A DNA stretch of 64,000 nt, from NCBI RefSeq assembly GCF_003290185.1, contig NZ_QNFY01000002.1, positions 62,001 through 126,000 on the forward strand, in the 5' to 3' direction. The position numbers were made by a program, and so were the translations under genes. This document shows, in pieces, positions 1 to 64,000 of the stretch (its first letter is position 1; each line of letters begins with the position of its first letter). The notes beneath the pieces are model-generated. The model saw nothing but the letters and a program-made list of their open reading frames with translations. It was not told the DNA's origin and did not search any database. Origin of the DNA: Chryseobacterium lathyri (GTDB lineage Bacteria; Bacteroidota; Bacteroidia; Flavobacteriales; Weeksellaceae).

Positions 1-152
1 AATATTTTAATGAGGAAATGACCTCTATGATTGACCGTTTTTTCAACAGCTCGGTGACTCAGTTTGCATCATTTTTTACTTCTAATGCAAAGTTCAGTCA
101 GAAGCAGTTGAAAGAACTCCGTGATATAATCGACCAAAAGATAAAAGAATAA
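1..152 (+). CDS. BlaI/MecI-type transcriptional repressor (3' end only)
   Basis: This is an open frame from the window edge (frame begins at base 3) to a TAA at 150-152. It encodes about 49 residues ending LKELRDIIDQKIKE. Established knowledge: this fits the C-terminal helical dimerisation part of BlaI/MecI/CopY repressors, which end with a similar leucine/lysine helix. It stops two bases before the ATG of an M56 BlaR1-like membrane protein, the usual repressor-sensor pairing, so the two are almost certainly one operon. The DNA-binding winged helix lies outside the window, so the call rests on this tail and on its neighbour. Confidence 0.75.
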   Translation, partial: YFNEEMTSMIDRFFNSSVTQFASFFTSNAKFSQKQLKELRDIIDQKIKE

Positions 153-154
153 AC

Positions 155-1552
155 ATGTTCATCATTGTTCTAAAAATGTTGCTGTGCTCTTCAGTATGTA
201 TTGCTGTATATTACCTGTTTTTGGAAAAAGAAAAAATGTACCGGTTTAACAGGTTTTATTTGCTTGTTTCTTTGATTTTCTCTCTTGTGATCCCATTCAT
301 TTCCATCACAGTACAGCCTCCAAAAACAGTGAATAAGTCTGAGATCATATTTGAAGATGCCGCACAACAGATCATCCAGACACAGCCTGCCCAGGAAATT
401 TTTGATTGGATAAATCTGATATGTTTCATCTACGGAGCCGTTGCTCTTTTCCTTTTAATAAAAAGTGTCTTGTCAATTATAGCTATCAGAAACGTACAGG
501 GTGAAAAGATGATCTACCAGAATTATACTGTTAAGGTAACTCATGAAAACCTTCCTCCGTTTAGCTTTTGGAATACCATTTATTTAGGTAAGAGTTATAT
601 AAAAAATAATATAATTGATCCAAGGATCTTCCTGCATGAAAAAAAACATATTGACCAGAAACACAGCATAGATCTTATTTTTATAGATATCCTGAAAATT
701 TTCACATGGCTCAATCCAATTCTTCATATTTATAAAAAAGCAATCATTACCAACCATGAATTTCTTGCAGACGAAGCTGTTTTGAACAGCAGATACGATA
801 TAAAAGAGTACCAGAATCTGATTCTTGATGAGATTATCAATATCCAGAACCTGCCTCTTACCCATTCATTTAATTTTAACAACACCAAAAAACGATTTAT
901 TATGATGACAAAGAAAAAATCCAGATTCACTGTCCTGAAAAAAATGGCAGGAATCACAACTCTCATTGCAGCAACAGCTCTATTCGCAGAAAGAACATAC
1001 GCAGTCAATCCTATTGCTCCTTACAACCCCCAAAAAGTGGGCACAGGGACTGTAGAAAATGTGGAGTCTCCTCAAGTCACTTCAACTAACTCTGGTTATT
1101 TTGAAAAAATAAAAGAGAAGCCCAGTAAAGCAGTGGAATTCAAGAAAGAAAATACAAAAGCCGCTGCAGATACTATCTCCCCAAAGAAAACAGCACAAGC
1201 AAATAGTAATGAAGGTAATAACACAAATGTAAACCAACAAGAGGATAGGGATTTTGTTCAAGCAGAATTTCCAGAAGGAGCAAAATTACTTCGCTCAAAA
1301 ATTGGGTCAATGCTTGACACAAGTATATTTGACGGAAAAGAAAAACTGGTAAAATCAACAGCACATATACATGTTGATGAAACCGGAAAAATAAGTCAAA
1401 TAACAGCTTCCGGTGATAATGAGGCATTCAATAAAGAAATTGTTAAAACCGTTACAACAGTAAATAACGGAATGGTATGGAAGCCCGCAACAAGAAATGG
1501 AAAAGCGACAGCAAGCATCTTCACATTGCCTATGTCCATGAGTTTTCAGTAA
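155..1552 (+). CDS. M56 family (BlaR1-like) membrane metalloprotease with C-terminal TonB-like domain
   Basis: The 465-residue protein is the probable sensor partner of the upstream repressor. The N-terminal third holds hydrophobic helices (about residues 1-20, 35-55 and 85-110). A zinc protease motif HEKKH is at residues 161-165 and a downstream glutamate lies in the FLADE segment near 207, as in M56 peptidases. A further membrane segment follows near 265-285. Instead of the penicillin-binding sensor domain of classic BlaR1, residues about 290-360 are a Ser/Lys/Asn-rich linker. The last 95 or so residues look like a TonB C-terminal fold (VDETGKI, MVWKPATRNGK). In this family the protease is thought to cleave the repressor on an envelope signal; that role here is inferred. 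A hairpin terminator follows directly. Confidence 0.8.
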   Translation: MFIIVLKMLLCSSVCIAVYYLFLEKEKMYRFNRFYLLVSLIFSLVIPFISITVQPPKTVNKSEIIFEDAAQQIIQTQPAQEIFDWINLICFIYGAVALFLLIKSVLSIIAIRNVQGEKMIYQNYTVKVTHENLPPFSFWNTIYLGKSYIKNNIIDPRIFLHEKKHIDQKHSIDLIFIDILKIFTWLNPILHIYKKAIITNHEFLADEAVLNSRYDIKEYQNLILDEIINIQNLPLTHSFNFNNTKKRFIMMTKKKSRFTVLKKMAGITTLIAATALFAERTYAVNPIAPYNPQKVGTGTVENVESPQVTSTNSGYFEKIKEKPSKAVEFKKENTKAAADTISPKKTAQANSNEGNNTNVNQQEDRDFVQAEFPEGAKLLRSKIGSMLDTSIFDGKEKLVKSTAHIHVDETGKISQITASGDNEAFNKEIVKTVTTVNNGMVWKPATRNGKATASIFTLPMSMSFQ

Positions 1553-1563
1553 GATGAATTAAC

Positions 1564-1592
1564 AAGCGCTATAAGTTTAGCGCTTTTTTATT
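1564..1592 (+). terminator. Rho-independent terminator after the M56 gene
   Basis: AGCGCT, an eight-base loop, AGCGCT and a T run form a small hairpin eleven bases after the stop codon. It separates the blaI/M56 operon from uvrB. Confidence 0.65.
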
Positions 1593-1675
1593 TTGTATAC
1601 TTTACGGACAGAGAAAAAAAACACAATTAAAACATTCACCTTCAAATACTTTATGAAGGCTAAAAATTTCTTTCG

Positions 1676-1683
1676 TATTTTTG
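1676..1683 (+). promoter_or_regulatory. uvrB promoter -7 box (TATTTTTG)
   Basis: Exact match to the Bacteroidota -7 consensus TAnnTTTG, 18 bases before the uvrB ATG at 1702. No clear TTG -33 element is present. The upstream in-frame TTG at 1681 lies inside this box and therefore cannot be the translation start. Confidence 0.6.
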
Positions 1684-1701
1684 TTGTATACATCATTTCC
1701 T

Positions 1702-3693
1702 ATGAATTTTAATCTTCAATCAGAATATAAACCTACAGGCGACCAGCCACAAGCAATCGAAAAGCTTACAGAAGGCATTGAGATCGGCGAAAAATACCAG
1801 ACCCTTCTTGGTGTAACGGGCTCCGGGAAAACCTTTACTGTCGCAAACGTTGTACAGAATGTACAGAAACCCACATTGGTTCTTGCCCACAACAAGACTC
1901 TGGCAGCACAGCTATTCATGGAGTTTAAGGAATTTTTTCCCGATAACGCTGTTGAGTATTTTGTCAGCTATTATGATTATTACCAACCGGAAGCCTATAT
2001 TGCAACAACCGGGACTTATATTGAGAAAGATCTGAGCATTAACGAAGAAGTAGAAAAACTACGTCTCTCCGCAACAGCCAGCCTTCTTTCAGGAAGAAGA
2101 GATGTACTGATTGTAGCCTCTGTTTCATGTATTTACGGTATCGGAAACCCTTCAGAATTTCATAAATCACTTATCACATTAGCTATTGGAGAAAAAGTAA
2201 CGAGAACCGCACTCCTCCATTCTTTAGTTAATGCATTATATGCCAGAACATTGGGAGACTTTCAGAGAGGTACGTTCCGGGTAAAAGGAGATGTTATTGA
2301 TGTTTTTCCGGCATATGCTGATAATGCAGTGAGGATTCAGTTTTTTGGAGATGAAATCGAAAAAATCCAGAGTTTTGATCCTGTAAGTGGAAATGTAGAA
2401 TCTAATTTTGATCAGATTCAGATTTATCCCGCGAACCTCTTTGTGACATCAAAAGAAACTCTAAACGGAGCTATCAGAAGCATCCAGGACGATATGGTAA
2501 AGCAGGTAGATTTCTTTAATTCTATTGAAAAACCCCTGGAAGCTAAAAGACTTCAGGAAAGAACAGAACTGGATCTTGAAATGATCAAGGAACTGGGCTA
2601 CTGCTCAGGGATTGAGAACTATTCAAGATATCTTGACGGAAGGCTTCCCGGTTCAAGACCATTCTGCCTGATTGATTATTTCCCGAAAGACTTTTTAATG
2701 GTTATTGATGAAAGCCACGTTACTATTCCCCAGGTTCATGCCATGTACGGTGGCGACCGAAGCAGAAAGGAAGCTTTGGTAGAATATGGCTTCAGACTTC
2801 CGGCCGCTATGGACAACAGGCCTCTTAAGTTTGAGGAATTTGAAGCCATGCAAAACCAGGTGATCTATGTTTCTGCAACACCAGCTGATTATGAGCTGGA
2901 GAAAACCGGAGGGGCTTATATTGAGCAGATCATCCGTCCAACAGGGCTTCTCGACCCCGTTATCGAGGTAAGGCCAAGCCTAAACCAGATTGATGACCTG
3001 ATGGAGGAGATCCAAAAAAGAGCAGACGCTGACGAAAGAGTTCTGGTTACCACCTTAACGAAGAAAATGGCCGAAGAACTTACCAAATACTTCATGAAGT
3101 TCGGGATCAGGACAAGATATATCCATTCAGATGTAGAAACGTTGGAACGTATCCAGATTATGCAGGACCTACGTTTGGGAATTTTTGATGTACTCATCGG
3201 GGTCAATCTGTTAAGAGAGGGACTTGACCTTCCGGAAGTGTCTCTGGTAGCCATTCTGGATGCTGATAAAGAAGGTATGCTCAGAAGCAGAAGATCGATG
3301 ATCCAGACGGTAGGACGTGCAGCAAGAAATGTTAACGGAAAAGCAATCATGTACGCCGATAAGATCACAAAATCCATGCAAGCCGCCCTGGATGAAACCG
3401 AATACCGTCGTAAGAAACAAATACAGCATAATGAAGCCAATGGACTTGTTCCTCAGGCCTTAAATAAAAAGATCTCAGAAAATCTTGTGGGAAGAAGTAA
3501 AGACTTCCCGGATCCGAAATACACCCAGAAGGAGATTCTTCAGAAGGCAGCTGAAACAAAAGCCAGCTACGGAGATAAAGACATTGAAAAAATCATTGTC
3601 CAGAAGCAGAAAGAAATGGAAGCTGCCGCTAAAAATCTTGATTTCATAAAAGCAGCCAAGCTTAGAGATGAAATCACAGCTTTGAGAGAATAA
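1702..3693 (+). CDS. uvrB: UvrABC system protein B, excinuclease helicase subunit
   Basis: UvrB (663 residues) receives damaged DNA from UvrA, verifies the lesion by strand separation and recruits UvrC for incision in nucleotide excision repair. Visible features are the Walker A box GVTGSGKT at residues 37-44, HNKTLAAQL at 63-71, the damage-probing beta-hairpin region YYDYYQPEAY at 90-99, the DESH Walker B box at 336-339, and a C-terminal helical UVR domain around 625-660 used to bind UvrC. Length matches the family (E. coli UvrB is 673 residues). The ATG at 1702 gives the expected N-terminus; an in-frame TTG seven codons upstream lies in the promoter. The gene is monocistronic and ends in a strong bidirectional terminator. 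Confidence 0.97.
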   Translation: MNFNLQSEYKPTGDQPQAIEKLTEGIEIGEKYQTLLGVTGSGKTFTVANVVQNVQKPTLVLAHNKTLAAQLFMEFKEFFPDNAVEYFVSYYDYYQPEAYIATTGTYIEKDLSINEEVEKLRLSATASLLSGRRDVLIVASVSCIYGIGNPSEFHKSLITLAIGEKVTRTALLHSLVNALYARTLGDFQRGTFRVKGDVIDVFPAYADNAVRIQFFGDEIEKIQSFDPVSGNVESNFDQIQIYPANLFVTSKETLNGAIRSIQDDMVKQVDFFNSIEKPLEAKRLQERTELDLEMIKELGYCSGIENYSRYLDGRLPGSRPFCLIDYFPKDFLMVIDESHVTIPQVHAMYGGDRSRKEALVEYGFRLPAAMDNRPLKFEEFEAMQNQVIYVSATPADYELEKTGGAYIEQIIRPTGLLDPVIEVRPSLNQIDDLMEEIQKRADADERVLVTTLTKKMAEELTKYFMKFGIRTRYIHSDVETLERIQIMQDLRLGIFDVLIGVNLLREGLDLPEVSLVAILDADKEGMLRSRRSMIQTVGRAARNVNGKAIMYADKITKSMQAALDETEYRRKKQIQHNEANGLVPQALNKKISENLVGRSKDFPDPKYTQKEILQKAAETKASYGDKDIEKIIVQKQKEMEAAAKNLDFIKAAKLRDEITALRE

Positions 3694-3713
3694 TAGATTG
3701 TATTATAATAATT

Positions 3714-3744
3714 TTTAGGGCCGCATCTTCGATGCGGCCCTAAA
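3714..3744. terminator. Bidirectional terminator between uvrB and the DUF3820 gene
   Basis: A 14-bp perfect stem with GGGCCGCATC at its core and a three-base loop, with T runs on one side and A runs on the other. It sits between two convergent genes and can serve both. Confidence 0.85.
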
Positions 3745-3778
3745 TTTATACTTATTTGTCAATCAGAAAGACTCTTCC

Positions 3779-4006
3779 TTATCTTAAAGAAGCTCTGATT
3801 GGTATCAGAAGGTCCATCAGGCCATTGAGCTTAATTTCGTAAACGGTTGAAAGCTGCATTCCTAATTTTCCTTTAGGCATACCCTTTCTGTTGAACCACT
3901 CCAGGTAGCTTACCGGAAGATCAGCAAGCACTGTTCCTTCATATCTTCCAAAAGGCATCTTTACGATGCAGATCTCTTTTAATATTTCTGAATTTACACC
4001 TTCCAC
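3779..4006 (-). CDS. DUF3820 family protein
   Basis: This small soluble protein (75 residues) has the family signature MPFGRYEG followed by LADLPVSYLEWFNRKGMPKG, which identifies DUF3820. The family is widespread and its biochemical role is not settled; one homologue has been called a quorum-sensing-regulated virulence factor, and I do not transfer that function. It starts two bases after the stop of the AI-2E-type transporter gene on the same strand, so it is the last gene of that operon and is closed by the bidirectional terminator. No membrane segment or signal peptide is visible. Confidence 0.8.
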   Translation of the reverse strand: MEGVNSEILKEICIVKMPFGRYEGTVLADLPVSYLEWFNRKGMPKGKLGMQLSTVYEIKLNGLMDLLIPIRASLR

Positions 4007-4008
4007 TT

Positions 4009-5091
4009 TTATACAATTAAATTAACTTTTTCTTCATCATCATTATCCGGCAGTTTAAGATCTGGCGGTGTGTCTTCATCTGAAAATTCATTCCTGTAAA
4101 CCTGGATCAGAAGCAGGGTAAATGAAATAAGGATCGGTCCGAAAATCAGTCCCATAAAGCCGAATAAATTCATTCCCATAATAATTCCGAACACAGTATT
4201 CAATGGATGAATATTTTCAAGTTTCTTTAAAAGGGTGAAGCGAAGCAGATTATCCGTAAGCCCGACTACTATCAAACAATAGGCGGCCAAACCAAGTCCC
4301 TGCCCCGTATTGCCTTCAGCAATCATAAAAATACATACCGGAATATACACAATAGCCGCACCTACAACAGGAACCATTGAAGCAGCAGCTGTTAAAGCAA
4401 AAAGAAGAACCGGACTGGGTGCTCCAAAGATAAAGTACCCTATCAGTGCTACGATTCCCTGCCCTAGGGCTACAACAGGAATTCCAATCGCGTTGGCCAT
4501 GATCAGCTTTCTAAGCTTATCGCCGATCAAAGAAATATTAGCCCTTTTTAATGGAGCGGAAGAGCTCAGTATCTTCTCAAACAGTCTTGGCCTATCCAGC
4601 ATAAAATAAAGGATAAAATACATGGACATTACCACAGTAAGGGTATTAAATGTACCACTTAATGCTGATGTAGAAAACTTTCCTGCAGAATTCTTTACTT
4701 TATCCATATTCTCTTTACTGAGAATATCAAAACTTGTTTTTGAGTAAATGTATGAGTGTATTTTATCCAGAAATACATTGAATTTGGTCATATAAACCTG
4801 GGCATTTCCCAGCTTATCGATCAGAAGGTCGGCAATAAAATAGATTGGAAGAATAAGGATAATAAGACTGGCCAGCATCAAAACAAGCGATGATTGCCAG
4901 GATTTCCATTTTTTTTCTTCCTGCAGATAGAAATTATATCTTCTACAGACCACATAAATAGTGATCGCTCCAAGCACTGATGGTATGAACAGTGAAAGAT
5001 TAAAACAGATTAATCCGGTAAGCACCAGAATTATAGCCAGCAGGGCAACTTGTTTTATCGCAACATTGCTTATCTGTTTATCTTTATCCAT
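4009..5091 (-). CDS. AI-2E family transporter (PF01594-type membrane protein)
   Basis: This 360-residue integral membrane protein has about eight hydrophobic segments. The N-terminal pair (residues about 12-45) is followed by a third helix (70-90), a soluble amphipathic stretch (95-150), and a C-terminal block of helices (150-175, 205-275, 295-335). The pattern and the conserved segment around LIFGPILISFTLLLIQVY match the AI-2E/UPF0118 family. Members have been tied to autoinducer-2 export or Na+/H+ antiport, so the substrate here is unknown. The last 30 residues are acidic and cytosolic. It sits 24 bases after a multi-pass protein gene and two bases before the DUF3820 gene. Confidence 0.85.
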   Translation of the reverse strand: MDKDKQISNVAIKQVALLAIILVLTGLICFNLSLFIPSVLGAITIYVVCRRYNFYLQEEKKWKSWQSSLVLMLASLIILILPIYFIADLLIDKLGNAQVYMTKFNVFLDKIHSYIYSKTSFDILSKENMDKVKNSAGKFSTSALSGTFNTLTVVMSMYFILYFMLDRPRLFEKILSSSAPLKRANISLIGDKLRKLIMANAIGIPVVALGQGIVALIGYFIFGAPSPVLLFALTAAASMVPVVGAAIVYIPVCIFMIAEGNTGQGLGLAAYCLIVVGLTDNLLRFTLLKKLENIHPLNTVFGIIMGMNLFGFMGLIFGPILISFTLLLIQVYRNEFSDEDTPPDLKLPDNDDEEKVNLIV

Positions 5092-5115
5092 TGTGTTCCT
5101 ATCTTATTATTTTAT

Positions 5116-5853
5116 TTATTTCTTAAATTCGATTTGTCTCGGTTTTCCTAAAAAAGCACAATAAGCAGAATACATGACGATCATCATAAAAGGAGCCGTT
5201 AAGATAATACCAATACCGCATAAAACAATTCCGGCAATAGAGATCAGTCCTCCCAATACGGTAGTACCAAGAAACGTTCCGTAATTTTCTTTGGCAATGT
5301 TAAAAGACTTCCCTAATGCTTCAGTAGCCGATGCATTTTCGAATAATAGAATAGGATACCCCAATAAAAGGAAAGGATAAACAAAAATAAACGGGAAAAA
5401 GCACAGCGCCATCGCAACACTTGAAATAATCCCCGAAAGAATACTGTAGATCAGGATATTCACAAAATTCTGCTTATATCCGATGAAAAGGTCTGCAAAA
5501 TCGATCTGAATTTTAGTATTGTATTTATTCACTATATAGATCAGTCCTACGTATAATGGAGCCAATAAAATCCCCAGAAGACCGGACAATGAAAGATAAA
5601 GCGAAAATCCTGGAGCATTCCAGTAGCTGAAATTAGAGTAATCTCCACCTGCATCTTTCATTTCTTCCATCATGGACGCAGAATTGAACCCGCTGACAGA
5701 CTGAATGATGAATCCTCCTATAAGGTAAATTATCATCGCGACGATTCCGTAAAGAAAAACGCCTTTATACATTTCAAATGAATGCGAAATAATGGATCCT
5801 GTATCCCTGTTTGGAACGGATCCCTGTTGATCAAATTCGTTAAATTCTGACAT
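5116..5853 (-). CDS. Multi-pass membrane protein of unknown function
   Basis: The protein (245 residues) has a polar N-terminus (about 30 residues) and then five or six hydrophobic segments (about 33-52, 85-110, 130-155, 155-175, 200-235). It resembles the neighbouring 5925-6647 gene in length and layout: both have cytosolic N-termini, a YK..F/F..LLVGY-type loop between helices and an aromatic C-terminal helix before a lysine end. I see them as distant paralogues. Such proteins in this group are often mislabelled beta-carotene monooxygenase; nothing here supports that, since no His-ligand set or beta-propeller pattern is visible. A TAAATTTG box upstream gives it its own promoter, probably driving the two genes after it as well. 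Confidence 0.6.
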   Translation of the reverse strand: MSEFNEFDQQGSVPNRDTGSIISHSFEMYKGVFLYGIVAMIIYLIGGFIIQSVSGFNSASMMEEMKDAGGDYSNFSYWNAPGFSLYLSLSGLLGILLAPLYVGLIYIVNKYNTKIQIDFADLFIGYKQNFVNILIYSILSGIISSVAMALCFFPFIFVYPFLLLGYPILLFENASATEALGKSFNIAKENYGTFLGTTVLGGLISIAGIVLCGIGIILTAPFMMIVMYSAYCAFLGKPRQIEFKK

Positions 5854-5876
5854 AGTTTAATATTTAATGGTTTCAC

Positions 5877-5884
5877 CAAATTTA
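5877..5884 (-). promoter_or_regulatory. -7 box (TAAATTTG) for the 5853-to-3779 operon
   Basis: On the minus strand this matches TAnnTTTG, with its end 23 bases before the ATG at 5853. It would drive the multi-pass protein, the AI-2E-type transporter and DUF3820. Confidence 0.5.
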
Positions 5885-5924
5885 ACTTTTTTTGGCATAA
5901 AAACATATTAAACCTTTTGAAAGT

Positions 5925-6647
5925 TTAACTTTTTTCCGAGAAAATCATTTTATACAGTGAGTAAATCATTGCGTTCCAAAACGGAAACGTAAAGAGTCCG
6001 CCTATAAAAAATAATGCAAACCCAATAAACTTAAAGAAAATCGCAACAATAACGCAGACCAGTATTTCTAAAAAATATTTTCTTAAAGCCTGAAGATTCA
6101 GTGAAACAGCTTCGAAAATCCGTTTATTGTTAAAAAACATCAGTGGGGCAACAAAAATGGTGACAAATACCCATATAACAGCTAGGATAATAGTCTGAAA
6201 TGTATAGACATAGACAAATGACCAGAAAATATAATATCCTATATATTTGAAAAAATTAAACCCATTGTATCCTACAAGCAGATCTCCAAGTTCCAGTTTT
6301 TCATTCATGTCAATTTTCCTGTAAATCTGATAAAACCCAATATTAAGGGGATAAAGAAAAATAGAAGTTCCGATAATAGCCCAGGAAAAATATTGGAATC
6401 CCGGATTGGACTGCATTTTTACGATCTGCGCAGAATACGCTTCCATGCCATCTTTTGCATATTTCGCCGCTTCTGCATATTGTGCTAAAATACCATACTT
6501 CCCATCAAAGAAGAAAAGCACCGTAAAAAAGATCCCAAAATAAAAAATTGAAAATATTAATTGAAAGAAAAGAGTCTTATTCCAATAGAAAAAAGCCTGC
6601 TTCAGTATAAAATCTATTCCTGGTTTCTGAGGATATCTGCTCTGCAT
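5925..6647 (-). CDS. Multi-pass membrane protein, likely paralogue of its neighbour
   Basis: From the ATG at 6647 the protein has 240 residues, with hydrophobic segments at about 20-45, 85-105, 140-175 and 195-230. The function is not recognised. An upstream in-frame TTG at 6665 overlaps a TACTTTTG promoter box (6663-6670), so the ATG beginning MQSRYPQKP is preferred. Its layout is close to that of the gene downstream (5116-5853), suggesting an old tandem duplication. The promoter is divergent from that of the pabB-like gene, only about 15 bases away. Confidence 0.6.
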   Translation of the reverse strand: MQSRYPQKPGIDFILKQAFFYWNKTLFFQLIFSIFYFGIFFTVLFFFDGKYGILAQYAEAAKYAKDGMEAYSAQIVKMQSNPGFQYFSWAIIGTSIFLYPLNIGFYQIYRKIDMNEKLELGDLLVGYNGFNFFKYIGYYIFWSFVYVYTFQTIILAVIWVFVTIFVAPLMFFNNKRIFEAVSLNLQALRKYFLEILVCVIVAIFFKFIGFALFFIGGLFTFPFWNAMIYSLYKMIFSEKS

Positions 6648-6662
6648 TAAAAAAATTTTACA

Positions 6663-6690
6663 CAAAAGTAATCATCATTAATTATTTTTG
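6663..6690. promoter_or_regulatory. Back-to-back divergent promoters (TACTTTTG on minus, TATTTTTG on plus)
   Basis: Minus-strand TACTTTTG (6663-6670) serves the 6647 gene; plus-strand TATTTTTG (6683-6690) serves the pabB-like gene. The two -7 boxes are separated by only 12 bases, so the polymerases would compete for the site. The plus-strand start site predicted a few bases after 6690 falls at or next to the first ATG of the pabB-like gene. Confidence 0.5.
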
Positions 6691-6694
6691 CAGG

Positions 6695-7672
6695 ATGTTT
6701 TCAATGAATCATCAAAAATTTATGGAAATGGACGAACTTTCCCTTCAGAAGGTTCCGTACTTTTTCATGATCGATTTCCTTTCGGAGAATATAGAAATCT
6801 ATAGAGAAAATGAAATTAATAAATCAGGCTTGTTAGTTGATTTTCAGCAACTATCAAACTCAAAACAGAAACACACCCTCAATAAAAAAATTGAATGGGA
6901 ATCATTTCCGGAAACGCTGGAAAGCTTTAAAAAAGGATTTGATAAGGTTCAGAAAAATATTCGTCTGGGAAATTCTTATCTTGTCAATTATACAAGAAAG
7001 ACTAGGATTCAGACCAATTTAAGCCTCGAAGAAATTTTTTATCACTCAAATGCGAAGTATAAAGTGTTTTATAAAGATTTTTTTGTATTTTTTTCTCCTG
7101 AAACTTTTGTAAAGATTATTGACGGCAAAATTTTGACTTATCCAATGAAAGGTACTATTGATGCATCATTGGAAAACGCGGCTGAAGTTTTGAAAAACGA
7201 CAAAAAAGAAAAAGCGGAGCATTATACTGTTGTGGATCTTCTCCGGAATGATCTCAGCATGGTTGCAGATAATGTGAAAGTTGACCAGTTCCAGCATATA
7301 GACCTCATCAGGACACAGCAAAAAGACCTGTATGCGATGAGTTCTGAAATTTCAGGAAATATAAAGCCAGAGTTTGCAGGAAAAATAGGCAGCATGATGG
7401 AAAAACTGCTTCCCGCCGGGTCAATTCTCGGCGCTCCAAAGCCGAGAACACTGGAAATAATCTTAGATGCGGAAGGATATGACAGGGGTTATTATACCGG
7501 AGTATGCGGCTGGTTTGACGGTGAAAACCTTGACAGCTGTGTGATGATACGCTTTATTGAAAAAGAGGGAGACCTGCTTTATTTCAAAAGCGGTGGCGGT
7601 ATAACGCATATGAGCAAGTTAGAAGACGAATATCAGGAAATGAAAAATAAAATCTATGTCCCAATTCATTGA
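6695..7672 (+). CDS. pabB: Aminodeoxychorismate synthase component I
   Basis: This chorismate-binding enzyme (325 residues) would convert chorismate and ammonia to 4-amino-4-deoxychorismate for folate. Signatures are YPMKGTIDA (residues about 149-157), EHYTVVDLLRND (about 177-188) and PAGSILGAPKPRT near 245, plus the C-terminal GGGITHMSKLEDEYQEM. The protein lacks the long N-terminal domain of trpE-type enzymes, which is typical of short PabB proteins in this phylum. Two starts are possible: ATG 6695, and ATG 6704 (MNHQKFMEMDE). The promoter box at 6683-6690 makes 6704 attractive unless the mRNA is leaderless. The gene overlaps the next gene by 17 bases. No glutamine amidotransferase (pabA) is nearby. 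Confidence 0.88.
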   Translation: MFSMNHQKFMEMDELSLQKVPYFFMIDFLSENIEIYRENEINKSGLLVDFQQLSNSKQKHTLNKKIEWESFPETLESFKKGFDKVQKNIRLGNSYLVNYTRKTRIQTNLSLEEIFYHSNAKYKVFYKDFFVFFSPETFVKIIDGKILTYPMKGTIDASLENAAEVLKNDKKEKAEHYTVVDLLRNDLSMVADNVKVDQFQHIDLIRTQQKDLYAMSSEISGNIKPEFAGKIGSMMEKLLPAGSILGAPKPRTLEIILDAEGYDRGYYTGVCGWFDGENLDSCVMIRFIEKEGDLLYFKSGGGITHMSKLEDEYQEMKNKIYVPIH

Positions 7673-8282
7673 AAGCATAAAAGTAGAAGATCAGGAGATT
7701 TTTCTTCTGGAACTACATCAAAAACGTATCAACCAGACTTTTGCCCATTTCGGGAAAGAGGGCTCTATTGATCTGGCCAAGATCTTCAAAAATCTCGAAC
7801 ATGATGAGGACGGTCTTTTCAAACTGAGACTTTCCTATGACCTTGATAAAAGGGTACGGACAATGATGATTCCATACGCCATTCCTGAAATACAGAGCTT
7901 CCAGTTGGTTGAAAACAACAGCTTTGACTATTCTTTCAAATTTGAAGACCGTAAGGAACTGGACAAGATGAAAATGAAATCAAAAGCTGAAGAGATCATC
8001 ATTGTTAAAAACAACCACATCACTGACACTTCTTTTTCTAACATTCTTTTCTTAAAAGGTAAGGACTGGTTTACGCCGGCTACTTATCTGCTGAACGGAG
8101 TACAGAGGCAGAATCTTCTGAAGCATAAAAAGATAAAAGAAACTGAAATCACACTTCAGAACATTAAGCAGTTTTCTCATTTTCAACTGATTAATGCTCT
8201 GAATGATTTTGATGACATGTTTATTTATCCTATTGACAAGATTACAAATTTACCGGGGAACGAAGAATATCTTGATCTTTAA
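7656..8282 (+). CDS. pabC: Aminotransferase class IV family protein, probable 4-amino-4-deoxychorismate lyase
   Basis: The protein has 208 residues, shorter than the usual 270 of PLP fold-type IV enzymes. The segment FKFEDRKEL has the form of the K-(Y/F)-x-D-R motif that carries the PLP lysine. The downstream IIVKNNHITDTSFSNILF matches the conserved cofactor-phosphate region of the family. Its overlap with the pabB-like gene argues for the lyase step that releases p-aminobenzoate and pyruvate. The shortened N-terminal domain is common in Bacteroidota members. It ends tail-to-tail with menD, with a four-base overlap and no terminator between them. The alternative is another small class IV aminotransferase, but context favours PabC. 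Confidence 0.78.
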   Translation: MSQFIESIKVEDQEIFLLELHQKRINQTFAHFGKEGSIDLAKIFKNLEHDEDGLFKLRLSYDLDKRVRTMMIPYAIPEIQSFQLVENNSFDYSFKFEDRKELDKMKMKSKAEEIIIVKNNHITDTSFSNILFLKGKDWFTPATYLLNGVQRQNLLKHKKIKETEITLQNIKQFSHFQLINALNDFDDMFIYPIDKITNLPGNEEYLDL

Positions 8283-9955
8283 TTCCCTTTCATGAACTCG
8301 AAATAAGCTTTCTGAACATCTGCACTGTTTTTCCCGTATGTATTTACCTCAAGGATTTTCGGCTGCAGATCAGGTTTGAAGAAATTCTCCAGCACACGGT
8401 CCAGCGTAGGCTCATCTTCCACTTTGATGTAGGAGAAACCGAAATGTTTTGCTAAATGTTCAGCATGTTTGCGGTGTTTTGTCGCTATAAATTCGTCTAA
8501 AGTATTGGGATTGGCATTACCCGGTCCCGGAATAATTTTAAAAATATTTCCTTCCCCGTTATTGAAAATAATAATTCTTACAAATGGTGGAATATATTGG
8601 TTCCAAAGCCCGTTGATATCATAGAAAAAGCCTAAATCCCCTGTAATAAGCAGGGTTGGATTTGCATTTTTTATGGCAAAACCCATTGCCGTAGAAGTAG
8701 AGCCATCTATACCACTTGTTCCTCTGTTACAGTACATTTTCCTTTTTCCAAAATCAAAGAGCTGTGCATATCTGATCGCGGAGGAATTACTGAAATGGAT
8801 ATTGTAATTTTCAGGAATGGTCTGTGAAGCTTTATTAAAGAAATAAAAATCCGAAAATTCGGCTTTATTCAGGAATTGTTCATGTTTAGCATCTTTTTTA
8901 TCCCTTAGAACGTCCCAAAGATTAAAATAGGGTCTAGGTTCAAGGTTGATGAATTTCAGAAGCTTGGAAAAGAAAACCTCCGGCTTCACTTCAATCTTTT
9001 CAGTCAGAGAGAAATAGGTATCAGGCTGCCACACTTCATCCAGGTGCCAATGTTGCTTCGGACGGGCACTTCTCAGGAATTGTTTTACTTTTTTGGAAAC
9101 AACATTCTGACCTACCGTAATCAGAAGATCCGGAGCATAGGTTTTATAATCCTCTTCAGTAAAATTAAAAATATAACGGTCAATATGCCTGAAAAACTTC
9201 TCATGATACAGATTAGAGTTAGCTTCACTCAATACAACAACAGAATGGTTTTTCACCAGTTGCGTTAATTGATTTTCCAGCTCCGGGCTGTGATCTTTGG
9301 TTCCCACAAGAATCATAATTCTCTGGGACGTATGCCAGTCTGCAATTAAATTGGATGGCACCTCATATTCCTTATGCCTGATCGTTTTTTCAACGGAGGG
9401 AAAAGAGGGAAGCTCTGAAACCAGCTCATATAAAGGCTCTTCCAACGGAATATTGATGTGTACCGGTCCCTGTTTTTCAAAACAAAGCTCGATTGCTTTT
9501 TTAATAATGTCAAAATTAACATCCTCTGCATTTTCTTTACTGTCTTCCAAGAGCTGAAAGTCACCATAAGAATGCTGATGAAAAATATCCTTCTGCCTGA
9601 TGGTTTGCCCGTCAAAAATATCTACAAAATCCGTAGGCCGGTCGGCGGTCAGGATCAAAAGCGGAACATTCTGATAGAAAGCTTCTGTAACTGCTGGGTA
9701 GTAGTTGGCCACTGCAGAGCCGCTGGTACATGTTATTGCTACCGGCTTTTTCTCACTTTTAGCCATTCCTATTCCTACAAAAGCTGCACTCCTTTCATCT
9801 ACAATACTGTAACAGTTGAAAGCATCAATTTCCGAAAAATGAATCGCCAGGGGCGCATTTCTAGATCCCGGGGAAATGATAACATCTGAAATTCCGTACT
9901 GCTGAAGAAGATGGGCAAGTATCTGAATACTTCTCTTAGAAGAATATTTTTTCAT
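8279..9955 (-). CDS. menD: SEPHCHC synthase (menaquinone biosynthesis)
   Basis: The 558-residue protein is a thiamine diphosphate enzyme that joins isochorismate and 2-oxoglutarate to 2-succinyl-5-enolpyruvyl-6-hydroxy-3-cyclohexene-1-carboxylate. The N-terminal PYR domain has ISPGSRNAPL and VDERSAAF, where the glutamate is the cofactor-activating residue, and TCTSGSAVANYYPAVTEA. The C-terminal PP domain has NRGTSGIDG and the ThDP-binding stretch GDLGFFYDINGLW. These are all diagnostic of MenD. Menaquinone is the respiratory quinone of this phylum. A TAAATTTG box ends five bases before the ATG, so the transcript is probably leaderless or nearly so. Confidence 0.96.
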   Translation of the reverse strand: MKKYSSKRSIQILAHLLQQYGISDVIISPGSRNAPLAIHFSEIDAFNCYSIVDERSAAFVGIGMAKSEKKPVAITCTSGSAVANYYPAVTEAFYQNVPLLILTADRPTDFVDIFDGQTIRQKDIFHQHSYGDFQLLEDSKENAEDVNFDIIKKAIELCFEKQGPVHINIPLEEPLYELVSELPSFPSVEKTIRHKEYEVPSNLIADWHTSQRIMILVGTKDHSPELENQLTQLVKNHSVVVLSEANSNLYHEKFFRHIDRYIFNFTEEDYKTYAPDLLITVGQNVVSKKVKQFLRSARPKQHWHLDEVWQPDTYFSLTEKIEVKPEVFFSKLLKFINLEPRPYFNLWDVLRDKKDAKHEQFLNKAEFSDFYFFNKASQTIPENYNIHFSNSSAIRYAQLFDFGKRKMYCNRGTSGIDGSTSTAMGFAIKNANPTLLITGDLGFFYDINGLWNQYIPPFVRIIIFNNGEGNIFKIIPGPGNANPNTLDEFIATKHRKHAEHLAKHFGFSYIKVEDEPTLDRVLENFFKPDLQPKILEVNTYGKNSADVQKAYFEFMKGN

Positions 9956-9959
9956 ACAG

Positions 9960-9967
9960 CAAATTTA
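9960..9967 (-). promoter_or_regulatory. menD promoter -7 box (TAAATTTG)
   Basis: Minus-strand TAnnTTTG match. Its 3' G is at 9960 and the menD ATG begins at 9955, leaving essentially no leader if initiation is at the usual distance. Confidence 0.5.
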
Positions 9968-10011
9968 ACTGATAAATACTTATTTTAGAATTATTTCATT
10001 TAAAAAATATG

Positions 10012-10019
10012 TAATTTTG
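10012..10019 (+). promoter_or_regulatory. -7 box (TAATTTTG) of the oxygenase gene
   Basis: Exact TAnnTTTG match 20 bases before the ATG at 10040. The last base of the box overlaps an in-frame GTG at 10019, which argues against that GTG as a start. Confidence 0.5.
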
Positions 10020-10039
10020 TGATTCGTAAATTTCTAAAA

Positions 10040-10990
10040 ATGGATAAAATACCTAGTGTAGACCTGCGTGATTTCCTTTCGGACAACCCGGAACGCAAAC
10101 AGAAATTTGTAAATGAAATCGGAAAAGCTTATGAAGAAATTGGTTTTGTTGCCTTAAAAGGCCATTTTCTTGATGACAAACTAGTAGATGAACTCTACGG
10201 AGAAGTTAAAAACTTTTTTGAACTCCCTGTAGAAACGAAGCAGAAGTATGAAATTCCAGGAATCGGTGGCCAGAGAGGTTACGTAGGATTCGGTAAAGAA
10301 ACCGCTAAGGGTTTCAAAAAAGGTGATTTAAAAGAATTTTGGCATTTCGGACAGTATGTGTCTGATGATTCAAAATACAAATCCGAGTATCCTGACAACG
10401 TGATCGTTGATGAGCTTCCAAAATTCAATGAAGTAGGTAAAGAAGCCTATCAAATGCTCGAAAAAACAGGCCAGTATGTATTAAGAGCTTTGGCTCTGTA
10501 TCTTGGTCTGGACGAGTTTTATTTTGACGATAAAATCGCTGAAGGAAACTCTATTTTAAGACCCATCCACTATCCACCAATTACCCAGGAGCCGGATGAT
10601 GCGGTAAGAGCTGCCGCTCATGGAGACATCAACCTGATCACTCTTCTGATGGGATCTCAGGGAAAAGGCCTTCAGGTTCAAAACCACAACGGAGAATGGA
10701 TTGATGCGATTGCTGAACCGGATGAATTAATGATCAATGTTGGAGATATGCTCTCAAGACATACCAACAACAAATTGAAATCTACTATTCACAGAGTGGT
10801 TAACCCTCCAAGAGAATTATGGGGAACATCAAGATATTCTATTCCGTTCTTTATGCATCCGGTGAGCGAAATGTCATTGAATGCTCTTGAAAACTGTATT
10901 GATGAAAACAATCCGAAGCTGTATGAAGATACAACTGCAGGAGAATTTTTACATGAAAGACTTATTGAATTAGGACTTATCAAAAAGTAA
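10040..10990 (+). CDS. Isopenicillin N synthase-like 2-oxoglutarate/Fe(II) oxygenase
   Basis: From the ATG at 10040 the protein has 316 residues. It has the DIOX_N segment at the start (IPSVDLRDFLSDN) and the Fe(II) ligands in HGDINLITLLMG (His and Asp) and the distal STIHRVVNP (His). RYSIPFF follows and supplies the R-x-S pair that holds 2-oxoglutarate. The fold is that of plant-type and IPNS-like oxygenases; the substrate cannot be told from sequence. It stands alone, with its own TAATTTTG promoter and a long hairpin after it. A GTG seven codons upstream sits in the promoter and was rejected as the start. Confidence 0.85.
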   Translation: MDKIPSVDLRDFLSDNPERKQKFVNEIGKAYEEIGFVALKGHFLDDKLVDELYGEVKNFFELPVETKQKYEIPGIGGQRGYVGFGKETAKGFKKGDLKEFWHFGQYVSDDSKYKSEYPDNVIVDELPKFNEVGKEAYQMLEKTGQYVLRALALYLGLDEFYFDDKIAEGNSILRPIHYPPITQEPDDAVRAAAHGDINLITLLMGSQGKGLQVQNHNGEWIDAIAEPDELMINVGDMLSRHTNNKLKSTIHRVVNPPRELWGTSRYSIPFFMHPVSEMSLNALENCIDENNPKLYEDTTAGEFLHERLIELGLIKK

Positions 10991-10995
10991 TATAA

Positions 10996-11067
10996 AAAAG
11001 TCAATAATTAATCTGTATTCCGGGTACCAAGGTAATAGGATACCCTTCAGATTAATTATTGACTTTT
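10996..11067. terminator. Long perfect hairpin, probable terminator
   Basis: Perfect 20-bp arms at 10996-11015 and 11048-11067, with a second 5-bp GGGTA/TACCC pair inside the loop, followed by a T-rich stretch. It starts five bases after the oxygenase stop. The stem is far longer than a terminator needs, so it may also be an intergenic palindromic repeat or block RNA decay. Confidence 0.6.
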
Positions 11068-11173
11068 ATTTTTATATCACAAATTTTTAATATTAAAACC
11101 TACCATATCTTATTTTTAGTTAAAAATATTTTAATTATCTTTACTTTAATATCAAATTTTTAATTAAAACAGT

Positions 11174-11335
11174 ATGAAAAATTTAAAAAAACTAAACAAA
11201 GGCCAGTTAAAAAGCATCTCAGGAGCAGGAGCAATTAAGCTTCCAGAACCGGAATTCTGTATGTATTATTGCAGCGGAACTGTAATCTGTGCAGCTTGCA
11301 GCGATGATTTCCAATGTCCGGATGACTCTATGTAA
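11174..11335 (+). CDS. Bacteriocin-like small peptide with Gly-type leader
   Basis: This 53-residue peptide begins MKNLKKLNKGQLKSISGAGA. The basic, lysine-rich leader ending in a Gly-Ala-Gly step resembles the leaders of Bacteroidota bacteriocin-type or ribosomally made natural-product precursors (established pattern: KLxRxxLKxIxGG). After the leader come five cysteines (C29, C33, C39, C42 and C48) in an acidic core ending DDSM. Many small proteins of this kind occur in Chryseobacterium and their role is not known. No transporter or maturase gene lies next to it. It has its own hairpin terminator. It may be an antimicrobial peptide, a signal or a modified peptide; I cannot tell which. Confidence 0.65.
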   Translation: MKNLKKLNKGQLKSISGAGAIKLPEPEFCMYYCSGTVICAACSDDFQCPDDSM

Positions 11336-11359
11336 TTTTGAAATCAAAAACGAATAAGA

Positions 11360-11385
11360 AAACCGTTCCTTTTGGAGCGGTTTTT
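11360..11385 (+). terminator. Terminator of the bacteriocin-like peptide gene
   Basis: AACCGTTCC, a TTTT loop, GGAGCGGTT and a T run: a nine-base stem with one G-U pair. Confidence 0.75.
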
Positions 11386-11419
11386 ATTTAAGAAAGACTT
11401 TAGCTAAAACTCTTTAAAT

Positions 11420-12466
11420 TCAATCGAACAGCCTCAATTGCTGATCTTTGGCTCCGGTAAAATTCGCTGTAGACAGTTTGGGAAATTCGCTTCCGTCAAA
11501 AAATTTCTTTCTCCCGATTTTGAATGTATTGTGAATCATTTCAGCGATATTCCCCTCTCCTCTCTGTCTTTCAAAATATCTTTTGTCACCCAGTTTTCCT
11601 CCTCGCATAGATCGGATAAGATTTAAAACCTTTTGTGCCCTGTCCGGGAAATGGGTTTCTATCCAATTGACAAAAACAGGCTCTACCGTATCATTGAGCC
11701 TTACCAACGTATACCCGAAGCTTAAGGCTCCTGCATCGGAAATAGCTTTTAAAATGCTTAACGGCTCATCACTGTTCAGCCCGGGAATAATGGGTGCCAC
11801 CATGACATGCACGGGAATTTTGTTTTCTGTAAGAATCTCTACAGCCTTCAGTTTATTCGGAGCCGAGCTTGTTCTCGGTTCCATTTTCCGCCTAAGCTCT
11901 TCATTAATAGTAGGTATACTAAGTGACACAGAAACCAGGTTCTGCTCCGCCATAGGTTTTAGAATATCCAGGTCTCTCAGAACAAGCGCATTTTTTGTCA
12001 GAATATTAACTGGATGTCTGTAATCCAGGCAGACCTGAAGTAGTTTTCGGGTGATTTCAAACTGCCTTTCTGCAGGCTGATAGCAGTCAGTGTTTCCGGA
12101 AAGAAGGATAGGTGCTGGTCTGTAACCTCTTTTCTGAAAAAATTTCTCTAACAGTTCCGGAGCATTTTTCTTTACCATGATTTTTCTTTCAAAATCAATT
12201 CCGGCACTATAGCCCCAATATTCATGGGTGGGTCTTGCAAAGCAATAGGAACATCCGTGTTCGCAGCCCTGATACGGATTCATGGAATATTCCATGGGCA
12301 GGTCTTCGCTTTTCACCTGATTCACAATGGTTTTCGGAAAAACTTCCGTAAAAGAAGTTTTTACGGTTTCGAAATCTTCATCATCCGGCTCATAGGTATA
12401 CCTGTCGAAACGGTTGATCACGTTTCGCTGCGCTCCTTGTCCTTTTATGAATTTTTCGTTCTGCAT
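11420..12466 (-). CDS. PA0069 family radical SAM protein
   Basis: The 348-residue protein carries the radical SAM cluster motif CEHGCSYC with cysteines at residues 68, 72 and 75, inside MNPYQGCEHGCSYCFARPTHEYWG. This stretch is diagnostic of the PA0069 subfamily, related to spore photoproduct lyase-like proteins (Rv2578c and PA0069). The barrel continues with PILLSGNTDCYQPAE and MVAPIIPGLN. The reaction catalysed by this subfamily is not established. It stands alone on the minus strand and converges with the bacteriocin-like peptide gene. The cysteine set is intact. Confidence 0.9.
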   Translation of the reverse strand: MQNEKFIKGQGAQRNVINRFDRYTYEPDDEDFETVKTSFTEVFPKTIVNQVKSEDLPMEYSMNPYQGCEHGCSYCFARPTHEYWGYSAGIDFERKIMVKKNAPELLEKFFQKRGYRPAPILLSGNTDCYQPAERQFEITRKLLQVCLDYRHPVNILTKNALVLRDLDILKPMAEQNLVSVSLSIPTINEELRRKMEPRTSSAPNKLKAVEILTENKIPVHVMVAPIIPGLNSDEPLSILKAISDAGALSFGYTLVRLNDTVEPVFVNWIETHFPDRAQKVLNLIRSMRGGKLGDKRYFERQRGEGNIAEMIHNTFKIGRKKFFDGSEFPKLSTANFTGAKDQQLRLFD

Positions 12467-12525
12467 TGTGATGTAAAATTAAAGTGGATTTCTTATAAAA
12501 TATAAGTTTTAACATTAAAGTTATC

Positions 12526-12561
12526 CACAAAAAATCCGGCCCCTTTGACAGAGCCGGATTT
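12526..12561 (-). terminator. Terminator of the 12586-12780 gene
   Basis: Read on the minus strand: AAATCCGGC, an internal loop, GCCGGATTT, then a run of T. It lies 25 bases after the stop of the small membrane-anchored protein. Confidence 0.75.
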
Positions 12562-12585
12562 AACATAATTAAATATATTCTTTTA

Positions 12586-12780
12586 CTACTTCAGTGCATA
12601 AAATTCCACTCCGTGATATTCATCATCGTGGTTTTTTTCATCAAAATGTCTGTGATAATCCGAATAGGTATCACTATATTTTTTATCTTTTTTAGTCAAT
12701 ATCTTTTTTATTCCAATAAAACCTAATACTGCCAAAAGACCAACTCCCCCTGCCAGTAAAACGCCAACTTCTTTTTTCAT
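12586..12780 (-). CDS. Small single-pass membrane protein, unknown
   Basis: The protein (64 residues) has one hydrophobic helix (about residues 5-25, VGVLLAGGVGLLAVLGFIGI) followed by a basic stop-transfer KK..TKKDKK and a charged, His/Asp-rich tail (HRHFDEKNHDDEYH). No family is recognised. The strong terminator directly downstream supports it being a real gene. The His/Asp tail could bind metal, but that is only a guess. Confidence 0.55.
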   Translation of the reverse strand: MKKEVGVLLAGGVGLLAVLGFIGIKKILTKKDKKYSDTYSDYHRHFDEKNHDDEYHGVEFYALK

Positions 12781-12899
12781 ATTTTGTCCGATTTATTAAA
12801 GTAGTTATTGCAAAAAGTATACCTATTTTATTTTTTTGAATTATAAATTTTGTTAACATTCAGCATTATTTTAATCAAAGATGTAATTGTCTTTTTATG

Positions 12900-12907
12900 T
12901 AAATTTG
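12900..12907 (+). promoter_or_regulatory. -7 box (TAAATTTG) upstream of the 12954 gene
   Basis: TAnnTTTG match 46 bases before the ATG. A TTG ten bases upstream is too close to be the -33 element. Confidence 0.4.
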
Positions 12908-12953
12908 ACAAATCAATGGTTTAATTATTGTAGTAGTTTAAGAAAATAATATT

Positions 12954-13304
12954 ATGGATAATTCAGAAAATAACGACAGGATGACAACTTTGAGCCAGGT
13001 CATGAATACTCTTGCAGGAAGAGGAATACATAGAGAATTCAGAATGAATGAGGCCTGCGAAATGAAATTTGAAAATTCAGAAAAAGTATACCAGCCGTCA
13101 GAGCTGACCATTTTAAAAACTTACCGTTTTGAAGGAGACAGCAATCCTGATGATAGCGCAGTATTGTACGTTGTAAAGGATAATGAAGGAAACCGAGGAA
13201 TGATTATAGACTCTTACGGGGCAGACAGCAACTATCCGGGAGAAGAATTTGATAAATTTTTAAGAGACATTCCTATTCTGGAAAGTGATGAATTTAACTT
13301 TTAG
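12954..13304 (+). CDS. Small conserved Bacteroidota protein (often mislabelled PRPP synthetase)
   Basis: This is a soluble acidic protein of 116 residues. Residues about 55-100 (ELTILKTYRFEGDSNPDDSAVLYVV... GMIIDSYGADS) match a small family common in Bacteroidota that databases sometimes label phosphoribosylpyrophosphate synthetase. It has none of the PRPP synthetase motifs and is a third of the length, so that name should not be used. The role is unknown. It stands alone and faces the long minus-strand gene that follows. Confidence 0.6.
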   Translation: MDNSENNDRMTTLSQVMNTLAGRGIHREFRMNEACEMKFENSEKVYQPSELTILKTYRFEGDSNPDDSAVLYVVKDNEGNRGMIIDSYGADSNYPGEEFDKFLRDIPILESDEFNF

Positions 13305-13361
13305 CGGCTTAAAGATTAAATCCAGAAAGAACAACTTTATCCCTTAAGATATATCCCGGAA

Positions 13362-16010
13362 CTATTCAGTTACGGGTTTTTCTTTTTTCTTAAAAACTCC
13401 TTTCAGGAAGCCTTTCTTTTCCTTTTTCTGTGGCTTAGGCTCTTCTTTTTTTGCTTTAATATCCTGTTTCAGTTCTTTTACTGTTTGTTTTACTTCTTTT
13501 ACAGAAGAAACGGCATCTTTTACGGTTTTCTCGGTTTTATCAATATTCACACCTATTAAAGTCTTCTTCAGCCCCTGCTCAATTCCTTTCCAGAAAAGAT
13601 TGAAGAATGATTTTGTAGGGTCTCTTTCAACATTTTCCACTGCAACGGCTTCAGGAAATTTTTCGGAGTCGGATCTTATAAAGAGATTGGCAACAGCAGT
13701 CAGTACACCCTTTTTCTCATGATTATCCTTATTCAGAACGGCAATTTTGAGATCTTTATGTTTCAGGTTGAATGTTCCGTGTATTCCTGCAGGATTTCCT
13801 TTGAAATTAAATAACATTTGCTGAATTGTTCCAGAAGTGGCCGTGACATGAAGGTAAGGTCTGATAAACGGATTAATTCCGCCTGCAGGAAGATTGGTTG
13901 TTTTCCCGGAAATTGAAAATGCATCGGTATGATCTGCCACATCAAAGCCCCAATTGACAGAAAGCGGCGCCAGGTTCATAAACGAGCAGTTGATGTTGAT
14001 ATCTACTTTTGTAGATCTTCCTTTTGTTTTGGCAGAATTAAGATTTTTAACGTTCATATTAAAACTACTGAACGTCAGTTTTCCGGGCCCTGCACTTTCC
14101 GGAGTGTCTTCTTCATAGACCAGAACTGAATTTTTCAGGTCAAGGTTATTAACGGTCATTGGAATTTTTATAGACCTTAGCAACCTGGAATACAAAGGTT
14201 TTATTTTAGGATCATCTTTGGGAATCTTACTTCTGAAAATATTGGCATTTGCAGCAAGAACACTCACATTGGAAGCATTGATGGATTTATTATCCGAAAA
14301 CAGGTCCCAGCTTCCGTCTGCCGTTATCTGTGTCGCCTTGAGGTCGTACAGATCCCGTTCAACAGGTATCATTCTGATAAACTGTGCTCTTGAAACGAGA
14401 GGCTTCATCGCAAAGTTATTGATCTGAACTTTATTTTTATTTAATTTTAAAAGACTGGCGCTTAAATTATAAAATTGTGTTTTATAAGCGAAGTTCCGGG
14501 TTGTGAGGAAATAGTCTCTAATTTTGAAAGAGAGCCCTTGGCCATTAGGTTTTCGAGCTATTTCAATGGCATTGACAGTCGCATTGAGGTCATGAAATGC
14601 CAATGGCTGCATTCCTTTATCGTAAACAATATCAGAGTTTTTAAGAGTCATTTTCCGGACTATTACAGATTGTATTATTCCCTGGCCATGGTTCTTTTTC
14701 ACTTTGCTTTCAGCAGCCTTAATCGTTCCGTTTATATTCTCAACAAGAACATCTTTAAGATCAAGATTAAGTTTTCTGTCAATAAATTCAAACTTATTAA
14801 TGTTGAATGCAATATGACTGGTTTTTAAATCCATAGAACCCTTCTCTGCTGCCATTGTTCCGGGAGAGAGGATCAGATTCCTGATTTCGCCGCTTTTGGG
14901 GTTTAATGCAAAGCTCTCAACAGCAAAGTTCCGGTGATTTGAGTACTGTATATCCTTTCCTGAAAAATGGAAATCTTTATATCCAACAGGAATCACTTCT
15001 GCCGCAGTGACCTTATCAAACTTCAGCTGGTTGACTTTTACATTCAGTGTTTTTGCAAAAAACAGCCTGCTTCCGTCAGGTTTATTGACCAATACGGAGA
15101 GGTTGTTAAGTCTCACATCTTTCAGATTGATCTCAAAATTCATTTTTCTCTCAGCCTTTTGGGGGGTTACTCCGGTATTATATACATTAAGAACCGGATT
15201 TTGAAAATCAGCATTGGCCAGCGAAATTTTGTTCTTCTTTAAAACCACATCTTTAAAATCCATTTTTGGAATGGAAAACTCAAACAGTTTTGGTTTCTTG
15301 GGATAGAATCTTTTAAACTGTTCGAAAGAAAGCAGCGGAATCAGACGAAAATTTCCGACCGACATCTGTCCGTTTGACGTTGCAATATTGCTGATGGTAA
15401 TGGCATAAACATTATCCGGACGAAAGAAAAAATTCCTCCCTTTGATATCATAACGGTCAAAAACTACCGGAAGCTTATCTTCTACAGACTCTTCGGTCAT
15501 CTGGAGATTTTCTACAAAAAGATCTAGATCCTTCACGGACAGAAATTTCTGTTTGGTATGCTTAAAAATATTGATGACCCCTTTATTGATCCTTATATTT
15601 TCAAACAAAACCGGATTTCGCTTTTTTCCCGTTTTATGGTCTACAGGTTTGGCAAGGCTGATATTTAAATTGGGTTTCGCCAGCAGAAGGTCAGATGAGC
15701 TGATTCTTTTATTGAAAACAGCATCATAAATTCCGAAACGGCTGATCTTTAGGGTATCAATTGTTCCCTGGAGTCCAATTACGTTGGTATTTTGGGGGTC
15801 TTTGCTGTTTACCGTTATTCCTGCTACAAAAATATTTCCTGAACCAAGATCTACATCCAGTTTTTTATAGGAAACCTTATAGTCGGTATTATTCTTTATA
15901 TATTCAGGAAGCTGGGTTTTAAGCCAGATATTCAACCCGAAATTTGCAGCCAGAAGAATGAGCAACAGAATTCCAAGGCCTATCAATAACTTTTTAACCC
16001 ATTTATTCAT
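13362..16010 (-). CDS. AsmA-like / DUF748-type large envelope protein
   Basis: The 882-residue protein has an N-terminal membrane anchor (residues about 8-28, LLIGLGILLLILLAANFGLN) and a long region of short alternating beta segments. This resembles AsmA/TamB/DUF748 proteins, which in other bacteria span the periplasm and help move lipids or assemble outer-membrane proteins. The first 60 residues (YIKNNTDYKVSYKKLDVDLGSGNI) fit the conserved AsmA-type start. The C-terminus (about 820-882) is a lysine-rich coiled coil (VKEVKQTVKELKQDIKAKKEE). It is the last gene of a minus-strand run DUF389-DUF2797-this gene with 37-base gaps. Lipid-transport function is inference from the fold. Confidence 0.65.
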   Translation of the reverse strand: MNKWVKKLLIGLGILLLILLAANFGLNIWLKTQLPEYIKNNTDYKVSYKKLDVDLGSGNIFVAGITVNSKDPQNTNVIGLQGTIDTLKISRFGIYDAVFNKRISSSDLLLAKPNLNISLAKPVDHKTGKKRNPVLFENIRINKGVINIFKHTKQKFLSVKDLDLFVENLQMTEESVEDKLPVVFDRYDIKGRNFFFRPDNVYAITISNIATSNGQMSVGNFRLIPLLSFEQFKRFYPKKPKLFEFSIPKMDFKDVVLKKNKISLANADFQNPVLNVYNTGVTPQKAERKMNFEINLKDVRLNNLSVLVNKPDGSRLFFAKTLNVKVNQLKFDKVTAAEVIPVGYKDFHFSGKDIQYSNHRNFAVESFALNPKSGEIRNLILSPGTMAAEKGSMDLKTSHIAFNINKFEFIDRKLNLDLKDVLVENINGTIKAAESKVKKNHGQGIIQSVIVRKMTLKNSDIVYDKGMQPLAFHDLNATVNAIEIARKPNGQGLSFKIRDYFLTTRNFAYKTQFYNLSASLLKLNKNKVQINNFAMKPLVSRAQFIRMIPVERDLYDLKATQITADGSWDLFSDNKSINASNVSVLAANANIFRSKIPKDDPKIKPLYSRLLRSIKIPMTVNNLDLKNSVLVYEEDTPESAGPGKLTFSSFNMNVKNLNSAKTKGRSTKVDININCSFMNLAPLSVNWGFDVADHTDAFSISGKTTNLPAGGINPFIRPYLHVTATSGTIQQMLFNFKGNPAGIHGTFNLKHKDLKIAVLNKDNHEKKGVLTAVANLFIRSDSEKFPEAVAVENVERDPTKSFFNLFWKGIEQGLKKTLIGVNIDKTEKTVKDAVSSVKEVKQTVKELKQDIKAKKEEPKPQKKEKKGFLKGVFKKKEKPVTE

Positions 16011-16047
16011 ATTTGTGATTTGGTTTTCGTTATTTTAAATATAAGGA

Positions 16048-16845
16048 TTAATTTTTTATTTCCAGCTCAATTACATACCCCTCATGTCCTCTCACATTCA
16101 TGAAATCTCCCCCTTGAAAACTTAAGTACTGTCCTTTGATACCGATAAGCTTTCCGGTAAACTCAGGTTTCTTATCCAGAGTGAAAGACGTTATTTTAGC
16201 TGGTTTTTCAAAAGGATAATCGAATTTCCATAAGTTTTCTCCTTCGCTGTAGAACTTCTCAAAATCCTCAGGAAAATACTGCCTGATCTTCTGCTGGAAA
16301 TCGGCAAGATCTATTTCGCCTTCAAAATCATCCTGAAGCATTTTTTTCCAGTTTGTTTTATCAGGAAGATGCTCTTTTAAAGCAACTTCTATCATTCCTG
16401 CTTCATAACGGTTCTCTGTTCTGGCGATCGGAAGGGCAAAAGTGGCCCCCTGATCGATCCATCTCGTCGGGATCTGGTTATTTCTCGTTACACCAACTTT
16501 TACATCCCCGGTATAAGCAAGATATACGGTATGAGGCTGCAGTTGGATTTGTTTTTCCACTTCCAGGTCACGTTCAGCGACCCCCAAGTGAGCCGTAGAA
16601 AGCTCAGGCCGTATAATTGTATCACTGGCGTAAGGACTTTCAAAGAAGCAGTTTTTACAGAACCCCATTCTATAAACAGGTTTATTTTCTCCGCAGTTAA
16701 CACACTGAAATCCGGTGTGTTTTACCCTCAATTCTTTTCCGAACAGCTCATTCATATGGATAAGGTCTCCAGAAAGATTGAGATAATATTGAATTGGCTG
16801 TGCATCGAAACTCGTCATTTTTAAAATTTGCCCTTGAAACTGCAT
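16048..16845 (-). CDS. DUF2797 domain-containing protein
   Basis: The 265-residue protein has a four-cysteine zinc-ribbon-like site: C48 and C51, then C63 and C66 (CVNC...CKNC). A segment follows that recalls the GIY-YIG fold (VYLAYTGDVKVGVTRNNQIPTRWIDQGA). Both are the hallmarks of DUF2797. No catalytic role has been shown for the family. A nucleic-acid function is plausible from the zinc site and the GIY-YIG-like stretch, but it is inference. Spacing of 37 bases on each side suggests an operon with DUF389 and the AsmA-like gene. Confidence 0.82.
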   Translation of the reverse strand: MQFQGQILKMTSFDAQPIQYYLNLSGDLIHMNELFGKELRVKHTGFQCVNCGENKPVYRMGFCKNCFFESPYASDTIIRPELSTAHLGVAERDLEVEKQIQLQPHTVYLAYTGDVKVGVTRNNQIPTRWIDQGATFALPIARTENRYEAGMIEVALKEHLPDKTNWKKMLQDDFEGEIDLADFQQKIRQYFPEDFEKFYSEGENLWKFDYPFEKPAKITSFTLDKKPEFTGKLIGIKGQYLSFQGGDFMNVRGHEGYVIELEIKN

Positions 16846-16882
16846 AATTGTTCTGTTTATCGTAAATATATTAAAATTAAAT

Positions 16883-17941
16883 TTATTTGATTTTATTCTG
16901 TGATTTGATCCTGTCTATTTCTTCTTTCAGCGCTGTTATCTGACTCTGAAGTTTTTGCATTTCCGGATTTTCAGAACTTCTCACCCCTGGTGAATATTGC
17001 CAGATCAAGTGAATATCTTTTACCAGCTCATTGTGGGCATCCAGTCTTTTTTTACTAATCGTGACACTGTCATTCAAAAGTGTTATCTTCAAAAAGTCCT
17101 GATCATTTTCTTTAAATGCCTCATAGCTGATAATAGCCAGCTCCGAATGGTTTTCTTTAATATTTTTAATATAATTTTCTGCACGCTCCTTTAGCTTTTC
17201 CTTTTCCCATTTCTTTTTTGTAAGTAGAATACTGGGAATTAAGATAACGATTGAAAGTAAACTGATGAAACCAGAAATTTTACGGTTGTGAGATCTATCC
17301 TTTATTCTGTAATATCTTTGATACCCTAAAAATATACTTAATATCCAGGTTCCTACTCCTATAAAAAAGCAATTGATAAGATAAAAATAAAAGCCTCCCC
17401 AAAAATACTCCCAATTTCCATTCGCTATTCCAAAACCAGCTGTACAAAGAGGCGGAATACATGCCGTGGAAACAGCAACACCCGCAATTACTTTTACGGC
17501 TTCCTTCCTTACAATTCCGAGGAACCAGGCCAGGCCGCCCAATAAAGCCAGGAAACAATCAAAAATCGTAGCGGTCTTAAAACTTTCCAATTGAGAAGTC
17601 TCTGAATGAAAAGGGGAAACAAAAAAATACAGTGCGGAGGAACACATCGCAACAACAATCATCAGAACCCAATTGATAATGCCAAGTCTTATAAGCCTCC
17701 TGTTTCCTGTAGAAAGACCAAAGGCCATTCCTACAATTGGACCCATTAACGGTGAAATAAGCATTGCACCAATAACAGCTGCTGAACTGTTGATATTCAG
17801 GCCTACACATGCAATTCCCATAGAAATTACCAGAAGCCATAAATTATGTCCCCGAAAATAAATTCCTTCTTCTATTTCCTGGAATGTAAATTCTTCATCT
17901 TCTTCCTTGGGTAATACAAATAGTTTTCGGAAATTGATCAT
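16883..17941 (-). CDS. DUF389 family membrane protein
   Basis: The protein (352 residues) has six or so hydrophobic helices between residues 30 and 240. It carries the DUF389 signature SSAAVIGAMLISPLMGPIVG (about 53-72) and the later VAVSTACIPPLCTAGFGIANG. The C-terminal 110 residues are soluble, with a coiled coil at the end (LQSQITALKEEIDRIKSQ). The family is widespread and its function is unknown. A TACTTTTG promoter box ends 17 bases before the ATG, and the gene leads the DUF389-DUF2797-AsmA-like group. Confidence 0.87.
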   Translation of the reverse strand: MINFRKLFVLPKEEDEEFTFQEIEEGIYFRGHNLWLLVISMGIACVGLNINSSAAVIGAMLISPLMGPIVGMAFGLSTGNRRLIRLGIINWVLMIVVAMCSSALYFFVSPFHSETSQLESFKTATIFDCFLALLGGLAWFLGIVRKEAVKVIAGVAVSTACIPPLCTAGFGIANGNWEYFWGGFYFYLINCFFIGVGTWILSIFLGYQRYYRIKDRSHNRKISGFISLLSIVILIPSILLTKKKWEKEKLKERAENYIKNIKENHSELAIISYEAFKENDQDFLKITLLNDSVTISKKRLDAHNELVKDIHLIWQYSPGVRSSENPEMQKLQSQITALKEEIDRIKSQNKIK

Positions 17942-17957
17942 GTATTATTCTTTCTGA

Positions 17958-17999
17958 CAAAAGTATGAAAACAGCATTCAAGTATTATTAATAAATTTG
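17958..17999. promoter_or_regulatory. Divergent promoters for DUF389 (minus) and the epimerase (plus)
   Basis: Minus-strand TACTTTTG at 17958-17965 and plus-strand TAAATTTG at 17992-17999. Both match TAnnTTTG exactly. The plus box overlaps an in-frame TTG (17997) that should not be taken as the epimerase start. Confidence 0.5.
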
Positions 18000-18017
18000 C
18001 CTATTAAAAATCCACAA

Positions 18018-19040
18018 ATGATTTATCTTGTAACTGGCGGAAGCGGCTTTATAGGTTCACACTTAATAGAACGATTATTAAGGAATGGACATTCTGTCAT
18101 AAACGTTGACAATTTTGATGATTTCTATAATTATCAGACAAAAATTAAAAATACATTAGAGTCTATTGATAAAATTTCGGATTTTGAGTTTTCGGACAAA
18201 GAGACCGATATTACACATCTGGTTAGCCTTTCACAATCGGATAAATATCAGTTATATTATCAGGATATCCGTGATAAAAAGGGACTTGAAACTATTTTTA
18301 AAAATCACAAAATCGACCTTGTCATTCATCTTGCAGCCCTTGCAGGAGTACGTCCGTCCATTGAAAGGCCTCTGGAATATGAGGAAGTAAATGTACGTGG
18401 AACGATGAATCTTTGGGAACTCTGCAAAGAATTCAACATCAATAAATTCATATGCGCCTCTTCGTCAAGCGTTTATGGCAACAATGAAAAAACTCCGTTT
18501 TCAGAAGCAGATAATGTAGACCACCCTATTTCACCTTATGCTGCAACTAAAAAAAGCGGCGAAATTTTGGGACACGTTTACCATAACCTGTATCATATAG
18601 ACATGATCCAGCTTAGGTTCTTCACCGTATACGGCCCCAGACAGAGGCCGGATCTTGCCATCCATAAATTTACAAAATTGATCTCAGAAGGACAGGAAAT
18701 ACCATTCTATGGTGATGGAAATACAGCAAGAGACTACACTTATATTGATGATATTATCGACGGAATCACAAAATCCATTCTCTATTTAGAAGCTCATTCC
18801 GGGGTTTACGAAATTATTAACCTAGGAGAAAGTGAGGTGATTACTTTATCAAAAATGCTTGGCACAATAGAAACCGCCCTGGGAATTTCTGCCATGAAGA
18901 AAAATCTGCCAATGCAGCCGGGAGATGTCCAGAAAACCTGTGCAGATATCACAAAAGCAAAGGCATTAATTGGCTACAAACCAGACACAGACTTCCAAAA
19001 TGGCATAAAAAAATTTGTGGAATGGTTTTTGAGAAAATGA
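18018..19040 (+). CDS. NAD-dependent epimerase/dehydratase, UDP-glucuronate 4-epimerase-like
   Basis: This is an extended short-chain dehydrogenase of 340 residues from the ATG at 18018. The Rossmann glycine motif TGGSGFIGSH is at residues 6-15. The catalytic Ser lies in CASSSSVYGNN and the Tyr/Lys pair in SPYAATKKSGE. RFFTVYGPRQRPDLA follows and is typical of UDP-glucuronate/UDP-galacturonate 4-epimerases. The likely role is supply of a nucleotide sugar for surface glycans. No glycan cluster is adjacent, so the exact substrate is open. The TAAATTTG box 19 bases upstream sets the start. Confidence 0.85.
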   Translation: MIYLVTGGSGFIGSHLIERLLRNGHSVINVDNFDDFYNYQTKIKNTLESIDKISDFEFSDKETDITHLVSLSQSDKYQLYYQDIRDKKGLETIFKNHKIDLVIHLAALAGVRPSIERPLEYEEVNVRGTMNLWELCKEFNINKFICASSSSVYGNNEKTPFSEADNVDHPISPYAATKKSGEILGHVYHNLYHIDMIQLRFFTVYGPRQRPDLAIHKFTKLISEGQEIPFYGDGNTARDYTYIDDIIDGITKSILYLEAHSGVYEIINLGESEVITLSKMLGTIETALGISAMKKNLPMQPGDVQKTCADITKAKALIGYKPDTDFQNGIKKFVEWFLRK

Positions 19041-19156
19041 CATCATATAAGTTGCTGACACAGCTGTAATGCAGCCTATGACGGGCAATGAACAAAAATT
19101 AATCAAAAAGAATTGAAAATCAAGTATAAAAAAGCGTATAATATAAGCTAATTTTA

Positions 19157-19164
19157 TACTTTTG
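19157..19164 (+). promoter_or_regulatory. -7 box (TACTTTTG) of the DUF2795 gene
   Basis: Exact TAnnTTTG match 20 bases before the ATG at 19184. Confidence 0.5.
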
Positions 19165-19183
19165 CAAAAAAAATCAGAAAATT

Positions 19184-19405
19184 ATGTACTGGACATTAGA
19201 ATTAGCCTCATACCTAAGTGACGCACCTTGGCCAATGACAAAAGCAGAACTTATTGACTATGCAATCAGAACTGGTGCACCAATGGAAGTAGTTGAAAAC
19301 CTTCAGGCAATTGAAGACGAAGGAGAAATCTATGAATCTATCGAAGAGGTTTGGAGTGATTATCCTACCGACGAGGATTTCCTTTGGAACGAAGACGAAT
19401 ATTAA
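19184..19405 (+). CDS. DUF2795 domain-containing protein
   Basis: This is a very acidic 73-residue protein. The core LSDAPWPMTKAELIDYAIRTGAPMEVVENLQAI matches DUF2795, a small helical domain of unknown role. The acidic tail is rich in Asp, Glu and Trp. It lies just upstream of secA, separated from it by a terminator-like hairpin and a structured leader. Co-expression with secA is possible but not shown. Confidence 0.8.
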   Translation: MYWTLELASYLSDAPWPMTKAELIDYAIRTGAPMEVVENLQAIEDEGEIYESIEEVWSDYPTDEDFLWNEDEY

Positions 19406-19415
19406 TGAAAGCAAT

Positions 19416-19446
19416 AAGCTTTGAGCGTCATGCTTAGAGCTTTTTT
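19416..19446 (+). terminator. Terminator between the DUF2795 gene and secA
   Basis: An 11-bp stem with two G-U pairs (AAGCTTTGAGC with GCTTAGAGCTT), a five-base loop and a run of six T. No TAnnTTTG box is visible between this hairpin and the secA ATG, so secA may depend partly on read-through. Confidence 0.7.
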
Positions 19447-19469
19447 GCCCTTTTTTATATAAAACATTC

Positions 19470-19516
19470 ACACGATAAGCGTGTCAGTAAAACGCTTAAA
19501 GCATATTGCTTTAAGC
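19470..19516 (+). promoter_or_regulatory. secA 5' leader with two hairpins
   Basis: ACACG/CGTGT with a five-base loop (about 19470-19484) is followed by a perfect 10-bp stem GCTTAAAGCA/TGCTTTAAGC with a three-base loop (19494-19503 and 19507-19516). The second hairpin ends 16 bases before the ATG at 19533. SecA synthesis is known to be translationally regulated in E. coli, by other means; a similar role here is inference. Confidence 0.4.
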
Positions 19517-19532
19517 ATAAAGCAAAAAATTT

Positions 19533-22500
19533 ATGAGTTTTTTAAACAAAGTTCTTAAAGGGTTTTTGGGAGACAAAAAAGCGCAGGACCTAAAAGAAGT
19601 AAAAAAAGTTGTAACAAAAATCAAAGCTGTAGAACCAGCCATTCAACAGTTAACTGATGATGGGCTGAGAGAAAAAACTGCTGAATTTAAAGAGAACATA
19701 AAATCTTCAACCAGCAAAATAACAGCGCAGATAGAACAAATAAAAGAGCAGGTAAAAAATTCAACTAACGTAGATGAAAAAGAAGCTCTTTTCTCAAAGA
19801 TTGAATCTCTGAAGAAAGAATCATACGACATTGAAGAGAAAGTTCTTGCTCAGGTTCTTCCTGAAGCTTTTGCCCTGGTAAAAGAAACGGCAAGAAGATG
19901 GGCCCAGAACGGAGGCATCCGTGTTAAAGCAACTGATTGGGACAGACAATTGGCTGCTGCGGGTAAAGATTTCGTAGAGATTCAGGGAGATACTGCAATC
20001 TGGAAAAGCTCATGGGACGCAGCCGGAACTCCTGTAGTTTGGGATATGGTCCATTATGATGTTCAGTTTATCGGAGGGGTTATTCTTCACAGCGGTAAAA
20101 TTGCTGAAATGGCAACCGGTGAAGGTAAAACTTTGGTAGGAACATTGCCTATTTACTTAAATGCTCTTCCTGAAAGAGGGGTTCACGTAGTAACTGTAAA
20201 CGACTATCTTGCGAAAAGAGACTCCGCATGGATGGGCCCTCTTTATCAGTTCCACGGAATGTCTATCGACTGTATTGATAACCACCAGCCGAACTCAGAC
20301 GGAAGAAGAAAAGCATACAATTCAGATATTACCTACGGAACGAATAACGAATTCGGGTTCGATTATCTGAGAGATAACATGGTAACTTCACCTACAGAAC
20401 TTGTGCAAAGAGAATTGAACTTTGCCATTGTGGATGAGGTAGATTCCGTATTGGTAGATGATGCCAGAACACCGTTGATTATTTCAGGTCCGGTTCCTCA
20501 GGGAGACAGACAGGAATTCGATGTTCTTAAACCTTCTATCGACAGAATTGTTGAAGTTCAGAAAAAAACAGTTTCCTCCATCTTTAATGAGGCGAAAAAA
20601 TTAATCGCTGCAGGAAACACAAAAGAAGGAGGATTCAAATTGCTTCAGGCATACAGAGGTCTCCCTAAAAACAGACAGTTAATCAAATTCTTATCGGAAA
20701 GCGGAAACAGAGCATTGCTTCAAAAAACTGAGGCTCAGTATATGCAGGACAACAACCGTGATATGCCGATTGTAGATAAAGATCTTTACTTTGTAATAGA
20801 AGAAAAGAACAACCAGGTAGATCTTACGGATAAAGGTGTTGAATACATGTCTCAGGGAAATGAAGATAACAATTTCTTCGTTCTTCCGGATATCGGGACA
20901 GAAATCGCAGAAGTTGAGGCTAAAAATTTATCTAAAGAAGAAGAATTTGAAGCTAAAGAAAAACTTTTCTCTGAATTCGCTGAAAAATCTGAGCGTGTAC
21001 ACACGATGAGCCAGCTGTTAAAAGCGTATACATTATTCGAAAAAGATGATGAGTATGTAGTTATTGACGGTGAAGTAAAGATTGTTGACGAGCAGACAGG
21101 CCGTATCATGGAGGGAAGACGTTATTCAGATGGTCTCCACCAGGCAATTGAAGCTAAAGAAAATGTAAAAATTGAAGCAGCTACGCAGACCTTTGCAACG
21201 GTAACGCTTCAGAACTATTTCCGTATGTACAATAAGCTTGCGGGGATGACAGGTACTGCTGAAACAGAGGCGGGAGAGCTTTGGGAAATCTACAAATTAG
21301 ATGTTGTGGTAATTCCTACCAACCGTCCTATCTTAAGACATGACAGACAGGATCTAGTTTTCAAAACTAACCGTGAAAAATATAACGCTGTAATCGAGGA
21401 AATTGAAAAATTAACAGCAGCAAAAAGACCTGTACTTGTAGGTACTACTTCTGTTGAAATCTCTCAGTTGCTTTCTAAAGCGCTTCAATTAAGAAAAATT
21501 CCACACCAGGTACTGAATGCGAAGCTTCACAAAAAAGAAGCGGAGATCGTTGCCGGAGCAGGACAGCCGGGAGTTGTAACGATTGCAACGAACATGGCAG
21601 GTCGTGGTACGGATATCAAGCTTACCAAAGAAGTAAAAGAAGCTGGTGGTTTAGCCATTATCGGTACGGAAAGACATGATTCAAGACGTGTAGACAGACA
21701 GCTTAGAGGTAGAGCGGGACGTCAGGGAGACCCTGGTAGTTCTCAGTTCTATGTATCTCTTGAAGATAACCTGATGCGTTTATTCGGTTCTGAGAGAATC
21801 GCAAAAATGATGGACAGAATGGGTCATAAGGAAGGTGAAGTTATTCAGCATTCTATGATCAGCAAGTCTATTGAAAGAGCTCAGAAGAAAGTGGAAGAAA
21901 ACAACTTCGGGATCAGAAAAAGACTTCTTGAATATGATGACGTAATGAACAAGCAGCGTGACGTAATCTATAAGAGAAGAAAGAATGCCCTGTTCGGAGA
22001 TCACCTGAAATATGACATTACGAACATGATTTTCGATGTTTCCAATTCAATTGTTGCTAAAGGAAAAGCTACAGGAAACTATAAGGATTTCGAATTTGAT
22101 GTCATTAAGTTCTTCACTATGGAATCTCCGGTTTCTGAAAATGACTTCAAGAGCAAGCAGGTTCCTGAATTAACAGATCTCCTTTTCAAAGCAGCTCAGG
22201 AAGATTATAAAATGAAACTGAACTTACTGAAAGAGAAATCATTCCCTATCATTGAGAACGTATATCAAAACCAGGGTTCCATGTTCAAAATGATCCAGGT
22301 TCCTTTCACAGATGGTCACAAGACAATGACTATTGTTGCGGATCTTAAAGAAGCTTACGAAACTCAATGTGAAAGTCTGATCAATGATTTTGAAAAGAAC
22401 ATCACTTTATCCATCATTGATGAAAACTGGAAACTTCACCTTCGTGAAATGGATGACCTGAGAAGGTCTTCACAGGGAGCTGTTTACGAACAGAAAGATC

Positions 22501-22607
22501 CACTGGTAATTTACAAACAGGAATCATTCCACTTATTCAGTGAAATGGTAGACAAGATGAACAAAGAAATTATTTCTTTCTTATACAAAGGAGAAATTCC
22601 GGCCTAA
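19533..22607 (+). CDS. secA: Preprotein translocase ATPase SecA
   Basis: The 1024-residue protein is the motor that pushes unfolded preproteins through SecYEG. The Walker A box GEGKT is in ATGEGKT at residues 194-200 and the DEVD Walker B box is at 301-304. MAGRGTDI and [10 protein letters not shown] mark the second ATPase domain, and the helical scaffold/wing region fills the C-terminal third. It is longer than E. coli SecA (901), with an insert before the motor domain near residues 50-90 that contains a coiled coil. The C-terminus stops at YKGEIPA and lacks the Cys-rich zinc tail that binds SecB in proteobacteria. A strong terminator follows. Confidence 0.97.
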
Positions 22608-22630
22608 GAATTCAATAATAAAATCTTATA

Positions 22631-22665
22631 AAAACCCCGCTTCAGCAGTACTGAAGCGGGGTTTT
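22631..22665 (+). terminator. secA terminator
   Basis: A perfect 15-bp stem (core CCCCGCTTCAG), a five-base loop and a T run 24 bases after the secA stop codon. Confidence 0.9.
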
Positions 22666-22733
22666 GCTATTCATCAACTAATAATTTATGACAAATATCA
22701 ATTTTATTATTTATTTAGAACAATTAAAAACAA

Positions 22734-22741
22734 TATATTTG
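22734..22741 (+). promoter_or_regulatory. -7 box (TATATTTG) of the first TonB receptor
   Basis: TAnnTTTG match 19 bases before the ATG at 22761. It probably drives the first receptor/PepSY pair. No palindromic operator is obvious next to it. Confidence 0.5.
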
Positions 22742-22760
22742 CAGAAAATTAGACTTATTC

Positions 22761-24947
22761 ATGAAAAATGTACTGATCTGTGCCTCATTGTTAGGTTCTA
22801 TCCTGGTTTTTTCTCAGGAAAAAGACACTATTAAATCTAATGATATCGAAGAGGTTGTTGTCAACGGAAGATATTATCAAAAATATAAACTTAACGAAGT
22901 CTCCGGATCATTAAGGCTACAGACTCCTCTTATAGAGCTGCCACAGAACGTACAGTCTATAAGTGGGCAGGTTCTGGCCGACCAGATCACTTTAAACATG
23001 TCCGAAGGAATTGTCCGTAACGTAAGTGGTGCCAGAAAAGTAGAACACTGGGACAATGTTTACTCAAACGTTTTCATGCGGGGAGCAAGTATCGCAACTT
23101 ACATGAACGGAATGAATGTTTCTTCAACATGGGGACCTATTAATCCGGACGCCTCTATCATCGACAGAATAGAATTCGTAAAAGGCCCTGCTGGTTTCAT
23201 GGGATCTATGGGTGACCCTGCCGGGTTTTACAATGTAGTCACAAAAAAACCTACCGGAAAATTTGCCAACAGCGTAAGATTCACAACGGGAAGCTACAAC
23301 CTTTTCAGAGGTGAAGCTGATCTTGACGGTGTTATTGTGAAGGATGGTGTTTTGGATTACCGTTTAAACTTAATGGGAAGCTCTAACAAATCATGGTCAG
23401 AAAATGATAAAACAAGTAAAATAATCATCGCTCCGTCTATTACATTCAGACCTACAAAAACAACAACATTCACGGCTCAGTATAATTATCAATATCTGAA
23501 ATTCAACCAGCCGGGAGCATATTTAATGTCTAATGACGGCTATGCTTCGTTGAATGTTCATACCAATTTTAATGATCCGAACTTCAAAAAAACAGAAGTG
23601 AAAGATCAGAGTTTATTCTTAAGCCTGGATCAGAAATTATTCAAAGACTGGGTTTGGAGTACACAGTATGCCTACATGGATATGAATTATGACGGTGGCT
23701 CATGGTGGGGAACTTTTGACCCTGCTGATAAAAACATATTTAACAGGACTTTAAGCAACTGGCAGGCTGCCGGAAAAAACCACATATTCCAGACTTATTT
23801 AAGAGGGACTCTGAATACAGGAAATATCGTTCACAAAATTATTGCTGGATTTGATTATGGGAACAGAAAATATAACGCAGATTTTTCAGGGTATTCAAAA
23901 ATTGTAAATGGAGTTGAGACTGCAATTTATCCAATTAATATTCAAAACCCTCAATATGGTGTAGATCCTTCTACATTACCGCCAGATAGTTTTTATACTT
24001 TAAACTCCGCAGCTCCTTTCTACAATGACCAGGGCGTAAAATATACCTCATATTATGCACAGGATCAGATAGAAATGTTCAATAATAAACTTCGTCTTAC
24101 ATTAGCAGGAAGATACACAAGCGGAACCACTTTCGCAGGGTATCCTTACTACTCGGAAGGAAATATAGTTCCTAAAGATACAGCTGGTGAATTTACACCA
24201 AGAGTAGGATTAAGTTACTCTTTCAGTGATGATTTCTCTGCATATGGAGTTTTTGACAAGACTTTCGTACCACAGTCGGCTATTCAATATTCAGAAACAA
24301 ACCCTAAAGGTGTCCCTCTTACCACGCCTTTCAGAGGCCAAAACCTTGAAATCGGTATTAAAAAAGACTGGTTTGGCGGGAAATGGAATTCAACATTTGC
24401 TGTATATGATATAAGAAGACAAAATATATTTACATCTGATCCCGCCCGTCCAGGCAGTGGTCTTTCAGTAGCTACAGGCGAACAGAGAGCAAGAGGTTTC
24501 GAAGCTGACATTAAAGGAGAAATTATCAAGGGATTAAATGTTGTTATTAATTATGCCTATACAGATGCAAAAACAATTAAAGACAGTGATGCTGCAAAAA
24601 TAGGTCAGCAGTCTCCCGGAAATGCCAAAAATGTACAGAATACCTGGTTAAGCTACAGATTTGAACATGGCAATTTAAAAGGATTCGGTATTTCAGCAGG
24701 TTATCAATATCAGGGAGGGAGACAGTCCTGGTTTGGAACAACAGCAAAGTATGATCAAAGCCTTGAAGATTATTTTGACACCAACTTCGGGATTTCTTAT
24801 GTAGCAAAAAAATTCGATGTCAATCTATTGCTGAACAACGTTTTGAACAGAAAGCTTTACAGCGGGTATAGATCAGATGATGGCTCATACGCATGGATCT
24901 ACAATGCTCCACGTAACTGGAGGTTATCAATCGGATATAAATTTTAA
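22761..24947 (+). CDS. TonB-dependent siderophore receptor
   Basis: This 728-residue outer-membrane receptor has a signal peptide (MKNVLICASLLGSILVFSQ). A TonB-box-like stretch IEEVVVNG (about residues 30-37) is followed by the plug domain (LIELPQNVQSISGQVL, DRIEFVKGPAGFMGSMGDPAGFYNVVTKKPTG), and the long beta-barrel ends in an aromatic residue (IGYKF). The plug text is typical of ferri-siderophore receptors of the FhuA/FecA type. The gene is followed by a PepSY membrane protein and then by a second receptor/PepSY pair. The ligand cannot be told from sequence; iron regulation is likely from context only. Confidence 0.9.
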   Translation: MKNVLICASLLGSILVFSQEKDTIKSNDIEEVVVNGRYYQKYKLNEVSGSLRLQTPLIELPQNVQSISGQVLADQITLNMSEGIVRNVSGARKVEHWDNVYSNVFMRGASIATYMNGMNVSSTWGPINPDASIIDRIEFVKGPAGFMGSMGDPAGFYNVVTKKPTGKFANSVRFTTGSYNLFRGEADLDGVIVKDGVLDYRLNLMGSSNKSWSENDKTSKIIIAPSITFRPTKTTTFTAQYNYQYLKFNQPGAYLMSNDGYASLNVHTNFNDPNFKKTEVKDQSLFLSLDQKLFKDWVWSTQYAYMDMNYDGGSWWGTFDPADKNIFNRTLSNWQAAGKNHIFQTYLRGTLNTGNIVHKIIAGFDYGNRKYNADFSGYSKIVNGVETAIYPINIQNPQYGVDPSTLPPDSFYTLNSAAPFYNDQGVKYTSYYAQDQIEMFNNKLRLTLAGRYTSGTTFAGYPYYSEGNIVPKDTAGEFTPRVGLSYSFSDDFSAYGVFDKTFVPQSAIQYSETNPKGVPLTTPFRGQNLEIGIKKDWFGGKWNSTFAVYDIRRQNIFTSDPARPGSGLSVATGEQRARGFEADIKGEIIKGLNVVINYAYTDAKTIKDSDAAKIGQQSPGNAKNVQNTWLSYRFEHGNLKGFGISAGYQYQGGRQSWFGTTAKYDQSLEDYFDTNFGISYVAKKFDVNLLLNNVLNRKLYSGYRSDDGSYAWIYNAPRNWRLSIGYKF

Positions 24948-24953
24948 ATAATT

Positions 24954-24983
24954 AAAAGTTAGCCTTTACGGAGGTTAACTTTT
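24954..24983 (+). terminator. Hairpin abutting the start of the first PepSY gene
   Basis: A 12-bp stem with one G-U pair (AAAAGTTAGCCT with AGGTTAACTTTT), a six-base loop and a T run that ends just before the ATG at 24988. It looks like an intrinsic terminator, and it also encloses a GGAGG sequence 13 bases upstream of the ATG. It could be an attenuator between receptor and PepSY genes. Confidence 0.6.
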
Positions 24984-24987
24984 TTCT

Positions 24988-26190
24988 ATGAAGAAAAAGC
25001 ACCACCATAAAAAGAAAGTTTCTTTTACAAAGAAATGGTCTGCCAAACTGCATTTGTGGTTTGGTTTATCCATTGGTATCATTGTTTTCATTGTTGCTTT
25101 AACAGGTACAATGTATGTTTTCAAAGATGAGATTCAAAACGTTCTCAGAAAAGATGCCATTTATGTAAAAGCTGAAACCATCAACCAAAATCCCCTTTCC
25201 ATTCAAGTTCTTAAAGAAAAGGTTTCTTTGGAAATGAATGAAAAATACCCTGTCAGCTCTATTGAAATTCAATTAGATAAAAACAAATCTTATGAATTTC
25301 TTTATTACGAAAAAAACAAAAAAGCCTGGAATTATTTTGATGAAGTTCTTATCAATAAACTGGTATATGTTAATCAGTATACAGGAGAAATTACAGGAAT
25401 TTATAATGAAAAATATGACCTCTTTCCTATTTTAAAAGCCATTCACTGGAGTTTACTTTTAAAATCAGATTGGGGAAAATATGTAGTAGGAATTCCTACA
25501 GTCCTGTTTATCTTCATGCTGATCACGGGAATTATTTTATGGTGGCCAAAGAACAAAAAAGCAAGAAAAGGACGATTCTGGTTCAGCTGGGAAAATGTGA
25601 AGACCTGGAAACGTAAAAATTACGACCTTCATAATGTATTAGGTTTTTATGCTTCATTCTTGGCCCTGCTGATGAGTATTACAGGAATTTACTTTGCCTA
25701 TCCGTACGTCAAAAACACCTTCAATCTTACACTTTCGGGCTCTTTGGATCTGCCAAAAGAAAAGGAAATCAAATCTCCGGACTCCCTGATGATCAAAAAC
25801 ACATCCGTTTTTGATCTTACCGCTCAGGAAACCAGAAAGCTTTATCCCACCTCTTCCAGTTTCAGAATTCCACTGAACGGAAAAAACAAAAAGGGAAAAG
25901 AATTAAAGAACATACCGGTTACCATATATGGACAGGAAGGACGCTACAGTGAGAGAAATACATTGGTCTTTGACAAATATTCAGGGAAACTTCTTGCAGA
26001 TAAACCTCATCAGAAACTGAGCAATGCAGAAAAATATGCCAATGCCAACTATGATATCCACACAGGATCCTATTTTGGGCTGTTCGGGAAAATTTTATGG
26101 TTCATTACGGGCCTCATCTGCACATCACTCCCCGTTACCGGCTTTTTAGTATGGTGGGGAAAACAAAAGAAACAAGGAAAGAAAATATAA
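24988..26190 (+). CDS. PepSY-associated TM protein (siderophore-uptake reductase type)
   Basis: The protein (400 residues) starts with a basic His/Lys cluster (KKKHHHKKK) and has four membrane helices: about 24-45, 170-190, 215-240 and 365-390. Two PepSY-like periplasmic domains lie between them. Histidines recur near the helices (LHLWFGLSIG, IHWSLLLKSDWGKYVVG, YDLHNVLGFY, YDIHTGSYFGL), as in PiuB/FoxB-type inner-membrane reductases thought to release iron from ferri-siderophores. It overlaps the next receptor by one base (TAATG), showing translational coupling. It is a clear paralogue of the gene at 28360-29571. Confidence 0.82.
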   Translation: MKKKHHHKKKVSFTKKWSAKLHLWFGLSIGIIVFIVALTGTMYVFKDEIQNVLRKDAIYVKAETINQNPLSIQVLKEKVSLEMNEKYPVSSIEIQLDKNKSYEFLYYEKNKKAWNYFDEVLINKLVYVNQYTGEITGIYNEKYDLFPILKAIHWSLLLKSDWGKYVVGIPTVLFIFMLITGIILWWPKNKKARKGRFWFSWENVKTWKRKNYDLHNVLGFYASFLALLMSITGIYFAYPYVKNTFNLTLSGSLDLPKEKEIKSPDSLMIKNTSVFDLTAQETRKLYPTSSSFRIPLNGKNKKGKELKNIPVTIYGQEGRYSERNTLVFDKYSGKLLADKPHQKLSNAEKYANANYDIHTGSYFGLFGKILWFITGLICTSLPVTGFLVWWGKQKKQGKKI

Positions 26191-28307
26191 TGAAAAAAGC
26201 GCTTTTATCAGCCGCATGCTTAGGGTCGGCAACAGTTTTTGCACAGGTTAAGGACAGCCTGCAGACCAACAATGTGGATGAAGTTGTGATGACTGCTTCC
26301 AGAAAAAAAGAAAGTATTAAAGAAATACCAAGCTCAGTAACGATTGTTGCAGAAAAGCAGATCCAGTCTCAGCTTACCGTCAATTCTGATATCACCAGCA
26401 TTCTTCAGTATACGGTTCCCAGCTTAGGGACCAACTCCGGGCAGACCTCCAACACAGGCCAGACTTTAAGAGGTCGTCAGGTTCTTGTTCTTATTGACGG
26501 AATTCCACAATCTACCCCTTTAAGAAACGGGGCAAGAGACATCAGAAGCATCGATCCTTCTGTTATTGAAAGAATTGAAGTGATCAAAGGAGCCTCTTCT
26601 ATCTACGGAAACGGTGCAGACGGCGGAATCATCAACTATATCACCAGAAGAAGTAAATCTGATAAAAAAATTTCCGGACTTACCCAGGTTGGTTTTACAG
26701 GCCAGACCTATGGAGGAACCTTAGGAGTAAGAGCCAGCCAGCTGCTATCCGGAAAAGTGAATAAATTTGATTATGTTTTCTCTCTTGCCTATGAAAGAAC
26801 CGGCTATATGAAAGATGCCGACGGAGTGAACCTTACTCCAACCTACAGCCCAGCAAAAATGGATAACTATAACGGAATGCTTAAAGTTGGTTATAACATC
26901 AATAATGACCAGAGAATTGAAGCTTCTTACATTGGATATTCCTCCAGATCGGATCTTAACTTAGGGCTCGTAACCGGAAAATACGGCTTTAAACCAACCA
27001 TTGGCGAAGGTGTAGGAAAAAACCTCGAAACGACACCTCAGGGAACACCAAAAAACCACAATTTCAGGATCAATTATGATAACCAGAATCTTTTTGGGGG
27101 AACTACTTCATTGAATTTCAATGCTTATATGCAGGATTTCAAGACAGTATACGGATACAGTGACACCTTCTTCGGAGGAGGGCAGTCCAATGTCATTTCC
27201 AAAAAATATGGCGCCAGATTCAACTTTGATACAAAGCTTTGGAACGCTCAAAATTCGCAGGCTGAAGTCATGTACGGAATGGATATCCTTAATGACCAGA
27301 CCGTTCAGAAGCTTGAAGATGGGCGTTACTGGACACCGGATATGAATATGACCAACTTGGCCCCTTTTGTGTTGGTTAAAATCGATTTATTAAAAAAATT
27401 AACCATTAAAGGAGGCCTTCGCTATGAAAACATGAACGTTAAAGTAGGAGATTTTAATACCCTTTCCTCTATTAAAAGTGACGGAACTTTTACAACAAGC
27501 ATTTTTGTGACCGGTGGAAAACTAAAATATAATGCATTAGTGGCTAATTTAGGAGTACGTTACAATATTGAACCGTTCGTTAACCTGTTCGGAAGCTTTT
27601 CACAGTCCTACTCTATCAATGAGCTGGGAAGAATTCTGAGAACATCCACCCAGGGAACCATTCAAAATCTTGAAACCAAACCTATCATTGTCAACAATTA
27701 TGAATTCGGTGCTACAGGACAGATTTCAAAATGGGTCAACTACGAAATTACGTCTTATGTAAGCACTTCAAAACTGGGGGCTTCATTTGTACAGAGTGCA
27801 GACCGGGCATTAACCATACAGAGGTCGCCGGAAATTGTTTACGGTGTAGAAGGGTTCCTTCACTTTACCCCTGCAAAATGGATCAATTTCGGAGGAAGCT
27901 ACAGCTGGATGGAAGGGATTACCTCTATTAAAGACGATGGGGATTATTCTGCAAAAATCAATAACAGCCGGATTTCTGCGCCTAAGATACTTGCTTATGT
28001 TCAGGCAAGACCTATACAAACTCTATCAATTGGTTTTGACATGCTGCACGCCTTTGAGCAGGACAGATTTCAGCCAAATGCAAAAACCGGATTATTTGTA
28101 TACGGAGAAGGTTATGTTCCGGAATACACTGTTTTTAATTTTAAATCAAGCTACGAAATCAATACAAACTGGAGAGTTTCGTTGGGTATTGAAAACCTGT
28201 TCAACAAAATGTATCAGCCTGCCATAGCATGGTGGTCTGCTCGTGATAGCGAATTCGTGAATTCACTGGGGAGAAGAGGCACTCTGATGCTTGAATATAA
28301 ATTTTAA
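26190..28307 (+). CDS. TonB-dependent receptor
   Basis: From the ATG at 26190 the protein has 705 residues: signal peptide MKKALLSAACLGSATVFAQ, TonB-box-like VDEVVMTAS, plug domain (IKEIPSSVTIVAEKQI, LIDGIPQSTP, IERIEVIKGASSIYGNGADGGIINYITR) and a beta-barrel ending LMLEYKF. The plug resembles FecA- and ferri-siderophore-type receptors. The start overlaps the stop of the preceding PepSY gene as TAATG, which sets this ATG over an in-frame codon 31 residues upstream that would reach into the PepSY gene. It forms the second receptor of the tandem block. Confidence 0.9.
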   Translation: MKKALLSAACLGSATVFAQVKDSLQTNNVDEVVMTASRKKESIKEIPSSVTIVAEKQIQSQLTVNSDITSILQYTVPSLGTNSGQTSNTGQTLRGRQVLVLIDGIPQSTPLRNGARDIRSIDPSVIERIEVIKGASSIYGNGADGGIINYITRRSKSDKKISGLTQVGFTGQTYGGTLGVRASQLLSGKVNKFDYVFSLAYERTGYMKDADGVNLTPTYSPAKMDNYNGMLKVGYNINNDQRIEASYIGYSSRSDLNLGLVTGKYGFKPTIGEGVGKNLETTPQGTPKNHNFRINYDNQNLFGGTTSLNFNAYMQDFKTVYGYSDTFFGGGQSNVISKKYGARFNFDTKLWNAQNSQAEVMYGMDILNDQTVQKLEDGRYWTPDMNMTNLAPFVLVKIDLLKKLTIKGGLRYENMNVKVGDFNTLSSIKSDGTFTTSIFVTGGKLKYNALVANLGVRYNIEPFVNLFGSFSQSYSINELGRILRTSTQGTIQNLETKPIIVNNYEFGATGQISKWVNYEITSYVSTSKLGASFVQSADRALTIQRSPEIVYGVEGFLHFTPAKWINFGGSYSWMEGITSIKDDGDYSAKINNSRISAPKILAYVQARPIQTLSIGFDMLHAFEQDRFQPNAKTGLFVYGEGYVPEYTVFNFKSSYEINTNWRVSLGIENLFNKMYQPAIAWWSARDSEFVNSLGRRGTLMLEYKF

Positions 28308-28320
28308 TTAAACTAAATAA

Positions 28321-28339
28321 AAAGATAAAATTTATCTTT
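28321..28339 (+). promoter_or_regulatory. Perfect palindrome overlapping a -7 box
   Basis: AAAGATAAA, one base, TTTATCTTT: a perfect 9+1+9 palindrome. Its right arm overlaps the TATCTTTG -7 box at 28333-28340, upstream of the second PepSY gene. Position and symmetry suit a repressor operator; Fur is a natural candidate given the iron-uptake genes, but the sequence is not the classic Fur box. Confidence 0.5.
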
Positions 28340-28359
28340 GTGATACTTTGAACTGCGAT

Positions 28360-29571
28360 ATGAGAAAAAAACATCATCATAAGAAAAAACCGGGCTTTTT
28401 CAAAAAATGGTCAGCCAAACTGCACCTGTGGCTAGGTCTGGGAATTGGCTTTTTGATTTTTATCATTTCCATTACAGGAGCGCTTTATGTTTTCAAAGAC
28501 GAAATAGAAAATCTCACCAGAAAGGACGTCATCTACCACAATGAACAGAATATAGCACAAAAGCAGGCTCTCCCCATCAGAATAATAGAAAAAGCTGTTG
28601 CCGAACAGGTAAAAGAAAAGTATCCTATCCATTGGGTAAATGTCCCTATCGATAAAAAAATGTCGTACATATTTTATTGGTATGAGCATAATACGGATAC
28701 CTGGAATTATTTTGATGAATTTCCGATCTATAAAGCGGCTTATGTAAATCCTTATACGGGAAAAGTCCTCAGAACATATGATGAAAAGAACGGATTCTTC
28801 AATATTGTAAAAATGATCCACTGGAGCTTTTTACTGAAGCAGGACTGGGGAACCTATGTAGTGGGAATCCCTGTTATCATTTTTATCATTATGCTTATTA
28901 CCGGAATTGTTCTCTGGTGGCCTAAAAATAAAGCAGCAAGAAAGCAACGTTTTTCTTTTAAATGGAAAAACATCAAAAGCTGGAAAAGAAAGAATTATGA
29001 CCTTCACAATGTGCTTGGCTTTTATTCCTCCATCTTTGCTCTCATCTTCGCAATTACAGGACTTTTTTATGCTTTTTTCTTTGTACAGGCTATGATATAC
29101 GTGATATTCTCCGGGGGAGAAACAAAATATCCGGATTTTTCCTACATTAAAACCAAGGCTCCGATAGAACTACGGACTGAAGGAACACTGGACAAAGTCA
29201 TTCATACTGTACAGCAGAAATACCCTGATGCTTTCGGTTTTGCTATTGACCTTGGCCATGAACATATGGATGATCATGAGCATCCTAATTTTGAAGTGTT
29301 TGTAAAACACCTTTCTTATTCTTATCACAAAAGCAGCAGCCTTATTTTTGATGAAAACTCCGGCGAACTGCTCCACACCCACGATCCCAAGGACAAAAAC
29401 TTCGGCGAAAAAGCAGTAGCGGCCAACTATGACATTCATGTAGGAGCAATTCTAGGGCTTCCTACAAAGATCATTGCATTTATTGTCAGCCTCTTGTGTG
29501 CATCCTTACCTGTAACCGGATTTATGATCTGGTGGGGCAGAAGAAAAAAGAAACCGGTAAAAGCTGCATAA
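28360..29571 (+). CDS. PepSY-associated TM protein, second copy
   Basis: From the ATG at 28360 the protein has 403 residues. It repeats the layout of the 24988-26190 gene: the N-terminus MRKKHHHKKK is followed by FFKKWSAKLHLWLGLGIG, then WSFLLKQDWGTYVVGIP, ITGIVLWWPKNKAARK and YDLHNVLGFYSS, and it ends in ITG/LPVTGFMIWWG-type helices. It has an extra His/Asp-rich periplasmic segment (LGHEHMDDHEHPNF) absent from the first copy, possibly metal-binding. An in-frame TTG four codons upstream is rejected in favour of the ATG. Its own TATCTTTG promoter means it may be expressed apart from its receptor. Confidence 0.82.
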   Translation: MRKKHHHKKKPGFFKKWSAKLHLWLGLGIGFLIFIISITGALYVFKDEIENLTRKDVIYHNEQNIAQKQALPIRIIEKAVAEQVKEKYPIHWVNVPIDKKMSYIFYWYEHNTDTWNYFDEFPIYKAAYVNPYTGKVLRTYDEKNGFFNIVKMIHWSFLLKQDWGTYVVGIPVIIFIIMLITGIVLWWPKNKAARKQRFSFKWKNIKSWKRKNYDLHNVLGFYSSIFALIFAITGLFYAFFFVQAMIYVIFSGGETKYPDFSYIKTKAPIELRTEGTLDKVIHTVQQKYPDAFGFAIDLGHEHMDDHEHPNFEVFVKHLSYSYHKSSSLIFDENSGELLHTHDPKDKNFGEKAVAANYDIHVGAILGLPTKIIAFIVSLLCASLPVTGFMIWWGRRKKKPVKAA

Positions 29572-29655
29572 AAGTTTTTTAAATAAAAGTTTGTTAATAA
29601 TTCATTAATACAATCTTTTTTATAATTTTAACCCTTTAGAATTTATAAACAGGAA

Positions 29656-30624
29656 ATGTCATTAATAGATTTATCAAAACAAGTTGCTCTAGGAATTGAT
29701 ATCGGCGGAACGAATACAAAGTTCGGAGTAGTAAACCATCGCGGTGAAGTTCTGGAAAAAGGAAGTCTGAGAACTGATGAGTACGAAAAAGTGGAAGACT
29801 TTATCGAAGCTTTGTATGAGCAGGTTCAGCCCCTGATCGAAAAATACGGGACAGAGAAAAACTTTGACGGAATTGGAGTAGGCGCTCCTAATGCCAACTA
29901 TTATAAAGGAACCATCGAACAGGCTCCCAACTTACCCTGGAAAGGACTGATCCCTTTCAGTGAGCTGATGAAAGCCAAATTCAGCCTGCCATGCACCATT
30001 ACCAATGATGCTAATGCAGCTGCCCTTGGGGAAATGCTTTTCGGAGCAGCCCGTGGTATGAAGGATTTCATTATGATCACTCTGGGAACCGGTGTAGGCA
30101 GTGGAATCATTTCCAATGGAAGTCTGATTTACGGGCACGACGGCTTTGCAGGAGAACTTGGCCATACCATTGTAAAACCTGGCGGAAGAAAGCACTGGAG
30201 CACAGGATCTGAAGGAAGCCTGGAAGCTTATGCATCAGCCACAGGAATTGCGATCACCGCAAAAAAAATGAGGGCTGAATTTCCTGAATCTATGCTGAGC
30301 CAATATCCTGAAGAATCCATTAACTCAAAAACGGTACATGAATGCGCCATAAAAGGTGACCCGATTTCTATTGAGGTTTTCAGATATACGGGACAGAAAC
30401 TGGGTGAAGCTTTGGCGAATTTCGTCATGTTTTCTTCACCGGAAGCCATTCTTTTATTCGGCGGCGTGATCAAGGCCGGTGATTTTATTTTGAAGCCTGC
30501 AAAACTTCATATGGAAAGAAATCTTCTTCCGATCTTCAGAAATAAAGTGAAACTGGTTTTCAGTGAACTTGATGAAGCAGATGCTGCCATTCTTGGAGCA
30601 AGTGCTTTAGTTTGGGAAAAATAA
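29656..30624 (+). CDS. ROK family protein, probable sugar kinase (glucokinase-like)
   Basis: The 322-residue protein has the phosphate-1 motif LGIDIGGTNTKFGVV (residues about 12-26), ITNDANAAALGE with the catalytic Asp, and LGTGVGSGII. The ROK signature region reads VKPGGRKHWSTGSEGSLEAYASATGI. The Cys-rich CxCGxxGC zinc motif found in typical ROK kinases is absent, with every cysteine replaced. The rest of the fold is intact and there is no DNA-binding domain, so it is a kinase-type rather than a repressor-type ROK. Glucose or another hexose is the likely substrate. A hairpin terminator follows. Confidence 0.82.
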   Translation: MSLIDLSKQVALGIDIGGTNTKFGVVNHRGEVLEKGSLRTDEYEKVEDFIEALYEQVQPLIEKYGTEKNFDGIGVGAPNANYYKGTIEQAPNLPWKGLIPFSELMKAKFSLPCTITNDANAAALGEMLFGAARGMKDFIMITLGTGVGSGIISNGSLIYGHDGFAGELGHTIVKPGGRKHWSTGSEGSLEAYASATGIAITAKKMRAEFPESMLSQYPEESINSKTVHECAIKGDPISIEVFRYTGQKLGEALANFVMFSSPEAILLFGGVIKAGDFILKPAKLHMERNLLPIFRNKVKLVFSELDEADAAILGASALVWEK

Positions 30625-30645
30625 CTGAAACAGCATTAAAATAAT

Positions 30646-30671
30646 AAAAGCATCCTTTTGGGGATGCTTTT
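30646..30671 (+). terminator. Terminator of the ROK gene
   Basis: AAAAGCATCC, a six-base loop, GGATGCTTTT and a T run. Confidence 0.85.
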
Positions 30672-30811
30672 TGTTTTTAAACAACATACTCAATTGATTT
30701 TTTCACAGATCTCACAGAATTATTTTGTGCCATATCTTTCAATTTATCGTCTCATTAATCATTAAAACATACAATCAATTCTGTTTTAAATCATTCTGTT
30801 TATCATCCGAA

Positions 30812-30892
30812 ATGAAAAAGTTTTTCTTATTTTTGATTGGTTTTTTACTCATTTTCTGCCAATGCAGAGAGAAGAAAACGGCTAATAAATAA
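30812..30892 (+). CDS. Candidate 26-residue lipoprotein-like peptide
   Basis: The predicted peptide starts MKKFFLFLIGFLLIFCQC and then carries a short basic tail (REKKTANK). A lysine start, a hydrophobic stretch and a cysteine resemble a very small lipoprotein signal, though Phe before the Cys is not typical. It ends nine bases before the msrA ATG, so it may instead be a short translated leader. No homologue is recognised, so confidence is low. Confidence 0.35.
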   Translation: MKKFFLFLIGFLLIFCQCREKKTANK

Positions 30893-30901
30893 TTAAAAAT
30901 A

Positions 30902-31456
30902 ATGGATAATAATAATTTAGAACAGATCACTTTCGGCGGTGGATGCCTCTGGTGTGTGGAAAGCTGTTTCAATATGCTTAAAGGCGTGCAATCTGCTATC
31001 TCCGGATATTCAGGAGGCCACAAAGACAATCCAACCTATGAGGAAGTGTGTACAGGAGAAACGGGACACGCTGAAGTGGTACAGATTACTTTCGACCCTA
31101 AAATCATTTCTTATGCACAGCTGATGGATGTATTTTTCTTCCTTCATGATCCTACCCAGCTAAACAGACAGGGCAATGATATCGGAACACAATACCGTTC
31201 CGTTATTTATTATAAGGATGAAGCAGAAAAAGCTAAAGCTGAGGAAGCCCTTAAAAAATCCGAAGAATCAGGTAAATGGCCTGGAAAATACGTAACGGAA
31301 ATAACGCAGTTCGAGAAGTTCTGGCCTGCAGAACAGTATCATCAGGGGTATTATAACGTGAACCCTAACCAACCTTACTGTAGTGCCGTAGTAGGCCCGA
31401 AGATCCAGAAATTTAAAAAACATTTTGGGGAATTGGGAATGCTGAATGAAGCGTAA
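30902..31456 (+). CDS. msrA: Peptide-methionine (S)-S-oxide reductase MsrA
   Basis: The 184-residue protein reduces methionine-S-sulfoxide in damaged proteins. The active-site stretch is GGGCLWCVES, with the catalytic Cys15 in place of the usual GCFW context and a second Cys at 18. It is followed by GYSGGHKDNPTYEEVCTGETGHAEVV and FFLHDPTQLNRQGNDIGTQYRS, all family hallmarks. It has no MsrB fusion and no signal peptide, so it acts in the cytosol. A terminator follows, and the next gene converges on it. Confidence 0.95.
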   Translation: MDNNNLEQITFGGGCLWCVESCFNMLKGVQSAISGYSGGHKDNPTYEEVCTGETGHAEVVQITFDPKIISYAQLMDVFFFLHDPTQLNRQGNDIGTQYRSVIYYKDEAEKAKAEEALKKSEESGKWPGKYVTEITQFEKFWPAEQYHQGYYNVNPNQPYCSAVVGPKIQKFKKHFGELGMLNEA

Positions 31457-31463
31457 AAAATAT

Positions 31464-31499
31464 AAAGCGAATATCTTTTTGATGTTCGCTTTTTTTTGT
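31464..31499. terminator. msrA terminator
   Basis: A 12-bp stem with one G-U pair (AAAGCGAATATC with GATGTTCGCTTT), a T5 loop and a T8 run. It sits just before the stop of the convergent minus-strand gene. Confidence 0.85.
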
Positions 31500-31505
31500 G
31501 AAAAA

Positions 31506-32327
31506 TTACTCTTCTGCTTCTATAGAATCTTTTTGTTTGCCGGCATATTTATAAATAATAAGAGATGTTGATTTTCGTAATTCTCTTCCGTTATCCGGAT
31601 CTATTCCATCGTCTGTAAAAAACTCAACTTCATTGTAATACTTTGAATACCACGTCCTGCCAAGAGCATTCTGGTTAGTAAGAGTATCTTTTCTCATAAT
31701 CTTTTTAAAATGCTGAAATTGATGTTTATTCATGGCTACAACATCAAGTCCGGGCTTAATATAACTACTATCCGTCGCAACATATCTTTCCCCATCCCAG
31801 TACATATATTTTTTGTCAATACCAGATTCTACATTTGATATTAACCCTAGTGGAAATAAAGAGTTATTCTTAAGTTTCTTATTGTTGGAGAATACAATAT
31901 TACCAGTGACAAGACATAAAAGCAGTGCAATCTCCATTATACCGAAGCCATTTTGTTTCATAAACTCGGGCATTGCGAGAATTGGCTTATTAATGATAGT
32001 GATCACAATTTTAGAAATTGCTTGTTGAATACTATATTCCACCGTTCTCCACTCAGAACAGTAATCTTTAAATGTATCATATCCTATATATCGGCTTAGA
32101 TTATCTAAAACCGCTCTTTTTATGTTATAGTCTTCACCTTGTTCAACTATTGCCTTATAATAATTTTCAAAAGATTTGTAACTCAGTGGTTCAAAATCAT
32201 CTTTTAAAATTTGTTCAAGATGTAGAAGAATTCCATTAAATGATGTTTCTGTAGCTTCATTTGAAGCTTTTTCGTAAACATCTTCTAACAATTTCTTTTT
32301 TTCAGATAAAAATTTTGACATACTCAT
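31506..32327 (-). CDS. Protein of unknown function with central hydrophobic segment
   Basis: The N-terminal 110 residues of this 273-residue protein are helical and charged. A hydrophobic stretch (about 128-150, FGIMEIALLLCLVTGNIVF) could be a membrane helix. The C-terminal half is mixed (YWDGERYVATDSSYIKPG, ALGRTWYSKYYNEVEFF) and may form a small beta domain. I do not recognise the family. It is transcribed away from the sensor-kinase region, and the dyad at 32369-32384 lies between it and those genes, so it may be in the same regulon. Confidence 0.55.
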   Translation of the reverse strand: MSMSKFLSEKKKLLEDVYEKASNEATETSFNGILLHLEQILKDDFEPLSYKSFENYYKAIVEQGEDYNIKRAVLDNLSRYIGYDTFKDYCSEWRTVEYSIQQAISKIVITIINKPILAMPEFMKQNGFGIMEIALLLCLVTGNIVFSNNKKLKNNSLFPLGLISNVESGIDKKYMYWDGERYVATDSSYIKPGLDVVAMNKHQFQHFKKIMRKDTLTNQNALGRTWYSKYYNEVEFFTDDGIDPDNGRELRKSTSLIIYKYAGKQKDSIEAEE

Positions 32328-32329
32328 GG

Positions 32330-32698
32330 TTATTATGATGAAAATTAAGAAGTTTCAAGTCAAAATAAATACGGTTTCCCGTATATCCCCACTGATAAAA
32401 ACTTTCCAAAAACTTTCCAAAAACATTCTAACCCTTGCCTCTTCTTTCGTCGTTAATTTGCCATAGAAATCAGTGAGAAACAAAACATTACAAAAACAAA
32501 TGTACAAAACTGATTTCAAAATTCACCAGATAAAACGGAGGAAAACTCCGGGTTGGGAAGCGGATGTTTCTCCTCCGTTTTTGAAGGTTTACTTCCCAAA
32601 AATTTAAGAAGCGCTTCGAAATTTTTACCCGTGTAACACTGCTTACGATCTGTTTCGTGAGGAAGAACACCAGTGCCAAATTTTAAATTTTTAAACCA
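32330..32698. other. 370-base gene-poor stretch with strong hairpins
   Basis: No convincing protein gene lies here. It holds the dyad at 32369-32384. A TTG near 32433 with TTAATTTG at about 32454-32461 is a plausible but imperfect promoter. Downstream is an 11-bp inverted repeat, AAAACGGAGGA with TCCTCCGTTTT (about 32535-32584). Another near-palindrome around 32596-32625 has GAAGCGCTTC at its centre and A/T arms. A transcript from here would form a structured leader for the 65-residue peptide gene or a separate small RNA. An alternative is a decayed short gene, since a frame from the ATG at about 32500 reads about 35 codons before a stop. Confidence 0.4.
32369..32384. promoter_or_regulatory. 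Operator-like dyad, copy 1 (ATACGGTTTCCCGTAT)
   Basis: Two 6-base arms, ATACGG and CCGTAT, with a four-base centre. It shares TACGGTT..CCGTA with the perfect palindrome at 35333-35348. It sits between the divergent 31506-32327 gene and the peptide/kinase/regulator genes. A response-regulator site is the natural inference. Confidence 0.55.
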
Positions 32699-32896
32699 AT
32701 GTTAGAATTAATATTGATGCTACTGGGATTAGCATTTTCAAATAACACAGCAAATACTACATCAGATAATAATAGTAATCAGGGACAGACAATAGTTCAA
32801 CTGACAGATCCGGGAGAAGGTTTAGATCCGGGAGACGGAGGCCCAATTGGAGGAAATACGGGACAACTCCCACCTCCTCCATCAAATAACCCTTAA
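32699..32896 (+). CDS. Small Gly/Pro-rich peptide, possibly exported
   Basis: The protein has 65 residues. A short hydrophobic start (MLELILMLLGLAF) is followed by an Asn/Thr-rich segment and then a low-complexity tail (DPGEGLDPGDGGPIGG, LPPPPSNNP). The layout suits a small secreted peptide with an uncleaved or cleaved N-terminal signal. It has its own terminator and sits just upstream of a TPR sensor histidine kinase, the position expected for a peptide signal or accessory factor. The function is unknown and the link is inference. Confidence 0.5.
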   Translation: MLELILMLLGLAFSNNTANTTSDNNSNQGQTIVQLTDPGEGLDPGDGGPIGGNTGQLPPPPSNNP

Positions 32897-32905
32897 TATT
32901 CAGTA

Positions 32906-32939
32906 AAAGAGCGGATTGTATAAATCTGCTCTTTTTCTT
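32906..32939 (+). terminator. Terminator after the small peptide gene
   Basis: A 12-bp stem with one G-U pair (AAAGAGCGGATT with AATCTGCTCTTT), a five-base loop and a T run. The following TTATTTTGC may be a weak -7 element for the kinase gene. Confidence 0.75.
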
Positions 32940-32960
32940 ATTTTGCAGGAAAAACTATTC

Positions 32961-34601
32961 ATGAAAACATTCTTCTCTCTAGTCTTACTCATAATCTTAT
33001 TTTCCTGCAGAAGGGAAAGCAACAGAGAAAGTAGTCATAAAAATCCTAATTATGAGAAAGCAAAACAATTCCGTATAGCGAATAAACCTGATTCGGCATT
33101 CTATTATTATAATTTGGCAAAAAGTGATTACACAGCCAACAACGATTCATTAGGAGCCGCCAAATCCTTAGTAAATATGGCAATGCTCCAAACTACTTCT
33201 GGCGATTTCTATGGAAGTATTGAATCTTCATTGGAGGCAAATAGCCTGCTTAAAAATGAAAAAGACAGCATTACAAGAAGCACTTTAGCTACAAATTATA
33301 ATAATATGGCTATGGCATCTAATTCTCTTAAGGAATATGAAAAAGCTTTTGAACTGTTTAAAAAAGCATTAAGGTACGTTGATAATAAAGAGGATGAATA
33401 TTTATGTTATAATAATATTTCAGATGTATTAATAAGCCAGAAAAATATAAAACTGGCCAAAAAATATCTTCAAAATGCAATACTGGCAAAAGACAGTATT
33501 AATTATTCCAGAGCTTTAAATAATTTTGCCAAAGCAAAATACCTAGATGATAAAAATTACAACCCACTGCCAGAACTATATAAAGCATTGGTAATTAGAG
33601 AAACACAACAGGACAATTGGGGGAAAAATGCTAGTTATGCCACATTATCTGACTACTTTGCAGAAAAAGATAAAATAAAAGCTCTTTTTTTTGCAAAAAA
33701 GATGTTACAAACGGCATCAAATATTAAAAGCCCAGATGATAAAAAAGAAGCTTTGTTAAGAATTATTTATTTAGATCCTGTTAATTATTTAAATAACTTT
33801 CAAAAATTTAATAGTGTTAATGATAGCATTCAAACAGCAAGAAACAAAGCAAAGAATCAATTTGCTCTTATCAGGTTTGATGTTGAGAAAATGAAAACTG
33901 ATATTGCAGAGGGGCGAAACCAATTGTTAATTAAGAATATTCTTGTTGCAGCTCTAATTATAGCAATCATTATAATTATCATATGGTATTGGAAAAGACA
34001 AAAAAGACTCAAACAAGAAAAAGAGCTCGAAATTAAAAACACCCAGCTCAAACTCTCCAAAAAAGTTCACGACGTGGTTGCCAACGGCATTTACCAGGTC
34101 ATGACAAAAATAGAAAATCAGGAAAATTTTGATAAAGAAAAAGCTTTAGATGAGCTGGAATTTGTGTACGAGAAATCCAGAGACATTTCCTACGAAAAGG
34201 AAGATGCTAAAGATGAACAGGATTTTAGCGAAAAGATTTCAAACAGTATTGGCTCTTTTAATAACGATACAGTAAAAACCTATATCGCTGGAAACGAAAA
34301 AAATATCTGGGAAAATGTAAGCCAGCCTAAACAGGAAGAAATCTATCAAATCATTCGTGAGCTGCTTGTCAACATGAAAAAACACAGCAAAGCATCTGTT
34401 GTTTCGTTTCGCTTTGAAAGAATTAACAATGAGATCACCATCCACTATAAAGACAATGGAATTGGAGTGTCCGGAGCAGTAATGTATAAAAATGGATTAT
34501 CAAATGCGGTTTCCCGTATAGAAATTTTGAAAGGACAAATTATTTTTGACACCGAAACCGAAAAAGGATTGAAAATCGACATTTCATTTCCTGTTTACTA
34601 A
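32961..34601 (+). CDS. TPR-repeat sensor histidine kinase (NarL/LuxR-type)
   Basis: From the ATG at 32961 the protein has 546 residues. A lipoprotein-like signal (LLIILFSC) leads into a periplasmic region of about 290 residues with TPR-type helical repeats (NPDSAFYYYNLA, EYEKAFELFKKAL). One membrane helix follows at about 322-345. The cytosolic part has a dimerisation helix with the phospho-acceptor His370 in KKVHDVVANGIYQ. The HATPase domain has RELLVNMKKHSKA (N box) and DNGIGVSG (G1-type box). This is a typical Bacteroidota sensor whose TPRs bind peptides or proteins. The partner response regulator starts 11 bases downstream. An upstream in-frame codon in the terminator was rejected as the start. 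Confidence 0.85.
   Translation: MKTFFSLVLLIILFSCRRESNRESSHKNPNYEKAKQFRIANKPDSAFYYYNLAKSDYTANNDSLGAAKSLVNMAMLQTTSGDFYGSIESSLEANSLLKNEKDSITRSTLATNYNNMAMASNSLKEYEKAFELFKKALRYVDNKEDEYLCYNNISDVLISQKNIKLAKKYLQNAILAKDSINYSRALNNFAKAKYLDDKNYNPLPELYKALVIRETQQDNWGKNASYATLSDYFAEKDKIKALFFAKKMLQTASNIKSPDDKKEALLRIIYLDPVNYLNNFQKFNSVNDSIQTARNKAKNQFALIRFDVEKMKTDIAEGRNQLLIKNILVAALIIAIIIIIIWYWKRQKRLKQEKELEIKNTQLKLSKKVHDVVANGIYQVMTKIENQENFDKEKALDELEFVYEKSRDISYEKEDAKDEQDFSEKISNSIGSFNNDTVKTYIAGNEKNIWENVSQPKQEEIYQIIRELLVNMKKHSKASVVSFRFERINNEITIHYKDNGIGVSGAVMYKNGLSNAVSRIEILKGQIIFDTETEKGLKIDISFPVY
34504..34519. promoter_or_regulatory. Operator-like dyad, copy 2, inside the kinase 3' end
   Basis: Matches the 32369-32384 dyad at 15 of 16 bases. 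It lies about 95 bases upstream of the response regulator ATG, within codons for AVSRI. It could be an internal autoregulatory site or a coincidence of coding; the second is less likely given the match length. Confidence 0.35.
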
Positions 34602-34612
34602 AAAACTAAAAA

Positions 34613-35278
34613 ATGTTCAAAAAAATTTTAATAGCCGAAGACCATGAAATGGGTAGTTTATCTGTCCAGAAAACATTAGAAGAACTCAATATTCCGAATG
34701 TTGATTATGTATATTACTGTGATGATGCTTTAGCAAAAATTAAAAAATCTATTCGGGAAAACGATCCTTACGACTTGATGATTACGGATCTTTCTTATGA
34801 AGAAGATCATCATCTTCAGAATATTAAAGATGGAAAAGAACTGATTGACGAAGTCAGAAAGTTACAGCCTTTATTAAAAATCATTGTCTTTTCCGGAGAA
34901 CGTAAATCAGGAATTATTGATTTGCTTTTTACCGAATTCAGGATTAACGGATACGTCTGCAAAGCCAGAAACGACTCTAAAGAACTGAAAAAAGCAATCG
35001 CATCCGTTTACGTTAATGAAAACTATCTGTCTCTTGACCTTAAACAAGAAGTTAAAAAACTCAACAGTTATGAGTTTACAAAATATGACATAACACTTGT
35101 TTCTCTTCTTTCTCAAGGGGTTCAGCAAAAAAATATTCCGACTTATCTGCAGAATAATAATATCACACCCAATAGCCTGAGTAGTGTGGAAAAAAAATTA
35201 AACAGTTTAAAAGAAGCACTTGGAGTTACAAGCAATGAACAATTAATAGCTTTCTGCAAAGATCTGGGAATTATTTAA
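34613..35278 (+). CDS. Response regulator of the TPR kinase
   Basis: The 221-residue protein has an N-terminal receiver domain with the acidic pair E9-D10, the phospho-acceptor D59 (MITDLSYEEDHH), a Ser in the VFSGE switch position and Lys in GYVCKARND. The C-terminal 70 residues form a helical region (FTKYDITLVSLLSQGVQQKNI...) that resembles a divergent LuxR/NarL helix-turn-helix. The loop between strand 3 and helix 3 is unusually long and acidic. It starts 11 bases after the kinase gene and is followed by a terminator, then by the dyad and promoter of the ten-gene operon, which I suggest is its target. Confidence 0.82.
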   Translation: MFKKILIAEDHEMGSLSVQKTLEELNIPNVDYVYYCDDALAKIKKSIRENDPYDLMITDLSYEEDHHLQNIKDGKELIDEVRKLQPLLKIIVFSGERKSGIIDLLFTEFRINGYVCKARNDSKELKKAIASVYVNENYLSLDLKQEVKKLNSYEFTKYDITLVSLLSQGVQQKNIPTYLQNNNITPNSLSSVEKKLNSLKEALGVTSNEQLIAFCKDLGII

Positions 35279-35300
35279 TCTTGTTTTTAAATATTGTATA

Positions 35301-35332
35301 AAACCTTTCAAAAATTTGAAAGGTTTTTTCTT
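35301..35332 (+). terminator. Terminator of the kinase/regulator operon
   Basis: A 12-bp perfect stem (AAACCTTTCAAA with TTTGAAAGGTTT), a two-base loop and a T run. It separates the two-component genes from the ten-gene operon. Confidence 0.85.
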
Positions 35333-35348
35333 TTACGGTTAACCGTAA
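35333..35348. promoter_or_regulatory. Operator-like dyad, copy 3: perfect 16-base palindrome
   Basis: TTACGGTTAACCGTAA reads the same on both strands. It lies just upstream of a TTG (35352-35354) and a TACTTTTG box (35370-35377), the promoter of the ten-gene operon. It shares TACGGTT..CCGTA with the dyads at 32369 and 34504. Activator binding just upstream of the promoter by the adjacent response regulator is the simplest reading. Confidence 0.65.
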
Positions 35349-35369
35349 GGATTGGTTTTCTAATCGTTC

Positions 35370-35377
35370 TACTTTTG
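35370..35377 (+). promoter_or_regulatory. -7 box (TACTTTTG) of the ten-gene operon
   Basis: Exact TAnnTTTG match, 15 bases after a TTG; the spacing is slightly short for the usual -33/-7 pair, which fits a promoter that needs an activator. The first ATG of the operon is at 35405. Confidence 0.6.
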
Positions 35378-35404
35378 GAGTGTTAAACATTTAAAATAAA
35401 TAAT

Positions 35405-35611
35405 ATGAAAAAGTATTACGTAAACAAAAGAGCACAAAGCAACGGAGATCATGAAGTACATCATGAAAACTGCAAATATCTACCGGACCCTGCGAATAGA
35501 AAATATTTGGGAGAATATTCTTCTTGTAAGGATGCTGTAAAAGAATCAAAGAAAACGTACTCCCAATCAAATGGATGTAAAACATGTTCAAACGAATGTC
35601 ACACTAGCTAA
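35405..35611 (+). CDS. Small Cys/His-rich protein, first gene of the ten-gene operon
   Basis: The protein (68 residues) has a conserved-looking pattern DHEVHHENCKYLPDP...YLGEYSSCKDAVKESKK...NGCKTCSNECHTS, with five cysteines and several histidines. The layout HxxxC ... C ... CxxC suggests a metal site. Small proteins of this type are known across bacteria without a function. The next gene (YegP-like) starts nine bases later. Confidence 0.6.
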   Translation: MKKYYVNKRAQSNGDHEVHHENCKYLPDPANRKYLGEYSSCKDAVKESKKTYSQSNGCKTCSNECHTS

Positions 35612-35620
35612 GTAATTGTT

Positions 35621-35953
35621 ATGGAAAAATTTGTCATCACAAAAAGAGTCAACAGCGAGTATCAGTTTAATCTAAAAGCCGGAAATGGCGAAATCATTTT
35701 AACAAGCGAAGGCTACGTTCAAAAAGCATCTTGTATAAAAGGTATTGAATCTGTGAGGGTCAATTCCCAGGAAGATTCAAGATACGACAGAAGAGTTGCG
35801 AAAAACGATAAAGACTACTTTGTACTAAAAGCAAGAAACGGAGAAATCATTGGTAAAAGTCAATATTACAGTTCCAAATCTTCAATGGAAATCGGGATTT
35901 CATCTGTGAAAAAAAATGCGTCTACTGCTGAAATCGTTGACGAAACCCTTTAA
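35621..35953 (+). CDS. YegP family (DUF1508) protein
   Basis: The 110-residue protein consists of two tandem DUF1508 repeats of about 50 residues each, both with the core F.LKA.NGEII: FNLKAGNGEIILTSEGYVQKASCIKGIESV and YFVLKARNGEIIGKSQYYSSKSSMEIGISSV. This is the YegP fold of unknown biochemical role. It sits nine bases after the Cys/His gene and ten before the nuclease-like gene, within one operon. Confidence 0.88.
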   Translation: MEKFVITKRVNSEYQFNLKAGNGEIILTSEGYVQKASCIKGIESVRVNSQEDSRYDRRVAKNDKDYFVLKARNGEIIGKSQYYSSKSSMEIGISSVKKNASTAEIVDETL

Positions 35954-35963
35954 AAACAATACT

Positions 35964-37034
35964 ATGGATCTCAAAATTAAACTTGAACAGTTACACCAGA
36001 AAGTAGTCGGCCTGAAAGACCAGATCAGTACGGAAGAAGCGACAAAAAATGCTTTTGTAATGCCTTTTATACAGATTTTAGGGTACGATATCTTTAATCC
36101 GACAGAAGTTCTTCCGGAACATATTTGCGACATCGGAACGAAAAAGGGAGAGAAAGTAGATTATGTAATCAAACATAATGATGAACCTATTTTTATTATA
36201 GAATGTAAGCACTGGAAAGAAAATGCTGATGCACACAATTCTCAGCTTCACCGGTATTATCATGTTTCAAAAACACGGTTTGGCGTGTTGACCAATGGAA
36301 TCGTCTATAATTTCTATACCGACCTGGAAAAGCCTAATATTATGGATGAGAAGCCTTTTTTCACCATCAATATTGAAGATTTAAAAGACAGTTCTATCAA
36401 AATTCTTGAAAGTTTCACCAAAAAAGATTACAATCTTGAAAGCATATTAGATTCTGCCGAAGCTTTAAAATACATCAAAGCGATCAGAAAAGAGTTTGAG
36501 AAAGAAATTGAAACCCCATCCGATGAACTCGTCAAATTATTGGTCAGTAGATTTTTTGAAAAACACCTGACAGCCAACAGAATGGTTTCTTTTAAAGAAT
36601 ATACCAAGAAGGCTTTAACGACTTCCATCAATGAATCCATCAGTTTCAGGCTTAAATCTGCATTAAGCATTAATGAACAGATTGAAAAACAGGAAGAAGG
36701 GGTGAAAACCGCTCAGTCTATCGATGAAAATAATGATTCAAAGATTGTAACCACCGAAGAAGAGTTGGAAGCCTTCCAGATTGTAAAAGCTATTTTAAGA
36801 GAAAAAGTTCCTTCCCAGAGAATTGCCCACAGGGATACTCTATCCTATTTTGGAGTTTTACTGGATGACAACAACAGAAAACCGCTTTGCCGCTTTCACT
36901 TTAATACCTCAAATAAATATCTGGAAACTTTTCATAACGGTAAAGAAGCTGGGGAAAAAGTCCTATTGAACAATCTGGATGAAATTTACAATTTCAAAGA
37001 AGCACTCCATAAAACCTTAGAAAACTATAATTAA
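35964..37034 (+). CDS. Solitary PD-(D/E)xK nuclease (type I restriction R-subunit N-terminal domain type)
   Basis: From the ATG at 35964 the protein has 356 residues. Its N-terminal region matches the HSDR_N domain of type I restriction R subunits. The nuclease core is D66...E80-C-K82 in EKVDYVIKHNDEPIFIIECKHWKE, preceded by TKNAFVMPFIQILGYDIFNPTEVLPEH. The C-terminal 100 residues form a separate compact domain (VPSQRIAHRDTLSYFGVLLDDNNRKPLCRFHF). No helicase, methyltransferase or specificity subunit is nearby, so it is not a full restriction system. An upstream in-frame start would overlap the YegP-like gene and was rejected. Membership in this operon suggests defence or DNA-stress work, by inference. 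Confidence 0.8.
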   Translation: MDLKIKLEQLHQKVVGLKDQISTEEATKNAFVMPFIQILGYDIFNPTEVLPEHICDIGTKKGEKVDYVIKHNDEPIFIIECKHWKENADAHNSQLHRYYHVSKTRFGVLTNGIVYNFYTDLEKPNIMDEKPFFTINIEDLKDSSIKILESFTKKDYNLESILDSAEALKYIKAIRKEFEKEIETPSDELVKLLVSRFFEKHLTANRMVSFKEYTKKALTTSINESISFRLKSALSINEQIEKQEEGVKTAQSIDENNDSKIVTTEEELEAFQIVKAILREKVPSQRIAHRDTLSYFGVLLDDNNRKPLCRFHFNTSNKYLETFHNGKEAGEKVLLNNLDEIYNFKEALHKTLENYN

Positions 37035-37049
37035 CAAAAACTAATATCC

Positions 37050-37556
37050 ATGAAAACACTCATCTCTATACTCATCCTAAGCATTGGTATATTGACTGCT
37101 GATTCTTTCAGTCTTTCCGGCTCCAAAAGCCTACACCATGGCAGAAGATGTACCGGTTCTGCATCATGCAGTGCCTGCTCCAACTGTACAGGTTGCGCTC
37201 ATTGCTCTTCCGGAGGAAGCTGCGGCGTATGCAGTGGTGGCTCTTATGGAAAGAAATCATCTTCCAGTAAAAAGAAATCTAAAGCCTCTCCGGATTCGCA
37301 TTACACTAAAAAAAGTAAATCTTATAATTCTCCGAAAATCCGGATTGATGAAATCAACATCAATACCAACAACCGGTATTTTGCAGGGATTGCAATAACC
37401 AAGATCTATGAAAAGCCTTTTCTAAAGTCTAAAGTAATAGAGACCGTTCCAAAAAACACTGAATTAAAACAGTTATCCAAACAGGATTCCTGGTATAAAG
37501 TGCAGGTGAAAAAAAGCGGAAAAGTAGGATATGTCTATTACAAAGATGTAAAATAA
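37050..37556 (+). CDS. Secreted Cys-rich protein with SH3 domain
   Basis: The protein (168 residues) begins with a signal peptide (MKTLISILILSIGILTADSFS). A Cys/Gly/Ser-rich segment follows (about residues 33-65, nine cysteines in CxxC-like spacing), then a Ser/Lys-rich linker. A C-terminal bacterial SH3-like domain closes it (about 110-168: FAGIAITKIYEKPFLKSKVIETVPKNTELKQL... WYKVQVKKSGKVGYVYYKDV). Such SH3 domains often bind peptidoglycan or peptides. The cysteine cluster suggests disulfide or metal binding in the periplasm. Confidence 0.72.
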   Translation: MKTLISILILSIGILTADSFSLSGSKSLHHGRRCTGSASCSACSNCTGCAHCSSGGSCGVCSGGSYGKKSSSSKKKSKASPDSHYTKKSKSYNSPKIRIDEININTNNRYFAGIAITKIYEKPFLKSKVIETVPKNTELKQLSKQDSWYKVQVKKSGKVGYVYYKDVK

Positions 37557-37574
37557 TTTGAAAAACAAAACATC

Positions 37575-38198
37575 ATGAATTTAAAGAAATTTTTAAACGA
37601 AGAACAAGATCCAAAAGCCGTTGAAAAGCTTTTAGAGAGAATCAATGATCTTATAACATCTCAGGAGTTTGTAGAATATATTGCTGTTCAAAAAAAACCT
37701 GCTATCAATTTTTCTCCAGACTGTATCGCACTTACCAACAGAAGAATTATCTTCTGCAGACCTAAAAACTTTGGATTATCCATGGACTTTCAGGATTATA
37801 ATTGGGTAGATATTGCAGATTGTCATATTAAAGAAGGAATTTTAGGGGCCACTTTTACAATGAAAACCATAGGCAATTATACCAATATGATGGATTATCT
37901 GCCAAAAGCCCAAGCCAGAAAACTTTACCAGTTTGCCCAGGAAATTGAAGAGAAGATGAGAGGTGTAAGAAGAGAAAAAGATCTTGAGGTCAGAAGAGCC
38001 TCAGCAGGTGGAGTTACAGTAAATAATGCCACCCCGATAATAGCACAACCTTTTCAAACTCCGCAAACTGTTACACAGCTTATAGAAGCTGAAGATCCTT
38101 TTGCTGTTTTACAAAAACTGAAAGGATTAATGGATAACGGAATCATTTCTGTCGAAGAATTTGAAAGTAAAAAGAACGAAATATTATCAAGAGTTTAG
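37575..38198 (+). CDS. PH-domain protein with C-terminal SHOCT motif
   Basis: The 207-residue protein has an N-terminal bacterial PH-like domain (about 20-130; IALTNRRIIFCRPKNFGLSMDFQDYNWVDIADC is typical of bPH proteins). A linker follows, and then a C-terminal SHOCT helix pair (EDPFAVLQKLKGLMDNGIISVEEFESKKNEILSRV). PH/SHOCT proteins are usually found with membrane stress or defence modules, where SHOCT is thought to mediate oligomerisation. Its stop is four bases before the next gene. Confidence 0.85.
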   Translation: MNLKKFLNEEQDPKAVEKLLERINDLITSQEFVEYIAVQKKPAINFSPDCIALTNRRIIFCRPKNFGLSMDFQDYNWVDIADCHIKEGILGATFTMKTIGNYTNMMDYLPKAQARKLYQFAQEIEEKMRGVRREKDLEVRRASAGGVTVNNATPIIAQPFQTPQTVTQLIEAEDPFAVLQKLKGLMDNGIISVEEFESKKNEILSRV

Positions 38199-38202
38199 CC
38201 AT

Positions 38203-38418
38203 ATGAAATCAAAATTTACTGCTGCAATGCTTGCTTTCTTTTTAGGCGGCCTAGGCATTCATAGATTTTATTTAGCACAAAATAAATTAGGATTATTGTA
38301 TTTGCTATTCTTTTGGACATTCATTCCCGCATTTATTGCACTGATTGATTTTTTCATTTTCATTTTTATGTCTGAAGATAATTTTAATTACAAATATAAT
38401 CTCAAGACCGGATTTTAA
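38203..38418 (+). CDS. TM2 domain protein
   Basis: From the ATG at 38203 the protein has 71 residues and is a near-complete TM2 domain: two helices (about 7-25 and 30-55), with the conserved FFLGGLGIHRFYLAQNKLGLLYLL. TM2 proteins are small inner-membrane proteins of unsettled function. It lies four bases after the PH/SHOCT gene, with an in-frame upstream TTG inside that gene rejected as start. Confidence 0.87.
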   Translation: MKSKFTAAMLAFFLGGLGIHRFYLAQNKLGLLYLLFFWTFIPAFIALIDFFIFIFMSEDNFNYKYNLKTGF

Positions 38419-38429
38419 AACTTAATCCC

Positions 38430-38831
38430 ATGAAACCTTTTCTTACCTTATGCGCGGTCTGTTGTTTCCTAGCTATTTTCAGACTTCCTATAGAATATTA
38501 TACTATTTTGAGAATTCTCATTTCCATGGGTGCTTTACTTGTTTTGTATAATGCAGTCCGTTTTAAGCAATATTATTTCAGTCTGATTTTCCTCTTCATC
38601 CTTATCCTTTTCAACCCTGTTTTTCCTATTTATCTGTACAGAAAAAATATCTGGATTCCTATGGATATCATAACCGGGATCCTCTTTCTGCTGATCGCTT
38701 TTGTTGAAAAACCGGAAGAAAAAAAGAAAGAAATCACAGAAGCTACGGAAGAAACGATAGCACACCCTACCCAGCCGAGGCTCCATTCCCGGGATGTCAT
38801 TATTAATCCTAAAAAACCAAGAGAAAACTAA
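38430..38831 (+). CDS. DUF6804-like membrane protein
   Basis: The protein (133 residues) has four hydrophobic segments in the first 95 residues, with the stretch LFNPVFPIYLYRKNIWIPMDIITG that I associate with DUF6804, followed by a Lys/Glu-rich cytosolic tail. No function is known. It sits 11 bases after the TM2 gene and seven before the TerB-like gene. Confidence 0.65.
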   Translation: MKPFLTLCAVCCFLAIFRLPIEYYTILRILISMGALLVLYNAVRFKQYYFSLIFLFILILFNPVFPIYLYRKNIWIPMDIITGILFLLIAFVEKPEEKKKEITEATEETIAHPTQPRLHSRDVIINPKKPREN

Positions 38832-38838
38832 TCCAACC

Positions 38839-39246
38839 ATGGAACATATTCAAATTACCGAAAACCTTAAAGCACATTTTTTAAGACTCTACCAGATGGC
38901 CATCTGTGATGATGATTTCAGTACCCTGGAACTGAAAATGCTTTATAAATGTGCGGAAGAAAGAGGAATATCCCCTAAAAACCTGGACGAAATCCTTTTA
39001 AATCCTATCAATTTTAAATCACTCGTTCCCCAGACCATTGAAGAAAAAGTAGACTATCTCTATGACCTCACTGTAATGATCTGGGCAGATGGAGTAGTTT
39101 CCCCGAATGAATATTCTGCAATGGAAAAATATGTTCTGATGTTTGGGTTCCTTCAAGAAAACGTAAAAGCGATTGTCGATTATCTGATAACCTCTGTAAA
39201 AACCGGAAAAAATAAAACAGATATTTTATACGAACTAAAAAACTAA
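38839..39246 (+). CDS. TerB-like protein
   Basis: From the ATG at 38839 the all-helical protein has 135 residues. It has two repeats of the TerB pattern, acidic residues followed by a helix: CDDDFSTLELKMLYKCAEERGI (about 23-44) and ADGVVSPNEYSAMEKYVLMFGF. TerB is a metal-binding signalling domain of the tellurite-resistance/stress (Ter) modules, often linked to VWA proteins and membrane partners. That is the pattern seen in this operon. Confidence 0.78.
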   Translation: MEHIQITENLKAHFLRLYQMAICDDDFSTLELKMLYKCAEERGISPKNLDEILLNPINFKSLVPQTIEEKVDYLYDLTVMIWADGVVSPNEYSAMEKYVLMFGFLQENVKAIVDYLITSVKTGKNKTDILYELKN

Positions 39247-39252
39247 CTGATC

Positions 39253-40590
39253 ATGACCACTAATATTAAAAATTTATTCAAATTAAAATCAATTCCCATT
39301 GAAGCGTCAAAAGAAGAATCTCCCATACCGGAAATTGATTCCAATGCAGAATCTCCTGAGGAAAGCAGAAAGCGAACCTACCATGAATCCGGCTATAGAG
39401 ACAGTTCCAGAAATAATGGAAACCATACAACGCTCTTCATTTGCCTGGATGCCGTTTACTCCAAATTCCAGAATGAGGAAAAAGAAATGGTGGAAAAACA
39501 GCAAAAGCTCAAAGAATCTTATATTAATGAACAAAAAAACAGAGAAACAGAGATTAAAGCATTGACCGTTTCACTGGAAACCAAAGAAGAACAATTTAAC
39601 AATAAAAATAATGAAATTGAGAATCATCAAAATAAAATTGAAAGTTTAAAAGTGGAGATCAACGATTTACCCAGAAATCCGGAAAAGCACAATGTAAAAG
39701 CAACAAAAGGGGCTTCCACAAAATTCTGGATCGGTGCCATTCTTCTTGTTCCCATCAGTTTGTACCTGCTTACATTTTATATTTCAACTTCCTATTCGGC
39801 GTTTTTTAAAAGTTTTGATGCTAAAAGCACGGTGATTCAAAGTGTATTAGATGCACAGGCGTTCAGCAAAGCATGGAATGAAGGGGCAATAGAAGGGGCT
39901 TTTGTCACCCTGATTCCATCTGTTTTCTTAGGTCTTGGTTTTTTAATTCATATGTTTGGAGAAAACAAAACCAGACTCAATTATATCAAACTGGGACTGT
40001 TATTCCTCATCACCTTCATCTTCGATGCTATTTTGGCATACGAAATTGAGTCTAAATTATATGAACTAAACAAAACCTTCGATTCTCCCCCATTCAATCT
40101 TAAAATCGCTTTTACCAAAAATCAGTTTTGGGGAATTATTTTCGCGGGATTCATTGTTTACATTATTTGGGGACTGGTTTTCGATTTTGTGATGAAGGAA
40201 CACCGGGAGAAAGATAAAATTAAAAACGAACAGGAGATCAGACAGAAAAATGTGCTCTTCCTGATGGAAAAAATTAATGTTCTTAAAAAAGAAATTGAAG
40301 AAATCCTTGTCAGTATCGGAACGACTAAAGAACTCATCATAAAAACACGCGGAAGAATTGAAGAACTTCAAAACATCATTGACGGAGTGATTATTCCTAC
40401 CAAAGATTACAAACTCTACGCTTCGGAATATGTTCAGGGCTGGATTACCTATATCGGTGAAAAAATAGCTGTTTCAAAAACGGAAAAGCAAACCATGATA
40501 GACAGCTGTATCGACACCTACAACACCAATCTGAAAGATGTAGGAGCTAACTCTGATAATCAAAATTTAGTTTATTTATCTGCATTATAA
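39253..40590 (+). CDS. Coiled-coil multi-pass membrane protein, unknown family
   Basis: The 445-residue protein has a polar N-terminus, then a long coiled coil (about 70-140, ending in KIESLKVEINDLPRN). Four membrane helices follow (about 157-177, 213-232, 243-262, 290-312). A second coiled coil lies at about 320-375 (KIKNEQEIRQKNVLFLMEKINVLKKEIEEI) and a helical tail completes it. The layout, two cytosolic coils around a four-helix membrane core, would suit a signalling or pore-forming scaffold. No known family is recognised. It starts six bases after the TerB-like gene. Confidence 0.65.
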   Translation: MTTNIKNLFKLKSIPIEASKEESPIPEIDSNAESPEESRKRTYHESGYRDSSRNNGNHTTLFICLDAVYSKFQNEEKEMVEKQQKLKESYINEQKNRETEIKALTVSLETKEEQFNNKNNEIENHQNKIESLKVEINDLPRNPEKHNVKATKGASTKFWIGAILLVPISLYLLTFYISTSYSAFFKSFDAKSTVIQSVLDAQAFSKAWNEGAIEGAFVTLIPSVFLGLGFLIHMFGENKTRLNYIKLGLLFLITFIFDAILAYEIESKLYELNKTFDSPPFNLKIAFTKNQFWGIIFAGFIVYIIWGLVFDFVMKEHREKDKIKNEQEIRQKNVLFLMEKINVLKKEIEEILVSIGTTKELIIKTRGRIEELQNIIDGVIIPTKDYKLYASEYVQGWITYIGEKIAVSKTEKQTMIDSCIDTYNTNLKDVGANSDNQNLVYLSAL

Positions 40591-40600
40591 GTCACTTGTC

Positions 40601-41488
40601 ATGAAAAAAATATTGTATTTATTATTAATCATTTCTTTGGTCTGCTGTTGTAAAAAAGAACCCAAAGATCTCCCACCTGGTACAACTTCTTCTAAAGTTG
40701 ACTCTAACAATATCAATGTCAGTATTCTGATTGATTTATCCGACCGGATTGATCCCCAAATAAACCCGAATCCAACAATGGAATATTTCCAAAGGGATAT
40801 AGAATATATTAAAGCAATCGAAAAAGGATTTCTGAACCATATCAAAACAAAAAGAATCATCACGTATAATGATCAGATGCAGGTCTTCTTCAATCCTGAG
40901 CCTTCCGACCCTAAAATCAATGACTTTACAAAAGAGCTTAAAGTTTCTTTCGATCAAAATACAAACAAAGCCTATTTCAATACCGTTGAAAAAAAATATG
41001 CTACATTACCCACCAATATTTATCAGTCTGCAATTAAAGACGGAAAATATGTAGGTTCTGATATCTGGGAATTTTTTAAAAATAAAGTCAATGATTATTG
41101 TGTAAAAGAAGATCACAAGAATATCTTGTTTATCCTGACAGACGGATACATGTATCATGAAAATTCCAAGTTTTCAGAAAAAACAAAAACCTCTTATTTA
41201 ACCTCAAAGCTTATTAAATCAAACAATTTAACAAAGTCTGATTTTAAAACGACATTTGAGAAGAATAATTTTGGTTTCGTGAAAGCCAATGATAATTTAA
41301 GCAACCTGGAAGTCATTGTACTCGGAATTAATCCTGAAAAAGGGAATCCATTTGAGGAAGCCGTTATCAAAGAATACTGGGAAAATTGGTTTAAAGAAAT
41401 GAAAATTAAAAAATATCAGATAAAATCAGCCGATTTACCTTCCAATTTAGAACCTATTATTATAAAAGCCATTACAGGTGAATCATAA
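40601..41488 (+). CDS. Lipoprotein with VWA-like domain
   Basis: The 295-residue protein has a lipoprotein signal with a triple cysteine (LLLIISLVCCCKK) followed by a VWA-type fold. The first strand and metal loop ILIDLSDRI (residues about 42-50) resembles MIDAS DxSxS but lacks the last serine. ILFILTDGYMY carries the TDG part of MIDAS. The metal site may be degenerate. It is the last gene of the operon and is followed by a strong hairpin. A surface-exposed VWA protein beside TerB fits the Ter-type association of VWA and TerB. Confidence 0.75.
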   Translation: MKKILYLLLIISLVCCCKKEPKDLPPGTTSSKVDSNNINVSILIDLSDRIDPQINPNPTMEYFQRDIEYIKAIEKGFLNHIKTKRIITYNDQMQVFFNPEPSDPKINDFTKELKVSFDQNTNKAYFNTVEKKYATLPTNIYQSAIKDGKYVGSDIWEFFKNKVNDYCVKEDHKNILFILTDGYMYHENSKFSEKTKTSYLTSKLIKSNNLTKSDFKTTFEKNNFGFVKANDNLSNLEVIVLGINPEKGNPFEEAVIKEYWENWFKEMKIKKYQIKSADLPSNLEPIIIKAITGES

Positions 41489-41512
41489 AAAATACACTCA
41501 TCGTATTTCAAA

Positions 41513-41538
41513 AAAAGCGAAGATTTCTCTTCGCTTTT
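41513..41538. terminator. Bidirectional terminator ending the ten-gene operon
   Basis: An 11-bp stem, AAAAGCGAAGA with TCTTCGCTTTT, a four-base loop, with A and T runs on both sides. It also closes the convergent acetyltransferase gene. Confidence 0.85.
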
Positions 41539-41991
41539 CTATTTTCTTATCATTTCCGTATGTGGAATATCATCTTCCAGGTATTTTTTCCCTGTATCTA
41601 CAAATCCGAATTCGGAATAAAATCTTAATAAATAATCCTGTGCCGAGATTTTAATCTCTGAAGTATGGAAACGGTTCTCTATTGTTTCTACAGCATACTT
41701 AATCAGCTGTCGCCCCAGGTTTTTTCCTCTCGCCTGTTCCGTTGTAAGAACTCTTCCGAGAGAAGTTTCATCATACTTTATTCCTTTGTCAAAAACACGG
41801 CAGTACGCAAGAATCTGACCATCTTCTTCAGCCCAGATATGAATTCCCTTCTGATCGTAATTATCCAGATCAGGATAAGGACAGTTCTGCTCGATCACAA
41901 AGACATCAATACGGGCCTTTAAGACCGAGTACAGCTCAGGAACTGTAAACTCGTCGAACGTTTTAATCTTCCAGATTATATTACTCATCAA
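41539..41991 (-). CDS. ElaA-like GNAT family N-acetyltransferase
   Basis: The 150-residue protein has the ElaA family opening (ELYSVLKARIDVFVIEQNCPYPDLDNYDQKGIHIWA). The acetyl-CoA loop is LGRVLTTEQARGKNLGRQLIKYAVE with the RGKNLG glycine pattern, and YLLRFYSEFGFVDTGKKYLEDDIPHTEM follows. ElaA proteins are GNATs whose substrates are not well known. Two ATG codons begin the gene in a row. It overlaps the ysxC stop region by 11 bases, so the two are translated from one mRNA. Confidence 0.87.
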   Translation of the reverse strand: MMSNIIWKIKTFDEFTVPELYSVLKARIDVFVIEQNCPYPDLDNYDQKGIHIWAEEDGQILAYCRVFDKGIKYDETSLGRVLTTEQARGKNLGRQLIKYAVETIENRFHTSEIKISAQDYLLRFYSEFGFVDTGKKYLEDDIPHTEMIRK

Positions 41992-42604
41992 AACTTACAT
42001 TATTATTTTTCAGGAATTCATTCGTTTTCTGAATAAAATCCAGGATCTCATCACCACCCGTTTTCTTTTCCGCAGAAGTTACATACAGTTCGGGCAAATC
42101 ATCCCAGGTTTTGTGCAGCTCGTTTTTATAGTTTTCTACATTTTGTATTGCAACATTCGGTTTCAGCTTATCAACTTTCGTGAAAACAATTGAAAAAGGA
42201 ATCCCGCTTTCCCCGCACCACTGGATAAATTCCAGATCTATCTTTTGCGGAGTATGTCGTGAATCTACCAAAACGAAAAGGTTCACCAGGTTTCTTCTGT
42301 TCAGAATATAATTGGTAATCAGCTTTTCAAAATCCTTTCTTATAGATTTTGAAACCTTTGCATATCCATAACCCGGTAAATCCGTCAGATACCAGTCTTC
42401 ATTTACTAAAAAATGATTGATCAGCTGAGTTTTTCCCGGAGTTCCGGAAGTTTTTGCCAGATCCTTGTGATTCATCATCGCATTAATCAGTGATGATTTT
42501 CCGACATTAGACCTTCCGATAAAAGCATATTCAGGCATAGTAGGCTCTGGGCATTCCTGCCATTTCCCACTACTCTTTACAAAATTTGCTGTTTTAATAA
42601 CCAT
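41981..42604 (-). CDS. ysxC: Ribosome biogenesis GTPase YsxC/YihA (EngB)
   Basis: The 207-residue GTPase is needed for late 50S ribosomal subunit assembly. The G1 motif GRSNVGKS is at residues 30-37, G3 is DLPGYG, and G4 appears as TKVD in VFTKVDKL. The size and the TSLINALM-like stretch are typical for EngB. The gene is on the minus strand, with the acetyltransferase gene overlapping its 3' end. A terminator separates it from the hydrolase gene upstream. Confidence 0.96.
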   Translation of the reverse strand: MVIKTANFVKSSGKWQECPEPTMPEYAFIGRSNVGKSSLINAMMNHKDLAKTSGTPGKTQLINHFLVNEDWYLTDLPGYGYAKVSKSIRKDFEKLITNYILNRRNLVNLFVLVDSRHTPQKIDLEFIQWCGESGIPFSIVFTKVDKLKPNVAIQNVENYKNELHKTWDDLPELYVTSAEKKTGGDEILDFIQKTNEFLKNNNVSFDE

Positions 42605-42626
42605 TTCTCGAATATTTTAGAAAAAC

Positions 42627-42655
42627 AAACCATTAAGAAAAGCTCTTAATGGTTT
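42627..42655 (-). terminator. Terminator of the alpha/beta hydrolase gene
   Basis: AAACCATTAAGA, a five-base loop, TCTTAATGGTTT: a perfect 12-bp stem between the hydrolase stop (42669) and the ysxC start (42604). On the minus strand it is followed by a T-rich run. Confidence 0.8.
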
Positions 42656-42668
42656 ATTATTATTTGTT

Positions 42669-43430
42669 TTAAACTTTGTCTTTTAACCAGCTGTAGAGAA
42701 TTTCATTGAATTCGTCCGGCTTCTCCATCATCGCAGCATGTCCGCATTTCTCGATCCAGAAGAGATCTGAATTTGGAATAAACTTATGCATATCTTCAGC
42801 CACTTCAGGAGGTGTTACATTATCCTGTCTCCCCCAGATCAAACACGTAGGGGTTAAAATCTTAGGAAGGTCGTTCAGCATATTATGTTTAATAGCGCTT
42901 CTTGCCAGCATTACTGTTTTTATTCCTTTCATTCTGTCATTTACTACAGAAAAAACCTCGTCTACAAGATCTTCTGTGGCGATAGCAGGATCATAGAAAA
43001 CCTCTTCCGTTTTCTTCCTTATGTAGGAACGGTCGTTTTTTCTTGGGAAACTGTCTCCGAAAGTTCTTTCATACAATCCAGAGCTTCCTGTTAATACAAG
43101 ATTTTTCACCAGGTCCGGCCTTGCCAGAGTCAGAATAAGTCCCACATGTCCTCCCATAGAGTTTCCTACAATAGTAACAGGTCCGGAAATATGACTTTCT
43201 ATAAACTTGATAATATATTTGGCAATAGTGGTAAGATTAGTATTGAGTACCGGTAAATCATAGATAGGCAACTGAGGAACATATACCTTGAATCCCTTTT
43301 CCGAAAAAAAATCTACCATCTTATCGAAATTACTCAAACCACCCATTAAACCGTGCAACAGCACCAATGGATGTCCTTCTCCCGCCTCTACAAAAGTATA
43401 TTTCTTTTCTTTTTTTGTACTAAATATCAT
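42669..43430 (-). CDS. Alpha/beta hydrolase
   Basis: From the ATG at 43430 the protein has 253 residues. The oxyanion HG motif is VLLHGLMGGLSNF, the nucleophile elbow is VGNSMGGHVGL, and a late His is in EKCGHAAMMEKPDEF, giving a full Ser-Asp-His triad. A TATTTTTG promoter box (43453-43460) between this ATG and an in-frame upstream codon at 43475 argues for 43430. The substrate is not evident; the family includes esterases and C-C bond hydrolases. Confidence 0.85.
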   Translation of the reverse strand: MIFSTKKEKKYTFVEAGEGHPLVLLHGLMGGLSNFDKMVDFFSEKGFKVYVPQLPIYDLPVLNTNLTTIAKYIIKFIESHISGPVTIVGNSMGGHVGLILTLARPDLVKNLVLTGSSGLYERTFGDSFPRKNDRSYIRKKTEEVFYDPAIATEDLVDEVFSVVNDRMKGIKTVMLARSAIKHNMLNDLPKILTPTCLIWGRQDNVTPPEVAEDMHKFIPNSDLFWIEKCGHAAMMEKPDEFNEILYSWLKDKV

Positions 43431-43452
43431 AAAATGCCTTAATAAAGCTCTG

Positions 43453-43460
43453 CAAAAATA
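43453..43460 (-). promoter_or_regulatory. -7 box (TATTTTTG) of the hydrolase gene
   Basis: Minus-strand TAnnTTTG match 22 bases before the ATG at 43430. Confidence 0.5.
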
Positions 43461-43653
43461 CAAATTAAACCTCAAAAAAATTTTGATTACCCTAATTTAA
43501 ACTAAAAATAATATAATATCATCCTTTTTCTTTACTTTTTTCAGAACCTCTTTACTATGGCCTAAATAACATATTTTACAACAAACAACATATCAATTAC
43601 TTACCCGTTTCAAATTGAATCTTTAATAAAACTTATTAACATTAAGTCAAAAA

Positions 43654-43696
43654 GTGGGAAAAAGTGGGAAATTTTGGAAATTATTATATAAATTTG
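43654..43696 (+). promoter_or_regulatory. MraZ-type operator and dcw promoter
   Basis: Two copies of AAAGTGGGAA (43651-43660 and 43661-43670), with a third related TTGGAA at 43675-43680, put TGGGA-type steps 10 bases apart. MraZ of other bacteria binds TGGGN direct repeats of this kind in its own promoter. The -7 box TAAATTTG is at 43689-43696, six bases before the mraZ ATG at 43703, so the transcript is nearly leaderless. Confidence 0.7.
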
Positions 43697-43702
43697 TCCC
43701 AA

Positions 43703-44161
43703 ATGAAAAGTTTCATTGGAACATATGAGTGTAAAATTGACGACAAAGGCCGTTTAAAAGTTCCCTCCTCCCTGATCAAACAGATGGAAAACTTCGACGA
43801 TAAGGCATTTGTAGTCAAGAGATCTGTGTTCCAACCTTGCCTCGAAGTCTATCCTATGAATGCATGGGACAAACTGATGGGCAAAATTAATAAGCTAAAC
43901 AGATTCATTAAAAAGAATGCTGATTTCATTCGAATGTTTACGGCAGGGGTAAAAACAGTAGAGTTGGACAATGCGGGAAGACTTCAGATCTCAAAAGATC
44001 TGGTTCATTTTGCAAACCTTCAGAAAGATACTGTCATTACCAGCGCAGGAGAGCTTTTTGAAATTTGGGATAAAGAAGCCTATGAAAAGGTGATTTCTAC
44101 CAATGAAGCTGATTTTGCAAGCCTGGCCGAAGATGTAATGGGCTCTTTCGATGAAGAATAA
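43703..44161 (+). CDS. mraZ: Division/cell wall cluster transcriptional regulator MraZ
   Basis: From the ATG at 43703 the protein has 152 residues. Two SpoVT-AbrB-type DNA-binding domains are visible, with IGTYECKIDDKGRLKVPSSL (about 4-23) and VELDNAGRLQISKDL (about 92-106). MraZ represses or modulates the dcw operon by binding TGGGN repeats, which are present just upstream. The upstream in-frame GTG lies in those repeats and is not the start. It is the first gene of the dcw cluster, 41 bases before rsmH. Confidence 0.93.
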   Translation: MKSFIGTYECKIDDKGRLKVPSSLIKQMENFDDKAFVVKRSVFQPCLEVYPMNAWDKLMGKINKLNRFIKKNADFIRMFTAGVKTVELDNAGRLQISKDLVHFANLQKDTVITSAGELFEIWDKEAYEKVISTNEADFASLAEDVMGSFDEE

Positions 44162-44202
44162 ACCACACTTGCAGTAAAAAGCAAGTAAAAACACAATTAA
44201 GT

Positions 44203-45096
44203 ATGTACCACAACCCCGTTTTATTGAAGCAGAGCGTTGATGATTTGGTGACGAATCCTGACGGAATATACGTGGACTGCACTTTTGGAGGAGGAGGCCA
44301 TTCAAGAGAAATTTTGAGCAGACTTTCAGAAAAAGGAAAACTTTTCAGTTTTGATCAGGATCTGGATGCTCTTAAAAATACAATTGACGATCCCAGATTT
44401 ACACTGGTGAATCAGAATTTCAGGTTTTTGGAAAACTCTATGCTGATGTATGGTATTTCCCAGATAGACGGAGTATTGGCAGACCTTGGTGTTTCATCCC
44501 ATCAGTTTGATGAGGCAGAAAGAGGTTTTTCTACCAGAAACAACGCTCCTCTGGACATGAGAATGAACGTGATGCAGAATCTTGATGCCAAGAGAGTAAT
44601 CAATGAATATGAGGAAACTGAGCTTGCCGATATTTTTTATCATTACGGTGAATTGAGAGAAGCAAGAAAGCTGGCAAGAGATATTGTTCATCACAGAAAA
44701 ACGAAAACCATCACGACGACCGAAGACCTGAAAAAACTTTTCAGCTACCTTCCGCCCCATAAGGTTAATAAATTCTATGCACAGCTTTTTCAGGCAATAA
44801 GAATAGAAGTTAACCAGGAGCTTGAAGCCCTGAAAGAAATGCTTGTTCAGTCTCTGAATATTTTAAAACCCGGAGGAAGACTTGTCGTGATTTCTTACCA
44901 TTCATTAGAAGACCGTCTGGTAAAAAGATTCCTTAAAAACGGAATGTTTGAAGGAGAGCAGCAGAGAGACATCTACGGAAACTATAAAAAGGTATTCGAA
45001 TTGCTTAAAAGTAAAGCGATCATCCCGGATGACAAGGAGATTGAAGAAAACTCAAGAGCAAGAAGTGCAAAAATGAGAACCGGAATTAAAGTGTAA
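44203..45096 (+). CDS. rsmH: 16S rRNA (cytosine1402-N4)-methyltransferase
   Basis: The 297-residue enzyme transfers a methyl from SAM to 16S rRNA C1402. It begins MYHNPVLLKQSVDDL, the hallmark of RsmH. The SAM loop is DCTFGGGGHSREIL, and DLGVSSHQFDEAERGFSTRNNAPLDMRM is diagnostic. The C-terminus KMRTGIKV is typical. It is the second dcw gene. A repeat-rich spacer of 113 bases follows before ftsL. Confidence 0.96.
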   Translation: MYHNPVLLKQSVDDLVTNPDGIYVDCTFGGGGHSREILSRLSEKGKLFSFDQDLDALKNTIDDPRFTLVNQNFRFLENSMLMYGISQIDGVLADLGVSSHQFDEAERGFSTRNNAPLDMRMNVMQNLDAKRVINEYEETELADIFYHYGELREARKLARDIVHHRKTKTITTTEDLKKLFSYLPPHKVNKFYAQLFQAIRIEVNQELEALKEMLVQSLNILKPGGRLVVISYHSLEDRLVKRFLKNGMFEGEQQRDIYGNYKKVFELLKSKAIIPDDKEIEENSRARSAKMRTGIKV

Positions 45097-45209
45097 AAGT
45101 GAATGGCAAATAAGTGAATTGTCAATTGTGAAAAGTGAATAAAGATTCATAAGAAATTGACCATTGACAGGCAAAGCGGATTCACTGCAAACAAATTGAC
45201 ATAAACAAA
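45097..45209 (+). repeat. Repeat-rich rsmH-ftsL spacer
   Basis: The spacer holds four to five copies of GTGAAT- or TTGAC-type steps (GTGAATGG, GTGAATTGTCAATTGTG, AGTGAATAAAGATTCAT, ATTGACCATTGACAGG) with several short inverted arms. It resembles decayed intergenic repeats seen elsewhere in this cluster. No promoter box is clear. Confidence 0.45.
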
Positions 45210-45575
45210 TTGGCAAAACGAACAACAAATCGCCCTCAGAAGAAGCTCACTTTTATAGACATTATAAAAGGAAACTTTCTGAACCGTGATGAGATCAAAA
45301 CTCATTACAGGTATTTTTTGCTGTTGTTCATCCTCATGATGGCGATGATTTATAGCAATCACCTCGTCAACAAGAAGATCAAAATTGTCAATGCATTAAA
45401 AGAAGAAACTGAAGAATATAAATCAAGAAACGCTTACGCCCAGAGTAAGCTGATCAAAGTAAAAATGGAATCCCAACTGGGGAAGGAAGTAGCAAAAGAC
45501 TCACTGATGACTTTGGAAAACCATCCTCATAAATTGCTAATCAAACTGGACAGTACAGATGCAAAAACAAAATGA
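45210..45575 (+). CDS. ftsL: FtsL-like division protein
   Basis: The protein (121 residues) has a basic N-terminus, one membrane helix (about 35-52, YFLLLFILMMAMIYSNHLV) and a periplasmic coiled coil (NALKEETEEYKSRNAYAQSKLIKVKMESQLGKEVAKDS). This is the bitopic FtsL layout, and it sits where ftsL belongs, between rsmH and the PBP gene. FtsL links FtsB/FtsQ to FtsW/FtsI in the divisome. There is no ATG before residue 42, so the TTG at 45210 (MAKRTTNRPQKK) is the start. It overlaps the PBP gene by 17 bases. Confidence 0.8.
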   Translation: MAKRTTNRPQKKLTFIDIIKGNFLNRDEIKTHYRYFLLLFILMMAMIYSNHLVNKKIKIVNALKEETEEYKSRNAYAQSKLIKVKMESQLGKEVAKDSLMTLENHPHKLLIKLDSTDAKTK

Positions 45576-47550
45576 ATACGATAACAAACGTAAAAAAACG
45601 TTAAGGTGGGGCTACCTCTTCGCTGTAGGAGTCTTGTGCGTATTTGTGATGTTTCTTGCTAGGATCGTGATCCTGCAAAACACTAATGTTCAGGAAATTA
45701 AGGACGATTACATTAATAAAAATTACCGCGAAGCTACTCTTAAGGCTGCCCGCGGAAACCTGTTCGCTTCAGACGGATCCATTCTGGCAACAACCGTAAT
45801 GCGCTATGATATCTATCTTGATTTTAAAACAATGAAGGATACTATCTACAGCAACAATATCGGTGCATTAACGGATTCTTTGAGCAAAATGTTCGGAAAA
45901 CCCAGAGGAGAATTCAGAAAGAAATTTGACGAACAGAAAAAGAAGAAAAACCAATACTATACTTTAGTTAAAGGGCTCGACTTTGATGAGTACGACAGGA
46001 TCAGAAACTTCCCAATCTTCAAAAAAGGAAAAAATAAAGGCGGTTTTATCGTCGACAGAAATTATAAAAGAGAACTGGCTACATCAGAAATTGGAGCGGG
46101 AACCATCGGTATGGATAACGGCGAAGTGAAAGCCGGTCTTGAAGGCGCTTTTTCTAAATACCTTACAGGAACCGACGGAAAAAGATTGGAGCAAAGGATC
46201 AACTCATCCCAATGGAAGCCCATCGACTACTGGAAGGTAAAAGAACCGGTGGACGGTGAAGATGTTTACACCACTTTAGACCTTAGAATTCAGGATATTG
46301 CCCACTCTGCTTTAGAGAAACAGCTGATCACTTTTGAAGCCAAGCACGGAACAGTGATCGTCATGGAAACCGAAACCGGAAAAGTACGGGCTCTTGTCAA
46401 CCTGAGAAGAATGGAATCAGGAGGATATGAAGATTCTTATAATTATGCTTTAAAAGACAATATCGAACCGGGATCAACCTTTAAAACCATTTCACTTTTA
46501 GCAGCAATGGACGACGGCTTCATTGATGAAAATACAACCGTAAATGTAGGAGGCGGAGTCTGGACTTATGCCAAGCAGAGAATTTCAGACGGTCATGGCG
46601 GGGGAACTTATGATATAAGTGATGTTTTAGCCAAATCAAGCAACGTGGGAACCGCAAAATTGATTACAAAATATTATGCGGAAAAACCACAGATCTTTCT
46701 TGATCACCTGAGAAGATGGAAATTATTCGACAAAATGGATATCGAGCTTCCGGGAATCACAAAACCGAAAATCGTAACTCCACAAAACAAGAGATGGAAT
46801 GCCGCAACACTGGCTTCAATTTCTTACGGATATTCATCAAATATCAACCTGTTACAGCTAACAACCTTCTATAACGGGGTTGCTAACGGCGGTAAAATGC
46901 TTAAACCTCTGTTCATCGACAAGATCATGAAAGAAGGAAAAGTAGTCTACAGTGCGAAGCCCGAAGTAATGGTGAACAAAATGGCATCAGAAAAAGCGAT
47001 TAAAATGATGACCAGCGCACTTACCAAAGCCGTAGAAAAAGGAACGGGACGAAGCATCTTTACACCCAACCTGAAAATGGCAGGAAAAACAGGTACCGCA
47101 AGATTTGAATACTGGTTGCCGGGCCCAATGAAGTACCGCGCATCATTTGCCGGCTTCTACCCTGCAGACCAACCGAAATATACCTGCTATGTGATGATTA
47201 GTGAGCCCAATACCGCAAAAGGTTTTTATGGGGGATCCGTTTCAGCTCCGGTATTTAAAGAAATTGCAGGAAAAACATTCCTGAAGACCCCGCAGAATAT
47301 TGAAAAAGAAATGCTGGTAGACAGAAAGGTGAATCTCAGTAAAATGGTAGAGCCTAATGTAAAGGTAGCTGTTAATAATAAACAGATGCCTAATGTAGTA
47401 GGCCTCATCGGTAAAAATGTGATCCCCCAACTGGAAAACTTAGGTTACAGAATTGATTATAAAGGTGTTGGAAGAATTAAAGAACAGTTCCCGCTGGAGG
47501 GCACAATAATCAGCAAAAACCAGAGAATTTATTTGTCTCTGCAGAATTAA
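45559..47550 (+). CDS. ftsI: Division-type penicillin-binding protein with PASTA domain (FtsI-like)
   Basis: This 663-residue class B transpeptidase has an N-terminal membrane helix (about 14-35) and a pedestal domain. The active-site motifs are S306-TF-K309, SSN at 360-362 and KTGT at 510-513. A C-terminal PASTA domain follows (about 600-663: QMPNVVGLIGKNVIPQLENLGYRIDYKG). It crosslinks septal peptidoglycan. The PASTA domain is absent from E. coli FtsI but common in this phylum. It overlaps the FtsL gene and is 66 bases before murE. Confidence 0.95.
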   Translation: MQKQNEYDNKRKKTLRWGYLFAVGVLCVFVMFLARIVILQNTNVQEIKDDYINKNYREATLKAARGNLFASDGSILATTVMRYDIYLDFKTMKDTIYSNNIGALTDSLSKMFGKPRGEFRKKFDEQKKKKNQYYTLVKGLDFDEYDRIRNFPIFKKGKNKGGFIVDRNYKRELATSEIGAGTIGMDNGEVKAGLEGAFSKYLTGTDGKRLEQRINSSQWKPIDYWKVKEPVDGEDVYTTLDLRIQDIAHSALEKQLITFEAKHGTVIVMETETGKVRALVNLRRMESGGYEDSYNYALKDNIEPGSTFKTISLLAAMDDGFIDENTTVNVGGGVWTYAKQRISDGHGGGTYDISDVLAKSSNVGTAKLITKYYAEKPQIFLDHLRRWKLFDKMDIELPGITKPKIVTPQNKRWNAATLASISYGYSSNINLLQLTTFYNGVANGGKMLKPLFIDKIMKEGKVVYSAKPEVMVNKMASEKAIKMMTSALTKAVEKGTGRSIFTPNLKMAGKTGTARFEYWLPGPMKYRASFAGFYPADQPKYTCYVMISEPNTAKGFYGGSVSAPVFKEIAGKTFLKTPQNIEKEMLVDRKVNLSKMVEPNVKVAVNNKQMPNVVGLIGKNVIPQLENLGYRIDYKGVGRIKEQFPLEGTIISKNQRIYLSLQN

Positions 47551-47615
47551 AATAACAGAAACAAGTCTCAAAGGACTACTAATAAAGGATAGGAAAAATT
47601 CCTCTCAGATATAAA

Positions 47616-49076
47616 ATGATAATAACAGAATTATTAAAAAGGATCCCAGTTTTAGAAATTCACGGCGAAGATACCCGTGAGGTTTCCGAATTGGTTTTCG
47701 ACAGCAGAAAGGTTACGGAAGACTCACTCTATGTAGCAGTGAGAGGAACCGTTGCAGACGGACACTCTTACATTGCATCATCTGTTGAAAAAGGTGCAAA
47801 AGCTATTGTATGTGAAGAGTTTCCAGAAACCATGGATGAAAGCGTTACCTACATCAAGGTGAAAGATTCATCTAAAGCATTGGGACATTTGGCATCCAAT
47901 TTTTATGGAAATCCGTCACAAAAGCTTAAACTGATCGGAGTTACCGGAACCAACGGAAAAACATCTGTATCTACCCTTCTTTTTGATGTATTCAAAAACC
48001 TGGGGTACGATTCTGCACTGCTTTCTACAGTGGAAATCAGAATCGGCGAAAAAATTATCCCGGCAACGCATACAACTCCGGATGTTATTACCATTAATAA
48101 AATTTTAGCCCAGGCTGTTGAAGAAGGCTGCGAATTTGCTTTTATGGAAGTAAGTTCTCACGGAATTGCTCAAAACAGAATCGAAGGTTTACATTTTAAA
48201 GTGGCTGGTTTCACCAACCTTACTCATGATCATTTAGACTATCATAAAACGTTCGATGAATATCTGAAAACAAAGAAAAGATTTTTTGACGAACTGGAAG
48301 ATACAGCCATAGCCATCACCAATGTGGATGATAAAAACGGGATGGTGATGCTTCAGAATACAAAGGCAAAGAAAAAGTCTTACGCTATGAAAACCATGGC
48401 AGATTACCACGGAAAATCTTTAGAAATAGATTTCAATGGAATGCTGCTGAACTTTAACGGAAAGGAATTCTGGACTACACTGACAGGAAAATTCAACATT
48501 TATAATCTACTGCTGGTTTTCGGAATTGCTTCCGAACTTGGTTTTGAGCAGGATGAAATTTTGCAGGCAATCAGCAAACTGAAAAGAGTTTCCGGAAGGT
48601 TTGAAACATTCAAATCAGATGGCGGAATTTTCTTCATTGTTGATTATGCGCACACGCCGGATGCATTAGAAAATATTTTGGAAAGCATCAACGATATCAG
48701 AACGAAAAATGAAAGGCTGATCACCGTTTTCGGGTGTGGAGGTGATAGAGATCACTCCAAAAGGCCTGAAATGGGAAATATTGCCACTAAAAAATCAACA
48801 CTGGCAATCATCACTTCAGATAATCCCAGAACCGAAGATCCCGCCCAGATCATCAAAGAAATTGAAGCAGGCGTTGAACCTCAGAACTTCAGCAAATACA
48901 CTTCAATTCCGGACAGAAAAGAGGCTATAAAAATGGCAATCAGGTTCGCAGAACCAAGAGATATAGTGTTAGTAGCCGGAAAAGGGCATGAAAACTATCA
49001 GGACATTAATGGTGTGAAACATCATTTTGACGACAAAGAAACGATCAACGAACTTTGGAAGTTAATGAGCAAATAA
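47616..49076 (+). CDS. murE: UDP-N-acetylmuramoyl-tripeptide synthetase MurE (meso-DAP adding)
   Basis: The 486-residue ligase adds meso-diaminopimelate to UDP-MurNAc-Ala-Glu. The ATP loop is VTGTNGKTS, followed by TTPD and EVSSHGIAQNRI. The substrate-selecting motif is DNPR at residues 402-405 (TSDNPRTEDP), which marks DAP rather than lysine enzymes. It lies between the PBP gene and the IVP gene. Confidence 0.96.
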   Translation: MIITELLKRIPVLEIHGEDTREVSELVFDSRKVTEDSLYVAVRGTVADGHSYIASSVEKGAKAIVCEEFPETMDESVTYIKVKDSSKALGHLASNFYGNPSQKLKLIGVTGTNGKTSVSTLLFDVFKNLGYDSALLSTVEIRIGEKIIPATHTTPDVITINKILAQAVEEGCEFAFMEVSSHGIAQNRIEGLHFKVAGFTNLTHDHLDYHKTFDEYLKTKKRFFDELEDTAIAITNVDDKNGMVMLQNTKAKKKSYAMKTMADYHGKSLEIDFNGMLLNFNGKEFWTTLTGKFNIYNLLLVFGIASELGFEQDEILQAISKLKRVSGRFETFKSDGGIFFIVDYAHTPDALENILESINDIRTKNERLITVFGCGGDRDHSKRPEMGNIATKKSTLAIITSDNPRTEDPAQIIKEIEAGVEPQNFSKYTSIPDRKEAIKMAIRFAEPRDIVLVAGKGHENYQDINGVKHHFDDKETINELWKLMSK

Positions 49077-49123
49077 AAATAAGATTAAAAGATTTAAATT
49101 ATTTAAAGGATTAAAAAATTTTG

Positions 49124-49504
49124 ATGATGACTAAAAATTTTGAAAATTTCCCGGTTTACATCAAGAGCTTAGATTTAATTGAAAAAGTTTATTTATTTCT
49201 CAAAAGTGAAAATTTAGAAAGAGAATTTGAATTTAGTAACCAAATAAAAAGAGCCGGATTTTCAATATCCAATAATATTGCAGAAGGCTCAGAATATAAC
49301 AATAACAGACAATTTATTAAGTATTTAAAAATTGCAAAAGGCAGTTGTGCCGAAGTTAGAAGTATGATAATTGTGAGTAAAAGATTAAAATTAGGAGATG
49401 AAAATAAAGCAGAAGAAATTATTAATCTTTCACGGGAAGTTTCTTCTAATATTTCAAACTTTATTAAGTATTTAAGTGAAAATATGGAGAGACCTCTTCC
49501 TTAA
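49124..49504 (+). CDS. Four-helix bundle protein (23S rRNA intervening-sequence type) inside the dcw cluster
   Basis: The protein (126 residues from the first ATG; the next ATG is at 49127) opens with TKNFENFPVYIKSLDLIEKVYLFLKS. The later stretch is QIKRAGFSISNNIAEGSEYNNNRQFIKYLKIAKGSCAEVRSMIIV. This is the signature of the S23/IVP four-helix family, first found in intervening sequences of 23S rRNA genes. Its function is unknown. It has no role in wall synthesis and separates murE from mraY, so it is a later insertion into the cluster. No IS-like ends are visible. Confidence 0.88.
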   Translation: MMTKNFENFPVYIKSLDLIEKVYLFLKSENLEREFEFSNQIKRAGFSISNNIAEGSEYNNNRQFIKYLKIAKGSCAEVRSMIIVSKRLKLGDENKAEEIINLSREVSSNISNFIKYLSENMERPLP

Positions 49505-49543
49505 ATCTTTAAATAAATTAAATTTTTAAATTAAAGAAAAGAC

Positions 49544-50785
49544 ATGCTATACTATCTATACGAATATCTAACCAGTCAGGGAATCCACATACCGGGATTG
49601 GGAATGCTGAAATACATTTCTTTCCGTGCAGGTATTGCCGTGCTGTTTTCTCTCATTATTGCCTTAGTCTACGGGAAGAGAATTATCAATTATCTGAGAT
49701 CAAAACAGATGGGTGAATTGGTGCGTGACCTTGGATTGGATGGACAAAAGCAGAAAGAAGGGACTCCTACTATGGGAGGACTTATTATTATCATTGCAAC
49801 CATTATTCCGGTGCTGCTTTTTACGAGGATTACCAATGTGTATATTGTTTTGCTTCTTGTTTCCATGTTATGGATGGGAGCTATAGGTTTCGTAGATGAT
49901 TATTTAAAAAAGATCAAGAAAAATAAAGACGGTCTGAGCGGAAAATTTAAAATTGTAGGCCAGGTCGGATTAGGGCTAATTGTCGGAATTACAATGTATT
50001 TCCACCCGGACATTACCGTCAAAAGAAAATATGCGGATGCTAAAGTAGTGAACAGAAACAATGTAGAGCAAAACTTTATGCCTACAGAAAAGATTACTGT
50101 TTCTACTGTTCCGTTTGCAAAAAACAACGAGTTCGATTACAGTGGAATACTGTTCTGGATGAATGATAAAGATGCCCATGAGTGGGCATGGATTGTCTTT
50201 ATCCCAATTGTTATTTTCATTGTAACTGCCGTATCAAACGGAGCTAATATTACAGACGGAATAGACGGGCTTGCAGCAGGAACCAGTGCCATCATACTGC
50301 TCACCCTCGCGCTGTTCGCTTATCTTTCCGGGAACATTATTTTTGCAGATTACCTTAATATTATGTTCCTCCCGAATATGGGTGAAACCACCATTTTTGC
50401 AGTAGCTATGGTGGGTGCCGTAATAGGTTTCTTCTGGTACAACACCTACCCGGCACAAGTTTTTATGGGCGATACAGGAAGTCTGATGCTTGGAGGGGTA
50501 ATTGCTGTTTTAGCCATTATTTTAAGAAAAGAACTCCTGATTCCGGTATTATGCGGGATCTTCCTGATTGAAAACGTGTCTGTCATGCTGCAGGTTGTTG
50601 TTTTCAAATACAGAAAAAGAAAATACGGGCTGGAATATGCCCAGAATAACAGATTTTTTAGAATGTCACCATTACATCACCATTATCAGAAAGGTGGTTT
50701 CCATGAAAGTAAGATCGTAAACAGAATGATCATCATCGGTGTAATGCTGGCTATTGTATGTCTGATCACATTAAAAATGAGATAA
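49544..50785 (+). CDS. mraY: Phospho-N-acetylmuramoyl-pentapeptide transferase MraY
   Basis: The 413-residue enzyme makes lipid I from UDP-MurNAc-pentapeptide and undecaprenyl phosphate. It has ten or so membrane helices. [21 protein letters not shown], the catalytic [11 protein letters not shown] and the [12 protein letters not shown] region are all MraY signatures. A loop near residues 155-205 is longer than in E. coli (413 versus 360 residues), as is usual in Bacteroidota. Spacing from the IVP gene is 39 bases. Confidence 0.96.
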
Positions 50786-50792
50786 ATTTATC

Positions 50793-50845
50793 AAAGTAAG
50801 AGTATTAAAAATAAAACCAAATTACATTAATACTTTTTACTTTTT
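50793..50845 (+). repeat. Inverted repeat in the mraY-murD spacer
   Basis: AGTATTAA (50801-50808) and TTAATACT (50827-50834) are perfect, and the flanking AAAGTAA/TTACTTT extend the pairing with a one-base bulge. The sequence TACTTTTTAC recurs in other dcw spacers. Confidence 0.4.
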
Positions 50846-50859
50846 ACAAAAAAATAAAT

Positions 50860-52185
50860 ATGAAAATAGTTGTTTTAGGAGGTGGAGAGAGCGGGTGCGG
50901 AGCTGCTTATTTAGCGAAAAAACAAGGTCTGGAAGTTTTTCTTTCAGACAAAGGAGCTATTAAGGATAACTACAAGCAGTTTTTAGCCGAAAATGAAATT
51001 GAATTTGAAGAAGGAAACCACAACGAAGATAGAATTTTAAATGCCGACTGGATCGTAAAAAGCCCGGGAATTCCCAAAAAGGCGGATATTGTTCACAAAA
51101 TTCATGAAAAAGGAATAAGACTTTCCTCTGAAATTGAATTTGCTTCAGAATTTACTGATGCCAAAATCATTGCCATTACAGGAAGCAACGGAAAAACAAC
51201 AACAACTTCCCTGATCTACTACATCCTGAAAAATGACGGACTGAATGTAGGGCTGGGAGGAAACATAGGATACAGCTTTGCAAAGCAGGTGGCCGATGAG
51301 AATCATGAATATTATGTTCTGGAAGTAAGTTCTTTCCAACTGGATGATATTCAAAACTTCAGACCTTATATTTCCCTGCTGTTGAACCTGTCCCAGGATC
51401 ACCTGGATCAGTACAACTACAATTATGAAGAATATGCTTTAGCTAAATTCAGAATTGCTGAGAACCAGGAAAATGATAATTTCTTCATCTACAACAAAGA
51501 TGACGAGATGAGCAAAAACATCCTTGAAAAGCTGGAAATAAAAGCGAAAATGATTCCCTTCTCCACAAAAGAAAAATTGTCTGAAGGAGGTTTCGTTGAT
51601 GACGATCAGATCGTGATAAAAATGAAGGATGAGTTCTCAATGAAGCTTGATAAGCTTTCCCTTCTTGGAAATCACAATGTTGCCAATAGCCTGGCAGCCT
51701 CAATAGCCGGTAAAATATTGGAAATCAATAATGAAAGCATTAGAAATTCATTGATGACCTTCCAGGCAGTAGAGCACAGACTTGAATTCGTAACAGAAAC
51801 CAATGGTGTAAAATACATCAACGACAGTAAGGCAACAAATGTAAACGCTACCTACTATGCTTTAGAAAGCATGAAAACTCCAACCGTTTGGATCGTAGGA
51901 GGTTTAGATAAAGGAAACGATTACTCGGAAATTGAGGATCTCGTTAAAAGAAAAGTAAAAGCAATTGTCTGCTTGGGAATAGACAATACGAAGATCATAA
52001 ACTTCTTTAAAGACAAAAAAGAATTTATCTATGATACTTCAAGTATGGAAGAAGCCGTGAAAATATCAAAATCACTGGCAAAAAGCGGAGATACCGTTCT
52101 GCTTTCCCCATGCTGCGCAAGTTTTGACCTCTTCAAAAGCTATGAAGACAGAGGAAAACAGTTTAAAGAGCAGGTATTAAAGTAA
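50860..52185 (+). CDS. murD: UDP-N-acetylmuramoylalanine-D-glutamate ligase MurD
   Basis: The 441-residue ligase adds D-glutamate. GGGESGCGAAYLAKKQG starts the UDP-binding domain and ITGSNGKTTTT is the ATP loop. VLEVSSFQLDD and YINDSKATNVNATYYALES are MurD-specific, and LSPCCASFDLFKSYEDRGKQF ends the protein. It lies 75 bases after mraY. Confidence 0.96.
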   Translation: MKIVVLGGGESGCGAAYLAKKQGLEVFLSDKGAIKDNYKQFLAENEIEFEEGNHNEDRILNADWIVKSPGIPKKADIVHKIHEKGIRLSSEIEFASEFTDAKIIAITGSNGKTTTTSLIYYILKNDGLNVGLGGNIGYSFAKQVADENHEYYVLEVSSFQLDDIQNFRPYISLLLNLSQDHLDQYNYNYEEYALAKFRIAENQENDNFFIYNKDDEMSKNILEKLEIKAKMIPFSTKEKLSEGGFVDDDQIVIKMKDEFSMKLDKLSLLGNHNVANSLAASIAGKILEINNESIRNSLMTFQAVEHRLEFVTETNGVKYINDSKATNVNATYYALESMKTPTVWIVGGLDKGNDYSEIEDLVKRKVKAIVCLGIDNTKIINFFKDKKEFIYDTSSMEEAVKISKSLAKSGDTVLLSPCCASFDLFKSYEDRGKQFKEQVLK

Positions 52186-52195
52186 ATGTAAAAAG

Positions 52196-52240
52196 TAAAA
52201 TGGCGGATGTAAAAAGTACATTGTACAACATCCATTTTAC
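52196..52240 (+). repeat. Inverted repeat in the murD-ftsW spacer
   Basis: AAAATGG-C-GGATGT (52197-52210, C bulged) pairs with ACATCCATTTT (52228-52238), with a nested GTACATTGTAC palindrome in the loop. The TGTAAAAAGTAC steps match those in the murC-ftsQ spacer. The ftsW ATG follows at once. Confidence 0.5.
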
Positions 52241-53494
52241 ATGAATACAAAAAATATGGACGAACAGAACACAGAAAACAGAATAGAACTGCTAAAGGGC
52301 GATAAAGTACTTTGGATGGTCATCCTTGTGATCTCCATTTTCTCTATTTTCCCGGTATATTCTGCAAGTTCAAATCTGGAATATATCGTTAATAACGGGA
52401 CCACTACAGGCCACGTTATCAAACATATGTTCTTTGTAGTTCTGGGTCTGGTGATCATGAGAGTCGTTGGAATGGTAAAATATGAGTACATCGGTAAGCT
52501 CAGCAGTATCCTGCTCGGCTTAATGATTGTGCTTCTCGTTGTCACCATGTTTACAGGACAAACCATTGATGGGGCCAGTGCTTCAAGATGGCTCAAAATT
52601 CCCGGCACACCGATCTCATTCCAGCCGTCGTCATTTGCCTTTTTAATGCTCGTCATTTATCTCTGCAGGTATCTGACCAAGAAAATAACCAGGGAAAGAC
52701 TTCCGATTGAGAACATTATGTACATATTCGGACCTATCCTGTTGGTATTTGTTTTAGTGGCAAAAGACAACGGTTCCACAGCATTGATGATCCTGCTGGT
52801 TTCTGTTATTGTTCTGATTATAGGACAGCTTCACTGGAAATACATTGCAGGCTTCATATCTTCCTCATTTGTAGCCATTGTTCTCTTCCTGATTATTGCA
52901 TTAAATACCAACCTTATCGGCGGTAACCGTGTGCATACCTGGATGAGCCGTATCGAAACATTTACCTCCAGCAAAGCAAAAACAGCTGATGTAGATGATG
53001 AAAGCGTAAAAGCCAAAAACTACCAGGTCATGCAGGCCAAAGCCGCTATTGTCCATGGTGGAATTACCGGAATGGGACCTGGGAAAAGTGCATTGAAGCA
53101 GATGCTTCCACAGTCCGCCTCCGACTTTATTTTTGCCGTGATTGTAGAGGAATATGGGCTTATTGGTGCCGCTTTCCTGATCTGTCTCTATCTTATTATG
53201 ATGATCAGAATTGTGATGATTGCCAGCAAGATGCCCGCCTTTTTTGGCTCGCTCCTCGTGCTCAGTCTCGGGGTGATGATCTTCATACAGCTTTCTGTTA
53301 ATATTGCAGTAGCCGTTAATCTGATCCCGGTAACAGGACAGCCATTACCATTAATAAGTTATGGAGGAACCTCCATGTTGGTAACCTATCTCCAGCTTGG
53401 AATTATTTTAAATATAAGCTCAAGAATCCAGATATACGATGAAGAAGGAATGGGCAAAAAACAAAGTGTAGCAGAAATTAATGATATCGCTTAA
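52241..53494 (+). CDS. ftsW: Peptidoglycan polymerase FtsW (SEDS family)
   Basis: The 417-residue protein has ten predicted membrane helices and polymerises lipid II at the septum together with the division PBP. SASRWLKIPGTPISFQPSSFAFLMLV and AKDNGSTALMIL fit SEDS proteins, as do AAIVHGGITGMGPGKS, DFIFAVIVEEYGLIGA and the C-terminal LPLISYGGTSML. The N-terminal 20 residues are polar. Later in-frame ATG codons (such as 52256) are possible starts. Confidence 0.94.
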   Translation: MNTKNMDEQNTENRIELLKGDKVLWMVILVISIFSIFPVYSASSNLEYIVNNGTTTGHVIKHMFFVVLGLVIMRVVGMVKYEYIGKLSSILLGLMIVLLVVTMFTGQTIDGASASRWLKIPGTPISFQPSSFAFLMLVIYLCRYLTKKITRERLPIENIMYIFGPILLVFVLVAKDNGSTALMILLVSVIVLIIGQLHWKYIAGFISSSFVAIVLFLIIALNTNLIGGNRVHTWMSRIETFTSSKAKTADVDDESVKAKNYQVMQAKAAIVHGGITGMGPGKSALKQMLPQSASDFIFAVIVEEYGLIGAAFLICLYLIMMIRIVMIASKMPAFFGSLLVLSLGVMIFIQLSVNIAVAVNLIPVTGQPLPLISYGGTSMLVTYLQLGIILNISSRIQIYDEEGMGKKQSVAEINDIA

Positions 53495-53527
53495 CTCAAA
53501 ACAAACGGTACCAATAAGACAATAAAA

Positions 53528-54640
53528 ATGAACAAAAAACTAAAAGTAGTATTATCCGGAGGCGGAACAGGAGGGCACATCTTCCCGGCTATCGCTATTG
53601 CAGATGAAATCAGAAGAAGATTTCCTGATACGGAATTTTTGTTCATCGGAGCCAACGGAAAAATGGAAATGGAAAAAGTTCCACAGGCAGGCTATAAAAT
53701 CGAAGGCATTGATATTGCCGGAATCGACAGAGGAAATATTTTATCAAATTTAGGACTGCCTTTCAAAATTTTGAAAAGCCTATCTAAATCGAAGAAAATC
53801 ATTAAGAATTTCGCTCCCGATTTTGCGGTCGGAACTGGAGGTTTTGCAAGCGGACCAGCTTTATATGAGGCCAGTAAACTGGGAATTCCAATCTTTATTC
53901 AGGAGCAGAACGCCCATGCAGGGGTAACCAATAAAATCTTAAGTAAAAAAGCTAAAGCAGTTTTCACAGCTTATCCAAAAGTGGAAGGCTTTCCTTCTGA
54001 AAAAATAAAATTCCTGGGCAACCCTATTCGTGAGAATATCATTACAGGAATGGCAGAGACCAATTTGGCAAAAGAAAAAATGGGACTGAGCAAAGATAAG
54101 CTTACCATCCTTTCAGTAGGTGGTTCTTTAGGATCCAGAACACTGAACAATGCCTGGAGATCCCATTTAAATGAAGTAATCAAAAAAGATTATCAGCTCA
54201 TCTGGCAGACAGGAAAGCTTGATTATAAAGATATTGTAGAAGAAACAAAAGGCATCAACAGCAGAAACATCCAGATCCTTGAATTCATCAAAGATATGGA
54301 GCTGGCCTACTCTGCAGCCGACATTATTGTTTCAAGAGCCGGAGCCATTGCTATTTCAGAGCTGGCAGTAGCTAAAAAGCCGGTTCTTCTGGTGCCATTT
54401 CCGTTTGCAGCGGAAGACCACCAAACCAAAAATGCCATGAATCTGGTTGAAAAAAATGCAGCAAGAATGGTAAAAGACTCTGAAATGCAGGAAAAATTCT
54501 GGAATACACTGGAAGAGATCTGCAGCAGTGAAAGTATAAGAAATGAAATGTCTCACAATCTGGAATATTTTGCCAAGCCCAATGCCGCAAAAGAGATTGT
54601 AGATGAGATATTTAAAACTGTAAAAAGTAAAATGTATTAA
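53528..54640 (+). CDS. murG: Lipid II synthase MurG
   Basis: The 370-residue GT-B glycosyltransferase adds GlcNAc to lipid I at the inner leaflet. The N-terminal SGGGTGGHIFPA loop and IFIQEQNAHAGVTN bind the membrane substrate. SVGGSLGSRTLN and SRAGAIAISELAVAKKPVLLVPFPFAAEDHQ are the UDP-GlcNAc signature. It starts 33 bases after ftsW. The 3' end overlaps one arm of an inverted repeat. Confidence 0.96.
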   Translation: MNKKLKVVLSGGGTGGHIFPAIAIADEIRRRFPDTEFLFIGANGKMEMEKVPQAGYKIEGIDIAGIDRGNILSNLGLPFKILKSLSKSKKIIKNFAPDFAVGTGGFASGPALYEASKLGIPIFIQEQNAHAGVTNKILSKKAKAVFTAYPKVEGFPSEKIKFLGNPIRENIITGMAETNLAKEKMGLSKDKLTILSVGGSLGSRTLNNAWRSHLNEVIKKDYQLIWQTGKLDYKDIVEETKGINSRNIQILEFIKDMELAYSAADIIVSRAGAIAISELAVAKKPVLLVPFPFAAEDHQTKNAMNLVEKNAARMVKDSEMQEKFWNTLEEICSSESIRNEMSHNLEYFAKPNAAKEIVDEIFKTVKSKMY

Positions 54641-54668
54641 CGACGAAACATACATGAATACATTTTAC
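54627..54668 (+). repeat. Inverted repeat at the murG-murC junction
   Basis: A perfect 12-base arm GTAAAATGTATT (54627-54638), overlapping the last murG codons, pairs with AATACATTTTAC (54657-54668). No T run follows, so it is not a classic terminator. Confidence 0.5.
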
Positions 54669-54690
54669 ACCATACATTAATACAAAAAGA

Positions 54691-56064
54691 ATGAACATAT
54701 TAGAAACATATCAAAATTATTACTTCGTAGGAATCGGAGGTATAGGAATGAGTGCTTTGGCACGCTATTTCAATGCTTCCGGTAAAAAAGTGCTGGGTTA
54801 CGACAAAACGAATACCAAGCTTACTGACCTGTTGATGAAAGAAGGAATTGATATTGTTTTTGAAGATACCATTGACGAAAAAATAACCACACTTCAAAAA
54901 GAAAACACTCTGGTAATCTATACTCCCGCCATTAAAACATTGGGAATATTAGATTATTTCAACCAAAATCAGTTTGAAGTTTTAAAACGGGCCAAGGTTT
55001 TAGGCCTGATCACAGAAAATACAGATTGTATTGCTGTAGCAGGAACCCACGGAAAAACAACTACTTCTACATTGGTTTCTCACCTGTGTAAAGAAGCCGA
55101 TCTTCCGTTTTCATGCTTTTTAGGTGGTATTTCTGAGAATTTCAAATCAAATTTTCTGTATAATGGTACACAGTATTCCGTAGTAGAAGCAGATGAATAT
55201 GACAGAAGCTTTCTAAACCTTTCCCCGGACTGGGCAGTAGTAACCTCTACCGATGCAGACCATCTGGATATTTATGGTGATAAAAGCCATATCGAAGAAG
55301 GGTTTAAACAGTTTGCTGCATTAGTTCCGAATGACAAACAGCTTTTTGTAAGAAAAGGGCTGGATATTGGCAGAGACCATAAAACCTATGCTGTTAATGA
55401 GGTGGCAGATTATTATTCCGATAATCTCCGCATGGAGCATGATAAGATCTATTTTGATTTCCATACCCCTTCTGAAACCATTAAAGATTTCGTATGGGAA
55501 ATCCCTGGAATCCATAATGTGGAAAATGCTACAGCAGCATTGGCAATCCTTCACAATTTAGGCGTAGATTTTGAAACGCTGAAAAGGGCTATTGCCAATT
55601 TTAAAGGAATTAAAAGAAGATATACCAAGCATATTTATCCTAACGGTAAAATTTATATCGATGATTATGCACATCACCCAACAGAAATCAATGCGGTAGT
55701 GAGCTCAATCAAAACCTTTTACCCGGATAAAAAGCTGTTGGTGGTCTTTCAGCCTCATCTTTTCAGCAGAACAAGAGATTTCGCTGACGGATTTGCAGAA
55801 AGCTTAGGGAAAGCAGACGAACTAATCCTTCTCGATATTTACCCCGCAAGAGAGCTTCAGGAGAATTTTGAAGGAATAACTTCTGACTGGCTGTTGGAAA
55901 AAGTAAATTTAGATAAAAAAGAGAAATCGGACTTGTCCGGTGCTTTTGAAAAAATAAAAGAAAAAGATTTTGATATCCTTCTCACTGTAGGCGCAGGAAA
56001 TATTGATACCCTGTATGATCCTATTTGTGAATGGATAAATTCTTCTGTACAAAGTACAATGTAA
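54691..56064 (+). CDS. murC: UDP-N-acetylmuramate-L-alanine ligase MurC
   Basis: The 457-residue ligase adds the first alanine. FVGIGGIGMSALARYF is the UDP domain, AVAGTHGKTTTSTL the ATP loop, and VVEADEYDRSFL and YIDDYAHHPTEI are the MurC signatures. The last codons form one arm of the 20-base inverted repeat in the next spacer. Confidence 0.96.
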   Translation: MNILETYQNYYFVGIGGIGMSALARYFNASGKKVLGYDKTNTKLTDLLMKEGIDIVFEDTIDEKITTLQKENTLVIYTPAIKTLGILDYFNQNQFEVLKRAKVLGLITENTDCIAVAGTHGKTTTSTLVSHLCKEADLPFSCFLGGISENFKSNFLYNGTQYSVVEADEYDRSFLNLSPDWAVVTSTDADHLDIYGDKSHIEEGFKQFAALVPNDKQLFVRKGLDIGRDHKTYAVNEVADYYSDNLRMEHDKIYFDFHTPSETIKDFVWEIPGIHNVENATAALAILHNLGVDFETLKRAIANFKGIKRRYTKHIYPNGKIYIDDYAHHPTEINAVVSSIKTFYPDKKLLVVFQPHLFSRTRDFADGFAESLGKADELILLDIYPARELQENFEGITSDWLLEKVNLDKKEKSDLSGAFEKIKEKDFDILLTVGAGNIDTLYDPICEWINSSVQSTM

Positions 56065-56133
56065 AAAGTACAGAGATCATTAATAAAGTAACTAATTAGA
56101 ATACAATAGTACACTGTACTTTTTACATTGTAC
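56054..56133 (+). repeat. Perfect 20-base inverted repeat between murC and ftsQ
   Basis: The left arm (56054-56073, starting GTACAATG and including the murC stop) and the right arm (56114-56133, ending ATTGTAC) are exact reverse complements separated by 40 bases. The right arm ends seven bases before the ftsQ ATG at 56141. No T run follows. Confidence 0.75.
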
Positions 56134-56140
56134 AAAATAT

Positions 56141-57106
56141 ATGAAAAATAAATACAGAATATTAAAAATTGCTGTCACAGTGATCATCCTCGGATTACTG
56201 CTGAGTTTCTCATTAAAGAGATTCAGCGGCCAGAAGATTACGGACAATAAGATTTCTGTAAAAATGAATGAAAAAACACCCGTATACTTCATTGATGAAA
56301 AAGATATCCGGGAAATTGTAAAAAAAGAAAACCCTTCCGGAAAAGTGGGAGATTTGAATATTCCGACACTTGAAAAGAAGATCAATTCACTTCCGGCCGT
56401 AGACAGTGCCAATGTCTATTTAAACCTGAACGGAAAATTATACCTCGATATCAAGCAGAGAGTTCCTGTTTTCAGGCTGAATAAAGACGGAAAAGACTTC
56501 TATGTAGATGAAAAAGGAACAGAATTCCCTATTTCCAAAACCTACTCGCATCCATGCATGCTGGTAACCGGAAATGTGAAACCGGATGAATATCAGAAAC
56601 TGGCCGAGCTGGTTGAGAAAATTGATAAAGACGATTTCAGCAAAAAATTCTTTATCGGAATTTCAAAAAGCAAAGACGATTATAACCTCCTGACCAGTGA
56701 CGGAAATTATAAAGTGGAAATAGGAGATCTGGACAATATTGAATTTAAAGTAAAAGGTCTGAAAACATTTGTGGAAAAATATCTTGTATTTCAGGATCCT
56801 CAAAAGTACAGCATGGTCTCTGTAAAATATCAGAACCAGATTGTAACCACTTTAAATCCTTATTTTAAAGAAAACGACAGTATTCTGAAAGCAGGGAATA
56901 TGGAACTGGCGAAGGCCCCGGCTCTGGCAGCGGTTAAAAAGCCTGATATTCTTCCTAAATCTGCAGAAACAAAGAAAACAAAAACGCCTTCAGCTAAACC
57001 GAAAGAAAAAGCAAAGCCAAAGACTACAGTCAAACCAAAGGAAACTAAAAAAACAGAGAAAAAACCAGCGACCACAAAGCCTAAGGCAAAAGTAAAAATA
57101 GAATAA
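56141..57106 (+). CDS. ftsQ: Cell division protein FtsQ
   Basis: The 321-residue protein has a short basic N-terminus and one membrane helix (about 8-26, IAVTVIILGLLLSFSL). A POTRA-like domain follows (about 40-110, VYFIDEKDIREIVKK... DLNIPTLEKKINSLPAVDSANVYLNLNGKL), then the beta domain to about 245. The last 75 residues are a Lys/Pro/Thr-rich low-complexity tail not found in E. coli FtsQ. FtsQ recruits FtsL/FtsB and regulates the septal synthase. The place between murC and ftsA supports the call. Confidence 0.88.
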   Translation: MKNKYRILKIAVTVIILGLLLSFSLKRFSGQKITDNKISVKMNEKTPVYFIDEKDIREIVKKENPSGKVGDLNIPTLEKKINSLPAVDSANVYLNLNGKLYLDIKQRVPVFRLNKDGKDFYVDEKGTEFPISKTYSHPCMLVTGNVKPDEYQKLAELVEKIDKDDFSKKFFIGISKSKDDYNLLTSDGNYKVEIGDLDNIEFKVKGLKTFVEKYLVFQDPQKYSMVSVKYQNQIVTTLNPYFKENDSILKAGNMELAKAPALAAVKKPDILPKSAETKKTKTPSAKPKEKAKPKTTVKPKETKKTEKKPATTKPKAKVKIE

Positions 57107-57195
57107 AAAAGTCCTGATGGACAATTAGCATAAAACCGGAATAAACCCCGGATTGAAAACAAGGAAAAGTAGAAAAAAAATCAAATCGACATAAA

Positions 57196-58578
57196 ATGGA
57201 AAATCAAGAGTATTCAGTAGGTCTGGACATCGGGACAACGAAGATTGTCGCGATTGTCGGAAGGAGGAATGCGCACGGGAAGATAGAAGTTCTCGGGGTT
57301 GGAAAGGCCAAAAGTCTTGGAGTTCATAAAGGAATTGTGAATAATATCTCACAGACCATTAATTCAATCAAGGCCGCCGTTTCTGAAGCACAGTCCAGCG
57401 CAGGAGTTCCCATCCGTAAAGTGACAGTAGGTATTGCAGGAAAACACATCCGTTCTCTGCAGCATTCCGACTATATCATGCGTGAGCATCCGGATAAATT
57501 TATTACAGATGACGACATCGAAGCACTGAAAGACCAGGTAAAAAAGCTTGTGATGCTTCCCGGAGAAGAAATTATCCATGTTCTTCCACAGGAATATAAA
57601 GTGGATTCCGAAGGCGAAATTCAGGAGCCGGTAGGAATGCACGGAAAACGTTTAGAAGCTAATTTCCACGTAGTGGTAGGACAAATGGGCAGCATCAGAA
57701 ACATCGCAAGATGTGTAAGAGAGGCCGGCCTGGAAATGGAAGCCCTTACCCTGGAACCTTTGGCGTCTTCAGAAGCCGTTTTAACCAAAGAAGAAAAAGA
57801 AGCCGGTGTTGCCATTGTAGACATCGGAGGTGGTACCACAGATATTGCCATCTTCAAAGACAATATCATCCGTCATACCTGCGTAATTCCTTACGGAGGC
57901 GGAATTATTACGGAAGATATCAAAGAAGGCTGCTCCATTATAGAAAAACATGCAGAACAATTGAAAGTAAAATTCGGTTCTGCTGTTCCGGAATTAGAAA
58001 AAGACAGTACATTTGTCACTATTCCCGGGCTTCACGGAAGACCGGATAAGGAAATCTCTCTTAAAACCCTGGCGCAGATCATCAATGCCAGAGTAGAAGA
58101 GATCCTGGAAATGGTGAATACAGAATTAAAAGCTTACGGGGCATTTGAACAAAAGAAAAAGCTGATTGCAGGGATTGTCCTTACAGGAGGTGGATCCAAC
58201 TTAAAGCATCTTCGTCAGCTTGCCAATTATACAACAGGTTTTGACAGCAGAATCGGTTTTGCCAATGAATATATTGCTAACGATAAAAACCAGTACCTGA
58301 AAGGCCCGGAATTTGCTACATCAATCGGCTTGCTGATGGAAAGCTTAAAGATCCGCGACAAAAAACAGGGATCAGAAACAGAAGAGCTTGTTGAAGAGGA
58401 ATTGGCCAAAGCTGAAACTGTTCCTTCACAAACAGAGACAGTGCAACAGGCTCAGCCGACAGCAATAGCTCAGGAACAGTCCGTTGTTAGTGAGCAGCAG
58501 GAAAACAGAAGAGCGAAACTGACTTTCGGGCAGTCGCTTATGGAAAAAGTTAAAAAATTCTTTGAAGAAGTAGAGTAA
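57196..58578 (+). CDS. ftsA: Cell division protein FtsA
   Basis: The 460-residue actin-like protein ties FtsZ to the membrane. The N-terminal phosphate loop is VGLDIGTTKIVAIVG, AIVDIGGGTTDIAIF is the second nucleotide motif, and GIVLTGGGSNLKHL the third. A Gln/Glu-rich linker (about 395-440) leads to an amphipathic C-terminal helix (LMEKVKKFFEEVE). It is followed by a repeat-bearing spacer and ftsZ. Confidence 0.95.
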   Translation: MENQEYSVGLDIGTTKIVAIVGRRNAHGKIEVLGVGKAKSLGVHKGIVNNISQTINSIKAAVSEAQSSAGVPIRKVTVGIAGKHIRSLQHSDYIMREHPDKFITDDDIEALKDQVKKLVMLPGEEIIHVLPQEYKVDSEGEIQEPVGMHGKRLEANFHVVVGQMGSIRNIARCVREAGLEMEALTLEPLASSEAVLTKEEKEAGVAIVDIGGGTTDIAIFKDNIIRHTCVIPYGGGIITEDIKEGCSIIEKHAEQLKVKFGSAVPELEKDSTFVTIPGLHGRPDKEISLKTLAQIINARVEEILEMVNTELKAYGAFEQKKKLIAGIVLTGGGSNLKHLRQLANYTTGFDSRIGFANEYIANDKNQYLKGPEFATSIGLLMESLKIRDKKQGSETEELVEEELAKAETVPSQTETVQQAQPTAIAQEQSVVSEQQENRRAKLTFGQSLMEKVKKFFEEVE

Positions 58579-58695
58579 AATATAAATGATAGAAGATCAT
58601 TGATAATTGATAAATAAAATGCACAGTTTATTACCGGCGCCATTTATCACTCATCAGTTATCATTCGTCAATCATCAATTATAAAAAGCATAGTT
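58579..58695 (+). repeat. Inverted-repeat spacer between ftsA and ftsZ
   Basis: ATTGATAATTGATAAAT (about 58599-58615) and ATTTATCACTCATCAGTTATCATT (about 58641-58664) form an imperfect inverted repeat around a short GC-rich centre (CCGGCGCC). ATCAxTTATCA-like steps recur on the right side. No promoter box is clear. Confidence 0.45.
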
Positions 58696-60609
58696 ATGGA
58701 AAATATAGGTACACAAGGATTTTCATTTGATTTGCCAAAAGGAAATTCATCCATTATAAAAGTAATCGGTGTAGGAGGCGGCGGAAACAACGCCCTGAAG
58801 CACATGTACGAGAAAGGTATTTACGGAGTAGATTTCGTGGTCTGTAATACCGATGCCCAGACTTTAGACAATAACCCTGTTGCTAACAAAGTACAGCTGG
58901 GGACCACCATCACCGAAGGTCTTGGTGCCGGAGCAGATCCTGAAGTTGGGGAAAAATCCGCTATTGAAAGCATTGAAGAGATCAAAGCATCCATGGGCCA
59001 GAATACCAAAATGGTGTTCATTACAGCCGGAATGGGTGGCGGTACAGGTACCGGAGCCGCTCCGGTTATTGCCAAAGTAGCCAAAGATATGGGAATTCTA
59101 ACGGTAGGTATCGTTACTGTTCCTTTCAGCTTTGAAGGCAAAAGAAGACTTGAGCAGGCCGAAATAGGTCTGGAAAAATTAAGAAATAATGTTGACTCAC
59201 TGATTGTGATCAATAATGATAAACTAAGACAGCAATTCGGAAACCTTGGCTTCAAGCAGGGATTCTCAAAAGCCGATGAAGTTTTAACCAATGCCGCAAA
59301 AGGAATGGCAGAAGTTATTACCGGTTACTTTGATGTAAACATTGACTTTAGAGATGCTAAATCTGTCCTTCAGAACTCCGGTACGGCTTTGATGTCTACA
59401 GGAATTGCTTCAGGAGAAAACAAAGCAGAAGAAGCGGTTAAAAAAGCACTGGATTCTCCGTTGTTGAATGACAACAAGATCACAGGGGCTAAAAACGTTC
59501 TTCTACTGATCAGAAGTGGTGCAGAAGAAGTAACCATGGATGAGATCGGGGTAATTATGGACCATATCCAGAAAGAAGCTGGAAATACCGCTGATATTAT
59601 CTTCGGGGTGGGTGCAGATGAGGAATTAGGAGATTCTGTAAGCGTTCTTGTTATCGCCACAGGTTTTTCAAATGACAGCAAAAGATTCGCCGGGCCTACT
59701 GAAAAAATCAGAATTAGCCTTAACGACAGTTTAGAGACTCCGAAAGCCTCTCCTTTTAAAACAAGGGAAGAAAGAGATGCTACTTCTGAAACAACTCGCG
59801 ATTTCGGAGGAAAACACACGTTCAGGCTGGATGATGAAGACAGTGATGCTCCACAATTCGGTATGACTTCTTCTGAAAAAAAAATGATTATTAAAGAAGA
59901 AGAAATTAAAACCGAAATAAAATTCTTTGATAAAGAGGAAGATACACAGAATAGCTGGAGAAATGAACAAGAAGCAGAGGAACAATCCTACAGCTTATTC
60001 TCTCATGATGACGAAGAAGGAGAAGATCCCAATGATCTGGAAATTGAATCTTTTAAATTTGATTTTGATGCCAGAAAAGATGAAGCTCCGTCTACACCGG
60101 CAACCCGTGCTTTCTCAGATGAAAAGCCTGTTGAGTTCAGTTTCTTTGTCAATAATCAGCCTTCGTCTAATGAGCCTAAAACAGATTTCGGACAGCCAAA
60201 AGCAGAGTTTACAGCTCCAGCCAGTACAGTAACAGAAATTCCGGTTCAGGCAGTTGAAGCTATCTTCCACACAAGACAGGAAGAGCCGAAAGCTGAAACA
60301 AAACCAGCTTTTGAGGAAAAAACAGAAATTGAAACGCCAAAACCCACTGAGTCAGAATTCACGTTTGTAAATAAAGCTGTTGATCAGGAAAGAATTTCGG
60401 AGAGAAGAAATAAATTAAAAGAATTCAATTCACGCTATCAAAGCTTTGACAGCACAAGCGAATTCGAATCTGTTCCTGCTTTCAAAAGAAAAAATATTGC
60501 CATTGACGGAACCAATGCATCTGACCAGAATATCAACACGTATCTGTCCGATAACAACGGATCCATGCAGGTGAGAGAAAACAGATTTTTAAATAAAGAT
60601 GTTGATTAA
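58696..60609 (+). CDS. ftsZ: Cell division tubulin homologue FtsZ
   Basis: The 637-residue GTPase forms the Z-ring. The tubulin signature GGGTGTG is at residues 114-120 (GMGGGTGTGAAPV); GVGGGGNNAL and NTDAQ are near the start, and the T7 loop is NVDIDFRDAKSVL-like (VNIDFRDAKSVLQ). After the core (to about 335) comes an acidic low-complexity linker of about 250 residues. The conserved C-terminal peptide appears as FESVPAFKRK, followed by about 45 extra residues. The long tail is usual for this phylum, where FtsZ is much longer than in E. coli (383). Confidence 0.96.
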   Translation: MENIGTQGFSFDLPKGNSSIIKVIGVGGGGNNALKHMYEKGIYGVDFVVCNTDAQTLDNNPVANKVQLGTTITEGLGAGADPEVGEKSAIESIEEIKASMGQNTKMVFITAGMGGGTGTGAAPVIAKVAKDMGILTVGIVTVPFSFEGKRRLEQAEIGLEKLRNNVDSLIVINNDKLRQQFGNLGFKQGFSKADEVLTNAAKGMAEVITGYFDVNIDFRDAKSVLQNSGTALMSTGIASGENKAEEAVKKALDSPLLNDNKITGAKNVLLLIRSGAEEVTMDEIGVIMDHIQKEAGNTADIIFGVGADEELGDSVSVLVIATGFSNDSKRFAGPTEKIRISLNDSLETPKASPFKTREERDATSETTRDFGGKHTFRLDDEDSDAPQFGMTSSEKKMIIKEEEIKTEIKFFDKEEDTQNSWRNEQEAEEQSYSLFSHDDEEGEDPNDLEIESFKFDFDARKDEAPSTPATRAFSDEKPVEFSFFVNNQPSSNEPKTDFGQPKAEFTAPASTVTEIPVQAVEAIFHTRQEEPKAETKPAFEEKTEIETPKPTESEFTFVNKAVDQERISERRNKLKEFNSRYQSFDSTSEFESVPAFKRKNIAIDGTNASDQNINTYLSDNNGSMQVRENRFLNKDVD

Positions 60610-60616
60610 ATTAATA

Positions 60617-60709
60617 TAACAATGTAAAATGTACCAATGTAACAATACAACCGTCATGCTGAGTTTGTGAAGCATCTCATTGGTAAACTGTTACATTGAT
60701 ACATTGTTA
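60617..60709 (+). repeat. Palindromic intergenic repeat after ftsZ
   Basis: TAACAATGTA (60617-60626) pairs with TACATTGTTA (60700-60709); CAATGTAACA (60635-60644) pairs with TGTTACATTG (60689-60698); ACCAATG (60633-60639) pairs with CATTGGT (60678-60684). The centre reads CCGTCATGCTGAG..., a REP-like text seen in many bacterial spacers, with ATGCT/AGCAT arms. Confidence 0.6.
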
Positions 60710-60720
60710 AATTTAAAACC

Positions 60721-61167
60721 ATGAGTTTAGAAAATACTATAAGTGAAGCGATTAAAGCAGCGATGAGAGAAAAAGACAGGGTTGCTCTGGACTCTCTGAG
60801 AGCTGTAAAAGCTCAGATTTTACTTCTACAGACGGAAGCAAGAGGTGCTGAAGTTTCTGCAGAACAGGAAATTGCGATCCTTCAGAGAATGATCAAGCAG
60901 CGTAAAGATTCTTTCGAACAGTTCGCAGCACAGGGAAGAAATGACCTTGCGGAAGTGGAAGAAGCACAGATGAAAGTGATTGAGAAGTTTCTTCCTGAAC
61001 AGCTTAGTCCGGAAGAGCTTGAAGCAGAAATTAAGAATATTATTGCCCAAACCGGAGCCGAGTCTACCAAAGACTTAGGGAAGGTGATGGGAGCCGCTTC
61101 AAAAGCGTTGGCAGGTAAGTCTGACGGAAAAAGCATTTCCGAAATGGCTAAGAAGCTGCTTTCGTAA
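60721..61167 (+). CDS. GatB/YqeY domain-containing protein
   Basis: The 148-residue protein is the YqeY tail domain found at the C-terminus of GatB in the Glu/Asp-tRNA amidotransferase. Here it is standalone. ISEAIKAAMREKDRVALDSLRAVKAQILLLQTEARGAE and FLPEQLSPEELEAEIKNIIAQTGAESTKDLGKVMG are typical. Its role as a free protein is not settled, though a tRNA link is likely. It follows the ftsZ spacer repeat and is probably not part of the dcw operon proper. Confidence 0.88.
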   Translation: MSLENTISEAIKAAMREKDRVALDSLRAVKAQILLLQTEARGAEVSAEQEIAILQRMIKQRKDSFEQFAAQGRNDLAEVEEAQMKVIEKFLPEQLSPEELEAEIKNIIAQTGAESTKDLGKVMGAASKALAGKSDGKSISEMAKKLLS

Positions 61168-61266
61168 ACAGGATACGTGAAACGAGGTTCGGGTATATAT
61201 CATCTCAAACATGAAACACGATCCCCAAAACAGGATATCCAACCTTTGCATATCGATTTGATTAAA

Positions 61267-61303
61267 GAATCCCGGAACGCTGGCGTTCCGGGATTCATTT
61301 TTT
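61267..61303 (+). terminator. Strong terminator after the YqeY gene
   Basis: GAATCCCGGAACGC pairs with GCGTTCCGGGATTC at a very short loop, followed by a T run. It closes the YqeY unit. Confidence 0.88.
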
Positions 61304-61567
61304 TGATATTCAAATTTAATTCAGTCTGTCATCATTCAAAACTGAATAAGCTTTACTTAACTGCTGTAAATTACATCATGTTAAATAATTTGAATGCTCG
61401 AGGGAAAGCATAAATGTTTTTTTCATGGTCAGTCGTTTTCAGAATCATTTCAAATTTAATACTTAATTATCATTATTCATAACTTTATTTCAGGTTTTTT
61501 GGAATATTATTGAAATATTAATATTGTATTAATTTTTTATGACTAAAGCTTTGATAGTTTTTATATA

Positions 61568-61598
61568 TTGAACAAACGCAAAGAATTGTTTAACTTTG
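61568..61598 (+). promoter_or_regulatory. Complete -33/-7 promoter of the bacilliredoxin gene
   Basis: TTG at 61568-61570, 20 bases, then TAACTTTG at 61591-61598: the full Bacteroidota pattern TTG-N(17-23)-TAnnTTTG. The in-frame TTG that could pass for a start codon is in fact the -33 element, so the ATG at 61619 is the start. Confidence 0.75.
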
Positions 61599-61618
61599 TA
61601 TCGATAAAAACAAAATAT

Positions 61619-62029
61619 ATGTATCCAACAGATTTAGTAATGCCTATGAAGGCAGAACTTACAGATAAAGGTTTCGAAGATTTAACATCTCCAGCACAGG
61701 TAGAAGAGGCTTTAAAGCAGCCGGGAACTACTCTATTGGTTATTAATTCAGTATGCGGATGTGCAGCAGGTGCAGCAAGACCCGGAGTTGTCTATTCTTT
61801 GACAGGTGACAAAAAGCCCGATCATTTAACAACTGTTTTTGCAGGATTTGATACGGAAGCTGTAGCAGAAGCAAGAAAACATCTTGCTCCATTCCCTCCA
61901 AGCTCACCATGTGTAGCTCTTTTCAAGGATGGTGAATTAGTTCACATGCTGGAAAGACATCACATTGAAGGTAATCCTGCAGGCGCTATTGCAGCTAATC
62001 TTCAGGCAGCTTTTGATGAGTATTGCTAA
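61619..62029 (+). CDS. Bacilliredoxin (BrxA/BrxB family)
   Basis: From the ATG at 61619 the protein has 136 residues. The CGC active site is in VINSVCGCAAGAARPGV, and VFAGFDTEAVAEARKHLAPFPPSSPC and ERHHIEGNPAGAIAANLQAAFDEYC complete the family pattern. In Firmicutes these proteins remove bacillithiol from proteins. Bacillithiol or a related thiol in Bacteroidota is reported for some species; whether it applies here is inference. It is monocistronic, with a clear promoter. Confidence 0.92.
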   Translation: MYPTDLVMPMKAELTDKGFEDLTSPAQVEEALKQPGTTLLVINSVCGCAAGAARPGVVYSLTGDKKPDHLTTVFAGFDTEAVAEARKHLAPFPPSSPCVALFKDGELVHMLERHHIEGNPAGAIAANLQAAFDEYC

Positions 62030-62121
62030 GAAATAATAAATCTAAATACAGAGCCGTTACATAATTTGTAGCGGTTTTTTTATTTAACACCATAAAAATT
62101 CTCTAAAAATCCAAATATTAT

Positions 62122-62129
62122 TATATTTG
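62122..62129 (+). promoter_or_regulatory. -7 box (TATATTTG) of the GH3 gene, nearly leaderless
   Basis: TAnnTTTG match whose last base is five before the ATG at 62135, so the mRNA should begin at or close to the start codon. Confidence 0.5.
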
Positions 62130-62134
62130 TTGGA

Positions 62135-63649
62135 ATGGCAACAAAGGCACTTTTCAATACTGTGGTCAACTGGTTTATCCGCCAAAGGATAGATCAGATT
62201 CAGAATTTCATGGATCATCCCATTGAAACTCAGAAAGGTATACTCTTTTCCCAGCTGTTTCATGCAGAAGACACTGAATATGGCAAAACCTATGGCTTTA
62301 ATTCGATTTCGAGCTATCAGGACTTCAAAAACAAGGTTCCGATCGTTACTTATGAAGATTTTGAACCTTATATTGAGAAGGCAAGGCAGGGGCAAAAAGA
62401 TGTAAGCTGGCCGGGCTACATCAAACATTTTGCAAAATCATCGGGAACCACAAATGCAAAGAGCAAATTTATACCTATTTCTGCAGAAAGCCTTGAATAC
62501 TGTCATATGAAGGCAGGAAAGGACATGGTTTCCATCTACGCCAACAACCATCCTGAAAACCAGCTATTCACTAATAAAAACCTACGTTTGGGCGGAAGCT
62601 CTGAGCTTCATGCAGATTTCAACACCAAATTCGGGGATCTTTCAGCTATTTTAATTGACAATCTTCCTTTTTGGGTGGAGATTACTACAACGCCAAGTAA
62701 AAAGGTTTCCCTGATGTCTGAATGGGAAAGCAAACTTAAAGCGATCACCTCAGAAGTAAAAAATGAAGATGTGGGAAGTATCCTTGGGGTACCCAGTTGG
62801 ATGATGGTTCTGCTCCAAAGAGTTTTAAAAGAGACGGACAGCGGAAGTATTTCTGAGCTGTGGCCTAATTTAGAGGTCTTTTTTCACGGCGGAATCAGTT
62901 TTAAGCCATACAAGGACCAGTACAGGCAGATCATCGGAAAAAAGATCAATTACTACGAAATTTACAATGCTTCTGAAGGCTTCTTCGGGATACAGGACAG
63001 ATCAAACAGTGATGAAATGCTGCTGATGCTGGATTATGGTATTTTTTACGAGTTCATTCCGATGGACCAGTTTCATTTTTCCAATCCGAAAGTTGTAAGC
63101 CTGGAAGATGTTGAAGTCGGGAAAAACTATGCCATGGTGATCACTACCAACGGAGGACTGTGGAGATACCTGATTGGCGATACCGTTGTGTTTACTTCGA
63201 CCAATCCTTTCAGAATAAAAATTACGGGAAGAACCAAACATTATATCAACGCGTTCGGAGAAGAACTGATGATTACCAATGTAGAGTCTGCCCTTACGAA
63301 AGCCTGTGAAGTTACCGGGGCAAGTATCACCGATTTTACGGGGGCTCCTGTTTTTATGAAAGAAAATGAAAGCGGTGCCCATGAATGGATTTTCGAGTTC
63401 AGCCAGCATCCGGATGATCTGGAGCGTTTTACCGATGCTTTTGATCATCATTTAAAAACGATCAATTCAGATTATGAGGCCAAAAGATACAATAACCTGA
63501 CCCTGAAAAGGCCAATTGTCCACAGTGCAAAACCTAATCTTTTTTACCACTGGCTGGAATCCAAGGGAAAACTTGGCGGCCAGAATAAAGTTCCGAGGCT
63601 AAGCAACGACAGGGAGTATATAGATCCTTTGCTGGAGCTTAACAAGTAA
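62135..63649 (+). CDS. GH3 family acyl-adenylate-forming enzyme
   Basis: The 504-residue protein matches bacterial GH3 auxin-responsive-type proteins, ANL-like enzymes that adenylate a carboxylic acid and join it to an amino acid or amine. The ATP loop is FAKSSGTTNAKSKFIPIS (about 108-125), YNASEGFFGI is the second motif, and VITTNGGLWRYLIGDTV and IKITGRTKHYINAFGEELM complete the site. In plants GH3 enzymes conjugate jasmonate or auxin; the bacterial substrates are unknown. It is monocistronic with a nearly leaderless promoter. A bidirectional terminator follows. Confidence 0.88.
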   Translation: MATKALFNTVVNWFIRQRIDQIQNFMDHPIETQKGILFSQLFHAEDTEYGKTYGFNSISSYQDFKNKVPIVTYEDFEPYIEKARQGQKDVSWPGYIKHFAKSSGTTNAKSKFIPISAESLEYCHMKAGKDMVSIYANNHPENQLFTNKNLRLGGSSELHADFNTKFGDLSAILIDNLPFWVEITTTPSKKVSLMSEWESKLKAITSEVKNEDVGSILGVPSWMMVLLQRVLKETDSGSISELWPNLEVFFHGGISFKPYKDQYRQIIGKKINYYEIYNASEGFFGIQDRSNSDEMLLMLDYGIFYEFIPMDQFHFSNPKVVSLEDVEVGKNYAMVITTNGGLWRYLIGDTVVFTSTNPFRIKITGRTKHYINAFGEELMITNVESALTKACEVTGASITDFTGAPVFMKENESGAHEWIFEFSQHPDDLERFTDAFDHHLKTINSDYEAKRYNNLTLKRPIVHSAKPNLFYHWLESKGKLGGQNKVPRLSNDREYIDPLLELNK

Positions 63650-63676
63650 TAACATTCCTCAAAAGATATGTAACAA

Positions 63677-63706
63677 AAAACGCAGTCAAAAATTTGACTG
63701 CGTTTT
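63677..63706. terminator. Bidirectional terminator between the GH3 gene and the last gene
   Basis: A 14-bp perfect stem (AAAACGCAGTCAAA with TTTGACTGCGTTTT) and a two-base loop between convergent genes. Confidence 0.85.
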
Positions 63707-63724
63707 CTTTTATTTGGTATTTCA

Positions 63725-64000
63725 CTATTTCTTCAGATCTTCCTTCAGCTGTTTCGCTCCCTCTTCTACTTTGGCAGCTCCTTTTGCCGCAGCATCTTTT
63801 ACATCCTGGCCAACTTCCTTAGCTCCGGCTTTGATATCTTTTCCGGCCTTATTAAGGTCTTCCTTAGCTTTTTGGGCAGCATCGTCTATTTTATTTCCGG
63901 CTGCATCCACTTTAGTTTTTACATTTTCTTTAGCCTTGTCTATTTTAGCGGTATCTATAACAGCAGTAGGCGTTTCTGAAACTGTAGTCGTTGTCGTTGT
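63725..64000 (-). CDS. Ala/Lys/Glu-rich amphipathic protein (5' end beyond the window)
   Basis: The frame is open to the window edge, giving at least 91 residues, so the gene starts outside. The visible part has a Thr-rich stretch (TTTTTTVSETPTAV) and then about 65 residues of helical, heptad-like repeats with Ala, Lys, Asp and Glu (KAKEDLNKAGKDIKAGAKEVGQDVKDAAAKGAAKVEEGAKQLKEDLKK). This resembles YtxH/apolipophorin- or LEA-like amphipathic proteins and secreted Thr-linker proteins. The function is unknown; a signal peptide or lipobox may lie just outside. A GTG at 63910 is internal and not the start. Confidence 0.6.
   Translation of the reverse strand, partial: TTTTTTVSETPTAVIDTAKIDKAKENVKTKVDAAGNKIDDAAQKAKEDLNKAGKDIKAGAKEVGQDVKDAAAKGAAKVEEGAKQLKEDLKK

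Follow-up and report, generated by a model that had tools for sequence, protein, structure and literature searches.

The window, a 64,000-nucleotide stretch of the Chryseobacterium lathyri genome, carries ten open reading frames between positions 35405 and 41488, all listed on the + strand. The gaps between them are, from 5' to 3', 9, 10, 15, 18, 4, 11, 7, 6 and 10 bp, the start of gene 3 being set at the ATG at 35964 for this measurement. The locus extends past these ten genes, with a TPR-repeat kinase and a response regulator (RR) standing immediately upstream. Its features are as follows.

32961–34601, + strand: sensor histidine kinase with a lipobox-like start, TPR repeats, one TM segment and a HATPase domain (Pfam and sequence)
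34613–35278, + strand: RR, RcsB/VraR-like (Response_reg over the Pfam cut-off; PDB profile matches)
35333–35348, + strand: predicted operator dyad TTACGG-N4-CCGTAA, TTACGGTTAACCGTAA (motif scans of loci and genomes)
35370–35377, + strand: promoter element TAnnTTTG, TACTTTTG, 21 bp downstream of the dyad and 27 bp before the first ATG (motif scans)
35405–35611, + strand: gene 1, small Cys/His protein (ORF without a Pfam match)
35621–35953, + strand: gene 2, YegP-like, two DUF1508 (Pfam)
35964–37034, + strand: gene 3, HSDR_N-type PD-(D/E)xK nuclease, candidate effector (Pfam, 5.4e-15)
37050–37556, + strand: gene 4, secreted Cys-rich SH3_3 protein, accessory (Pfam)
37575–38198, + strand: gene 5, bPH_3 with SHOCT, accessory (Pfam)
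38203–38418, + strand: gene 6, TM2 protein, accessory (Pfam)
38430–38831, + strand: gene 7, DUF6804 membrane protein, accessory (Pfam)
38839–39246, + strand: gene 8, TerB-like, core (Pfam TerB below cut-off)
39253–40590, + strand: gene 9 (CC), four-TM coiled-coil protein, core (hydrophobic segments and AF2 model)
40601–41488, + strand: gene 10, VWA-fold lipoprotein with an altered metal site, core (AF2 model and fold comparison)
41513–41538, + strand: terminator-like hairpin (position and length)

Coordinates and motif positions thus bear out the preliminary description of ten same-strand genes with gaps of 4–18 bp, a dyad-linked promoter in front and a terminator behind; the kinase, the RR and the operator did not figure in it. 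A terminator scan predicts 5 hairpins of this kind in the region where chance would give 5.3, and the call at 41513–41538 rests on position and length. A σ70 scan returns a number of promoters close to chance with a model that excludes Bacteroidota promoters.

Among the ten proteins, the matches to DUF1508, HSDR_N, SH3_3, bPH_3 with SHOCT, TM2 and DUF6804 exceed the Pfam cut-offs, so the labels YegP-like, SH3, PH/SHOCT, TM2 and DUF6804 given earlier hold, and no Pfam family matches genes 1, 9 or 10 significantly. The TerB-like label stands in part: gene 8 does match Pfam TerB (PF05099), but at 18.4 bits, under the curated cut-off of 24.4, and a PF05099 search of the window's own genome gives no match at 0.001. 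The proposed link to Ter-type stress modules is accordingly weak. A TerB-like and a VWA-fold protein do occur together, as in those modules, but here TerB is below its threshold, no TerD is present in the operon and the VWA protein is a lipoprotein without a Pfam VWA match; membership of the operon in a Ter module is ruled out by these Pfam results. Type I restriction-modification was likewise rejected, since gene 3 matches HSDR_N regions only and no methylase or specificity gene is found among the ten. We found no published description of the operon or the regulon in the open-licence literature, the terms also being sought in the available portions of PMC9723704, PMC5395568 and PMC12839542, which agrees with the earlier statement that no named system with such a gene set was known.

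The TerB–CC–VWA core

The TerB-like protein, CC and the VWA lipoprotein form a conserved unit. First of all, CC adjoins VWA in 78 of 80 fetched relative loci, and in 79 of them after a profile recheck; of the two loci at first scored as non-adjacent, L116 has a VWA gene that was skipped by the ORF caller and later found beside CC, and L190 has a gap of 207 bp. Second, a TerB-like gene is present in 64 of these loci and the kinase is matched in 62. The set comprises the best 80 among 145 relatives, ordered by their similarity to an Ignavibacteria sequence, and presence means a gene anywhere in the fetched locus, with ORFs taken from a simple caller. Third, a Runella protein is a natural CC–VWA fusion (E 3e-45 for CC and 4e-34 for VWA, using profiles without any Runella row). 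The kinase-linked form is a single clade in a tree that omits L161, a short contig on which no kinase is seen, and L192, whose locus has the operator and lacks a kinase. An OmpA-like gene is also found around the core. Chance grouping of the genes is ruled out by the CC–VWA adjacency and the shared operator. A mobile-element origin was also rejected: no relatives of CC were found in phage records or viral contigs, and one was found in plasmids (Runella).

The accessory genes are distributed differently in the genus and beyond it. SH3 is present in 12 of the 13 other loci fetched from the same genus and in 7 of the 80 wider loci, PH/SHOCT in 9 and 2, TM2 in 9 and 6, and DUF6804 in 13 and 8, respectively. 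The TerB, VWA and coiled-coil genes are not scattered singly, as they would be in a chance assembly, and what survives of the exact ten-gene set as a unit is a recurrent operon with these three as its core, but not PH/SHOCT, SH3 or TM2.

CC has four hydrophobic segments, and its AF2 model (pLDDT 83.0, pTM 0.53) consists of long paired helices. Foldseek with this model, also used to look for the MotA/ExbB-like fold of a Zorya-type membrane subunit, finds long-coiled-coil rows alone, with no row at E 0.001 or below; this outcome is uninformative and does not prove that the fold is new. A PDB sequence search gives coiled-coil rows only and is likewise uninformative. Modelled with AF2 (pLDDT 89.6), gene 10 has a VWA fold, matching VIA with a Z of 13.1 (rmsd 3.1, 177 aligned) and many VWA chains near Z 12–13. 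The usual VWA metal site is DxSxS; gene 10 departs from it with D-L-S-D-R, invariant in 32 aligned rows (D-M-S-[DS]-R in L103–L105), and the VWA-like fold and partly degenerate metal site that had been read from the letters hold.

The two-component pair, its predicted operator and the putative regulon

In the kinase, TPR_12 is over its Pfam cut-off and HATPase_c reaches 25.3 bits, 1.1 under the cut-off of 26.4; the best PDB profile matches of the RR are to RcsB (E 8e-11). An adjacent kinase and receiver-domain regulator constitute a two-component pair, here with HATPase_c just sub-threshold. Located after the RR gene, and recurring genome-wide, is a composite site in which TTAyGG-N4-CCrTAA is followed after 21 bp by TAnnTTTG, which we take to be the Bacteroidota -7 element. 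The dyad, with at most one mismatch, occurs in 75 of 84 distinct upstream regions (duplicates removed) against 90 occurrences in the other 1.67 Mb of these loci, and is therefore present beyond chance. The spacing is exactly 21 bp in 94 of 113 sites (counted by eye, then rechecked), with 31 spacings allowed.

The site also follows the regulator across genomes. Of 296 genomes of the order, 71 have the RR, and 66 of these carry the site; none of the 225 genomes that lack the RR does (overlap taken by eye, then rechecked). Among relatives' genomes the corresponding counts are 35 of 36 and 0 of 23; Fisher values for these comparisons are overstated, because genomes of one clade are non-independent. 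The window genome's own regulon is small, with one further exact site and others with one or two mismatches. From position and co-occurrence, the RR is predicted to bind the dyad and to regulate the genes behind it. It is very improbable that the dyad is bound instead by another factor of the same distribution. Five of the 71 order genomes, and G011 among the relatives, do carry the RR without an exact site, but the location directly after the RR gene, the absence of the site from every RR-less order genome and the agreement within one genus, where three genomes have both and two have neither, all speak for the RR.

Behind 80 sampled sites, PADLOC finds Kiwa, Gabija, Shango, Qat, Hachiman and R-M among the genes. 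These sites were hand-picked among the matches listed of 153 (a sum made by eye, then rechecked), those of the CC operon, of its nuclease and of PLD-CC being left out; six have no same-strand ORF within 300 bp, and the scan took in 139 of the 142 downstream proteins, three from a Shango-like operon being left out because of their size. In a systematic sample, comprising the longest gene of every fourth operon, 8 of 19 operons have PADLOC matches against 1 of 45 control proteins (p 1.3e-4), a modest control drawn from one window; among ten hand-picked regulon proteins, six match. Part of the matches are to candidate (PDC) models or are partial (DrmC). Some targets are not evidently defence, such as a GLPGLI-like gene, small lipoproteins and TerD, and several regulon genes encode small secreted proteins or lipoproteins; the labels GLPGLI-like, PemK-like and sigma-like come from reading the sequences by eye rather than from a tool. 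The ten operon proteins themselves give only weak PADLOC matches (TerB-like to PDC-S48, 4.1e-05; nuclease to Cas4, 0.006; CC to LmuB, 0.067).

The strongest case for a defence role comes from the two-component pair and the operator; this role had been suggested earlier and is now favoured, with known defence families sitting behind the same operator. With a probability of roughly 0.55, we thus read the operon as an envelope-anchored antiviral device and as the resident part of a putative immune regulon under two-component control. RcsB and VraR, which the RR resembles, respond to envelope stress, and the module could instead be a machine for envelope-stress repair or sensing that has no part in defence, the regulon mixing both kinds of gene since the same stress triggers both. 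The lipoproteins, SH3, PH/SHOCT and the OmpA-like gene around the core would suit such a machine, as would the small secreted and lipoprotein genes of the regulon; known defence families among the regulon genes, the nuclease and PLD links and the CRISPR-linked relatives nevertheless make it quite unlikely and argue for the antiviral device.

Proposed mode of action and related systems

In the proposed antiviral device, the lipoprotein-type TPR kinase would detect a disturbance of the envelope, plausibly phage attack, and phosphorylate the RcsB-like RR. The RR would then bind the TTAyGG-N4-CCrTAA dyad 21 bp upstream of TAnnTTTG, a step to which the observed site and its co-occurrence with the RR point, and would switch on the operon together with defence genes scattered over the genome. 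CC may act as an inner-membrane hub, with four TM segments and its coiled coil on the cytoplasmic side, assembled with the periplasmic VWA-fold lipoprotein and the cytosolic TerB-like protein, as suggested by co-occurrence, the natural fusion and the computed VWA fold. This core would bring a nuclease (the PD-(D/E)xK protein here, a CC-fused PLD in some relatives) to the membrane, there to cleave DNA as it enters the cell.

The association of a PD-(D/E)xK nuclease (D66, E80, K82) with the operon, already proposed in the preliminary description, is supported. Besides the HSDR_N match of gene 3, over the Pfam cut-off, the three residues are kept in 53 of 53 relatives, and a separately placed nuclease bears its own operator–promoter copy in 20 fetched loci from 17 genomes. 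A PLD domain is fused to CC in some relatives, the catalytic histidine being missing in two of five PLD-CC fusions. The nuclease is the candidate effector; it may not be the effector, because only 31 of the 80 loci have a PD-(D/E)xK gene. CC and VWA could alternatively form a membrane-damaging abortive-infection effector that opens or distorts the inner membrane like Cam1 or Csx23, the nuclease being optional, a possibility that we consider unlikely. In line with it are the many loci in which the nuclease is missing and the distant CC–VWA pairs, which adjoin type III CRISPR ring-nuclease/CARF genes or stand within a III-B locus; those beside Csx20, CARF or Csx3-like genes have no PD-(D/E)xK nuclease next door. 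Ring nucleases, according to the available part of PMC12409355, usually go with cOA-activated effectors. However, no cOA-binding CARF domain was found in the window CC or VWA, and the operator-linked nuclease and the PLD-CC fusion suggest DNA cutting.

For the distant pairs, cas, ring-nuclease or CARF neighbours are found at L019, L098, L099 and L100, and weakly at L101 (Csx3, 7.2e-05). No such neighbours were found at L102, L117 or the Niastella loci, and the Niastella-type and L117 loci gave no defence neighbours. That the window operon belongs to type III CRISPR was rejected, with no cas10 match in the window genome (TIGR02577 only). A 2019 survey of type III accessory proteins could list a CRISPR-linked CC–VWA family.

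Several known systems are comparable in plan. The Gac/Rsm pathway acts post-transcriptionally. In Pseudomonas this one signalling pathway (GRP) governs a species-variable defence set that includes phage defence, as described in the accessible text of PMC11888443, and the likeness lies in a single pathway over varied defence systems, here predicted; the differences are an unrelated Flavobacteriales kinase–regulator pair, a predicted direct action at a fixed operator–promoter site and a regulatory locus that itself encodes a device. Zorya (ZorAB plus nuclease) is, in the portion of PMC11890865 available, an inner-membrane assembly that has a long cytoplasmic part and a domain in the periplasm and recruits a nuclease to where the phage attacks. 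We propose a similar inner-membrane plan, with a VWA-fold lipoprotein as the periplasmic partner instead, and the ten proteins have no PADLOC match to ZorA, ZorB or its nuclease at E up to 0.1. The PLD-CC fusions resemble in plan SNIPE, an inner-membrane nuclease that cuts phage DNA during injection (PMC13190303), but SNIPE has DUF4041 and GIY-YIG, and neither has a Pfam match among the ten proteins. Finally, the effectors Cam1, Cam2, Cam3 and Csx23 are membrane proteins in type III CRISPR settings, where distant CC–VWA pairs also occur. Those described in PMC11229360 combine TM segments with CARF, REC or another soluble domain, and the words "VWA" and "coiled" are absent from the text of that paper that was available.

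When bacteria switch on costly defence systems is a largely open question, and the regulation of defence elements "remains poorly understood", in the words of the accessible part of PMC11888443. In part of an order, one regulator–operator pair is here predicted to coordinate many unrelated defence systems. The operator may also be used as a finder, the 11 of 19 sampled operons without a PADLOC match being candidate new defence systems, and the CC–VWA family is a membrane module found in both stand-alone and CRISPR-linked settings. Probably, many Flavobacteriales have a dedicated immune two-component system, consisting of a surface TPR kinase and an RcsB-like RR acting through one operator 21 bp ahead of the promoter core, which would run a genome-wide, strain-variable anti-phage set (Kiwa, Gabija, Shango, Qat, Hachiman and R-M) with an undescribed TerB–CC–VWA nuclease device as its resident output; in other lineages the same CC–VWA core would have been linked, separately, to type III CRISPR (cyclic oligoadenylate) settings.

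Operon and conserved unit

The preliminary description had proposed ten narrowly spaced genes in a given order, closed by a terminator, and these features are borne out:
35405-41488, ten-gene operon ending in TerB (TerB-like, gene 8), CC (four-TM coiled-coil protein, gene 9) and VWA (VWA-fold lipoprotein, gene 10).
In addition, a TPR sensor histidine kinase (HK) and a response regulator (RR) stand directly upstream.

A full-length close CC gene is present in 14 of 36 genus genomes examined, the nearest named relative in the CC tree being that of Chryseobacterium gregarium (84%). TerB, CC, VWA, DUF6804 and YegP genes occur at all 13 other genus loci fetched, the PD-(D/E)xK nuclease (gene 3) and the SH3 gene at 12 each, PH/SHOCT and TM2 at nine each, and the small Cys/His gene 1 at seven. 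Among the wider set of fetched loci (the best 80 of 145 relatives, with organism names), VWA lies directly 3' of CC in 78, with a median gap of 4 bp; L116, at first scored as non-adjacent, proved adjacent on re-check, and a 207-bp gap separates the two genes in L190. The same 80 loci hold TerB in 64, HK in 62, RR in 61, the nuclease in 31, gene 1 in 22, YegP in eight and PH/SHOCT in two, while across 395 phylum genomes the CC model matches in 25, the VWA model in 24 and both side by side in 21. These counts define the conserved unit as HK-RR-(variable small genes)-TerB-CC-VWA; the nuclease may lie before or after it or be missing. A second, tandem response regulator (42–48% identity to the window's RR) stands between kinase and operon at 9/13 genus loci (L023-L028, L030-L032).

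Operator, regulator and putative regulon

Within 240 bp behind the RR gene, the dyad TTACGG-N4-CCGTAA with at most one mismatch is found in 75 of 84 distinct HK-RR-CC loci (nine are without it); 29 of these dyads are exact, TTATGG is the usual variant, and the promoter element TAnnTTTG follows exactly 21 bp past the dyad in 70. The remainder of these loci, 1.67 Mb, holds 90 such dyads. When the spacing is left free between 6 and 36, a value of 21 is found at 94 of the 113 sites in 20 genus genomes. Scanning 117 loci for the composite of dyad, spacer and promoter element placed a copy directly 5' of a nuclease gene in 20 (17 genomes), as well as 5' of PLD-CC genes that lack a neighbouring kinase (L035, L036) and of TerB in Kaistella (L192). 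In three genomes lacking the CC operon (L259, L270, L281), the operator behind the regulator leads into a different conserved operon, with first genes of 149 and 567 aa.

The exact composite occurs in 35/59 relatives (153 sites), its reversed control pattern in 0/59. RR (E < 1e-30) is present in 36 of the 59, including all 35 site-bearing genomes; the exception, G011, has RR at 64% without an exact site. Across 296 genomes of the order, sites are found in 66 of 71 with RR versus none of 225 without, against three matches for the reversed pattern. Outside the genus, 11/11 family genomes with RR carry sites, as opposed to 0/9 others, and one genus includes three genomes with both and two with neither. 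Control of the operon by the adjacent HK-RR pair through the predicted operator is very probable (about 0.9).

The window genome has one additional exact site, 5' of a type III R-M gene pair. If one or two mismatches are tolerated, further sites appear ahead of single DUF6119, zinc-ribbon and HTH genes, ahead of a gene for a small secreted protein together with a GLPGLI-like one, and ahead of a TM gene accompanied by a DUF6602 gene; at up to three mismatches there are 21 sites versus six for the reversed pattern, so that the weaker sites are partly due to chance. In 80 downstream regions sampled from relatives' sites, a same-strand ORF begins within 300 bp in 74, 48 of them within 60 bp. PADLOC matched 501 models at 1e-10 on 139 downstream proteins, led by GajA, OLD and AriA, and gave one match on 45 control proteins of the window. 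Pfam found type III R-M (3), BrxC/D-type ATPase (4) with TerB_C (4), KwaB (2), putAbiC (2), DNA methylase (2), TerD (2), HSDR_N (2) and DUF6119. Six of ten chosen downstream proteins matched (QatA, HamB, type I methylase, a dCTPase model, OLD-like and PDC-M11A), and a systematic sample of 19 operons gave eight PADLOC matches (PDC-S26, QatA, OLD/GajA, GajB, DrmC, PDC-S71, HerA and Shango SngA) versus 1/45 controls (p = 1.3e-4). The remaining operons carry genes of no known kind, some of them homologues of the gene 3 nuclease (L255, L303). It is likely that the regulon is mainly antiviral.

DUF4236 proteins of ~375 aa lie behind operator sites in five operons (L274, L284, L306, L318, L322), and a similar protein stands beside VWA at L090:11082-12209.

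Pathway-wide control of defence systems has been reported for Pseudomonas Gac/Rsm (PMC11888443); the literature searched yielded no description of a Bacteroidota regulon in which a two-component system governs defence genes through a fixed operator, nor of a TerB-CC-VWA device.

Distant CC-VWA pairs

Outside the kinase-linked clade, CC-VWA pairs adjoin Csx20 (L098, L099), a CARF-PDDEXK nuclease with another CARF protein (L100) or a weakly Csx3-like gene (L101), and possibly represent an undescribed cOA-linked membrane module. No Csx20, CARF, Csx3-like or CRISPR-type genes were seen among the neighbours inspected in L102, L117 and the Niastella loci. A Cmr2-type cas10 match occurs in 4/38 CC-bearing genomes, each under the curated cut-off and all in distant lineages, one ~15 kb from its CC-VWA pair and three on other contigs. 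In a 34-row CC tree, whose several long branches leave deep joins unsure, the kinase-linked, PLD and OmpA contexts require one change each and the CRISPR context two. Features at these loci are:
L019:14962-17076 (NZ_CP031032.1), CC-VWA fusion annotated as hypothetical, inside a Runella plasmid III-B CRISPR-Cas locus between effector genes and cas1/cas2.
L099:127-4848, BREX island upstream of CC-VWA, with BrxL (PADLOC) and a PglZ-like gene (read from sequence).
L115:2189-6158, L099:11701-15701 and L101:435-2996, recurrent cassette beside CC-VWA with a Lon_C-type protease (Pfam in L115 only) and genes labelled by reading as sigma-like, anti-sigma-like and PemK-like; it resembles the CalpL/CalpT/CalpS cassette.
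L102:9031-12202 and L167-L179 (Chitinophagaceae), CC-VWA plus a ~303-aa gene, without kinase pair or TerB.
This third gene follows VWA, and the one copy tested is weakly OmpA-like, under the Pfam cut-off.

Proposed device and signalling

CC has four hydrophobic segments, which places both ends on one side of the membrane, assumed to be the cytoplasm; its AF2 model shows the membrane part flanked by helices 58-138 and 290-377, which may be read as an antiparallel coiled coil. The VWA protein has a VWA fold with an altered metal site, and 63 of 71 such proteins have a lipobox-like start by a simple pattern. The Runella fusion is a single 704-aa protein, in which models built without the Runella row recover CC at residues 42-417 (3e-45) and VWA at 471-703 (4e-34). 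Five loci have a PLD domain N-terminal to CC (Pfam confirms both of those submitted), its HxK(x)4D motif complete in three and lacking the histidine in two.

TerB, CC and VWA very probably form one device. Their anatomy and fusions fit a hub in the inner membrane that would extend a nuclease arm into the cytosol and a VWA arm into the periplasm; the nuclease is an even-odds candidate for the effector. The main rival holds that the device is itself a membrane-killing effector; we favour a membrane-tethered nuclease, a plan resembling those reported for Zorya (PMC11890865) and SNIPE (PMC13190303).

The kinase carries a TPR sensor, and 83/108 kinase-like ORFs have a lipobox-like start. The best PDB matches of RR are RcsB and VraR, which elsewhere respond to envelope stress. 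Most likely, envelope disturbance would activate the kinase and, through it, the regulator, which would then act at the operator to induce the TerB-CC-VWA device together with other defence systems.
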